A stretch of DNA of 43,842 bases from Candidatus Kapaibacterium sp. (GTDB taxonomy: Bacteria > Bacteroidota > Ignavibacteria > Kapaibacteriales > UBA2268): positions 1 through 43,842 of the forward strand of contig JAPLFL010000124.1 of assembly GCA_026390695.1 (NCBI GenBank), read 5' to 3'. Position numbers and translations under genes: made by a program. Below the pieces are notes generated by a model that worked only from the letters and a program-made list of their open reading frames with translations, made no database searches and was not told the DNA's origin. Shown here piece by piece: positions 1 through 43,842 of this stretch (within the stretch, counting starts at the first letter, position 1; each line of letters opens with the position of its first letter).

Positions 1-393
1 GTCCGGTCTGATGCCATTGATGTCGGCTTTGTAATTAAATTCAATGTCAAATTCCCGAAATGACCTGACAAAGGCTAAGGCAATATCATACTTCATACTC
101 TCGTGAATAGCGTTGTTATAGCTCTTTGGCTCTTTATCTCGCTGCTCGCATCTCCGGTCGATATAGTCTGAGCCTTTCTTGGTAACAAAGTAAAAGACTT
201 CTCTTCGCTTGTTAATGACTTTGACATTGAAGGGAATTCTTTTGATCAAACCTTGCTTTTCCAGGTCTTTAAAGCACACTGTCGGCCACTGTACAGCACC
301 ATCATAGCTTTTGGCTTGCGGTGAGTAGAAATTATTAATGGAACCAGCTTTGATGGTTATGAGGTCATTTAAAATTTGTTTGGCAGTGTGCAT
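1..393 (-). CDS. Replication-relaxation-like mobilization protein, C-terminus outside the window
   Basis: The frame is open for 131 codons from an ATG at 393 to the window edge, so the C-terminal part is missing. The first 80 or so residues look like a winged helix: helices, then a beta hairpin around VFYFVTKKG. After this come H97-E-S-M-K-Y-D-I-A-L and a final G-I-R-P-D. A His-containing helix followed by a (K/R)PD motif is typical of the replication-relaxation (MobC-like) family, in which a DNA-binding winged helix precedes an endonuclease-like fold; such proteins help relaxases or plasmid replication. The assignment rests on this pattern only. It could be another winged-helix protein. A stretch rich in palindromes lies directly upstream, which fits a mobilization or replication region. 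Confidence 0.5.
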   Translation of the reverse strand, partial: MHTAKQILNDLITIKAGSINNFYSPQAKSYDGAVQWPTVCFKDLEKQGLIKRIPFNVKVINKRREVFYFVTKKGSDYIDRRCEQRDKEPKSYNNAIHESMKYDIALAFVRSFREFDIEFNYKADINGIRPD

Positions 394-485
394 ATATCTT
401 GAAAATTAATTATTAATGAACAAAAGTGGCTACAGCAGAGCGTTTGACCATAACAAATAGAAAAACAATTTTAAATACAAAAAAA

Positions 486-558
486 CTGATTATATCCGAT
501 GATATTAACTCTTCGGAGTTATCCGAATATTAGTTAATAGTCTTTGATTAATAATCAG
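486..558. repeat. Triple nested inverted repeat (cruciform candidate)
   Basis: Three perfect stems share one centre. The outer stem is CTGATTAT (486-493) with ATAATCAG (551-558). The middle stem is TATTAACT (503-510) with AGTTAATA (532-539). The inner stem is TTCGGA (512-517) with TCCGAA (522-527) around the loop GTTA. It lies 93-165 bp upstream of the start of the minus-strand mobilization-like gene. It could be a nick region or origin, an operator for that gene, or an RNA hairpin in its leader. Confidence 0.6.
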
Positions 559-813
559 TAATTGTAATTTAGGTAGTCTGGTGGCTTCAATTGTAGCTCT
601 GTTATTATTTTCTCGCATCTTTAAATCTTTGTCAAGGACTTATTTTATTATTCTCTTTCAATGCTCCGAAAGCCACAACCAATGCTTAGTTAGAAGCTAT
701 TATCTAACTCAAAATTATATATTGGCTTTTATATGAAAACACGGAATATGGCAACCAGTGCGGCTATACAGTGATAGTCAGACAGAGGGAATGGTTTATT
801 TATTATTTATTAA

Positions 814-950
814 GTTCAATTTTTGTCCCGGAACGGGCAGCAAATGACGTTTATCGAAGTGTCCGCGTTAGCAACGTAGGAAACGGTATTTGCTGTCCGT
901 TTTTGATTCTGTGCTCTCAGAGCCACAATCAAACGGACGATAAATTGAAC
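814..950. ncRNA. Candidate structured RNA or multi-hairpin DNA element
   Basis: A closing stem GTTCAATTT (814-822) / AAATTGAAC (942-950) encloses three hairpins. The first is CCCG-GAA-CGGG at 827-837. The second pairs 838-852 with 881-895 at 14 of 15 positions including one wobble, and its loop holds a small CGTT-AGC-AACG hairpin. The third pairs 896-902 with 931-937 and continues as a shorter imperfect stem towards a tip near 917. The strand of transcription, if any, is not known. No reverse transcriptase or transposase gene is next to it in the window. Confidence 0.35.
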
Positions 951-1059
951 ACAATTAGTTTTTTGCCGAATATTCGGTTAAAATACATCATTATGGCTTC
1001 TGGTGGTACTGTGAAGATTTGTAAAGTAAAGTAGATGCTGTGGGGTTTATGGAAGAGTT

Positions 1060-1218
1060 TTATTTAGGTTTATAATTCCTAATTATAACTATGAGGATGT
1101 ATTGAAAATAAGGCATTCCTTCATACGCAAAAAAGGCCAGATTTGGTAAAGAAAGAACAATAGCGGCAATTAAATTAATTCCGATTACTTGAAACCAACT
1201 CCCGGCAGATTGCTTTTT
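1060..1218 (-). pseudogene. Possible C-terminal remnant of a membrane protein
   Basis: Fifty-two codons are open on the minus strand without a start codon. The translation contains a plausible hydrophobic helix (INLIAAIVLSLPNLAFFAY) and ends in a basic tail. It has no upstream partner and may be chance in AT-rich DNA. Confidence 0.15.
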
Positions 1219-1521
1219 TCAAATATTTTTTGTATGCTTAATTAGTAATTTTCATATAACGTTTGAAACTGCTTCTGTTTGTACTTATGATCATTGTACG
1301 TCCGGTCCAAAGGCAGTTCTATTAAATGTATTTTTTTTGCCAATAAACAGTTAGAAGTTTTTGGAACACTCCAATTGAATTATCAACCTTGCTTCATTCG
1401 CTTCTATGGCGGTAAATAGAAGAGAGAGGAATTAAGATACCAATAAAGGAGACTTTAGAATTAATAGGAATGAGTAAATGAACGATAACTAATACTACAA
1501 AGAGTTCAAAAAACGTTGATA

Positions 1522-1549
1522 TTTGCAAGAGAAAAATTTTGTAAATTTG
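1522..1549 (+). promoter_or_regulatory. Bacteroidota-type promoter candidate for the HIT operon
   Basis: TAAATTTG at 1542-1549 fits the Bacteroidota -7 consensus TAnnTTTG. TTTG at 1522-1525 could serve as the -33 element, although the 16-bp gap is shorter than usual. It lies about 190 bp upstream of the HIT gene, on the correct strand. Confidence 0.35.
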
Positions 1550-1741
1550 CACTATCATTTATTTAAAGTATGCAATTAAATAAATAAATAAATGAGTAAG
1601 TGGCAAGTATAAAAAAATGAAATGATTATAATTAAATTAGCAGATAAAATACATTGTAAAAGGATAGAAAAATTATTTTGAGACAATAAAACCAGAAAAT
1701 CGAATAGATTATCAAATTAAAAAGGTTAACTTTACAAAAAT

Positions 1742-2371
1742 ATGGAAAAAGAAGTTATTAGAAATTACCATAGGAAAGAATTTTATAACGAAATTCTTTT
1801 TGAAAGCGAAAACTTTATTGTAATACCATCTCTTGGTTCACTGGTTGAGGGATGGCTGCTTATAGTTCCAAGGCATGAATATTTATCGTTACTATGCATT
1901 AACAATGATTCTCTTCTAAATGAATTAGTTGAACTTTCTAATTTTGTTGGCGAGTTGATGGTAAAAGAATTTGGCTGTGTAACCATGTTTGAACACGGAG
2001 CAACACATCCTAATAGCACTATTGGATGTGGGGTTGATTTTGCTCATTTACACCTAGTGCCGATTAACTTTGACTTACTTCAAGGTGTAGAGAAATTTTT
2101 TAATTTGAGTTATGAATGGAGAAAAGTTTCAGGTTTAAAAGACGCAATAGGCACGTTAGAAAAAGGGCTTGAATACCTTTTCCAAAAAGACAACTTAGGA
2201 AATTCTGTTATTACACAGAGCGAAAATATTCAAAGCCAACTTTTTAGAAAAGTAATTGCCTATTATCTTGAAACGCCTGAAAAATATGACTGGAAGAAAT
2301 TTTATGAAATGGATAATGTTTCCAAGACTATAAGTAGATTCAAAAAATACTATTCAGAAGTTAAACTATGA
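1742..2371 (+). CDS. HIT-family nucleotide hydrolase/transferase with altered triad
   Basis: The 209-residue protein has a HIT fold signature: GWLLIVPRHEYLSL at residues 37-50, FEHGA at 83-87 and DFAHLHLVP at 99-107. HIT proteins act on nucleotide phosphoanhydride or phosphoramidate bonds through the motif H-x-H-x-H-x-x. Here the first His is Phe100, while the nucleophile-position His102 and the third His104 remain. About 90 residues after the motif form a mostly helical tail of unknown role. It is the first gene of a three-gene unit, 10 bp before the membrane protein gene. The ATG is preceded by an A-rich stretch without a clear Shine-Dalgarno sequence, which is common in this group. The HIT assignment is firm; substrate and pathway are unknown. 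Confidence 0.8.
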   Translation: MEKEVIRNYHRKEFYNEILFESENFIVIPSLGSLVEGWLLIVPRHEYLSLLCINNDSLLNELVELSNFVGELMVKEFGCVTMFEHGATHPNSTIGCGVDFAHLHLVPINFDLLQGVEKFFNLSYEWRKVSGLKDAIGTLEKGLEYLFQKDNLGNSVITQSENIQSQLFRKVIAYYLETPEKYDWKKFYEMDNVSKTISRFKKYYSEVKL

Positions 2372-2381
2372 GATCCTGAAC

Positions 2382-2939
2382 ATGAGCCAAGCAGATGATA
2401 CTACTGGATTCTCTCCATATGATCTTACAGACGGGAGGGTACAAGGAAATTGGAAGTCCAGATACGTTGACGAAGCAGCTCAAAAAGAAATTAAATGGGA
2501 GAGAAATTATTTAATAGTTATTTTCTGCAGTTGCTTAGTACTTTCAGTTTTGATTGGTATATTATTAAAAAATTTTTCAACGAAACTTGGCTTTGATACA
2601 ACAAATATAAGTAATTATTTCTTTGCATGGGCAGGAGGGACATTGGGAGGAACATTGTTTTCCGCCAAATGGTTAATTCATACTATTGCAAAAAACACTT
2701 GGAATATTGACAGGCAGATATGGCGAATTTTTACACCCCATCTATCTGCTTCTTTAGCACTTGTTTTTATTGTTCTAATAAATTCTGAAATGATAAATAT
2801 CGCAACACCAAAAAGTTTAACAATCCACAAGTGCTTTGGTATTGGTTTTCTTGTTGGATACTTTTCTGATAACGCAATTGGTAAATTAACAGAACTAGCA
2901 CAAGTAGTTTTTGGTAGTGGTTTAAGTCATAAAAAATAA
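2382..2939 (+). CDS. Four-helix membrane protein of the HIT operon
   Basis: This 185-residue protein has about 43 polar residues at the N-terminus and then four hydrophobic segments near 44-63, 76-100, 122-140 and 151-172. The second contains a small-residue run WAGGTLGGTLFSAKW that could pack helices tightly or line a pore. No known family was recognised. It starts 10 bp after the HIT gene and ends 16 bp before the dikinase-MazG gene, so the three are almost certainly co-transcribed. By analogy with other small membrane proteins beside nucleotide-handling enzymes it might be an effector or a sensor. That role is inference only; it could equally be a transport or anchoring subunit. Confidence 0.65.
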   Translation: MSQADDTTGFSPYDLTDGRVQGNWKSRYVDEAAQKEIKWERNYLIVIFCSCLVLSVLIGILLKNFSTKLGFDTTNISNYFFAWAGGTLGGTLFSAKWLIHTIAKNTWNIDRQIWRIFTPHLSASLALVFIVLINSEMINIATPKSLTIHKCFGIGFLVGYFSDNAIGKLTELAQVVFGSGLSHKK

Positions 2940-2955
2940 TACCTTAAATTAGTTT

Positions 2956-5445
2956 ATGAACACGAATGATATCCTACTATTTAGCGAGCATTTTAGTTCA
3001 ACAATTCAAAATAAGAACTTAAAAGAATTAGTCGGACAGAAAGGCAAGGGTTTATTGGGTTGTGTCAAAGAAGACACCCCGCCTTTCGCTATTATTACTT
3101 TTGATTTCTTCAGAGAATACTTAAATTATGAAATAAATGCTAAGAATCTTCTAGTGGAAATAGCTAAAGATATTACCAATGCTTTTGATAAACTTGGAGT
3201 CAAAAAGTTAATTGTTCGTTCCAGTGCAAAAATAGAAGGGTTTGACGAGAGAGGTTTTTACGAAAGTATTGAGAACGAAATCCAAACGAATGATTTAAAA
3301 TCTACTATTGAATTATCATTAGCTAAAAACAAATCAAATGTTTCCGTGTCTAAAGGCAACGAGTTTGCATTAATAATTCAACAATTAATTACACCAAAAT
3401 TATTGGGACATCTTTCAAACGAAAGAAGAGTAAGTAGAAATCGAACTGATTGGTTACTTGAAATTGTAAATGAAAAGGGAGAGTTTTCTGATAGTGTAAA
3501 GTTTGACATCTCAACTATCAAGACGGTGACTACTCCTATTAGTTTATACTGCTCATCAAAACAAGACCTTATTCAACAATTAAAAGTTTTTGCTGCACAT
3601 AGCAAGTCCAACGAAAGTAGATTTCATTATGAATGGGTCTGGGATGGGGCTCGATTTTGGATAGTGCAAAAAGATATTGAAGGAAATACAACTAAAGGAA
3701 CTGCCCCCGGCTCAAATTGGTCTCAAAGAAAACCACTCATCTGCTCTTTTCAACCAAAAGTTCTTCATCATTTTAAGGAAATAAACCATAATTGGAAAAA
3801 GATTGAATGTGTTGAAACATTTAAGGCTTGCCGTTTCCCTCAGGGTGATATTTACGCTCTTGAAGGTTCTAAAGTAATAACTGAATTAATTCAGCAAAAA
3901 AGGAATGAGGATCTGACTGCAGACCTTAGTGAATTATTGCAGTATCCGATTGTGATAAGAATGGATATTGCAACATCAGATAATTATGGCGGAGTTCTTT
4001 TGCCCAGAACAGAGACTATTTTTTCTTTAAAAGAGGCATTTGATTTTTTACAGCTCTATTCAAAAATATTTTCAGAACTTGGAGTTAATACTAATGATTT
4101 TTGCTTCTTGATTCATAGGTTTATTATTTCTAAATCCTGTGCTCTTGCATTTGCAAAACCTAGACTTCCGAGAGTTCGTATTGATTCCACTTGGGGGATA
4201 GTTGATGGATTATACTACCATCCCCATGATTCTTTTGAGTTTAATTCGACAAATAAAACTACTAAGAAAAAAATAAGATGCAAAACTGAATACTTAGATG
4301 TTGACGAGACTGGGAAATGGTTTTCAAAAAAAAGTGGTTCAGATTGGGATTGGGCAGAATCACTAAATGCTTTACAAATAAAAGAAATATCCAGCTTTAC
4401 AACTGCTATCGCTAATTTTTTAGATAAGTCGGTTACAGTAATGTATTTTGTTGATGTGGATGTAAATACAGGGTATCCGTCATTACTTCCTTGGTTTTAC
4501 ACAACAGAAGAAATTCCTGATTCAAGCGAAAAATTTACTGATGTTATTTTTTCAGGAGTTAGTGGATTAGTAACTTGTATTGATGATTTTGAACTTCTCA
4601 AAGAGAAGATTTCCTCAGGCACAATAACAGGTAAATTCTCTATAAAAATTAAATTAAACCCCGATATTTTGCGTGAGAAACATTTTATTGAAAGCATCGG
4701 AAACTATTGTAAAGAGAAAAACATCTCTGTTGAATTAGATGGGAGCATTCTATCTCATACATACTACATTCTTAAAAAATGCGGAGCAAGAGTCAAAAGT
4801 ATCGATCCTTTTGACCCGACATATAAAAAACAAAAGTTTTATAAGCTTGTAAGGGACCATATCCCAATTTACATAGAATCAAAAGGTGAAACAGCAAAAA
4901 CATTTCAATTAGAGGCTAGAGAACTATTAAAATTTTTAAAGGGAAAAGCTATTGAGGAATCGTATGAATTTTTTTGGGAAGAGGATGAGGATAAGACCAT
5001 TGAGGAATTAGCAGACATATATGAAGTTATAAGAGGTACTTGTAAGATATTTGGTATTAATATTGAAGAACTTATCGCAATTGCTGATAAAAAATTAGAG
5101 AAAAAGGGAGGATTCGAGAAGGGTATTTTTTTGTTAGAAACTTCCGAGGAGGCTTTGATAAAAGTCATTTCTCATGATGAACAACAAACTCTTAATTTAA
5201 GTTTTGATGAAAATCCAATTTTAGCAAACAAACCATACAAGCTACCACAAAATTTAAATCTAATTCAATCATCCGAGAATTATCTAGAGCTTCCTTATAT
5301 AGCCCCTTCCACTGAAAAAAGAATTGTTCAGGAAATTAAAATTGGTAATCAGGTTTTGATTATAGAATACAAAACAAGATTTATCTCCATTAAATTAAAA
5401 GATGAAAAACCATCAGAAGACATTAAACAACCTTCATTGTTTTAA
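2956..5445 (+). CDS. PEP-synthase-like ATP-grasp / phosphohistidine protein fused to MazG-like pyrophosphohydrolase
   Basis: The 829 residues show three parts. Residues 1 to about 240 resemble the nucleotide-binding half of PEP synthase/PPDK: LVGQKGKGLLGC near 25, a proline before AIITFDFF, VRSSAKIEGFDERGFYESI near 83-102, and YEWVWDGARFWIVQKD near 225-240, which matches the conserved EW...LQ end of that domain. Near residues 594-615, DGSILSHTYYILKKCGARV resembles the swivelling phosphohistidine domain (pattern G-x-x-SH), with His about 601. Residues 627-730 are a MazG-like domain of the KLVRDxIP type, with KLVRDHIP, EESYEFFWEE, EELADIYEV and KKGGFEKGI; these acidic residues bind Mg and pyrophosphate. 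The PEP-binding TIM barrel of true PEP synthase is not seen. The protein probably phosphorylates or pyrophosphorylates an unknown acceptor and hydrolyses an NTP-like molecule. It is the last gene of the operon. Confidence 0.75.
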   Translation: MNTNDILLFSEHFSSTIQNKNLKELVGQKGKGLLGCVKEDTPPFAIITFDFFREYLNYEINAKNLLVEIAKDITNAFDKLGVKKLIVRSSAKIEGFDERGFYESIENEIQTNDLKSTIELSLAKNKSNVSVSKGNEFALIIQQLITPKLLGHLSNERRVSRNRTDWLLEIVNEKGEFSDSVKFDISTIKTVTTPISLYCSSKQDLIQQLKVFAAHSKSNESRFHYEWVWDGARFWIVQKDIEGNTTKGTAPGSNWSQRKPLICSFQPKVLHHFKEINHNWKKIECVETFKACRFPQGDIYALEGSKVITELIQQKRNEDLTADLSELLQYPIVIRMDIATSDNYGGVLLPRTETIFSLKEAFDFLQLYSKIFSELGVNTNDFCFLIHRFIISKSCALAFAKPRLPRVRIDSTWGIVDGLYYHPHDSFEFNSTNKTTKKKIRCKTEYLDVDETGKWFSKKSGSDWDWAESLNALQIKEISSFTTAIANFLDKSVTVMYFVDVDVNTGYPSLLPWFYTTEEIPDSSEKFTDVIFSGVSGLVTCIDDFELLKEKISSGTITGKFSIKIKLNPDILREKHFIESIGNYCKEKNISVELDGSILSHTYYILKKCGARVKSIDPFDPTYKKQKFYKLVRDHIPIYIESKGETAKTFQLEARELLKFLKGKAIEESYEFFWEEDEDKTIEELADIYEVIRGTCKIFGINIEELIAIADKKLEKKGGFEKGIFLLETSEEALIKVISHDEQQTLNLSFDENPILANKPYKLPQNLNLIQSSENYLELPYIAPSTEKRIVQEIKIGNQVLIIEYKTRFISIKLKDEKPSEDIKQPSLF

Positions 5446-5567
5446 TTAAAAAAATGTATTGACTCTGATTAAATTTTAATATTAAAAAATTTCTAATCAA
5501 GGAGTTTGAAAAAATAGTAAGGAATATTTATAATTGAATTATATTGTATTATTCTATTTAATCAGTC

Positions 5568-5753
5568 CTACTCCATAGTTTTCAGCAGTCTATTTAGAAT
5601 TTTCAAATTCTCTAAATAATCGCAATAGTTCAGTGCCAGCAGTGGCAGCTCTATTTGAAACTCGTAGTCCTTAAAAATTAACTTCTGATGTAATACAATG
5701 TCGGCGGCACTTAAATCGCTACCAGATCCAATATCAGACTGATAATTAATTGA
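5568..5753 (-). pseudogene. C-terminal gene fragment, family unknown
   Basis: The minus strand is open for about 61 codons ending with a stop at 5568-5570, without a start codon. The translation looks protein-like: SDLSAADIVLHQKLIF, then an amphipathic helical end CDYLENLKILNRLLKTME. It is probably the 3' end of a gene whose front was lost when the element was rearranged. The family was not recognised. Confidence 0.3.
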
Positions 5754-5904
5754 TTAATACAAATTTTATTAGCCGAATTTTCGAACAACATGCAATATTT
5801 GGTTTCTGGTGCTGCTTTACACTTATTTAATGATTAGAAAAGAAAGGAATTTGTCCCAAACTTAATTGAAATATCCTATTAACATTATGACAGTTTATAA
5901 AATT

Positions 5905-5922
5905 GGGGACATATTGGGGACA
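5905..5922. repeat. Direct repeat pair GGGGACA, 11-bp period
   Basis: GGGGACA occurs at 5905-5911 and 5916-5922. Paired short direct repeats of this kind are often integrase arm-type sites at element ends. A second pair with the same 11-bp period lies on the other side of the tRNA fragment. Confidence 0.4.
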
Positions 5923-6038
5923 AATTATAGTAAAAAATAGAGAAATTAGAGGATTTGATGGAAAATAGTGCAAAGCTTAAATATTTGAGAATACTATAAG
6001 TTATTGAAATATAAAAAGCCATAAAAAACTAGGGCTTA

Positions 6039-6085
6039 TGATTTGTAATCAGCAGGTCGTTGGTTCAAGTCCGACAAGTGGCTCA
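6039..6085 (+). other. Attachment-site remnant: 3' part of tRNA-Thr (anticodon UGU)
   Basis: From the anticodon stem onwards this reads as a tRNA-Thr. It has loop TTTGTAA with anticodon TGT (6044-6046), the variable region, a T arm GTTGG-TTCAAGT-CCGAC that pairs fully with one wobble, and the 3' acceptor strand AAGTGGC. There is no D arm, and only three anticodon stem pairs remain, so it is not a working tRNA. A GCCAT upstream (6018-6022) could pair with the acceptor end, but only about 12 nt remain for the D arm. Tyrosine recombinases commonly use tRNA 3' ends as attB, leaving such a fragment at the distal end of the element. Confidence 0.7.
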
Positions 6086-6097
6086 CCGCAATAGAAG

Positions 6098-6133
6098 AGG
6101 CTCCCCAAAGATTTGAGGAGCCTTATTTTTTTT
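6098..6133 (+). terminator. Rho-independent terminator after the tRNA fragment
   Basis: AGGCTCC (6098-6104) pairs perfectly with GGAGCCT (6117-6123) over a 12-nt loop and is followed by a TTATTTTTTTT tract. It probably ended the tRNA-Thr transcript. On the minus strand it follows the integrase stop codon, but there it lacks the T tract. Confidence 0.7.
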
Positions 6134-6138
6134 CCCTT

Positions 6139-6157
6139 GGCTACGAAATGGCTACGA
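6139..6157. repeat. Direct repeat pair GGCTACGA, 11-bp period
   Basis: GGCTACGA begins at 6139 and again at 6150, between the tRNA terminator and the integrase stop codon. The position and the spacing suggest a recombinase arm site, paired with the GGGGACA doublet on the other side of the tRNA fragment. Confidence 0.4.
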
Positions 6158-6166
6158 TTTGAAAAA

Positions 6167-7129
6167 TTACACAACCACTTGCAAATAGCGCTGTGTGGTG
6201 AGAATTGAACTGTGTCCAAGTAAGACAGAAACCTCGAAAAGTGGCTTCCCTTGTTTAGATAGCAAACTTGCGTATCTATGTCTAAGATTATGATAACCCC
6301 AAACCTGCATGTTAAGCGCTTTTAACCGTTTTTCTAAAAATCTTGGCAACTCTGACCAACGGCTAAACACCCTCTCAGTTTTGTCTTTTGGTGTTATCAA
6401 AGATTTTATACACTCTGGTTTTGGGACTTTTCTTGGGACCAAATCCGAGTTATAACTCTTCCTTGTATAAAGAACAACATCGTTTTTTATAATGTCATTA
6501 AACGTAAGTCTGATAGCCTCGTTTATACGGGCTCCAGTATCTCTGACAAAACATATCAATAGCCTTTCCTCTTGATCGCAAACATTGAGTAATGCTTCAA
6601 TATCAGCGTCGGTCGGGATGTATTTAAGATTCTTCTTTACAGAATAAAACCTTACTCCCCGACAAGGATTAACAATGTGCATATCCAGAATATCAATCCC
6701 TTGATTGAACAGGGCTTTAACGACTCTTAATAGAGCATTGACAGCGTAATTATCCAGATTTTTGTTTTTTAGCTCATTTGCATAGTCAATCAATAAGTTA
6801 TTAATGTCACTTTTAGAAACATCTTTAACGAATTTATCGCCTAAGAATAGAAGCAACCGTTTCAAATAGGAATCGTTTTCAGTACAGTATTTCTTACTTT
6901 TCTTGGCAGTTAAATACTCTATTCTCTTAGCGACAAGTTCTGATAACTGTATATCTTGATAGACCGGGAGCTTTGTTTGAGCGTCTAATAGATTTTGGTG
7001 CTCTCTTTCGGCTTTTTTAGCCGCTCCCTTTGTTTCATAAATACATTTACTAAAATAGGTTTTATTGTGACAGTCAAACTTATAATACCACACAACTCCT
7101 TTTGCCAGCTTTCGGCTATACTGCGCCAT
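6167..7129 (-). CDS. Tyrosine recombinase / phage-type integrase
   Basis: The 320-residue protein has the layout of an integrase. It starts with a short N-terminal arm-binding-like part (residues 1-50), then a SAM-like core-binding domain (about 60-160) and a catalytic domain with Arg201 (TGARINEA), His280-x-x-Arg283 (HNLRHRYAS), His306 (LGHSS) and the nucleophile Tyr315 near the C-terminus. All key residues are present, so it is probably active. The start at 7129 is supported by AAAGGTGATG just upstream. The gene points towards the tRNA-Thr fragment 80 bp away, which is the expected place for its att site. Directly upstream, the sequence switches at about 7186 into a truncated Rhs gene, so its element seems to have been cut or to have landed in an Rhs locus. 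Confidence 0.92.
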   Translation of the reverse strand: MAQYSRKLAKGVVWYYKFDCHNKTYFSKCIYETKGAAKKAEREHQNLLDAQTKLPVYQDIQLSELVAKRIEYLTAKKSKKYCTENDSYLKRLLLFLGDKFVKDVSKSDINNLLIDYANELKNKNLDNYAVNALLRVVKALFNQGIDILDMHIVNPCRGVRFYSVKKNLKYIPTDADIEALLNVCDQEERLLICFVRDTGARINEAIRLTFNDIIKNDVVLYTRKSYNSDLVPRKVPKPECIKSLITPKDKTERVFSRWSELPRFLEKRLKALNMQVWGYHNLRHRYASLLSKQGKPLFEVSVLLGHSSILTTQRYLQVVV

Positions 7130-7185
7130 TTCATCACCTTTTTTTAAAGAACAAATAAATATTTAGATTAATTTAATTTTAACTT

Positions 7186-8622
7186 GTTCAAACGATCAGT
7201 TTCGGCGATGGCTGCGGCTTTACCCACGCCTGGACTTATTATCTGCGAGGGGCTTTTGGTGAGCAGCTTGCGGTTTATGAAGGGAGGCAGACCAGTAGCG
7301 ACACTTGCGGTGCTACTGGTCGTCGTGTCTATATGTATGCAACGGGCTATCTCTCGGCTGGTGGCGCAATTGTAACACGACCTGATAGTGCAAAGGAATT
7401 TCAGATTTCTGACTATCTCGGGAACGTCCGATCTATTGTGCGTTTCCATAGAGGTCAAACAGAGGATACAATAAATATCAGTTCATTCGACTATAAACCT
7501 TTCGGGGATGAACTTTCTACAACAACGGGAACAAATCCACGATTAGGGTTTATAGGGCAGGAGCGTGATGGTGAGAGCCGTTACTTCCAGTTAGGCTGGC
7601 GGCAGTATGACCCGATAACAGGTAGATTTTTATCTCCTGATCCGTTCTTTGAAATTTACAGGGATTTGTCGCCTTATAGCTATGCCGGCAATAGTCCGCT
7701 GATAGCCAAGGATCCGAGCGGATTAACAGTTCAATATACAATTGATTTTATGATACAATTGTCAATTTTATCGATGGAATCTGCTGAAAATTGGATTGCT
7801 TTATGTCTGGGGTCAGAAATATTGATGAAACTGATGCATGGTGCTGGTGGTTCTAAAGATGAACAAGGTGCAGGCTATACACCAGCTCCTCGGACAGGAG
7901 AAGATGCAGATGGGAAGAATGGAAAACCTGACGAGAAAATGATTTTAACTCCGGAGCAGAAAAACGAAGTTGAAAAACATGTTAAAGTTAATGCTTGCGG
8001 TTCATGTCCTGAAGAGCAAAAAGCAGCCGAAGATGCCTTTTGGTGTACTTTTTGGGCTGAAAATTCTACTATGACTAAAGGAGCTTATGATAATTTAACA
8101 AATAATCAATATAAAATAGAATTAATGGCTCCTAATGAATTTAAAACTAAAGCAACCTCAGAAGGTTATCCCAATGCTTTAGGTTTGACTGATTATGACG
8201 GAAAAACAAGTTATTTTTCCTCAGATATTGTGAGTAGTAATAATAATTTTAACATCAATGGTGGATATCAAGGTCAGAGGCTGAATTTTAGCACTTTAGT
8301 ATTTCATGAATTAGGGCATCAGTGGGCTTATCAAAATGTTGGAACCAATGAATACAACAGTTGGTGTTATGATTATAAAGAAATTTGGGCGATTGATTTT
8401 ACAAACCAAAATTATCTTAGACCCAATGAACTGCCCGAACAAGCATACAATCAAACAGGTTGGATGGAGGGTGGTTCTGGTGTCTTTTTCTTTATTATTA
8501 TGTCTGTGTCACCAGTACCGTTATATAGCTCATTAACGGACCAAGCGAATTGCTTTAAAAATTATAGAAATTTTTTCCGGGGAACAAATCCCTGGGAGGA
8601 TCCTTATTATAAAGGTAAATAA
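7186..8622 (+). CDS. 5'-truncated Rhs protein: core end plus HExxH metallopeptidase toxin tip
   Basis: The frame is open from about 7183; the first ATG is at 7333. The translation begins inside an Rhs core (TYYLRGAFGEQL, then DYLGNVRSIVRF) and runs through the conserved end RQYDPITGRFLSPDP...SYAGNSPLIAKDPSGL (about residues 95-133 from the ATG). After this constant part comes a variable tip with a zinc-protease motif HELGHQWAY at about 331-339. Rhs tips are usually polymorphic toxins made as part of a large shell protein. Here the thousand or so upstream residues are missing, replaced at about 7180 by the integrase gene region, so it is probably not made as a working toxin unless recombination restores the front. 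The downstream lipoprotein gene, 26 bp away, is a likely immunity partner. Confidence 0.75.
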   Translation, partial: VQTISFGDGCGFTHAWTYYLRGAFGEQLAVYEGRQTSSDTCGATGRRVYMYATGYLSAGGAIVTRPDSAKEFQISDYLGNVRSIVRFHRGQTEDTINISSFDYKPFGDELSTTTGTNPRLGFIGQERDGESRYFQLGWRQYDPITGRFLSPDPFFEIYRDLSPYSYAGNSPLIAKDPSGLTVQYTIDFMIQLSILSMESAENWIALCLGSEILMKLMHGAGGSKDEQGAGYTPAPRTGEDADGKNGKPDEKMILTPEQKNEVEKHVKVNACGSCPEEQKAAEDAFWCTFWAENSTMTKGAYDNLTNNQYKIELMAPNEFKTKATSEGYPNALGLTDYDGKTSYFSSDIVSSNNNFNINGGYQGQRLNFSTLVFHELGHQWAYQNVGTNEYNSWCYDYKEIWAIDFTNQNYLRPNELPEQAYNQTGWMEGGSGVFFFIIMSVSPVPLYSSLTDQANCFKNYRNFFRGTNPWEDPYYKGK

Positions 8623-8648
8623 ATTTAATTAATATAAATGGAGCGTAT

Positions 8649-9110
8649 ATGCGAAACAAGATAATCCTTTATTTAGCAATTTTATTTTTTAGTTTAATGT
8701 CATGCGTAAACTTGATATTTAAACAATATCACGATGATTTAGATATTATTGAAAAAGATTCAATTTATAATGAATCTTACAAATTAGCATTGGAAATTAA
8801 AAAAAATTATACAAGGTTATATGATTTAAATTATTTTTATCCTGCGCACATTGATGAAAATTATTTATCACGAGAAATGAAAGACATATCCAATCTAACT
8901 AAACTTTACTTGTTTGTACATGATACATTCAGTACATTTTGTGGTGCTAAAATTGTTAAAGTAACCAAAGCCGGTAAACTGTCTTATGAATATAGGTATC
9001 ATATTAGTCAAAAAGTTGATATTAATGATTGTTATGGAATCCAATTCTATAATGGCAAGTTTATGCTAATATTCTGGTTTATCAATATCAATAATAAAGT
9101 ATATATGTGA
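8649..9110 (+). CDS. Lipoprotein, putative immunity partner of Rhs tip 1
   Basis: This is a 153-residue protein with an N-terminal lipobox-like signal (LAILFFSLMSC, Cys19), so it is probably anchored in a membrane facing the periplasm. The rest is polar with Lys/Tyr/Asp-rich segments and no family that I recognise. It begins 26 bp after the metallopeptidase tip. A second protein of exactly the same length and the same lipoprotein design follows the second tip. Paired toxin and immunity genes are the norm at Rhs loci; the immunity role is inferred from position and from the toxin's presumed periplasmic activity. Confidence 0.5.
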   Translation: MRNKIILYLAILFFSLMSCVNLIFKQYHDDLDIIEKDSIYNESYKLALEIKKNYTRLYDLNYFYPAHIDENYLSREMKDISNLTKLYLFVHDTFSTFCGAKIVKVTKAGKLSYEYRYHISQKVDINDCYGIQFYNGKFMLIFWFININNKVYM

Positions 9111-9193
9111 TATTGAAAAAAACATAGATTTAGGGATAAGGGAATGATAAATGTTAATCAAACAAACAGAAAGGTATGAAATGCATAGTATAA

Positions 9194-9268
9194 GTTCTTT
9201 GAAATAAAATAAACCAAACTTCTGTACGTTTATTAAGCAAACTGAGAGCCTCCTAAACCCAGGCTCCC
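9194..9268 (+). repeat. Inter-cassette leader 1
   Basis: The segment begins with GTTCTTTGAAATAAAATAAA, continues with CTGTACGTTTAT, and ends with a hairpin GAGCCT (9246-9251) / AGGCTC (9261-9266) just before the orphan tip. A related leader precedes the next tip at 10807. The same GTTCTTTGAAA word begins both the leader (9194) and the tip (9274), 80 bp apart. Confidence 0.5.
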
Positions 9269-10309
9269 GATCCGTTCTTTGAAAGTTATAGGGATTTGTC
9301 ACCCTACAGTTATGCCGGCAATAGTCCGCTGATAGCCAAGGATCCGAGCGGGTTGGCATTCACAGTTGAAACAGATTTGGGAGCTATACAAGAATCTCGT
9401 TTAGGCATGGAGCGGGCATACTTACAAAATTGGCTTGATGAATGCAGAATGAAAGCTGATGAATTCTTAGAATGGAGCACAAAAGGTGGTGGAGGAGGAG
9501 TATTTTATCTGAAACCAGCAGGGCAATCATTTATATCACAATTTAGTAATGCTATCGCTAAAATAGGAAAGGGAATTTCTGATGCGATTGGAGGCGCATG
9601 GGACGCCATCTTCGGTCCAAGTGAAAGATTAGGGAAAGATGGGGCTGGAGATAATGGGCAAATTTGTACTATGAGTATCAATTTTAATAATGGTGCATTT
9701 TCTGGAAATGTAAATGTTAGATGTTATTCAGGTGATGCACAAGCAGCAATGTCCAAAGTAACGGATTGGTTAGGTTATATGAACAACTCAAAGGACGGGC
9801 AAACTAGTCTTCAAAATATGTTTGCTGATGGGAAATCAATTCAGATGGATTTAACAAAATCAGGATCAGATATTGCTCAGTGTTATGATCAAACATTCAT
9901 TGCTGGTTCGACCTCGTCAGATTATAATTTTGGATGTAAAGATTTAACACCTAATGCATTAACTGGGAATAACTCTAAATGCGGATTGGAAGATGGATGG
10001 ATATATATTGCAAGTGAATACTTGCATGATGTGCCGGTTGAAATTTATAAATATAATTTTGAAAAAGGAAATTTTTGGGATTATTTTAGGAATGCTATTA
10101 GAACTATGGATTTTAATTTAGTAGCAACTCATGAATTTGGACATATGTATGATTATCATTTTTGTACAACGGATTTCTACTTTGAGTATAATGCAGTTCT
10201 ATTCCAAAAATCAGTTTGGGAAGCAAATAATCCAGGGTTATTTTATAACGATTGGTATTTAAGAAAATATAAAACAGCTTTTAACAATCCACAATTAAAA
10301 TTTAGATAG
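9269..10309 (+). CDS. Orphan Rhs tip 2 with HExxH metallopeptidase domain, no start codon
   Basis: Homology to the Rhs core begins abruptly at DPFFESYRD, and the frame is closed by a stop at 9254-9256; the first possible starts are weak TTG codons. The constant part ends at IAKDPSGLAF. Then comes a linker (VETDLGAIQESRLGMERAY), a Gly-rich turn, a middle region ending in Cys-containing segments, and HEFGHMYDYHF, a zinc-peptidase motif near residue 290. This is the layout of a silent orphan CT cassette, which could replace the tip of an expressed Rhs gene by recombination in the shared constant region. A lipoprotein gene follows 11 bp later. Whether it encodes an active protease is not known. 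Confidence 0.65.
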   Translation, partial: DPFFESYRDLSPYSYAGNSPLIAKDPSGLAFTVETDLGAIQESRLGMERAYLQNWLDECRMKADEFLEWSTKGGGGGVFYLKPAGQSFISQFSNAIAKIGKGISDAIGGAWDAIFGPSERLGKDGAGDNGQICTMSINFNNGAFSGNVNVRCYSGDAQAAMSKVTDWLGYMNNSKDGQTSLQNMFADGKSIQMDLTKSGSDIAQCYDQTFIAGSTSSDYNFGCKDLTPNALTGNNSKCGLEDGWIYIASEYLHDVPVEIYKYNFEKGNFWDYFRNAIRTMDFNLVATHEFGHMYDYHFCTTDFYFEYNAVLFQKSVWEANNPGLFYNDWYLRKYKTAFNNPQLKFR

Positions 10310-10320
10310 GACGTACGAAA

Positions 10321-10782
10321 ATGAAAAACTTAATAATCTTTATATCGATAACTCTAATCTCCTGCTCACATATCTCTTTTGTAACTAAGCAAAAAGATAT
10401 TGAATTTGGGAAACGAATTATTAATAACGTAGATTCACTGTTAATAATATTAAATGACACAAATCTGGTCTCATTTGGTTTTCATCTAACTTCAAGAAAT
10501 ACAAATTCGAGGTTTATACAAAAACTTATAGAACATTTAAAAATTAATCATTTTAAAGATGGCTTTGAATTTGATAAAGAACTAATCGAACAAATAGAGT
10601 ACAATAGCAAAAGTATAATAGTACACAAAATAAGATTCAGATCAAAATTAACTAATGATATAATTTGGTTCTATTTCAATAATTATCCTGAATCCGATAA
10701 GTGGCTATTGTCATTTTATGAGTTTTGTAATAATCCAGAAGCGACTGTACCTGGTATTAACGAGCCATGCGATAAGAAATAG
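10321..10782 (+). CDS. Lipoprotein, putative immunity partner of Rhs tip 2
   Basis: The 153-residue protein has a short signal with a lipobox-like LISC (Cys15). A central piece, RIINNVDSLLIILNDTN, closely resembles the piece in the decayed third cassette (RVIQNPDSLILLLEDTN), so the two are relatives. It starts 11 bp after the orphan tip. The C-terminus is Pro/Asn/Cys-rich (NNPEATVPGINEPC). The family is unknown, and the immunity role is inferred from location. Confidence 0.5.
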   Translation: MKNLIIFISITLISCSHISFVTKQKDIEFGKRIINNVDSLLIILNDTNLVSFGFHLTSRNTNSRFIQKLIEHLKINHFKDGFEFDKELIEQIEYNSKSIIVHKIRFRSKLTNDIIWFYFNNYPESDKWLLSFYEFCNNPEATVPGINEPCDKK

Positions 10783-10806
10783 TAAGAAAATGTAAGGAAG
10801 TATTTA

Positions 10807-10886
10807 GTTCTTTGACATAAAATAAATCTCGCTACTGCACGTTTATAAAATAAACCAAGAACCTCAGTAAAATGAGGCTCTCGGTT
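10807..10886 (+). repeat. Inter-cassette leader 2
   Basis: The leader begins with GTTCTTTGACATAAAATAAA, then CTGCACGTTTAT, and ends in a hairpin at 10853-10886: AACC-a-AGA-a-CCTCA pairs with TGAGG-c-TCT-c-GGTT around GTAAAA. It is related to the leader at 9194 in both order and sequence, and sits just before the third tip. Confidence 0.5.
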
Positions 10887-10887
10887 T

Positions 10888-11142
10888 CCGTTCTTTGAAA
10901 TTTACAGGGATTTTTCGCCATATAGCTATGCCTGCAATAGTCCACTGATTGCCAAGGATCCGAGTGGATTGGCATTCACAGTTGAAACAGATTTGGGAGC
11001 TATACAAGAATCTCGTTTAGGCATGGAGCGGGCATACTTACAAAATTGGCTTGATGAATGCAGAATGAAAGCTGATGAATTCTTAGAATGGAGCACAAAA
11101 GGTGGTGGATCATTTATATCACAACTTGTTAAAGGTTTAACA
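10888..11142 (+). pseudogene. Orphan Rhs tip 3, toxin domain deleted
   Basis: It starts with PFFEIYRDFSPYSYACNSP, so the usual Gly in YAGN has become Cys. The constant part and linker then follow tip 2 almost exactly for about 140 bp. Compared with tip 2 it lacks 33 bp after the Gly-rich turn, and the whole metallopeptidase part is gone. The frame runs straight into the start of the following lipoprotein gene. It has no start codon and is a decayed cassette. Confidence 0.7.
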
Positions 11143-11334
11143 ATGAGAATTTTATTGATTTTGTTAATGGGATTAGCTACATTAACTTCATGCCATCAAG
11201 AGCTAAAATGGAATTATAAATTTGTTGATAGAGTAATTCAAAATCCAGATTCTCTAATTTTACTTCTTGAAGATACAAACAACGTTAGTAACGATTATAG
11301 AAAAGTGAAGTGTTTAACATTTTTTCCACTCTAA
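11143..11334 (+). pseudogene. Truncated lipoprotein immunity gene of tip 3
   Basis: An ATG at 11143, in frame with the tip remnant, opens a lipoprotein signal (LILLMGLATLTSC). The following region matches the tip 2 lipoprotein around RVIQNPDSLILLLEDTN. It ends after 63 codons, where the relative has 153, so it is truncated. It may still be made as a short lipoprotein, but is probably a relic. Confidence 0.6.
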
Positions 11335-11527
11335 CTTGCTGTCCTGATTTCTGGGTACACTCCTATTTCCAATCTTATATATAAAATTACTTTTATCTGA
11401 TTTTTTCTCTCAATAACAAATATTTGAGATACTCCCAATCCCCTTTTCAAAGAATTAAACTATTTCAATTCTTAATCGTCTAATTAAAGCTAATTCAAAT
11501 AAATTATTTCACAAAATATATCTTACA

Positions 11528-14500
11528 ATGATTAAATACTTTATTTTTTTGTTCATCTTATTTGGAATGTCTGCTAATCTGATTGCATCGGAGATTGCGG
11601 TTAAGAAAATTCTCGTTGTTTATGAAGGGAATGCTAATTCAAAAAATTATGCAATGGCTGATGCACGGCAATTGGGTAATTTATTGGGACATTTTAATAC
11701 TAACCTAACTATTAGTTCCGTTAATGATTACAAGCCAAAAGATGTCGAAAAATTTGAATTCTGTTTTTATATCGGGTTCAATCGAAAAAATAATGTTCCT
11801 GATAATTTTATACGAGATATAATTAAGACCGATCGGCCGGTAGTATGGCTCAATAGCGGAATTATTGATGTTTCGGCAAAGAAAGAGTTCGCTGACAAAT
11901 TTGGATTTAAAGTATCAAAAATTGATTCGCTTTCCGTTTATGATGCGGTTTTGTGCAGCAATGTAAAATTTACAAAAGGCGAGGAATCTTCACATATAAT
12001 TGATATTATTGATAAGAAAAATGTAAACGTTCTGGCTACTGCGCTTTCAACGGCTAAAAAAAAGGAAATTCCATATATTGTTAAATCCAAAAATCTGATT
12101 TATATTGCCGATTCTCCTTTCGGATATGCAAATGAAACTGACAGATACTTGCTGTTTGCCGATATGTTGCATGATATTTTGAACGAAGAGCATGAACATT
12201 CGCACTCCGCAATAGTTAGGATTGAAGATGTGACTGCCATGCACGACCCTGACAAGTTGCGGAACATAGCGGATTTTCTTTCTTCACGTGGCATACCCTT
12301 TTTGGTCGGTGTTGTGCCGATTTATGTTGATCCAAGCGAAGGTTTACGCGTTACTCTTTCCGATAAACCTGCGATTGTAGATGCTCTGAAGTATATGGAA
12401 CATAATGGAGGAACTATCGTTATGCACGGAGTGACACATCAGTACAAAGGAGTTTCAACCGCGGATTACGAATTCTGGGATCAGCAAACGAACGCACCAA
12501 TTAAGGATGAAACAGAGGATGCAATCGCTAAAAAGATTGAGATTGGTATTCAGGAATTTTTGAAGAACGGACTGCATCCGATTTTATGGGAAACTCCGCA
12601 TTATACAGCTTCTAATAAATTATATAAAACCATTACCAAATACTTTTCTACATCAATTGAACAGAAGTTAGCCATAGAAAATTCGGACTACAGCCAGTAT
12701 TTCCCATATATCATTAATAAAGATTTATTCGGACAGCGAATACTTCCTGAGAATTTAGGATATGTTCCGAATGATCCCGATGATAAAAGTGTCGCCTTAG
12801 AAGGAGTTCAAAATATTATAAAAGGTGCTCATTCTAATCTATATGTTCGGGATGGTTTCGCAGCATTTTTCTTTCATCCGTTCTTAGATCTAAATTTATT
12901 GAAAGAAATTGTTGATAATATCCAGAACATGGGTTATACTTTTATAGAAGTTAAAGATTTTACGAACTGGGTAAAAACAGCGGACAGAGTGATCATTACC
13001 GGGTCACAAGACTACTCGGTAAAGATGGAAGACCAGTATTTATTAGAATCTTATTATGAAGAAAATGGTAAACTTACATTTAAAGGAATATCTTCGGAAA
13101 GAATTAACGGAGTCATAAATAAACATATTGATCTGCAACCCGGTCAGATTTATACTGCTCATCCTATTGAATATCGCGAACGGGAGCTTTCACTGTATGA
13201 GAAATCGGTTAATGATGTAAAGAAATTTGTAAAAAAAGTAATTTCCCCGAAGGAAGAATGGGACATTCCGCATGTGGCGCTAATTTGGAATTATTATGCT
13301 TTAGGAGAATACTACAATGACCAGGCGTCGTTTGCTGCTGTTTTCAATTCTTTGAATATAAATGTCGATACAATCTTTATCGGGGAGAATTATGATTTGA
13401 CAAAGTATAATCTTTTGATTGTACCATATACAAGCGTCGATTCTTTAAAACTTCAGGATTATGATAAGATTGTAGGTTTTGTTGAAAAAGGAGGAAATTT
13501 AATTACAGATTTCACCAATAATTTTCTTGCCGATGAGTTTGGAATTAAATTTACAGGTAAAACGCTGAACATCTCAGCTATCAGAGATTATTTTTATCCC
13601 GAAGAAGCTATCAGATGGCAATTTTCAAGACAAGTTCCAAAACTGAATATTAACCCCGACGATATTGTCCTGTGTCAGGACGATAATACAGATGCTCCCA
13701 TTGCGGTCGGAAGGAATTATTTTAAAGGAAAATTGATATATTTCTCAACTTTATTTGATCCATACACCCAGCAGGGATATTCCCGCTACCCTTATCTGAT
13801 GGAATATGTAAGGAAATACTTCAAATTGAAACCTATCCTTAGGAGAAACAATTTGGAAGTTTATTTCGATCCGGGATTTCGTGCAACCTTCAGTGTTGAA
13901 AATTTAGTCAAACAATGGGTAAATGCAGGAGTAAGAATTATTCATGCTGCAGGGTGGCATACTTATAAGAAATATACTTACGATTATAAGCGTTTAATAA
14001 ATTTAGCACATGCAAATGGTATTTTAGTTTATGCCTGGATTGAACCACCACAGGTTAGTAAGATTTTTTATGATAATCATCCCGAATGGCGCGAAAAGAA
14101 TTATAAAGGTGAAGATGTCCGCCCATCATGGCGTTATCCCGTCGCCCTTACTGATAGAAACTGTTTGGAAGCCGTAAAGAATGAGTATTTAAATTTGCTA
14201 AATAACTTTGACTGGGACGGGGTTAATCTTGCTGAACTATATTTTGAAGCCGGAAAAGGAATGAATCAACCTGAATTGTTCACACCAATGCACGAATCGG
14301 CAAAGAAAGAGTTTAAGAATAAATATAATATTGATTTACCCTCTATTTTCAACCCTGCATCAGCACATTACTGGCAGAAAAACACGATTGTCAGACATGA
14401 AGTAATTGATTATAGAATAAAAAAATTAACTGAAGTTTACAAATTATTATTAAACGAGTTCAGTAAAATAAATAAAAATAAAGATGGTTTTCAGGTTATC

Positions 14501-15478
14501 GTTACGGCAATGGATAGTTATGGTTCGCCGGAACTTAAAGAAAATATCGCTGTTGATATGAGCGAGATCATAAAATTAAAGAATCAATTTAAATTCGCAT
14601 TAAATGTGGAAGACCCTGAAAATTTATGGTCAACTGATCCGCAAAGATATACAGAAATCGGTAGAAAATACGATTCGCTTCTTACTGGTAATAAAGATCT
14701 ATTATTAGACTTAAATATTATGAATTTCCGTAAAAAAGAAGCCTTCACTGCCTTCCCTACTTTAATCCAAACCGGTACGGAAAGTTATTTGATAGTCAAT
14801 TCAGCATCACTTGCAACTCCGCGGGTTGTTATTTATTCCGAAGCAAGTGTAAATCCGCAGGATATGGCAATGTTGCCGTTTGCTTTAGCTTCTGGTGTCA
14901 ATTATACAGCCTCAAAGGAGGGATTTCAGTTCGATTCCCCCACCTCATTTTATCTTTCCTTGCCCGATAAGATTAAAGCTGTTAGCTTAAACGGCTCAAT
15001 TGTTTCGTCATCAGTTGGAAATTCATTTCTTATTCCGGCTGGTAAGAATACTGTAAAGTTTCTTAATGCTCAAGGAGATTTATTCTCAACTTCACAGATT
15101 GAACCAAAGATCATTTCCATCACAGGTAATTTAGTTTCTCTGCAATATGATATGAGATCAATTAGTTTTAATTACTCTTCAGATATTCGGACATTAGTTT
15201 GTGTGAACCGCGAACCTGTTACAATTGAAGTGGACGGCAAAGAATTTAGTTTCTCTGCACTTAAAGGAAATAATTGTTATTCGGTATTCATTCCGTCAGG
15301 TAATCATCAGGTGAAAATGGTTCTTAGCGATGTATTTTCATATAGTGTAAATCTTACAAGTCTGCTGTCGAGTACAGGCATTGCATTATTTGGGACATTG
15401 GCAGTGTTGATGTTGATTGTGATGTATATTTCAATTAAAATTGTGAAGAGAAGAGTGGCGAAGAGTGCAGTTATTTGA
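11528..15478 (+). CDS. YdaL/PgaB-like polysaccharide deacetylase (DUF2334) plus glycosidase-like protein, membrane-anchored
   Basis: The 1316-residue protein has an N-terminal signal peptide (about 1-20). Residues 226-490 form a DUF2334 deacetylase-like domain (IVRIEDVTAMHDPDKL, GIPFLVGVVPIY, TIVMHGVTHQY, FFFHPFLD). About 575-760 look like a class-I amidotransferase-like trimerization domain. About 780-1120 form a glycosidase-like TIM barrel (IIHAAGWHTY, VYAWIEPPQ, FDWDGVNLAELYFE). A transmembrane helix lies near 1278-1302 before a basic tail. Deacetylase plus glycosidase order is that of PgaB; the DUF2334 type occurs in YdaL of Bacillus, encoded next to the GT2 synthase YdaM. Here a GT2 synthase gene follows 0.9 kb downstream. 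It probably modifies or trims an exopolysaccharide outside the inner membrane. Confidence 0.8.
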   Translation: MIKYFIFLFILFGMSANLIASEIAVKKILVVYEGNANSKNYAMADARQLGNLLGHFNTNLTISSVNDYKPKDVEKFEFCFYIGFNRKNNVPDNFIRDIIKTDRPVVWLNSGIIDVSAKKEFADKFGFKVSKIDSLSVYDAVLCSNVKFTKGEESSHIIDIIDKKNVNVLATALSTAKKKEIPYIVKSKNLIYIADSPFGYANETDRYLLFADMLHDILNEEHEHSHSAIVRIEDVTAMHDPDKLRNIADFLSSRGIPFLVGVVPIYVDPSEGLRVTLSDKPAIVDALKYMEHNGGTIVMHGVTHQYKGVSTADYEFWDQQTNAPIKDETEDAIAKKIEIGIQEFLKNGLHPILWETPHYTASNKLYKTITKYFSTSIEQKLAIENSDYSQYFPYIINKDLFGQRILPENLGYVPNDPDDKSVALEGVQNIIKGAHSNLYVRDGFAAFFFHPFLDLNLLKEIVDNIQNMGYTFIEVKDFTNWVKTADRVIITGSQDYSVKMEDQYLLESYYEENGKLTFKGISSERINGVINKHIDLQPGQIYTAHPIEYRERELSLYEKSVNDVKKFVKKVISPKEEWDIPHVALIWNYYALGEYYNDQASFAAVFNSLNINVDTIFIGENYDLTKYNLLIVPYTSVDSLKLQDYDKIVGFVEKGGNLITDFTNNFLADEFGIKFTGKTLNISAIRDYFYPEEAIRWQFSRQVPKLNINPDDIVLCQDDNTDAPIAVGRNYFKGKLIYFSTLFDPYTQQGYSRYPYLMEYVRKYFKLKPILRRNNLEVYFDPGFRATFSVENLVKQWVNAGVRIIHAAGWHTYKKYTYDYKRLINLAHANGILVYAWIEPPQVSKIFYDNHPEWREKNYKGEDVRPSWRYPVALTDRNCLEAVKNEYLNLLNNFDWDGVNLAELYFEAGKGMNQPELFTPMHESAKKEFKNKYNIDLPSIFNPASAHYWQKNTIVRHEVIDYRIKKLTEVYKLLLNEFSKINKNKDGFQVIVTAMDSYGSPELKENIAVDMSEIIKLKNQFKFALNVEDPENLWSTDPQRYTEIGRKYDSLLTGNKDLLLDLNIMNFRKKEAFTAFPTLIQTGTESYLIVNSASLATPRVVIYSEASVNPQDMAMLPFALASGVNYTASKEGFQFDSPTSFYLSLPDKIKAVSLNGSIVSSSVGNSFLIPAGKNTVKFLNAQGDLFSTSQIEPKIISITGNLVSLQYDMRSISFNYSSDIRTLVCVNREPVTIEVDGKEFSFSALKGNNCYSVFIPSGNHQVKMVLSDVFSYSVNLTSLLSSTGIALFGTLAVLMLIVMYISIKIVKRRVAKSAVI

Positions 15479-15684
15479 GAAAATTATTGTAATTTTGTAT
15501 TTTTGAGTTAAATTTGTAATTTTGAAAAAGGTGTGAATGTGATATTTTTCTTCACCCCATCATTGGAAAGATGTCGCTACTACGTAGCTCAAGATCATTA
15601 AGGGAATTCTTGGTTATTAATATCTAACTCCATCGGAGTACTGAACACAAAAAACGTTCTTTGAAATAAAAATATTGGCAATCA

Positions 15685-15780
15685 TCTGAATCAGAATTTA
15701 CAGAATTAAAAAATGAACAGAATTTGGACATTATTTTCTTCATTCTGAACATTCTCAAATTCTGAAAATTCTGATTCAGA
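15685..15780. repeat. Long imperfect hairpin, 23-bp arms
   Basis: The arm at 15685-15707 (starting TCTGAATCAGAATT) matches the reverse complement of 15758-15780 at 22 of 23 positions. Inside it, AATGAACAGAAT and ATTCTGAACATT can pair further. The arms are built from repeats of CAGAATT. It could be a transcript terminator-like or MITE-like element; there is no T tract. Confidence 0.65.
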
Positions 15781-15844
15781 CAATTTTCGAAATAAAATCA
15801 ATTATTTTTTAGATAAAATATTTGCTTTATATGATTGATAAATT

Positions 15845-16054
15845 GTCTTCTGGCAGCAAGATTACTACTTCTTGCAATGAAAATGAGTCTTCTGTCGTCG
15901 AGATTACTACTTCTGGCAATGAAAATGAATCTTCTGCCGTCGAGATTACTACTTCTGGCAATGGAAATGAGTCTTCTGTCGTCGAGATTACTACTTCTGG
16001 CAATGGAAATGAGTCTTCTGTCGTCGAGATTACTACTTCTGGCAATGAGAATAT
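15845..16054. repeat. 42-bp tandem repeat, five copies
   Basis: Five adjacent 42-bp units each begin GTCTTCTG or ATCTTCTG and contain GAGATTACTACTTCTGGCAA. Because 42 is a multiple of three, several frames on both strands stay open, giving 14-residue repeat translations (for example VEITTSGNENESS). None has a credible start or gene context, so it is treated as a minisatellite. Confidence 0.8.
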
Positions 16055-16160
16055 GTCATTTATATTCTCTGAATTGATGAAATTTGTGTTTGATTTGATG
16101 ATTTTGTATTTATAAATTGTATATTTTTAGTTATTTTTTAATTTTATAAGGAAATTTAAC

Positions 16161-16199
16161 ATGACTACACCAGCAGCAAAGAATCTCAGAACTTATTAA
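16161..16199 (+). CDS. Possible 12-residue micro-ORF (MTTPAAKNLRTY)
   Basis: An ATG with an upstream AAGGAAATT at good spacing opens 12 codons before a TAA. It could be a leader peptide for the synthase gene or the surviving start of a lost gene. Only the ribosome-binding site and codons support it. Confidence 0.2.
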   Translation: MTTPAAKNLRTY

Positions 16200-16387
16200 A
16201 CCTGCTAATTTCATTACTCAACTAAACAAATTCGTTCTATGAAAAAGAAAATTAATAATTTATCAATAAAACCTTGAATTGTGAAGCAATTTAATCACAA
16301 TATTATCGTCTTATCGTATCGTAATTCAATATTTGGATAAAATGAAAAGAGTAAAAAATGATTATTCACTTATGCAAATAAAATCTT

Positions 16388-17653
16388 ATGAACTCGCTTG
16401 ACCTTGACCTCAGCTTTATTTTCGTTGTAGCCGTAATCCTTATATGGTTTATGATTGGCTACCAGTTTGTACTAACTGTTTTCGGTTATGTGAATTATCT
16501 CAAATCAATCAAAGAGAAAAAGAAGTTTGATGAAACCGAATTCGATTATCCGACTTGCTCAATTCTCATTCCTGCTCATAACGAAGAAATGGTTATTAGC
16601 GATACAATTAAATCTATGCTTGAACTTAATTATCCGGCAGATAAACTCGAAATTATTGTAATCAATGATGGTTCGAGCGATGGCACTGAAGATATTGTAA
16701 AAAGCTTTGCCGCTCAGGATAAACGAGTAGTTTTATTTAATGTTCCCAAAGGCGAGGGTGGCAAAGGCAAATCACGGGCTTTAAATCTCGGAATAAAGAT
16801 TGTTAAATCCGATGTTGTCGCAATTTATGATGCCGACAACACTCCCGATAAGGACGCACTTCGCTATCTTGTGGCTGCATTGATATCGGATGAAAAACTC
16901 GGTGCTGTGTTAGGTAAATTCAGGACAATAAATAAAAAAAGAAATTTGCTTACACGCTTTATCAATATTGAAACTCTCAGCTTCCAGTCGATGTTACAAG
17001 CCGGACGCTGGCAAATGAATAAAATTGCGACTTTGCCGGGCACTAATTTTGTGATGTGGACAAAACTAATTAATGATCTTAACGGCTGGGATGAAGAAGC
17101 ACTGACTGAAGATTCTGAGTTAAGCATCCGAATTTATGAAGAAGGGAAGCTAATTAAATTTATTCCTTATTCCATGACCTACGAACAAGAACCTGAGAAA
17201 TGGGGTATCTTTTTAAGGCAACGTACTCGGTGGGTAAGAGGCAACTTTTACGTTATATCGAAATTTTTCCGTGAAATTCCTAACTTCAAACACAAACGAT
17301 TGGCTTTTGATCTTCTTTATACACTTGCGCTTTATTACATTTTCTTTGTAGCGATCATTATTTCTGATTTACTCTTCTTTTTGGGTGCATTCAATTTAAT
17401 CTCAATGAGTTTGCCCGGGCCTTACACAGTTGTTTGGATTGTTGCAATCATTCTATTTGTCTTTGAAATTATGTTAGCCATCTCTTATGACGACGAAGAG
17501 AGTTTCGGAAATATATTTCTTGCCTTCATAATGTACTTTACTTATTGCCAGCTCTGGATTTATTTGGTTCTACGTGCGGGATATATAGATTTTATAAAAA
17601 GAGAAAAAAGAACTTGGGATAAAACTGTCAGATTTCAGCGGAAAAATAAATAA
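16388..17653 (+). CDS. Processive family-2 glycosyltransferase (PgaC/YdaM-like)
   Basis: The 421-residue protein starts with a transmembrane segment (10-37). A GT-A domain follows with IPAHNEE (61-67), VINDGSSDGT (91-100), the DxD motif DAD (148-150), TED (240-242) and QRTRW (278-282). Several C-terminal helices complete it (about 308-410). This is the standard set of residues for synthases of beta-linked polysaccharides, which polymerise a UDP-sugar in the cytoplasm and pass the chain through the membrane. Together with the upstream YdaL/PgaB-like protein it suggests production of a deacetylated exopolysaccharide such as a poly-glucosamine type. The sugar used cannot be read from the sequence. 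Confidence 0.88.
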   Translation: MNSLDLDLSFIFVVAVILIWFMIGYQFVLTVFGYVNYLKSIKEKKKFDETEFDYPTCSILIPAHNEEMVISDTIKSMLELNYPADKLEIIVINDGSSDGTEDIVKSFAAQDKRVVLFNVPKGEGGKGKSRALNLGIKIVKSDVVAIYDADNTPDKDALRYLVAALISDEKLGAVLGKFRTINKKRNLLTRFINIETLSFQSMLQAGRWQMNKIATLPGTNFVMWTKLINDLNGWDEEALTEDSELSIRIYEEGKLIKFIPYSMTYEQEPEKWGIFLRQRTRWVRGNFYVISKFFREIPNFKHKRLAFDLLYTLALYYIFFVAIIISDLLFFLGAFNLISMSLPGPYTVVWIVAIILFVFEIMLAISYDDEESFGNIFLAFIMYFTYCQLWIYLVLRAGYIDFIKREKRTWDKTVRFQRKNK

Positions 17654-17701
17654 AATATTAATTCGTCAATATAACTCGTAGTTTATAAATGAAGATTGAT
17701 T

Positions 17702-18007
17702 ATGCCAAAAATATTTGAATATCTGGGAATTGTGATCTTTTTTAATGCAAAAGAGCATGATCCAATTCATGTCCATGCTAAATATGCAGAGTTTGAAAGC
17801 AGAGCAGAATTTTATCTCGTAAATGGAATAATTGAAGAAATTAAAATCAAAACGGTCAAAGGAATTAAGCCATTGACTGGTCCTAAACTTAAGGATTTTA
17901 AAGAATTTTTAGAAATTTATGCAGATAATATTGTTAAAAAATGGGTCGATTATTTTATTTATCATAAAGATATAGATTTTGAGAGAATTCAAAGGTTAAT
18001 TAAATGA
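17702..18007 (+). CDS. DUF4160 protein
   Basis: The sequence starts MPKIFEYLGIVIFFNAKEHDPIHVHAKY, typical of DUF4160 (the (D/P)PIHVH motif sits near residues 21-26). The rest has a short beta-strand region and a helical tail. The ATG at 17702 is preferred over an upstream TTG because MPKI is the usual family start. It overlaps the DUF2442 gene by 4 bp (ATGA). The two families are frequently adjacent, and the pair is often listed as a possible toxin-antitoxin or small regulatory pair; no function is established. Confidence 0.8.
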   Translation: MPKIFEYLGIVIFFNAKEHDPIHVHAKYAEFESRAEFYLVNGIIEEIKIKTVKGIKPLTGPKLKDFKEFLEIYADNIVKKWVDYFIYHKDIDFERIQRLIK

Positions 18008-18285
18008 GAATAATAGAAGAATATGATTCTACAGAAATTAAAGTAATATCAATTAATTCAGTTGATAATCTCGGAGATTTTGTTTTAAGGATTAATTTTA
18101 ATGATGGAGCATCTCAATTAGTAAATTTTAAATTATTTTTGAAAAATTCTCATCATCCTTCTATCCGTAAATACCTGAATGATACTTTTTTTAAACAATA
18201 TGAAATCGTTTATGGAAATTTAAACTGGAATGATTATGAAATGTGCTTCCCTATTTGGGATTTATATACCGGAAATATATATTAA
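18004..18285 (+). CDS. DUF2442 protein
   Basis: This 93-residue protein has the DUF2442 pattern: a strand-rich start (VLRINFNDGASQLVNF), then a helix with LNDTFFKQYEIVYGNLNWNDYEMCFP and a short end. It starts inside the stop codon of the DUF4160 gene, so translation is likely coupled. It is probably the antitoxin-like or DNA-binding half of a two-gene unit, by analogy with similar pairs. Confidence 0.78.
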   Translation: MRIIEEYDSTEIKVISINSVDNLGDFVLRINFNDGASQLVNFKLFLKNSHHPSIRKYLNDTFFKQYEIVYGNLNWNDYEMCFPIWDLYTGNIY

Positions 18286-18476
18286 ATTATCATCCAAGAT
18301 TATCAGGTAGCTTTAAGAATATAATTATTTAAAATCATCATTGATCCTATCTCCATTTTCCGCCATTAATCATAAATTATTTAACATTTATCATTATTTT
18401 AAACCTTTTTTACAACTTTTTCGTCTATTCAATCAAATGCCGACAATTAACTAACACAATTTCACACGGAGAATAA

Positions 18477-20369
18477 ATGTTTAAACCTTTACTTTTTGCT
18501 CTTTTGATTTCTTCCTTACACTTCTCAGCCTTAGCTAACGATTTTTCAATCAAAAAACTCGACAGCACAGTCAAAAAAACCGACTTCTTCTTCACAACCA
18601 AAGACGGAACAAAGATCGAATGCACCAAATTCGTGCAATTAGACGACACTTACATGCCAGATAACGGATGGCCAGCCATAGTCTATTGCCACGGATACGG
18701 TGACAACAAAGATAGTTCCATAAACACCGCATACTCACAGGCTTTATACGGATATTACACCCTATGCTACTCAATGCGAGGTCAAGGCAAGTCCGGAGGA
18801 GAATCAAACTTGATCAGCACAACTGAAATGAACGATCTCAAAGAAATAATAAACTATGTCAAACACGATAAAAAAGCCGGAATAGACTCAACACACATCG
18901 GAATTACCGGTTCCTCGCAAGGCGGAATGATCCCATACATGGCTGCATGCAATGGCCTCGATGTCCGAATGATAATGTCCGACCTCGCATCCCCGGAATT
19001 CGCCTCCAATTGGATAGAAAACGGTTGCGTAAAGTCAACCCTCTTCTTCTCAGTCGATTATGATTCCACCACAGTCAGATATAACAATGAAGTAAAGAAA
19101 ATCAGAGAATATATCCTTTCATCCGAATTAGATAAATGGGATTCCTTAGCCGCTTTAATGCCAAAAAACCGCGATTTCTCCTCATTACTCAACAAAAACA
19201 AAGTACCAATCCTCTTAAGCAACGCTTGGATGGATGAATTCTTCAATGCTACCGGAAATATAAAAGCTGCTAACCAACTTTCATCGCCATTTAGAATGTA
19301 TTTCGGTGCAATTGACGGTCATGGATCCGATTCCGCACAATCTGAAAATGATTTCCTCTCCGATTATCAAGGTTCATGGATGGATTATTGGTTATATGAC
19401 GACACTGTGCAGGTCTTAAAGCTCCCCAAATTTACTTACGCCTCCAGTTTATATCCATTAAACGGAAATATGTGGTCATTTAAACAAAATAATTCCGATT
19501 CATGGCCTCCTTCAAACGTATCTAACCTAAAATTGTATTTTCATACAAATCATTCACTTGGATTAAAACCTAATCCAGCCGGTGCGGACACTCTTCAATT
19601 TGAAAACATCATCCTTGATTCCACTTACACACTCGAAAACGCTCTGGATGACGAATTCACAGGCTTAGATTTCTGGACATCATTCCGAAAAACAGTAATT
19701 TTCTTCGAAACAGCACCCCTCCAGAATCCATTCCAACTCGTCGGAGCGCCAAAAGTCAATATCAATTATTCAACTGATGCAAATGCAGCGCAATTTAACT
19801 TCCAAATCTGGGAAATAATACCCGGACAAGATGCACATCTCGTCACCAGAATCAATTTCGCAGACCGTCACGCCACACCAAACCAAATTAATCAGGCATC
19901 CGTCGAAGGATTAGCGCATTCCCACATCTTTCAAAAGGGAAATAAAATCAGAATAATGCTGACAAACCTCGATACACAGCCAGCAGATTCATTTCTAACG
20001 ACAAACCCCTACGTTTTGCCGTTAATGTTGCCCGCCAAAAACACTTTGTACATGTCTCCCAAGTATTTATCAAACATTGAATTCCCTGTAAAAGACTTAA
20101 CACCCGATGCGGTCGCTGACGATTTCATAAACATCAATAATAATTCATTAAATATCTTCCCGAACCCTGCAACAAACGAAGTTTCAATTACAAATCACGA
20201 ATCAGGAATTACAAATATAAAAATTTATGATTCTTATGGAGAAAATTTATTGAATATTAACATAAATAATTTCAATAATGAGGAAATTAAAGTGAATATA
20301 AAGTCTTTTCCACCCGGATTATATTTAATTCAAGTTGGAAATAAATTCGGAAAATTGATAAAAATTTAA
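18477..20369 (+). CDS. Secreted S15/X-Pro dipeptidyl-peptidase-like alpha/beta hydrolase with T9SS sorting domain
   Basis: The 630-residue protein has a signal peptide (1-20), an alpha/beta hydrolase core with HGYG (72-75) and the nucleophile elbow GSSQGG with Ser147, and a likely His in GAIDGHGSD near 282. A beta-rich C-terminal part (about 330-545) resembles the jelly-roll end of CocE/NonD and X-Pro peptidases. From about 556 a type A T9SS signal starts LNIFPNPATNEVSITNH and ends FGKLIKI. It is therefore exported by T9SS and probably cleaves esters or peptides outside the cell. CACGGAGAATAA precedes the ATG. The front half uses many C-ending codons, unlike the neighbours. Confidence 0.8.
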   Translation: MFKPLLFALLISSLHFSALANDFSIKKLDSTVKKTDFFFTTKDGTKIECTKFVQLDDTYMPDNGWPAIVYCHGYGDNKDSSINTAYSQALYGYYTLCYSMRGQGKSGGESNLISTTEMNDLKEIINYVKHDKKAGIDSTHIGITGSSQGGMIPYMAACNGLDVRMIMSDLASPEFASNWIENGCVKSTLFFSVDYDSTTVRYNNEVKKIREYILSSELDKWDSLAALMPKNRDFSSLLNKNKVPILLSNAWMDEFFNATGNIKAANQLSSPFRMYFGAIDGHGSDSAQSENDFLSDYQGSWMDYWLYDDTVQVLKLPKFTYASSLYPLNGNMWSFKQNNSDSWPPSNVSNLKLYFHTNHSLGLKPNPAGADTLQFENIILDSTYTLENALDDEFTGLDFWTSFRKTVIFFETAPLQNPFQLVGAPKVNINYSTDANAAQFNFQIWEIIPGQDAHLVTRINFADRHATPNQINQASVEGLAHSHIFQKGNKIRIMLTNLDTQPADSFLTTNPYVLPLMLPAKNTLYMSPKYLSNIEFPVKDLTPDAVADDFININNNSLNIFPNPATNEVSITNHESGITNIKIYDSYGENLLNININNFNNEEIKVNIKSFPPGLYLIQVGNKFGKLIKI

Positions 20370-20435
20370 AATTGAATCGGATAAATAGGAATGGGAAGGA
20401 TTATAAATAAATTTACAGTAAGAAATACCCTTGAT

Positions 20436-20546
20436 CCCACTTTAAAAAAGTGGGAAAATCTAAGAGCTAATCTCATAAATCTTGCTTCTGTCATTTTTGC
20501 GAATGCAGAAATCACCTAAAGAGGTTCTGCAAGGAGATTCCCACTT
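20436..20546 (+). terminator. Hairpin after the hydrolase gene (possible terminator) within a larger inverted repeat
   Basis: CCCACTT (20436-20442) pairs with AAGTGGG (20448-20454) over a 5-nt loop. AAGTGGGAA...TCT (20448-20461) is complementary to AGATTCCCACTT (20535-20546), so alternative folds are possible. The loop region of the larger fold contains the degenerate palindrome. There is no T tract, so termination is uncertain. Confidence 0.4.
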
Positions 20547-20693
20547 ACATTTGAATGACATTTAACATTATTAATATATATTTTATTTCAATTTATCAAT
20601 TATTGATTATTATCAAAATAAAATAAACGTTCTTTGAAAAGAAAATCTTCCATTTCCAATAAAAATAATAAGCAATCTATGATATTTTAAAGA

Positions 20694-20903
20694 TCATCTG
20701 ACAGAGGAAAAATGTCATCTGACAGAGGAAAAATGTCATCTGACTGAGGAAAAATGTCATCTGACAGAGGAAAAATGTCATCTGACAGAAGAAAAATGTC
20801 ATCTGACAGAAGAAAAATGTCATCTGACTGAGGAAAAATGTCATCTGACAGAAGAAAAATGTCATCTGACAGAGGAAAAATGTCATCTGACAGAGGAAAA
20901 ATG
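20694..20903. repeat. 21-bp tandem repeat, ten copies
   Basis: Ten head-to-tail units of the form TCATCTGAC(A/T)GA(G/A)GAAAAATG occupy exactly 210 bp. Variants (CAGAGG, CTGAGG, CAGAAG) are mixed, showing old divergence or copy exchange. All frames are open through it, on both strands, which is a result of the period. Confidence 0.9.
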
Positions 20904-21004
20904 TCTTTAAACTTCATTATTTATATTTATTTGCTGTTTAATGAGATAATAACTTCGTATGATCGCAATTTAACTATGTTAATTATTATTTTTATTATGA
21001 TTAT

Positions 21005-21415
21005 GTCATTCCTGCGTGTGCTGGAATCCCCTACATTTCATCTTATAAGGATTTATATTTGCACAGATATGAAAAAATTATTCTTAGTGTCATTACTGCG
21101 AATGCAGGAATCCCCTACAATTCATCTTATAAGGATTTATATTTGCACAGATATGAAAAAATTATTCTTAGTGTCATTCCTGCGAATGCAGGAATCCCCT
21201 ACAATTCATCCTATAAGGATTTATATTTGCACAGATATGACAAAATTATTCTTAGTGTCATTCCTGCGAATGCAGGAATCCCCTACAATTCATCTTATAA
21301 GGATTTATATTTGCACAGATATGACAATATTATTCTTAGTGTCATTCCTGCGTGTGCTGGAATCCACTACAATTCATCTTATAAGGATTTATATTTGCAC
21401 AGATATGAAAAAATC
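21005..21415. repeat. 84-bp tandem repeat, five copies, each with a REP-like palindrome
   Basis: Units start with GTCATTCCTGCG at 21005, 21089, 21173, 21257 and 21341, the last incomplete. Each starts with the palindrome ATTCCTGC-n4-GCAGGAAT (GTGT-type with CTGGAAT in copies 1 and 5), then a fixed tail containing AAGGATTTATATTTGCACAG. The array ends 45 bp before the barrel gene start and may sit in its leader. Confidence 0.9.
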
Positions 21416-21460
21416 AAACATAAATCACTCTTTTATTCACTTTATTAGTTATTAAATTCT

Positions 21461-22702
21461 ATGAGTATTAAAAATATTTTCTATTATTTATTCTTTCTCG
21501 TAATTGTTTCGAAGTCTTTTGGACAATTATCGGGCTATACATCGCTTGGTCACGGATACTATTCCAATCCTCTTTATTCGTATTTGATGCAATCATCGCG
21601 TGCGAGTCAAGGATATATTGAATTGAACTATGGTTTGCCATTAAAATCCGATTTATTTGCAGTTAAATATGTCGGATCGCTCTCCATATTCAATCAAATT
21701 CAAGAACGGAACTATTATGATCATCGGATTTCGGCCGGATATACCTTTGTATTTGATAGATTAAGTCCGATAAGGCTTTGTGCGTTGCGAGATTCGTCTG
21801 AAAATGAGGAAAATGATTCTTTAGAAGCGGAAGCGAAGGATGATTCGACAGAAGTTTTTGATGATTCAACGTCAAAGTATCTTAGTTTCCGTTTAAAAGG
21901 AGGTTCACGAATAGATCATTCGGTTTTTCGTGAGTTTGACAACTGGCATTCGGGTTTTGCGGCATCATATCGCTTAATGATTTTCGATAGTTTGTATTTA
22001 AGATTGGATAATGATCTGGCAATTCGCAAATATTACATTCTTCCGACGCTTTCAAACCTAACAAATTTGTTTAGTTTGAGCTTTGGGAGCAAAACATCTC
22101 CGATTGTGAACTATGGATTATCTTTATCGTTTGGTGTAAAGCATTTTGTGAATGAATATAAGGATACATTGTACGATAGATTTCTTGATTCCAACTTTAT
22201 AAGCTATCAGCCGGACGAACTTTTGCAGTTTACACCTTCATTTTATTATTCACGGAAGTTTGGACAGGTGGAAGTATCGGGTGAAATCCATTACAATAAG
22301 AATTTTCAGAAGAATGCGAGGTTTATTGTGCCCGATGACACGACTGATTACCGATATGTGAACGAAGATATTTACAATGAATCGTATAGTTACGAAGGAT
22401 TGGGCGGTAGATTGAAATATAAACATCTTTTACCGCTGAACATACAGCTTGGATTAGGCTTGGATGTGCAGCAAAAGCATTTGGGATACGCTGGATATAG
22501 TTTGATTGGAGATACGGTTGCTGCACGGCGTTTTGATTTGCGTACGAATGTGGATTTCAGCTTATCGCGTTACTTTGAAGTTTATAAGAATTTGAGCGCT
22601 GAGCTGATATTATTAGCAGGATACGACCGGAATCAATCAAATGACGAATTTAACAATTATTATTTATATTATTGGTTGATAGGATTGGGAGTTGGGTTTT
22701 AA
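21461..22702 (+). CDS. Outer-membrane beta-barrel protein, family unknown
   Basis: The 413-residue protein has a signal peptide (MSIKNIFYYLFFLVIVSKSFG, cut before Q22). Most of the rest shows alternating aromatic/polar strands typical of an outer-membrane barrel (for example RISAGYTFVFDRL, YGLSLSFGVKHFV), ending in GLGVGF with a C-terminal aromatic. An acidic insert at about 107-137 (SSENEENDSLEAEAKDDSTE) is probably a surface loop. No specific family was recognised. A 400-bp part (22316-22715) covering the last 130 or so residues is duplicated in inverted orientation at 33297-33696. Confidence 0.65.
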   Translation: MSIKNIFYYLFFLVIVSKSFGQLSGYTSLGHGYYSNPLYSYLMQSSRASQGYIELNYGLPLKSDLFAVKYVGSLSIFNQIQERNYYDHRISAGYTFVFDRLSPIRLCALRDSSENEENDSLEAEAKDDSTEVFDDSTSKYLSFRLKGGSRIDHSVFREFDNWHSGFAASYRLMIFDSLYLRLDNDLAIRKYYILPTLSNLTNLFSLSFGSKTSPIVNYGLSLSFGVKHFVNEYKDTLYDRFLDSNFISYQPDELLQFTPSFYYSRKFGQVEVSGEIHYNKNFQKNARFIVPDDTTDYRYVNEDIYNESYSYEGLGGRLKYKHLLPLNIQLGLGLDVQQKHLGYAGYSLIGDTVAARRFDLRTNVDFSLSRYFEVYKNLSAELILLAGYDRNQSNDEFNNYYLYYWLIGLGVGF

Positions 22703-22767
22703 GATTAGTGCTTGTATCCTGTAAGAAGTTACAATCACTGATAGAATAGATCATTAATCATAAACCA

Positions 22768-24960
22768 TTACTTTAAGCATTTTACAGATACTTTTATTCT
22801 ACGAAGCAAATCAGATGGACGCTTGGAAATGTCAATTCCTTTTCCTTCCACCTTCCATTCAATTTGAGTCGATCCTTCTTTAATTGAATTTTGAACTTGT
22901 TCTTTCAAGTATTTAGCAGTATTATACGCCCTTAAAACTGAGAGCAGATTATTTGTCATTTTGGGATACGAGCTAAAGAAGTTCTCAATATTATCATTCA
23001 TTATTTCAATTTCCTTATCTTCGGGTATATGCTCGACCAACTGCGCATTTTCCGAAATCAATCGGGGATCAGCAAAACCTTCAACGTAAACTTCAATCAA
23101 ATTACACGAACATTCATCCTCGTTAATATTTGATTTTATGGAGTTAACAATTTCTTTCAACACTTTTTCGACCGTTTCGCTGGTAGTTTCGTATTTAAAA
23201 TCTTCGATATTAATATATTTTACATTAGGATTATCATAGAATATACCATCGAATTTCTCAACTAATTTATGATAATTGGAAGAAGTCGTCGGAAAATAAT
23301 ATCCAGTGATAAAAAACGGGATTTCATATTGATCCAGATCAAAGCTTTGAGTCACACAGCAACATTCAAGAGGAATATCAATATTTGCATTAATTTTCTG
23401 CTTCTTTGTTTTATTGCACACCGGACGAATGATAAGCGTTGAACTGGTATCACCGTTGCATTTATAATAAACCTTGATTTTATAAAGAGATGAGTAGTCA
23501 AGAGTCTTTTTGATTTTTCCTGCTTTATCAACATTTCCGCTTGCTAAAAGTTTTTCATCATCGAATATTTCATATTTCATTCCCTTTTTCTTTTTGCTGT
23601 AACAATTCATCTGAACTTCTATCTCGACTGGTTTGCAACAACAAGGATGTCCCAGCGCAAATGTATCGAGATTAATTATTTTTGTTTGTGGGGTTAATCT
23701 TGTGCAATCCGGACAATTGTATAAATTATCTATTTCGCATGGAAGATAGAACTGCCTCGTAATTTTTTCCTCAGTGCAAGGATGTATAAATTCAACAACA
23801 TACCGGCAATTATACGGAACAGGAAGTTTATAGGAAAATTTCCCGTTATTCGGAACAAACATTTCCTTTTCGAGTTTTAGAGTTTCATTTTCAAATCTGT
23901 AGAATTTGAGTCTGCCCTTATAATCATTAACTGTCGGGCATTCAACATCAATAAATCCTTCGACAATATTTGAAACGCAAGAATCCAAACAACTTGTGCA
24001 TTTTTCACTGCAAAATCCATATAAATCAAAATTACCGAAAGCATCGCCCCATGCAGGATCGGAAATTCTATTCGAAGATAAAAATATCAGTGTTTCTTTT
24101 GTGATCGAATCAATTTTAACTGCCGGACCAAGATCATCCCAATTTGTATTGTACGGAGCAGGTAAGACCTTAGGATTTTGCCAGTTTCCCTTTGCACCGG
24201 CAACAGGTTCGGCTCGCACGATATTGAAGTTGAGTTTTGCATTTGTTTTATAAATCTCCGCCTTACGTTTTGATAATAGTTCACTTGCTGAGAAATAATA
24301 TTCAGTATTATCTATCGGAAAACCCTTTGAAGCATAATAAAGGCTGCCATCAGGAGCTATATAGGGAGTAATTTCATTTTCACTTGTATTAATGCCGTTC
24401 AAGCCGGAGCTGAGAACTCGCGGTGCAGTCCAAGAGCCATCAGGATTTCGGGTGGAGACATATAAATCGGTATTATCATGATTGCCCGCCCTGTCGGAAG
24501 CAAAAACAATGATCTGTCCGTCTGCAGAAATATTAGGTTGTATATCGTTATAATCCGAATTGAGACCTGTTTGAGCAACTGATTTATCAAGATTATTATC
24601 AGAAACTTCATTAGAGAAAAATTTGAAAAAGCTCGGAGTTGTACCGGAAAATATTTTATTAGGCGAATTTATGGATTTAAGTTTAATCAATTTAATAGGA
24701 TTTAATTTGCTTTTATCCGGGGAAGGGCAATAAATATCCTTCAGAGCAATGCAGTAAATTTCATAGTTCTTGGATTTTTCAGCGCTTAAATCCCGATGAA
24801 AATAAAGAGTATCCTGAAAAATAACTGGTTGAAATTCATCGGACGAACTATTGATCAAACTCCCTAAATTTTTAAAAATCCGGTTAATAGGAACCTGAGC
24901 AATGGAAAAAGCGCATGCCAGAAAGAAAAGTTCTATATAAATTATTAGTCTTAAAATCAT
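22768..24960 (-). CDS. PD40 / OmpA-like domain surface protein
   Basis: The start at 24960 (MILRLIIYIELFFLACAFSIAQ, a signal peptide) is preferred over a frame extension to 25083. PD40 beta-propeller-type repeats appear at about residues 105-220: NISADGQIIVFASDRAGN, ITPYIAPDGSLYYASKG and a third with LIFLSSNR. Cys-rich stretches follow (EKCTSCLDSC, CPDC, HPCCCK). The C-terminal about 150 residues resemble an OmpA-like peptidoglycan-binding domain (EVYVEGFADP, LLSVLRAYNTAKYLKEQ, GKGIDISKRP, RRIKVSVK), with a long insertion. Such proteins in Bacteroidota occur near T9SS and outer-membrane systems; this one stands alone and its role is unknown. Confidence 0.65.
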   Translation of the reverse strand: MILRLIIYIELFFLACAFSIAQVPINRIFKNLGSLINSSSDEFQPVIFQDTLYFHRDLSAEKSKNYEIYCIALKDIYCPSPDKSKLNPIKLIKLKSINSPNKIFSGTTPSFFKFFSNEVSDNNLDKSVAQTGLNSDYNDIQPNISADGQIIVFASDRAGNHDNTDLYVSTRNPDGSWTAPRVLSSGLNGINTSENEITPYIAPDGSLYYASKGFPIDNTEYYFSASELLSKRKAEIYKTNAKLNFNIVRAEPVAGAKGNWQNPKVLPAPYNTNWDDLGPAVKIDSITKETLIFLSSNRISDPAWGDAFGNFDLYGFCSEKCTSCLDSCVSNIVEGFIDVECPTVNDYKGRLKFYRFENETLKLEKEMFVPNNGKFSYKLPVPYNCRYVVEFIHPCTEEKITRQFYLPCEIDNLYNCPDCTRLTPQTKIINLDTFALGHPCCCKPVEIEVQMNCYSKKKKGMKYEIFDDEKLLASGNVDKAGKIKKTLDYSSLYKIKVYYKCNGDTSSTLIIRPVCNKTKKQKINANIDIPLECCCVTQSFDLDQYEIPFFITGYYFPTTSSNYHKLVEKFDGIFYDNPNVKYINIEDFKYETTSETVEKVLKEIVNSIKSNINEDECSCNLIEVYVEGFADPRLISENAQLVEHIPEDKEIEIMNDNIENFFSSYPKMTNNLLSVLRAYNTAKYLKEQVQNSIKEGSTQIEWKVEGKGIDISKRPSDLLRRIKVSVKCLK

Positions 24961-25295
24961 ATTGCCAAACAAACAAATCAAATAGCTCAGTATCGGCAGT
25001 AAATTGGAAATCTTAAATAGTGAATTTAATATTATTGGAAATTCGTTCAAGCAGAAATTAACTTCGTTAACTAATGCGCACAAATGACAATTTTGGCAAA
25101 TATTCTACTTTCAAGACAGCCTTATTGTCATGTCAATTATACATGAAAAGATGAGTACTCCTATTCTACCGCAATAGTAGTATAGATGTCCTCGTTTGTA
25201 ACCGTCATAGTATGGTTGGCATGACATTATCTTTGAAAAAATAATGTGCCCAGGCAGAAACATAGGCACAAGAATTCTTTATCAACTTTACAAAC
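24961..25295. other. Intergenic region between the PD40 protein and oxidase operons
   Basis: No gene or array is seen. It contains the upstream region of the PD40 gene and the end of the oxidase operon. GTCATG/CATGAC words occur, but no clear terminator. Confidence 0.5.
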
Positions 25296-26597
25296 TCACT
25301 TCAGCTTTTCACCGTATTCCTTGAACATGTATTCTACGACCGCACGGGCTTCTTTGGGTGTCAAGCCTTGTGACGGCATGTCAGGATATGCCGGATCGAC
25401 TTTGACGGGTTTTAATATGAATGATACCATCTCTGCACGCTTATCTGCATATTTTTGCATGACTATTTTATGTGGCGGGCCAACAAGTTTCTGATCGAAA
25501 CGATGACATGCCATACATTTTGAGGAATAAATCTCTTTTCCTAAATCTGCAATATTCACTTCTTTAACTGGCGTTGTAGATTCTTCAAATTTAGCGTAAT
25601 TAGTTGCTAATACGTAGGTATGTGCACTCGATGCAATATCGAATGATAAAGCTCCTGAATATAGATTTAATGATATTATAACGATTATTCCATAAAATGC
25701 CCAGGTTGATAAATCGTATTTATATGATTTCTGATTAAAATAGACTAATCCGACAACAATTATATCTACTGCAACAAGAGCTGCAAATATCAGGAATGAT
25801 GATTTCGATAATGTTTCGATTGGAATTAATACAAAATTGAGAAGAAAAAGAAATGGAACGATGATAAATAATAGTAGGGTGAAGTTAGAATTCAAATTTC
25901 CAACAAACTTAAGGTATCTTTCATTAATATTAGCTGGTTTATCCCAGAAAAAATATTTTACAATGAATCCTATTCCTGCTAATCCGAATGAGCTTATCAT
26001 GATGATGATAAAATGAAGGAATGTATCGAATGAGAATAACATTGCAGGAACTGATATATTTGATGTCCAGACAAATTTTTCATCGGATGAACTTAGAATA
26101 GCAGAGAATAACCAGAAAAAAGCAAATAATAGTGCAGTTCCGATGATACCGTAAATTTTTGCTCTATCTCTTGCTGTATTTTCAGTACCCATTTGAGAAA
26201 CCGGTTTGCTATTGATCATACTTCGATATTTGGAAATAATTAAAATAGCAATTGTATAAAGTACAAAAGAGATCCAAAGAAAGATCGGTAGTTTGGATCC
26301 TGTACCATGAAGTAATTCCATATAAATTAGAATAATACTAAATAAAGGAATCAATCCGAGTCCGATAGGCATCAGTATATTTGAGGAAATTAAATTAATA
26401 TAATCGGCACTTAACCAATAATAAAAGTCACTTTTCAATTTATTTGATTTGGATCCGAATTTAATTGAAAGAAAAGTACTTGCGAATAAAGTACCTGTAA
26501 AAATATAAAAAACTACTTGTCCTAAGAAAAGGAGGTTTTTCAGCAAAACGATTGTAATTGCAGATTGAGGTAGAATAAGTTTATCAATAAATTCCAT
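25296..26597 (-). CDS. Membrane protein with C-terminal cytochrome c domain, oxidase-associated
   Basis: The 433-residue protein has about eight or nine membrane helices over residues 15-340, then a periplasmic class I cytochrome c domain (about 350-433) with heme motif CMACH near 362-366 and a likely Met ligand in PDMPSQGL near 403. Within the operon it is the last gene, 12 bp after the heme O synthase gene. The oxidase subunit II here lacks its own cytochrome c domain, so this protein could be the electron entry point. What the membrane part does is not known; it may bind quinone or another heme. The combination is unusual compared with the standard caa3 layout. Confidence 0.75.
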   Translation of the reverse strand: MEFIDKLILPQSAITIVLLKNLLFLGQVVFYIFTGTLFASTFLSIKFGSKSNKLKSDFYYWLSADYINLISSNILMPIGLGLIPLFSIILIYMELLHGTGSKLPIFLWISFVLYTIAILIISKYRSMINSKPVSQMGTENTARDRAKIYGIIGTALLFAFFWLFSAILSSSDEKFVWTSNISVPAMLFSFDTFLHFIIIMISSFGLAGIGFIVKYFFWDKPANINERYLKFVGNLNSNFTLLLFIIVPFLFLLNFVLIPIETLSKSSFLIFAALVAVDIIVVGLVYFNQKSYKYDLSTWAFYGIIVIISLNLYSGALSFDIASSAHTYVLATNYAKFEESTTPVKEVNIADLGKEIYSSKCMACHRFDQKLVGPPHKIVMQKYADKRAEMVSFILKPVKVDPAYPDMPSQGLTPKEARAVVEYMFKEYGEKLK

Positions 26598-26609
26598 TTT
26601 CGCTTCTTT

Positions 26610-27479
26610 CTAAAAAAATAATATAAGTTTATCGATTGATAAAATAAGTGTAACAATTACAACATAAAGATTAATATCCATGAATGCAATTCTGAATGTT
26701 TTGGATGTATGGAATTGTTCTAAAAGGGGTTTTGTTCTCCATACCAAATAAGCACCGGCGAAAAATAAAATAGGCAAAGTGAGGATGTTCCTTGATAATC
26801 CAAACATGGGAATCATCATGCAGCTTGCAGCCAATGCAATAATCCAGATATAGGTTATGCGTTTAAGCTGTTCCTGAGGGAAAGTTTTGGTTAAAGTAGG
26901 AAATCCGGCTCTTTCATAATCTTTGTGATAAATTAAAATCAATAACCAAAAATGAGGAATTTGCCAGATGAAGAAGAATAAACACAAAGATAAAATTGAT
27001 GGATCAAATATATATCCACCACCGGATACCCATCCGATCAGCGGAGGAATTGCTCCGATGAGTGCGCCGGGTACAACAGCCATTGCTGTATATCTTTTAA
27101 GTGGTGTATAGAATGCATTATACCATACGATTGCAAATATTCCCAGATAGAAAGCGGTGCTACCTTCAAAAATATAAAGAATGCTAAGTCCGATGATTAT
27201 TAATGCACTGGAAATGAATAAACTCTGAAATGGGGATAATTTTGAAGTCGGAATAGGGCGATTTTTGGTTCTGTCCATTAAAGCATCGAATCGCCACTCC
27301 TGAACTTGATTCAATGCCGAAGATCCGCAAGATAAAATAAATATTCCGAGTGTAGGGACAATCATCCCAAAATCAATATGACCAGTTGCCAGAATATATC
27401 CCAAGGCTCCTGAAATGGCAACGAATAAAGTGATTTTTACTTTACCTAATAAATACATGATTTTCAATATTTCTTTCAT
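26610..27479 (-). CDS. ctaB: Protoheme IX farnesyltransferase (heme O synthase)
   Basis: The 289-residue UbiA-family integral membrane enzyme attaches a farnesyl group to heme b, giving heme O, the precursor of heme A for the oxidase. The prenyl-diphosphate-binding motif reads NQVQEWRFDALMDRTKNRPIP (residues 57-77), and a second loop is HKDYERAGFPTL near 185-196. Nine hydrophobic segments are expected and seen. It sits between the subunit II and membrane cytochrome c genes, 51 bp after the former, as in many oxidase operons. The start at 27479 is the only good one. Confidence 0.93.
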   Translation of the reverse strand: MKEILKIMYLLGKVKITLFVAISGALGYILATGHIDFGMIVPTLGIFILSCGSSALNQVQEWRFDALMDRTKNRPIPTSKLSPFQSLFISSALIIIGLSILYIFEGSTAFYLGIFAIVWYNAFYTPLKRYTAMAVVPGALIGAIPPLIGWVSGGGYIFDPSILSLCLFFFIWQIPHFWLLILIYHKDYERAGFPTLTKTFPQEQLKRITYIWIIALAASCMMIPMFGLSRNILTLPILFFAGAYLVWRTKPLLEQFHTSKTFRIAFMDINLYVVIVTLILSIDKLILFF

Positions 27480-27530
27480 TATATCGTTATTTATTTAATT
27501 AAACTTACCATCAACTTTATAACTTTAAAA

Positions 27531-28130
27531 CTATTTCTTCAGCCATGAATTAAATTCAGATTCGCTTACCACTTTCATCTTCGTGTACATAGAAGAGTGG
27601 TTCATTCCACAATATTCCGAACAAAAAATATCATATTCACCGGTTTTATCGGGATAAATCACCATATAGTTCTGTTTGCCAGAAATACAATCTTCCTTAA
27701 TACGGAACGCAGGAACAAAAAAACCATGATTAACATCAGAAGTCAGCAAATCCAATTTAATAGCTTTGCCAGAAGGTAAATAGAGAGTGTCCGAGGTTTT
27801 ACCGTTCGCGTAGGTGAAGCTCCAAACCCACATTTTACCTAAAACCTTAACATTCATTGCATCTTTTGGAATTGATCTTGTGTCTGCAAAACTTACATAA
27901 CCATAATAAAACATGAATAGAACTAAAATCGTTGGAATTGCAATCCAAACTACTTCAAGAATTGTATTTCCTTCAATATTAGTTGCGACCGGATTACGCT
28001 TTTTATTATACCTGATTGTAAAGTATATCATTGCTATAGTAATCAAAACCAACAAAATCGCCGATGATAAAACAATAAAAAACATTATACCATCTACTTC
28101 TGCTGCGTGCCGGGTTGCTCCTGAAAACAT
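27531..28130 (-). CDS. coxB: Cytochrome c oxidase subunit II
   Basis: The start MFSGATRHAAEVDG at 28130 has AGGAGG seven bases upstream, and is better than an upstream ATG that overlaps the subunit IV gene. The 199-residue protein has two membrane helices (about 16-40 and 57-80) and a cupredoxin domain with the full CuA site: His135 (DVNHGFF), then CSEYCGMNHSSM with Cys170, Cys174, His178 and Met181. It accepts electrons from cytochrome c and passes them to subunit I. It has no fused cytochrome c domain, unlike many caa3 subunits; a separate membrane cytochrome is encoded downstream. Confidence 0.93.
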   Translation of the reverse strand: MFSGATRHAAEVDGIMFFIVLSSAILLVLITIAMIYFTIRYNKKRNPVATNIEGNTILEVVWIAIPTILVLFMFYYGYVSFADTRSIPKDAMNVKVLGKMWVWSFTYANGKTSDTLYLPSGKAIKLDLLTSDVNHGFFVPAFRIKEDCISGKQNYMVIYPDKTGEYDIFCSEYCGMNHSSMYTKMKVVSESEFNSWLKK

Positions 28131-28140
28131 AAATTTCCTC

Positions 28141-28437
28141 CTATCTGAAAAATACATCTAATGAAGTAAAAACGAATGCAACCATTAAAATCATTAAAGC
28201 CACTCCGATGAAAAATTTAAATATTTTATCATCATATTTGACATGCATGAAAATATTGATTACAAGTCCTGATTTAATAGCTGCGATTCCTAATGCAACA
28301 ACCAAAGTTAATTTTCCAAGCTCGAAACCGGCAACTGAGACAGTTAAAATAGTTAGACCGATCAAAGTCAACCATATAAGCACATAAGCACCATATCCGC
28401 TATGATGTTCTTGTTGAATTTCCTGTACATTTTCCAT
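28141..28437 (-). CDS. Cytochrome c oxidase subunit IV (CtaF/CyoD type)
   Basis: This is a 98-residue protein with three membrane helices (about 18-38, 44-66 and 75-95), the size and pattern of the small caa3 subunit IV family. HVKYDD after helix two is typical. It is encoded 10 bp before the subunit II start. It stabilises the core of the oxidase and has no known catalytic residues. Confidence 0.8.
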   Translation of the reverse strand: MENVQEIQQEHHSGYGAYVLIWLTLIGLTILTVSVAGFELGKLTLVVALGIAAIKSGLVINIFMHVKYDDKIFKFFIGVALMILMVAFVFTSLDVFFR

Positions 28438-28582
28438 TTTTCCTAATTTCCAATAATTTATTTTTATTTAACTTGTTTGCTTTTGTTAATTATATACCCT
28501 AACTCCATTTTTTGTATATTTATTCTCTAAATCAAGTGACTTTACTCAAAAAAGAGGGTGTGTGCTTATAAATATTGTTTTT

Positions 28583-29245
28583 TCAATGTATTAAATAAAA
28601 TAACGGGAATAAAAATATCCAGATTAGATCAACCAAATGCCAATAAAGTCCTGCATTTTCCAACCGTACATATTTATCGGATCGGGTGTTATTCTTTTTT
28701 AAGGATACAAGCATAACAGCCAATAGAGTCACACCGATAATAACGTGTAAACCGTGCAAACCAGTCATGGTATAGTATAATCCAAAAAATATTATTTCAC
28801 CTTTTTCTTTATCAAGTAAAGTAGGTGAGTTGGGATAAAGTCCATGCCCTATTTTTGCACTCCACTCAAAATATTTGTTCACCATAAATAACAAAGCGAA
28901 AATGATTGTTGCAGAAATTAATATCATGGATAATATTTTTTTATTCTTTTGGATTGCAACTATTGCCAGTGCCATCGTCAGCGAACTCGTCAATAAAATG
29001 ATGGTATTCAAAGCTCCGATGCCAACATTAAGTTCTCGTGCTGCAAGAATAAATGAACTTGAATACTGGAAACGATAAGCCATATACAAAATAAACAGTC
29101 CTCCGAATAATAACAATTCAGTGAGTAGGAAAAGCCACATTCCTATTTTTGCACCCATATCGTCACGATGAACATGTTCCTGATGTATTTCTGTATGGTC
29201 ATTTTCTTTAGAAAAATTTACTTTTTCGATTATTGCAGTCTTCAT
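28583..29245 (-). CDS. coxC: Cytochrome c oxidase subunit III
   Basis: The 220-residue protein has five or more hydrophobic helices and the family motifs GMWLFLLTELLLFGG (residues 34-48), GLYYTMTGLHGLHVIIG (about 156-172) and YWHLVDLIWIFLFPLFYL at the end. It stabilises the oxygen and proton paths of subunit I. Its start overlaps the end of the subunit I gene by 4 bp, showing coupled translation. A 145-bp gap follows before the subunit IV gene. Confidence 0.92.
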   Translation of the reverse strand: MKTAIIEKVNFSKENDHTEIHQEHVHRDDMGAKIGMWLFLLTELLLFGGLFILYMAYRFQYSSSFILAARELNVGIGALNTIILLTSSLTMALAIVAIQKNKKILSMILISATIIFALLFMVNKYFEWSAKIGHGLYPNSPTLLDKEKGEIIFFGLYYTMTGLHGLHVIIGVTLLAVMLVSLKKNNTRSDKYVRLENAGLYWHLVDLIWIFLFPLFYLIH

Positions 29246-30870
29246 TTTGCCTCCTTAGCTGATGGGAAGTAATAGGGACCATGAGTAATAACGGGAATTT
29301 CTTCAAAATTTTCGATAGGTGGAGGCGATGGAATCGTCCATTCGAGAGTTGAACCGCCCCATGGATTTTGTTCGGCTTTTTTCCCCTTGAACAAAGCTTT
29401 TGCCAAATTGTGGATTAGAATAAGAAAGCCTGTAATCATTATGTAAGAACCGATAGTAGCTATTGTCTGCCCTAATTGAAATTCGGGAAGGAAATCCCAG
29501 TAACGTCGCGGCATTCCCATATAACCTAAAATAAACATTGTGAAATAAAGCATATTAAATCCGACAAATATGAAAGCAATTGCAATCTTTGCTCTTTTTT
29601 CATCGTACATTTTACCGAACATTTTCGGGAACCAGTAGTGAAGTGCAGCAAACATGATCATAACCGTCCCACCAAACATTACGTAATGGAAATGAGCAAC
29701 GACGAAATATGTACCATGGACATGAATATTTGTCGAAAGACTTCCTAAAACTAAACCGGTTAATCCACCGATTGAGAAAAGAAATATAAACATCATAACA
29801 AATAAAAATGGCACTTTTGGTTCAATTGAGCCTTTATACATGGTGGCAACCCAATTAAATACTTTCACTCCGCTTGGTATAGCCACTAAAAAAGTGAATA
29901 GCGAAAAGATCATACGTGATAAATCACTCATGCCGGAACTGAACATGTGGTGAGCCCAAACGAAATAGCCGATAAATGCAATTGCAAGGCTTGAGAATGC
30001 TATGGCTTTATAACCAAAAATATCTCTTTTTGTAAATGTAGGAATAATCTCTGAAACAACTCCCATGGCAGGTAATATCATTATATATACTGCCGGATGT
30101 GAGTAAATCCAGAATAAATGCTGGAATAAAATCGGATCGCCTCCCAAAGCAGGATCAAAAATTCCTATGGACAGAAGTCTTTCTATTATAACTAAAACTA
30201 TAGTTATGCCGATGACAGGTGTTGCTATAATCTGAATCCAGGCAGTAGAGTATAAAGCCCATATAAAGAGCGGCATTTTGAAAAATCCCATTCCAGGAGC
30301 ACGCAGACGATGAATTGTCGTAACGAAGTTCAATCCAGTTAATATCGACGAGAATCCTAATATAAATGCTGCAAGCAGTGCTATAGACACATTTGAGTTT
30401 GTTCTGAGAGAATAAGGCACATAAAATGTCCATCCGGTATCAATCGGGCCACCTTTAAGAAAAAGCGATGAAAGCGCGAGGATTCCGCCAATCATATAGA
30501 GCCAAAACGAAAAGAGATTCAATCTTGGGAATGACACATCTTTTGCTCCGATTTGTATAGGTAGAAAAAAGTTTCCGAACGCTGCCGGAATACCAGGAAT
30601 AATCACAAGAAAAATCATGATAACGCCATGCAACGTAAATATTGCATTATAAGTTTGCGCATCCATTATAGTTTTTCCATGTGTGAGCATTTCAGTTCTC
30701 ATCAGAAAACCCAAGGTCATACCGGCAAGAAAGAATAAAATTATGCCTGATAAATACATCAAGCCAATACGTTTATGGTCAGTTGACATCAGCCATGCCC
30801 AGATTCCTTTGTGCTTGCCCTGATAATCGAGATAACTTACATAATTAGAATGAGTTTCAGGATTAGTCAT
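29242..30870 (-). CDS. coxA: Cytochrome c oxidase subunit I, A2-type
   Basis: The 542-residue, 12-helix catalytic subunit reduces O2 at heme a3/CuB and pumps protons. Ligands are visible: His81 (TLHG) and His395 for the low-spin heme, His393 for heme a3, and His258 with His307-His308 for CuB. Tyr262, the cross-linked Tyr, follows His258. The helix VI motif reads YSHPAVY instead of the HPEVY of A1 enzymes, so the D-channel Glu is replaced by the Tyr256-Ser257 pair. This marks an A2-type heme-copper oxidase, as in Thermus and Rhodothermus caa3 enzymes. It overlaps the SCO gene upstream by 8 bp and the subunit III gene downstream by 4 bp. Confidence 0.95.
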   Translation of the reverse strand: MTNPETHSNYVSYLDYQGKHKGIWAWLMSTDHKRIGLMYLSGIILFFLAGMTLGFLMRTEMLTHGKTIMDAQTYNAIFTLHGVIMIFLVIIPGIPAAFGNFFLPIQIGAKDVSFPRLNLFSFWLYMIGGILALSSLFLKGGPIDTGWTFYVPYSLRTNSNVSIALLAAFILGFSSILTGLNFVTTIHRLRAPGMGFFKMPLFIWALYSTAWIQIIATPVIGITIVLVIIERLLSIGIFDPALGGDPILFQHLFWIYSHPAVYIMILPAMGVVSEIIPTFTKRDIFGYKAIAFSSLAIAFIGYFVWAHHMFSSGMSDLSRMIFSLFTFLVAIPSGVKVFNWVATMYKGSIEPKVPFLFVMMFIFLFSIGGLTGLVLGSLSTNIHVHGTYFVVAHFHYVMFGGTVMIMFAALHYWFPKMFGKMYDEKRAKIAIAFIFVGFNMLYFTMFILGYMGMPRRYWDFLPEFQLGQTIATIGSYIMITGFLILIHNLAKALFKGKKAEQNPWGGSTLEWTIPSPPPIENFEEIPVITHGPYYFPSAKEAK

Positions 30871-31672
30871 GTAAAATTCCTTCAGTTAATTTATTTTGTC
30901 TGTCTTTTTTGCCTTTAATTAATAAAAATGTAAATAATCCACCGACGGCAATTAGCATAAAAGCTGCAATCACTCTTGTTGTATTAAAAACATATCTTTT
31001 GCCCATCGGGTCATAACTGAAGCAATATTGCAAAACAGTTCTGATAGTTGGATTGGATTGATTCTGATCAGCTTCGAGCAGAGCCATTTTCAGATCAAAA
31101 GGATTATAATTCTGATCGAAATTCAAATATCGGGAGATTAACCCCGTTGAAGAAATAGCGAATATAGAGCCAGCGTGTATAAATCCGTCATGCCCGTCAT
31201 TTTTATAATAAAAACCGATTGCATCGGATAACTTTTTAACGTTTGCAGAGTCGCCTCTGAGCACATGCCATGCGTTTTGTGGAAATTTATCGCTAATAAC
31301 TTCCACATAGTCTTTTTTCCATTTAGCTGCATCTGCTGTGGTTTCACGTGGATCGAAGCATACAGAAATAACTTGATAATCAGATCCGGCTTTCATCTTT
31401 AATTTAGCAATACCGTCTGCCAGAGCGTTAGACAGAGGGCCACATATACCGGAACATTTGAAATACACAAATGAGAGCAAAGTCGGCTTATCGATGAGTT
31501 GTCCCAGTAGGACAGTGTCACCGGCAGAATTAATAAATTTCAGATCAAGCGGAATTGAAGCCCCAAGATGTTCTTCAATTCCAACTTTGGGAGTATTTGT
31601 CGGAGCAGCTAAGATGGCAGTAGCAGCCATTGTTAGAGCGAGAAGTAAAATTAAAGTATATTTATGATTCAT
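30863..31672 (-). CDS. SCO1/SenC-type copper chaperone
   Basis: The 269-residue protein has a signal or anchor helix at the N-terminus, a thioredoxin-like fold with the copper motif CSGIC (Cys73, Cys77) and the conserved His166 (DGFIHAGSIF), and a C-terminal membrane helix near 235-255. SCO proteins deliver copper to the CuA site of subunit II. It is the first gene of the oxidase operon, overlapping the subunit I gene by 8 bp. The ATG is preceded by TTAGGAAAA. The second, C-terminal helix is less common and could keep it fixed in the membrane at both ends. Confidence 0.9.
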   Translation of the reverse strand: MNHKYTLILLLALTMAATAILAAPTNTPKVGIEEHLGASIPLDLKFINSAGDTVLLGQLIDKPTLLSFVYFKCSGICGPLSNALADGIAKLKMKAGSDYQVISVCFDPRETTADAAKWKKDYVEVISDKFPQNAWHVLRGDSANVKKLSDAIGFYYKNDGHDGFIHAGSIFAISSTGLISRYLNFDQNYNPFDLKMALLEADQNQSNPTIRTVLQYCFSYDPMGKRYVFNTTRVIAAFMLIAVGGLFTFLLIKGKKDRQNKLTEGILHD

Positions 31673-32061
31673 TTTTTCCTAATTAATTATTTAGCTGTGC
31701 CTAAAAACGAATGCAATTTAAATATATTTTTAATACAAAGCAAGAAAAATTTATTAATAAATGAAGGGAAAGTGAATATTTCGAATGGTGAGTTTGGTTG
31801 TTGATTTATTAATTAGAAAGATTCTGTAATATTTTAAATGACTTGCAACCAACATAAAGAGAAAATATGAATTCATCTTTTGGTAATATTTTTTTTAATA
31901 AACTTAAAAAATAGTTCGAATTTTAATGCCTCTTACTGTTGGACATTCATGTTTTAATAGATAAGGGAAAATGTAAATAAAATTATTGTTGTTTATATCT
32001 AAAAATCTTTGTAATTTTTAAATTGCAATTAATTATTGAATAAAAAGACATAAGGATACGT
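31673..32061. other. Divergent intergenic region upstream of the oxidase operon
   Basis: This AT-rich 389-bp stretch must hold the promoter of the minus-strand oxidase operon and that of the plus-strand T9SS pseudogene. No strong consensus promoter or hairpin was found. AAATCTTTG near 32007 is a weak match to a -7 element for the pseudogene. Confidence 0.5.
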
Positions 32062-33173
32062 ATGACAAATTTACTAATTGTTTTCTTCTTCCTTATTAAT
32101 TACGCTCTCTTTTCCTTTTCTGGCAAAGGAAGCGGTACTGAAACAGATCCATATCAGATAACGACTATGGCTGAATTACAGGAAATGGATCAAACTTATG
32201 AAACTTCATATATAATTATGAATGACCTCGATGCAACAGATTTTGATTTATTTATTTTAATATTGGGAAAAGGAACTATATTAAATGGTAACGGCCATAT
32301 AATCAAGCATCTTAAGTCCTGTGGTTTAGTTGATTTGTGTAATGGATGTAATATTAAAAAACTTGGAATAGAATATGATACTGTACATTGTCAACGCGGA
32401 GCTGGTTTTGTTCATTACATTGAGAGCAAAGCGTCGTATCTGAATGTTATAATAGTGGAGTTCTTGTAAATGTTGAATCAGGTTTTTGTAATAGTTCTAA
32501 ATCTGGTAATATAACAAATAGTTATCCATCTTGAACACTAACACAGAATCCAGGTGATTCACTCGCAAATGGATTTATAGGTTGGGGCGGCACATCAGGT
32601 TGCTATTACTCCGGATTTCTTAATGGAGGAGGGAAATTAAGTTTTTTCTCATTCGGTTTGACTTGTTACTGGAATAAAGACTTTTATATAAAACTTGATA
32701 CAATTAAAAGCCAGAGTATTGGCAAAACAACCGCCGAAATGATGCGACGTAGCACTTATGATGGCTGGGACTTTAAAAATATTTGGTGCATAGACGAAGG
32801 CAAGGACTACCCGCGGCTCTGTGCTTTTAATAAGTGTGCGGCGGTGTCTGTGCAAGAGCCAGATGCTGACAATAGGCAGCAGTCTGTTGTTCACAGTGTT
32901 GATGTTAGCCCGAATCCGGCAACAGATGAGGTAAATATAACAGTAGAGACATTGCATGCAAGGTCTCTGCATATATCTCTCTATTCTGCTCTTGGTGAGG
33001 ATATATCATGTATTTTAGAGGAAGGGAGTGTGCTTGCAGTTAGCGAGATCAATTCCGGTATTTATAAATACAGCAAAAGCATCAGCACCAGACAGCTTTC
33101 ATCCGGTATGTACTACATTACAATTATATCAGAATATGGTTCAATAACTAAACCAATTACGATTATTAAATAA
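32062..33173 (+). pseudogene. Frameshifted GLUG-repeat T9SS surface protein
   Basis: The first part (32062-32469) has a signal peptide and GSGTETDPYQITTMAELQ, the usual start of GLUG/peptidase-type surface proteins. The frame then breaks near 32443-32447: the expected GLUG phrase NCYNSG appears only after restoring one base (AATGTTATAATAGT lacks a T). The next frame continues with GVLVNVESGFCNSS, meets a TGA at 32532, and reads on through GWGGTSGCYYSG to an end with YDGWDFKNIWCID and a T9SS signal (VDVSPNPATDEVNITV ... ITKPITIIK). One lost base and one stop explain everything, so this is a recent pseudogene or a sequencing error. Confidence 0.8.
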
Positions 33174-33296
33174 TCAAACAATTCCTTCCGGAGCTCCGAA
33201 ACCTTCGGAAGAAATTATCTCCAAGTTCTCTGAAAATATTGCCATTCAAAACGAAAATAAAACTTAAACACACCGGATAAATCTTCAAGTGGGAGA

Positions 33297-33696
33297 ACAA
33301 GCACTAATCTCAAAATCCTATTCCCAATCCAATCAACCAATAATATAAATAGTAATTATTAAATTCATCATTCGACTGATTCCGGTCGTATCCGGCTAAA
33401 AATATCAGCTCCGCACTCAAATTCTTATAAACTTCAAAGTAACGCGATAAGCTAAAATCCACATTCGTACGCAAATCAAAACGCCGTACCGCAACCGTAT
33501 CTCCTATCAAATTATATCCAGCATATCCCAAATGCTTTTGCTGCACATCCAAGCTTAATCCAAGCTGTATGTTCAGCGGTAAAAGATGTTTATATTTCAA
33601 TCTACCGCCCAATCCTTCGTAACTATACGATTCATTGTAAATATCTTCGTTCACATAGCGGTAATCAGTCGTGTCATCGGGCACAATAAACCTCGC
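33297..33696 (-). pseudogene. Inverted 400-bp duplicate of the barrel gene 3' end
   Basis: The segment copies 22316-22715, the last 130 or so codons of the barrel gene plus 13 bp after the stop, in opposite orientation. Both copies are exactly 400 bp long, without indels. Of 124 comparable residues five differ, and the stop is TGA instead of TAA. It has no start codon or signal peptide, so it is not expected to make a protein. It lies next to an Rhs tip scrap. Confidence 0.85.
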
Positions 33697-33727
33697 TCCT
33701 ACTTTCTAATTTCTACCTTCTGGAACC

Positions 33728-33842
33728 GATCCGTTCTTTGAAAGTTACAGAGATTTGTCGCCATATAGCTATGCCGGCTATCTCCCGCTGATAGCCAAGG
33801 ATCCGAGGGGTTGGCTTTTACAGTTGAAGATTTCTTCCCGAG
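33728..33842 (+). pseudogene. Fourth Rhs tip fragment, frameshifted
   Basis: Homology again begins at GATCCGTTCTTTGAAA, reads DPFFESYRDLSPYSYAG and IAKDP, then loses one base (CCGAGGGG for CCGAGCGGG), which shifts the frame out of the GLAF linker. It stops being similar at about 33826. It is 22 kb from the main tip array and adjoins the inverted barrel-gene copy on one side and a MITE-like element on the other. Confidence 0.75.
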
Positions 33843-33970
33843 TCTGTCTCAAAAGCCACATATTTAACAAAAATGTCATTCCTGCGTATGCAGGAATCTC
33901 CTTCCAGTGCCACTTTAGGGGATTCCTGCATGCGCAGGAATGACAGAAATGAGACTTTTGAGACAGCCTC
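33840..33970. mobile_element. MITE-like element with inner pair of REP-like palindromes
   Basis: Terminal inverted repeats GAGTCTGTCTCAAAAG (33840-33855) and its complement at 33955-33970 match at 15 of 16 positions. Inside, the palindromes ATTCCTGCGTATGCAGGAAT (33878-33897) and ATTCCTGCATGCGCAGGAAT (33922-33941) face each other. The total is 131 bp with no coding capacity. The ends resemble those of IS4/IS1182-like transposons (from memory). No target duplication is obvious. Confidence 0.6.
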
Positions 33971-34087
33971 ATTGATAGAGATTGCACCACATCGGATGGA
34001 ACATCCGACGAAAGGGTTGGTTCTATGGCTAATTTGTACTGATTTATTAGATATATTAAGTTATTTTTGAGATATTATTTTTAATTT

Positions 34088-36334
34088 TTATCCCTGAAAA
34101 CGTTTTGACAGATCATTCAGATTGAATTCTTTTTGTGGTTTTGGTGCAAGCGGAGTATTTATCCTTTGTGCGTTTGGTTCTGCTGCCTGTTTGATAGAAA
34201 GTTTTATTCTCTTTAATTGCTCATTTACCTCTAAAACTTTTGTTTGAACAATTTGCCCGACCTTTAAAACCGATGCAGGATTTGTAATAAAACGATTTGC
34301 AATTTCTGAAATATGTACCAAACCGTCCTGATGAACACCAATATCCACAAATGCACCGAAGTTAGCTATATTCGTCACAACTCCTTCAAGTATCATTCCA
34401 ACACGTAAATCCCTTATCTCTTTCACACCTTCACTAAATGTTGCATATTTAAAAGCGGCTCTTGGATCGCGTCCGGGTTTTTCGAGTTCAGATATAATAT
34501 CACGAAGTGTGGGTTCACCAACTTTATCATTGATATAATTTTTGAGATTAATCTGCTTCAATTTATCAGCTGATTTCGTAATATCGGCTAATTTTATTTG
34601 CAAATCATCTGCCATCTTTTGTACAATTGAGTAGGATTCCGGGTGAACGGCGGTTGAATCAAGTGGATTGTCGGCATTTCTTATTCTTAGAAATCCTGCG
34701 GATTGCTCAAAAGCTTTCGGACCGAAGCCACCGACTTTCAGCAATTGACGACGGCTGTTGAAGGCTCCGTTATCGTCACGGAATTTGATAATATTTTTAG
34801 CAATAGTAGAATTAATACCTGAAATATAGTTCAAAAGCTCGGCGGAAGCTGTATTAAGATCAACTCCAACAAAGTTGACGCAGCTCACTACTGTTTCTTC
34901 CAATTTCTTTTTCAATAATTTCTGATCAACATCATGCTGATACTGTCCAACGCCTATTGATTTAGGATCAATTTTCACAAGTTCGGCAAGCGGATCCTGC
35001 AATCGACGTGAAATACTAATCGCGCCGCGTACCGTCAGATCCAGTTCGGGAAATTCTTCATTAGCCACCTTTGATGCGGAATAAACCGACGCTCCGGCTT
35101 CACTCACCATAACTTTGATCGGCGGTTTTTCCATTTTGGAAATCAGATCGCTGATAAACTCTTCTGTTTCGCGACCGGCAGTGCCATTACCGATTGCAAT
35201 AAGTTCAATTTTATATTTATCAATAAAATGCAGAATGGTTTTTCGGGCATCTTCCTTTTCACGTTCGGAATTAAATGGGAATATTGTTTTATATTCCATG
35301 TATTTTGAGGTTGAATCGAGAACTGCAACTTTACAACCGGTGCGAAAACCGGGGTCAATCCCGATTGTCGGCTTCATACCTGCCGGAGAAGCCAGAAGAA
35401 GTTGTCGTAAATTTGTTTCAAAAACGGTGATAGAATCCAGATCGGCATCAGATTTTTTTGCAAGACGCACTTCGCTGATGATAGAAATCTTCATCAAGCG
35501 ATTGAAAGAGTCTTTTATCAATGCTTTATAGAAATCAATGATATTCTGATGCAATGCAAAGGATGTTTTGGCTCTGATATAATCTAAAGCGGCTTCTTCA
35601 TCGAAATCCATATCTAATACAACGATCCCTTCATTTTCACCGCGCCTCAGTGCCAACATATTATGTGCCTGAATAGACCTTGCGGAAGAACTGAACTCGC
35701 GGTACATTTCGTATTTTGTGCTTCCTTCGGGGAATTCGGACTTGATTTTGGAACGAAAAGTACCATCAGAGGCAATAAAATCGCGTAACCATCCACGAAG
35801 TTCGGCGATTTCGGAAATCTCCTCGGCAATAATATCTGCTGCGCCTTTAAGAGCTTCAGTAGCGCTTGGAACGTCTTTTTCGCCAGATACAAATTCCATA
35901 GCCCTAGCATTGAGATCAATTATCGGAGAATTTGGAGTATTATGCTCTTTAATTAAAATAGCCAGCGGTTCCAATCCGCGTTCCTTTGCAATAGTAGCAC
36001 GTGTACGTCGTTTTGGTTTGAAAGGCAGATATAAATCTTCGAGTTCGGTTTTTTGAGTACAGGCAAGTATTTTAGCCATTAGCTCATCGGTCATTTTACC
36101 TTGTTCTTCAATTGATTTGATAATTGTTTTTTTCCGGTCTTCTAATTCAGTTAAGTAATCAAAACGATCGAACAAGTCCCGCAGCACATTTTCATCAAGC
36201 GAGCCGGTCATTTCTTTTCTGTACCGGGCAATAAAAGGAACGGTACAGTTATCTTCTTTTAATTTCAGTGCGTTTTCAACTTGCCATGCTTGAGTTTTTA
36301 ATTCAGCGGTTAGGAATTGCTTTATATCGAACAT
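34088..36334 (-). CDS. tex: Tex-like S1-domain RNA-binding protein
   Basis: From the ATG at 36334 (MFDIKQFLTAEL; an upstream TTG is not needed) the protein has 748 residues. Domains in order: the Tex N-terminal helical domain with PFIARYRKEMTGSLDE near 30-45, a YqgF/RNase-H-like domain starting GIDPGFRTGCKVAVLD near 325, helix-hairpin-helix repeats (LNTASAELLNYISGI, then LLKVGGFGPKAFEQSAGFLRI, about 490-560), and an S1 domain with GVVTNIANFGAFVDIG near 645-660 followed by a basic tail. Tex binds nucleic acids and affects transcription and stress tolerance. All parts are intact. Confidence 0.93.
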   Translation of the reverse strand: MFDIKQFLTAELKTQAWQVENALKLKEDNCTVPFIARYRKEMTGSLDENVLRDLFDRFDYLTELEDRKKTIIKSIEEQGKMTDELMAKILACTQKTELEDLYLPFKPKRRTRATIAKERGLEPLAILIKEHNTPNSPIIDLNARAMEFVSGEKDVPSATEALKGAADIIAEEISEIAELRGWLRDFIASDGTFRSKIKSEFPEGSTKYEMYREFSSSARSIQAHNMLALRRGENEGIVVLDMDFDEEAALDYIRAKTSFALHQNIIDFYKALIKDSFNRLMKISIISEVRLAKKSDADLDSITVFETNLRQLLLASPAGMKPTIGIDPGFRTGCKVAVLDSTSKYMEYKTIFPFNSEREKEDARKTILHFIDKYKIELIAIGNGTAGRETEEFISDLISKMEKPPIKVMVSEAGASVYSASKVANEEFPELDLTVRGAISISRRLQDPLAELVKIDPKSIGVGQYQHDVDQKLLKKKLEETVVSCVNFVGVDLNTASAELLNYISGINSTIAKNIIKFRDDNGAFNSRRQLLKVGGFGPKAFEQSAGFLRIRNADNPLDSTAVHPESYSIVQKMADDLQIKLADITKSADKLKQINLKNYINDKVGEPTLRDIISELEKPGRDPRAAFKYATFSEGVKEIRDLRVGMILEGVVTNIANFGAFVDIGVHQDGLVHISEIANRFITNPASVLKVGQIVQTKVLEVNEQLKRIKLSIKQAAEPNAQRINTPLAPKPQKEFNLNDLSKRFQG

Positions 36335-36460
36335 TAATAATTTCAAAATAATTAAACAAATAGCTTACAAAATTACGAAAATTGCTACTTATGGCAGCTA
36401 TACTTAGGTCGAAACTTATCAACATAAATGAGTTTGTAAAGTTAATAGCTATTGATCTGC

Positions 36461-37147
36461 TTACTTCGCTTGAAACAGCTCTGCACTCAATGGTTTTATC
36501 AATTCCTCAGAATTATTTCTCGGATTATTCACCAGTTTAGAAATTGGATAGAGCTTCATGCCGTCACTATTGTAAGGTTTGAGTAGATTTAAAAGTTGCT
36601 GAGAATTTTTCAATGATTTATCCAACCATTCTGATCTACTGACGTCATCAAGAATTACTGGCATTCGGTGATGAATTCCCTGGATTAATTCATTAGCTTC
36701 GGTTGTGATTATACTTGTGCTTACAATAGTAGTGCCATCCGATGCTTTCCATGCGTCCCAGATTCCGGCAAAAGTAAATGGACTTTCATCCTTCAATGAA
36801 ATATAATAAGGTTGGCTAATTTTTCCTTTCTTTTCCCATTCATAAAAACCATTGGCGTATATTATACATCTTTGAGAACCGAGCATTTTTTTATAAAATG
36901 GTTTTTCTGCTATTGATTCCATCCTTGAATTTATAATTGGCGAGCCGAGTGCGGTTTCTTTATAAAATGATGGTATCAGCCCCCATCGCAGTTTTGTAAG
37001 CTCTTTTGAGCTATTGCTTAATGTACAAATTATCTCGGAAGCAGGGACAATATTGTAATTAGGAATTAATTCAATCTTCACTAAAGCTTGGGGTAATAAT
37101 TTTTCGACATCTTTGGTTTTTATTGATAATGCAAATCTTCCACACAT
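36461..37147 (-). CDS. SRAP / YedK-type abasic-site DNA-protein crosslink protein
   Basis: The 228-residue protein has the invariant MCGRF start, so that Met removal exposes the catalytic Cys2. Other conserved residues are N73 (INSRMES), E103 (ANGFYEWEK) and H160 (HHRMPVIL). These proteins (YedK, HMCES) form a stable thiazolidine link to abasic sites in single-stranded DNA and protect them. The gene stands alone, in the same direction as tex, 126 bp upstream. The start at 37147 is fixed by the Cys2 requirement. Confidence 0.92.
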   Translation of the reverse strand: MCGRFALSIKTKDVEKLLPQALVKIELIPNYNIVPASEIICTLSNSSKELTKLRWGLIPSFYKETALGSPIINSRMESIAEKPFYKKMLGSQRCIIYANGFYEWEKKGKISQPYYISLKDESPFTFAGIWDAWKASDGTTIVSTSIITTEANELIQGIHHRMPVILDDVSRSEWLDKSLKNSQQLLNLLKPYNSDGMKLYPISKLVNNPRNNSEELIKPLSAELFQAK

Positions 37148-37431
37148 AAATCACTCAACAAAATTTGGCACGAATATTTAAGTTCTTAATTTTTAGTCAA
37201 TCTAAAGTTAAATCTATATGAAAAATAAGAATTACGTAAAATTACCTAATTTTTTTGAGATATGCAAAAAACAAGTGCCAGACTGCTTTAAATTGATGGC
37301 ATGCTAATTGATTTATTTGTTAAATATGTTAAATATTGGGAAGAAATTGCCGATATTTTACATTGAAGGTACTAATATTAAACAGATGGTTAAAATTAAC
37401 CTCTAATTAAAAAAAATAGCCGGAGTGCAAG

Positions 37432-40400
37432 ATGATGATGAAAAATATTTTAAAAAAATTAGTGATGACGGTAATTACCTTCATTATGTTCCCAATTGCG
37501 GGGCTTTTTGCTCAGAATTACGAGCTGACTTTGAATCAGCGACGGAAGTATGATCAAATCCATGTGGAAGTTTGGGCACGTGCACTGAATGCAAATGCTC
37601 CGAGAATTGGAAATGCCACATTAGTTGTGCAGTATGACCCGAATTTTCTATCACCGGCTTCTGTACAAGCTCCCGGAGCAACCGATTCGGTTAATTCCGA
37701 TATAGACATGGCTAATCCTATTGATTCTATTCCATCAGGTTTCAATTCAGTTAACGGATATAATGCCTTAGGTAATGAAGTCTATACATCCGGTTATTTT
37801 TCTCTTGAGCTTACACTTGCTTCACTCGGTCAGGGCGGTATAAGCCCAATTTCAACAGGTAAAGGTAGTTTTGTAGGAAAATTAATATTCAACATAATCT
37901 CTAATCCGGATTCATCATCAAAAACTGCCATTATGTGGAGCAAATCTGCCTTTCCGGGCGCTATACATGTTTTCAATACAGACAGTACCGAAATTACTTC
38001 GAATATAAAACTTACAGATCCCGCTGATTTTAACGTTTTAGGTATAACCATTCTATCGCCAAATTACTCGTGGCAGGTTGTTAATTTAAATAAAAATTAT
38101 ACTTCACTTAGCGGTGATTATAGTGGTGGCGGCTATCCGATATATTTTGAAAGATCGGTTAATCCGAATATTTATCCAGCCCCTATTACATTGGTCTCAC
38201 CGGCATTAGCAGAAGATTTGGGCTATGATCTTGAATATTCTCTTGATGACGGCCAAAGTTGGTCGGAAATCGGCCGTGTGACTGAAACAGACCGAGCTGC
38301 AATCCAAGTTGGAAATCAGACAGGTTATCGTTCTTCAGGTATATTCAATCCCGGAACTGGGATTTCTTATACAATAACTACTCACAAAGGTGAGAAAATT
38401 CAATTATCGAATTATCGCGACCCACTGCGGGTGATTTGGAAAAAGAATGCTCAATTCATTGAGCGTTCCGAAGCTGGGAAATTAAAAATAACTAATCTTG
38501 ATGGAAAATTTAATTCAGATATAACTACTCGTGCCAAGTCATTTTTATGGGATGTAAGTGATTTCAGTTTCATATTAGGTAGATTGTTCTTTATTCAACT
38601 TGACGGATCTACTCAATATCTCCGTACTCCAATGAATATTCGAAACACTACTCAATTAACCGTTGAAGCTTGGGTAAATCTCAATTCCTACGATTCACTG
38701 GGAACAGAACCCGGAATTTTAGCCTCAAGCGGTGGCCCAAGCGCTACTCAAATCAATGGTTCAAAAGAAGGATCATGGCTTCTTTATTTAAAAGACGGGC
38801 GCTATCCTTCGTTTCGGGTACGTGAAATTTCAAATCGTGGAACAAACGGATATATCGCATGGATTACTTCTACCGATCCATTGCCCGTTATAACCGATTC
38901 ACGGCCATTATCACAAAAACATTCGAAGAACTGGACTCATATTGCTGCAACTGTAATGAATAATGAAGTTACTTTATATGTTAATGGAGAAATAGTTGAT
39001 AAAGTTGTAAATACAATTGCAACCGATATCAGAATGCTTAATAGTAACCATCCGGTTTGGGTTGGTGTAAATCCTAATTTGATGATCGACAATAATCGTA
39101 TGATTAATGCCGGTTTGAAGGGTGTTAGAATGTGGCAAACAGCACTAACACAGGATCAGATAAGAAAACGTGCTTCAGGGGTGACCTCACCTTCGGATGT
39201 TAGCACTTATGGAGACTTAAAAAGAGGTTTACAGCTTTATTACAATTTCGAAGGTACAAGGGCTGACCTTGCAAGTGATAGTGCATTTCAAGGTGGAAAA
39301 CAGAATGTTGATTATTATATAAATAATTCAGTCAATAATAATGCAATTGTTTATCGTCCTGATCTTCCTCATTTAAAGATAACTGCACCGGCAGCTGGAG
39401 CAGGAGTTAAAAATACTCCTAATGATGCCACTCAGATACGATGGATTGCTTATGGTTTAAATGATATTGTTAAAAATGTAGATATTCAATATAATATAGT
39501 TGGTGATAATAACTGGACATTTGCAAAAGATACAAATGGAATCGGAAATGACCTTGCTAATACTCATGCTCCTGTTTCTGATACTACAACCGCATACTGG
39601 GAGCCATATTTAAACAATTCCGCAAGCGCTGATTTAAGAACGATAAATCCATATTCCCATAAAGCAATTTTGAGAGTTTACGGTTCGGGAGGTAATTCTC
39701 TTATTCCTCTTGGTGATGTTTCCGATACATTTACAGTTGCTCCACATTTTTCCATACGCAAAGAAGCAGGTTCTATAATTATGATTCCCGGCTCTCAGGC
39801 TATGAATATTACCGGTTCTGCCGCCTACGTTGAAGCATGGATCAGACCTTATCGTTTTCCGACTTTGCAGGAAAGAATTTTCCCTATTTTAACGAAAATG
39901 GATTCTTCGACGGGTGATTACCATTACCAATTACATTTAATGCCTTCCGGACAACTTAAATTTATTATTAAAGATTCTGCCGGTACTGCCCATGTTGCCG
40001 TTTCGGATACTGCCTTCCCACTTGTTGAACCTAATTCCATTATGATTGATACTGCATGGACTCATATTGGAGTTTATTTCTTTAATAATGGAGGCTCTGG
40101 ACAGTCAGATGTGCGGTTCTATATTGATGGCACTGTTCAACGCGATACTTTGATAACTTATCAATTGGGTAAAAACATTGTAATGAAATCCACAAACGCA
40201 TTTCCTACATATATTGGTTATTACCCGCAAAATTTAATTGACTCTGCGGTAGGTTTTATTGGTGAAATACGTGATTTACGTTTTTGGAGCGGTTCTCCGG
40301 ATAAAATGGCTGGTACAGGAACTGAACCAACCGATATGACAGCTTTCATTCAAGGTGCTCAATCTATCAGACCCGAAGCTATGAAATTAACTTCCAAAGC

Positions 40401-43400
40401 TAATTTACATTCAAGTTTCTCTTTTGATATGGGAAGTTTATGTTATAATGGTTATTATCGTATTGTTGGCAGTCCGACCAATCCTAATTTATTTCTGAGA
40501 CATTATGCAACCCCTCTTCAATTTGTGCCGGTTACTCCTTATATTAAAGTTGTTGAACCAATTTTCAAACAGCAAATAAGTAATTCAAAACAAGATTTAA
40601 AAGTAAGATTTGTGGGGTTCGATTATAATGGAACGGATTTCTCCGGAGGCTCTGATGCTAATAATCCTCCTGCTTTAGAGTTCTCTCTTCGTGGTGGCGG
40701 TGGAAATACCATCCAGCCGTATCAATATGTTGGATCTAAATACTGGCGTTTCACTCAGACAAATGCCCTCACTATCCCTGCAACTAAATATTTTACTTTT
40801 TCAGGTGCTAATAATAGCATTGATTATGGATTACAACTTAATATTTCTATCTCAGATCCTGATGCGCTTAAAAACGGAAAATTTGAGGCTCAAGGGCCAC
40901 TTGCTGCATCTCTGACAAATGCACGTCTCCGTTTAACGTCCAAATATACGATTAACTCCGAATCTGCTTTTATGCAATCGGAAAGTCCTTTATTCTCTAT
41001 TACTCCATCAAGTAATTTCACCGTTCGAGCTTTACTTGAAGGTTATCACAATGGAAATATCTCAGGAATGTTGATAAGAAATCTTCCGTCAAGTTATTCT
41101 AAAGGGGGAATTAAAATTAAACTCTTCAGTGATAATGGCGGTAGTGTCGGAACTTTGTTAGATTCAGCAGAATCTATTGATGGTTACGACGAAAGAAATC
41201 CTTTAAATAGAAATGGATTTAATAATAGATTCGGAAATATTAATTTTGTCTTTACCAAGCGTACAGATGGAAAATATTGGGTTGTTGTTGATCAGATTAA
41301 CCATTTACCTGTAATGTCCAGATTTGCAGCTCCGTTTATCTATGAAGGCGATGTTAAAAATACATGGTCAATTGAATCAGGATGGGATTTTGAAAGCTGG
41401 AATGGCAAATTAAATAATATTCTACCCAATGATACTGCTAATCCTTGGCCTTTGAATTACTTTACTCTCTATGGCGATGCTGATACTTCATCTAATTCTA
41501 CTGGTCTTGTTTATAATAATGGCGTTGCCGGACAAAGAACAAGTCCATTCCCTGCTTTGATTGGCGGGGATGTTGTGAAAGATGGAGTAATTAATTCTTC
41601 AGATCGTACAAGAGTTAGATTAGATAACGGTACAAGCAATGCAGCTTCCGATGTTACCGGTGATGGTATAGTAAATGCCGATGATAGAACCATCTGCGAT
41701 AGGAATATGGGTAAAAGTATTAATTCCGATATTAAAAAACTTAATATTATCTATTCCAATAGATCAATAGGTCATTCAAATCTTATTTTCCCTAACCCAA
41801 AAAGTGATGATCCTTATTCAAATATTGATCCATCCAATCCCGAATTATCTAAGTTTTTCAATGACAATGCACGCATTGTTCTACTCAATCCGTCGATAAA
41901 TAATATTATTAAAAATTCTAATGAAAATACCATTCAGGGTGCTATTTCTTTCAATGTAAGTTCTACTATTTTTACTGATGCTAATTATTGCGAAGTTAAG
42001 ATATATCTAAGAAATACAGGAAGTACATTCGCGCCCGCTAATTGTACATTCGGTATTAAGTATAATACTTCAGTTCTAAAGTTTTTAGCTCTAACAGGCA
42101 AAGATTCTGTAATGTACAATTATAAGCCTGCAAAAGGATATACTTATATTAGTAGCGCGCCCACTGATACTGCCTCCCATCAATTGCCGGAAGTACGAAC
42201 AATCGAGATAGATTATGACGCCTTCCTGAATCCAAGCGGAATCCCTCTGCCGGATACAAATATTTTCCTTGGCACTCTTCGATTCCAGATTAAGAATAAA
42301 AACGGAGTTGCTGCATTCTCCTGGGATTCATGTACATCCGTTCATACAACCAATGGCGATATAATAACTACATCAGGAAAATTCGATTCCATCAAAACGG
42401 TTCCTCTATATAGTATTTCACTTATAAATCCAAATGGCGGCGAATCTCTTACTCCTATGAAATCATACCAGATTAACTGGACAACTACAGCTTCGGCACA
42501 AGTGTATCTTGAATTTTCCTCTGATGGTGGATTCAGCTGGTCACGCATTATAAATAATTCTATTTTATCCAACAGCAAAGCTTATGGCTGGACAATTCCC
42601 GATGTTTCATCCACTAATTGCCTTGTTAGAATCGTCGATGCAATCAGTGGATATATATTAACCAAAAGTAAAAATACATTCAGTATCCTGCCAAGTTTCG
42701 CACAGATTATTCATCCTTCAAGCGGAGATCCTATATATACTTCAGGAAAATCTGATTTTATCAATTGGGTTATTCAGGGTTATCAAAAAGTTAAAATAGA
42801 ATTTTCAAGTAATGGCGGAACAAGCTGGAGTACCGTTGCAAGTACTGTTGACGGCCCTCAACTTACATTCGCATGGAAAATACCTAAGATTACAACCAAA
42901 ACAGCTTATATCCGACTCCTTGATATTGAAACAGGATTTGAAGTTGCTCGGTCAGGAATGTTTAAGATACTTGTAGGAACATATTTATTTAAAAATCCAA
43001 TCGGTGGCGAAAGAATCAGCATTAACAGTCTTTATAAAGTTAGATGGACGCAAACAGATGTAACCAATTTTGATCTTCAGCTAAGCCTCGATAATGGAAT
43101 AAATTGGAATACTTTAGGATCAAATATTATAGGAACCGGAACATATTTCAATTGGGGCACCGGATTACAATCATCAGATATGGCATTAATGCGAGCAATC
43201 TATCGGGGAGATCCTGAACTTGAATTTGATAGAACAATGCCCTTCACAATTTATAATTTAAAAGAAGTCAGAGATGATTTACCCGAAGGAATTTGGATTT
43301 CATCCATAAGTCCAAATCCATCAAGTGGAGGAAATATTAGTTTATCTATAAATTCTACCGATTCATATCAGGCAAAATATATATTATCCAATACATTCGG

Positions 43401-43548
43401 AGAAAGAATTATTCAGGGAGAGTTCGCAATTAATAATGACATTAGTCAGCTTAGTTTAAATACAGATAATTTATGCTCAGGAATCTATTATCTTACCATA
43501 AGATTTGATAAATATGATATAATTCGCAAGATAGAAGTTATAAAATAG
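37432..43548 (+). CDS. Giant T9SS surface protein with LamG, dockerin and Kre9-like modules
   Basis: The 2038-residue protein starts with a signal peptide (MMMKNILKK... ending FAQ, about 1-28; GGAG lies six bases before the first ATG). Modules: a cohesin-like beta sandwich (about 28-205, similar again near 1505-1650), two LamG/concanavalin-like domains (about 386-580 with LTVEAWVNL, and 771-956 with YVEAWIRPY), a type I dockerin at about 1377-1430 with DVVKDGVINSSD and DVTGDGIVNADD, three Kre9/Knh1-like repeats (about 1664-1939, such as PNGGESLTP, EFSSDGGFSWS) and a T9SS type A sorting signal from about 1957 (ISPNPSSGGNISL). It is secreted and anchored on the cell surface, probably for adhesion or glycan binding. 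No enzyme motif was seen. Confidence 0.85.
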   Translation: MMMKNILKKLVMTVITFIMFPIAGLFAQNYELTLNQRRKYDQIHVEVWARALNANAPRIGNATLVVQYDPNFLSPASVQAPGATDSVNSDIDMANPIDSIPSGFNSVNGYNALGNEVYTSGYFSLELTLASLGQGGISPISTGKGSFVGKLIFNIISNPDSSSKTAIMWSKSAFPGAIHVFNTDSTEITSNIKLTDPADFNVLGITILSPNYSWQVVNLNKNYTSLSGDYSGGGYPIYFERSVNPNIYPAPITLVSPALAEDLGYDLEYSLDDGQSWSEIGRVTETDRAAIQVGNQTGYRSSGIFNPGTGISYTITTHKGEKIQLSNYRDPLRVIWKKNAQFIERSEAGKLKITNLDGKFNSDITTRAKSFLWDVSDFSFILGRLFFIQLDGSTQYLRTPMNIRNTTQLTVEAWVNLNSYDSLGTEPGILASSGGPSATQINGSKEGSWLLYLKDGRYPSFRVREISNRGTNGYIAWITSTDPLPVITDSRPLSQKHSKNWTHIAATVMNNEVTLYVNGEIVDKVVNTIATDIRMLNSNHPVWVGVNPNLMIDNNRMINAGLKGVRMWQTALTQDQIRKRASGVTSPSDVSTYGDLKRGLQLYYNFEGTRADLASDSAFQGGKQNVDYYINNSVNNNAIVYRPDLPHLKITAPAAGAGVKNTPNDATQIRWIAYGLNDIVKNVDIQYNIVGDNNWTFAKDTNGIGNDLANTHAPVSDTTTAYWEPYLNNSASADLRTINPYSHKAILRVYGSGGNSLIPLGDVSDTFTVAPHFSIRKEAGSIIMIPGSQAMNITGSAAYVEAWIRPYRFPTLQERIFPILTKMDSSTGDYHYQLHLMPSGQLKFIIKDSAGTAHVAVSDTAFPLVEPNSIMIDTAWTHIGVYFFNNGGSGQSDVRFYIDGTVQRDTLITYQLGKNIVMKSTNAFPTYIGYYPQNLIDSAVGFIGEIRDLRFWSGSPDKMAGTGTEPTDMTAFIQGAQSIRPEAMKLTSKANLHSSFSFDMGSLCYNGYYRIVGSPTNPNLFLRHYATPLQFVPVTPYIKVVEPIFKQQISNSKQDLKVRFVGFDYNGTDFSGGSDANNPPALEFSLRGGGGNTIQPYQYVGSKYWRFTQTNALTIPATKYFTFSGANNSIDYGLQLNISISDPDALKNGKFEAQGPLAASLTNARLRLTSKYTINSESAFMQSESPLFSITPSSNFTVRALLEGYHNGNISGMLIRNLPSSYSKGGIKIKLFSDNGGSVGTLLDSAESIDGYDERNPLNRNGFNNRFGNINFVFTKRTDGKYWVVVDQINHLPVMSRFAAPFIYEGDVKNTWSIESGWDFESWNGKLNNILPNDTANPWPLNYFTLYGDADTSSNSTGLVYNNGVAGQRTSPFPALIGGDVVKDGVINSSDRTRVRLDNGTSNAASDVTGDGIVNADDRTICDRNMGKSINSDIKKLNIIYSNRSIGHSNLIFPNPKSDDPYSNIDPSNPELSKFFNDNARIVLLNPSINNIIKNSNENTIQGAISFNVSSTIFTDANYCEVKIYLRNTGSTFAPANCTFGIKYNTSVLKFLALTGKDSVMYNYKPAKGYTYISSAPTDTASHQLPEVRTIEIDYDAFLNPSGIPLPDTNIFLGTLRFQIKNKNGVAAFSWDSCTSVHTTNGDIITTSGKFDSIKTVPLYSISLINPNGGESLTPMKSYQINWTTTASAQVYLEFSSDGGFSWSRIINNSILSNSKAYGWTIPDVSSTNCLVRIVDAISGYILTKSKNTFSILPSFAQIIHPSSGDPIYTSGKSDFINWVIQGYQKVKIEFSSNGGTSWSTVASTVDGPQLTFAWKIPKITTKTAYIRLLDIETGFEVARSGMFKILVGTYLFKNPIGGERISINSLYKVRWTQTDVTNFDLQLSLDNGINWNTLGSNIIGTGTYFNWGTGLQSSDMALMRAIYRGDPELEFDRTMPFTIYNLKEVRDDLPEGIWISSISPNPSSGGNISLSINSTDSYQAKYILSNTFGERIIQGEFAINNDISQLSLNTDNLCSGIYYLTIRFDKYDIIRKIEVIK

Positions 43549-43569
43549 ATTAAATTCAAATAAAATAGT

Positions 43570-43605
43570 AATCCCCCAATACATTTAAGGCATTGGGGGA
43601 TTTTT
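43570..43605 (+). terminator. Strong rho-independent terminator of the giant surface gene
   Basis: AATCCCCCAAT (43570-43580) pairs perfectly with ATTGGGGGATT (43592-43602), giving 11 bp around an 11-nt loop, and is followed by TTTATTTA. It lies 22 bp after the stop codon. Confidence 0.9.
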
Positions 43606-43640
43606 ATTTATAGTAAAAATCTCCTAAAAACATCACGGTT

Positions 43641-43842
43641 ATTCCTGCGAATGCAGGAATCCACCTCAAAAAAATCACGGTCATTCCTGCGAATGCAGGC
43701 ATTCCCCTCAAAAAAATCACTGTCATTCCTGCGAATGCAGGAATCCCCCTCAAAAAATTCACTGTCATTCCTGCGAATGCAGGCATTACCCACAAAAAAA
43801 TCACTGTCATTCCTGCGAATGCAGGAATTCCCCTCAAAAAAA
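43641..43842. repeat. 42-bp tandem repeat with REP-like palindrome, at least five copies
   Basis: ATTCCTGCGAATGCAGG begins at 43641, 43683, 43725, 43767 and 43809, and the array runs to the window edge. Units are joined by an A-tract linker (CTCAAAAAAATCAC). After GCAGG the units alternate AAT, CAT, AAT, CAT, AAT, implying that pairs of units (84 bp) were duplicated together. It is not a CRISPR array because the linkers are the same. Confidence 0.92.

Follow-up and report, generated by a model that had tools for sequence, protein, structure and literature searches.

The tandem arrays of this genome are mostly non-coding satellite DNA of constant unit size and variable sequence, and across unlike sequences their units are mostly 21, 42 or 84 bp long, both within and outside REP elements. 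The 43,842-nt stretch analysed here (hereafter the window, C115:1-43842 of a 4.63-Mb genome in 129 contigs) carries four such arrays, for which TRF returned periods of 42, 21, 84 and 42 with 0% indels in each. An earlier reading of the letters alone (the sequence-only reading) had described all four periods as multiples of 21 bp (21n), and TRF bears this out. We consider that a lineage-specific duplication process with a putative ruler of two helical turns is our best guess for the origin of this regularity, held a little short of probable.

Tandem arrays in the window, the genome and its relatives

The positions of the four arrays, and of two genes that contain arrays elsewhere in the genome, are collected in Table 1. 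The remaining TRF rows of the window scored 47 or less, besides two sub-period rows of the same arrays (107 and 95). Unit-by-unit listing of the window arrays showed that the units hold their length while the copies vary by substitutions. For array 1, TRF gave 15845-16052 (period 42, 5.0 copies, 92% matches) together with a weak period-21 row, and comparison of the unit halves found 10 of 21 positions alike in phase (P = 0.017), indicating a weak 21-bp sub-structure. The same test found no 42-bp sub-structure in array 3 (8 of 42 in phase, null 11.1), which rules out its 84-bp unit as two diverged 42s; its palindromes are likewise 84 bp apart. The array positions previously proposed were broadly right, except that array 3 begins at 21004 and the start of array 4 lies about 15 bases before the one given. 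Arrays 1 and 2 had also been said to span exactly 210 bp each, but array 2 has two further matching bases and spans 212. The near-equal spans look like a coincidence, because 21n arrays in the genome sample range from 43 to 411 bp, a range that excludes one coding array of period 210. The further view that these two arrays are unrelated in sequence is mostly right, although their best match reaches 13/21 (shuffle P = 0.037).

Table 1. Coordinates of the window arrays and of two array-containing genes
Feature	Coordinates	Strand	Description
Array 1	15845..16054	.	Five 42-bp units, each possibly two diverged 21-mers
Array 2	20694..20905	.	Ten 21-bp units TCATCTGACAGAGGAAAAATG plus two bases; 10.1 copies in TRF
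Array 3	21004..21414	.	4.9 units of 84 bp (TRF), each a REP-like palindrome plus ~57 bp of filler
Array 4	43626..43842	.	5.2 units of 42 bp (TRF), each with a REP-like palindrome and filler; truncated where the window ends
Lnt-like (apolipoprotein N-acyltransferase-like) gene	L014:374-2167		42-bp REP array, in frame, flanked by the LNT_N (aa 13-172) and CN_hydrolase (aa 346-552) matches
Radical-SAM/BATS gene	L022:9876-11618	minus	21-bp array of the array 2 family (C107 twin) forming an in-frame tail, aa ~492-570, ~80 residues

To examine period lengths more widely, TRF was applied to 40 further stretches that, with the window, amount to 675,174 bp or 14.6% of the genome. Rows scoring below 70 were dropped and overlapping rows were merged into arrays; in one TRF array listing periods below 8 were also dropped. 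Of the 57 merged arrays, 42 had 21n periods: 21 (18 arrays), 42 (18), 63 (2), 84 (3) and 210 (1). Among the arrays judged non-coding the proportion was 36 of 47, against an expectation of 1 in 21 (P ~ 3e-38), the other eleven having periods of 6, 7, 14, 18, 43, 44, 46, 62, 89, 122 and 284; a purely mechanical ORF rule in place of judgement gave 33 of 41. Exact direct repeats of at least 14 bases in the same sample told the same story. The distances with most loci were 42 (40 loci), 21 (34), 84 (24), 63 (21), 126 (15), 105 (13), 147 (11) and 168 (9), no other distance exceeded 5, and 31/32 and 52/53 were absent from the 25 commonest distances. The enrichment for multiples of 21 that the sequence-only reading had proposed to look for genome-wide is therefore favoured, as far as a 14.6% sample reaches. 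Units of 41, 43, 44, 46, 50, 85 and 86 bp and others also occur; the 21n rule is strong, not absolute. It holds for short arrays too: 8 of the 10 non-coding arrays with 2.7 copies or fewer are 21n, and 28 of the 35 longer ones. Since low-copy arrays already follow the rule, it does not need a long array.

We compared these figures with stretches of 31 genomes from other genera within the family or order (1,436,832 bp in total, 9.6 to 160 kb each). Only 6 of their 43 arrays were 21n, as against 42 of 57 in the window's genome (Fisher P = 1.8e-9). Two of the six (G002) resemble leucine-rich coding repeats, one (G014) amounts to three heptamers, and that of G037 sits inside a long ORF. Although 17 of the 31 relatives yielded no array in the stretches sampled, four (G006, G012, G014 and G015) match the window's genome in arrays per Mb, so that it is the period, not the number of arrays, that distinguishes this genome. 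A second genome of the same genus was not found among 59 relatives. Satellites of 21n period are thus found in the window's genome and are not the rule in the relatives sampled. In G014, which belongs to the same family, 9 of 21 arrays are heptamer arrays of differing sequence (L066, L068, L069, L145 and L148) and, as here, unit length is constant over several sequences in one lineage. Unlike those, the units of the window's genome show no 7-bp harmonic above z = 1.6, and decayed heptamers were rejected as their origin on that ground.

Fixed-length, varied-sequence satellites of some bacteria remain an unexplained class. Those of Subirana and Messeguer reportedly include classes of 22/44 and 52 nt. 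In 2021, these authors described tandem repeats of constant size and variable sequence in Bacillus and other bacteria, among them B. weihaiensis, where 29 of 32 repeats are 20-21 nt long (PMC8161180, Table 4); nucleoid proteins or small RNAs were proposed for Bacillus, function not being shown (PMC8161180). The arrays described here are like them in that one length dominates the genome across several unrelated, mostly non-coding families. They also fall in a similar size class, since the published satellites include a 20-21 nt class and a few of 40-41 nt (PMC8161180). Species-specificity is reported for those satellites; the comparison made here is with stretches of 31 relatives of other genera, where 21n is not the rule. 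On the other hand, 42 is here as common as 21, 84 is a unit without sub-structure, many units consist of REP palindromes with different fillers, and the host is not a Bacillus, one window protein bearing a Por secretion tail. Our literature search found the Subirana and Messeguer papers and no titles on a 21/42/84 series. Overall, this genome adds a strong new example to the known constant-size satellites, and with it the 21/42/84 series and the argument from fillers that follows.

One palindrome, many fillers

Arrays 3 and 4 carry a REP-like palindrome, ATTCCTGC-GNAT-GCAGGAAT, with an 8-bp stem that begins with AT, a 4-nt loop and, in most units of both arrays, the tag TGTC. CGTC-1 REP elements (dRS3 of Neisseria) are described with the same stem length, loop and AT start (PMC3733652). 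The tag differs, TGTC standing here in place of CGTC, and for this reason we class the palindrome as similar to CGTC-1 and not as a member. Head-to-tail arrays, moreover, are common here, whereas that paper calls head-tail dimers negligible in CGTC families. RAYT expansion was rejected as the cause of the arrays, as RAYT (Y1) transposases are not special to this genome: it has 4 matches and is one of 18 genomes, out of 36 searched, that have some. CRISPR was likewise discarded, the fillers recurring within each array and not being unique spacers. A lone degenerate copy of this palindrome was seen by eye at window positions 20489-20514, about 200 bp before array 2.

We searched the whole genome for the palindrome core GTCATTCCTGC. 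Exact pairs spaced 21 to 51 bp numbered 59, of which 41 were at 42 bp, 10 at 41, 6 at 50, and single pairs at 40 and at 21; counted as loci from the pair list, 28 were at 42, 6 at 41, 5 at 50 and 1 at 21. Five pairs lay 52 to 82 bp apart, namely one at 69 and four that are double steps of near-41 arrays. The range from 83 to 113 bp contained 37 pairs: 19 at 84 (12 of these double steps of 42-bp pairs), 6 at 85, 4 at 86 and the remainder, one or two per distance, at 83, 91, 93, 99, 101, 102 and 111. Within array 4, exact pairs start at 43680, 43722 and 43764 only and none begins later in the array. Further core matches occur at C115:46758 and 58855, and since the contig runs on past the window, array 4 is truncated at the edge of the window, not at a contig end. 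Thirty of the 59 pairs and part of those at 83-113 bp were used as held-out loci, which added ~110 kb of sequence and 37 further arrays; 23 of these are 21n and five have a period of 41, in a set that is biased towards REP pairs by having been fetched with the REP pattern.

Many core pairs carry one dispersed filler, of the family ...GAGACTGTGTGAAAAC..., which points to a common origin for many of them. In the retrieved sequence (the core-pair counts above being for the whole genome), the full palindrome with seven different fillers gives 42 bp at seven loci (L108, L158, L160, L174, L190, L196 and window 43638), and two more fillers give 41 (L155; L176 with L184). Over the 13 inner bases of the seven fillers the mean identity is 3.8/13, no higher than in shuffles, although L108 and L174 are alike at 9 of 13; the fillers have in common CCCC-like starts and CT/CG ends. 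A second palindrome class is also spaced at 42, with two distinct fillers, at L009, L158 and L167, its other pairs, at 33, 35 and 56, being loose matches. Because the same palindrome with unlike fillers is mostly 42 bp long, unit length is largely set regardless of sequence: length is largely held over differing sequence, to within one base. This combination of one palindrome with several fillers, seven at 42 and two at 41, separates length from sequence and so renders the question testable.

Other spacings are found in the full-palindrome class, namely 84 (7 pairs), 85 (5), 86 (3), 94 (2), 126 (2), 83, 93 and 127. Those of 85-86 and 93-94 appear to stem from a dispersed composite element. At L165, L188, L194, L195, L200, L201 and L210 we noted such an element, in which the REP palindrome is accompanied by a GTGTGAAAAC-like motif and the palindromes stand 84-86 bp apart. 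A five-unit array of 41 bp persists in the same genome, and the array at L098:15446, apparently of the second palindrome type, has 46 bp. Two adjoining arrays at L094:10111-11232, of 43 and 44 bp, are built on a palindrome around CATCCAATG and are also exceptions to 21n.

Outside the palindromes, units were compared as 71 21-mers cut from 40 arrays, some of them coding. Most pairs resemble each other no more than shuffles do; 143 of 2443 are alike at 13 or more of 21 positions, against ~63 in shuffles, and the excess comes from a few families. Diverged 21-mers could be discerned inside some units of 42, 63 and 84 bp (L008, L010:16022, L011, L019:7946 and L093), and were looked for in the REP-type units, where none was shown. 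Array 2 has a twin at C107:39919-40127 with 95% identity, and no resemblance was seen between their flanks when 60 bases on each side were set side by side.

Coding content, helical phase and RNA folding

As 21 bp is also seven codons, we asked whether the arrays could be protein heptad repeats, which as a general explanation is scarcely credible. Ten arrays were judged coding (two in L007, L013, L014:16825, L017, L019:5325, L021, L097, L101:13470 and L107:18657), on the strength of long ORFs and a heptad look and before the count of 36 in 47 was made, so that heptads were already set aside when that count was reached. Pfam backs a real gene for L007:694, L013 and L017 only, L014:16825, L021 and L007:18186 lying outside the scan. 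Some of these arrays do read as heptads under synonymous preference: DTDKKFL in L007:694 (two synonymous changes to one non-synonymous), TDRKFQD in L017:4814 (1:0), AKFQATD in L019:5325 (2:0), and L107:18657 with 5:0; L097, treated as coding, shows no such preference (1:3). In one frame (HLTEEKC) the two variable columns of array 2 are both synonymous, a number too small to decide the matter. Five arrays were counted as non-coding despite an ORF of at least 118 aa (L009:1191, L009:1273, L009:12990, L014:930 and L022).

Among the 30 indel-free 21n arrays taken as non-coding, to which the codon-phase test was restricted, variable columns scored 76, where the null gave 80.1 (sd 3.4; P = 0.92), and show no codon phase. 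The 3-bp harmonic over 32 units was likewise weak (z = -1.0 for A, -0.6 for purine and 1.3 for A/T), although the 20 longer units show a 3-bp component in A/T content (z = 2.2). Coding heptads thus hold for a few arrays and are rejected for the remainder by the codon-phase test, in agreement with the earlier opinion that the arrays are mostly non-coding and a codon-based reason less likely. Because the period is divisible by three, arrays are nevertheless able to survive within genes, as the Lnt-like gene of Table 1 illustrates.

Twenty-one bp corresponds to two helical turns, and the sequence-only reading was correct on this point. It had gone on to suggest phased bends at A-tracts, which found no support: A4/T4 tracts are present in 22 of 32 units, and intergenic DNA predicts 22.1. 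Here and below the null is random intergenic DNA of the same genome, as a permutation null breaks up A-runs, and the 32-unit set excludes five coding arrays, and also three arrays that are second members of their families. A/T content at 10.5 bp gave z = 0.9 over the 32 units, 2.8 over the 20 longer units and -0.8 over the twelve 21-mers. A modest 10.5-bp component exists over the 32 units for A (z = 3.1) and purine (z = 2.7), and among the twelve 21-bp units alone no 10.5-bp component reaches z = 2. With A-tracts at expectation and the A/T signal not significant over 32 units, phased A-tract bending was rejected; a two-turn period alone does not imply bent DNA. The five-unit 41-bp array, besides, would drift out of helical phase, and this speaks against strict phasing as the selected property.

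We also considered it very improbable that the arrays act as RNA, either as small RNAs or as sponges, with a period set by RNA structure. The first 126 bases of array 4 have a strong predicted fold (z = -5.0) and those of array 2 a moderate one (z = -2.6 and -2.8 on the two strands), and transcription has been reported for the 52-nt class of B. coagulans (PMC8161180). Folds elsewhere are weak (array 1, z = -1.1 and -0.5; array 3, -1.5; L094, 0.5; L105, 2.1; L108, 2.9; L011, 0.3), by which a fold common to all arrays was rejected, and within the window nothing reached the Rfam gathering threshold.

How the unit length may be set

In the process that we favour, the length of the unit would be fixed at the first duplication by a process blind to sequence, one that would measure about two or four helical turns, for example through paired nicks or through a strand-exchange complex bound to a single face of the helix. 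The arrays would then grow and even out via slippage or unequal exchange, and may themselves have no cellular function. A ruler acting at birth is favoured because low-copy arrays obey the rule and because length is largely blind to sequence. Against it, low-copy arrays may be remnants of longer ones, some of them come from shared families, and units of 41, 43, 44, 46, 50, 85 and 86 bp exist. A fuller version, in which a sequence-blind duplication machine with a two-turn (21 bp) ruler makes units of 21, 42 and 84 bp from any DNA, REP palindromes and their neighbouring bases included, and is absent or differently set in the relatives, seems to us possible and rather doubtful. If the ruler reading is true, the ruler rather than the arrays is the thing to find.

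The principal alternative is selection for spacing, whereby a polymerising protein or a nucleoid scaffold would need sites two turns apart and only 21n arrays would be kept. We regard it as unlikely. The modest 10.5-bp component in A and purine is in its favour, as is the low number of indel events per substitution in 21n arrays, 10/265, compared with 60/532 in the arrays of relatives (P = 0.0007; coding arrays are in each set, and periods below 15 were dropped for this genome and below 12 in one of the relatives sets); unbalanced indel events occur in only two of 41 21n arrays. Compared with other arrays of the same genome (13/158), however, the ratio is not significantly different (P = 0.08). 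A short motif pointed in the same direction: GGAAAA/TTTTCC is present in 10 of 26 non-REP arrays, where intergenic DNA would lead one to expect 0.96, although it is the best of many k-mers tested and some of the 26 arrays belong to one family. None of the nine held-out arrays that were classed by eye as non-REP and 21n contains it, and for that reason we do not lean on it. Selection is also hard to reconcile with low-copy arrays that already obey the rule, with the five-unit 41-bp array, with the scarcity of 21n among the relatives sampled and with arrays that lie inside genes. Near-misses of 41 to 46 bp fit measurement with a small error better than a scaffold that needs exact phase.

Many of the 42-bp pairs might instead have been copied from one dispersed REP element and not born independently. 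The dispersed filler common to many REP pairs speaks for such shared ancestry, and so do the 21-mer families present at two or more loci and the excess of similar 21-mer pairs; it leaves the unlike 21-mers and the unlike 42-bp fillers unexplained, and as a full account we find it quite improbable. Shared ancestry does account for part of the array count, and a single ancestor of all units finds no support among the 21-mers. That the periods are an artefact of a 21-mer or 41-mer de Bruijn graph is barely conceivable. The exact two-copy 41-bp repeat at L013:691 could have arisen in this way, but copies elsewhere differ by substitutions (265 mismatches in 41 arrays), units of 84 bp exist, and the assemblies of the relatives do not display the pattern, though how each was assembled is not given.

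Some proteins encoded in the window were also compared with named sequences. The Por secretion tail of the protein mentioned above scores above the Pfam cut-off, and a second protein has a match below it. For the neighbouring glycosyltransferase, the best-scoring homologues elsewhere, among the matches listed, are 28-29% identical. For the S15 peptidase six named loci were compared, and two of them, which lie on 3-4 kb contigs, are clearly related. One window protein has two clear named matches, in MAGs labelled Lokiarchaeota (46%) and Ignavibacteriae (42%).
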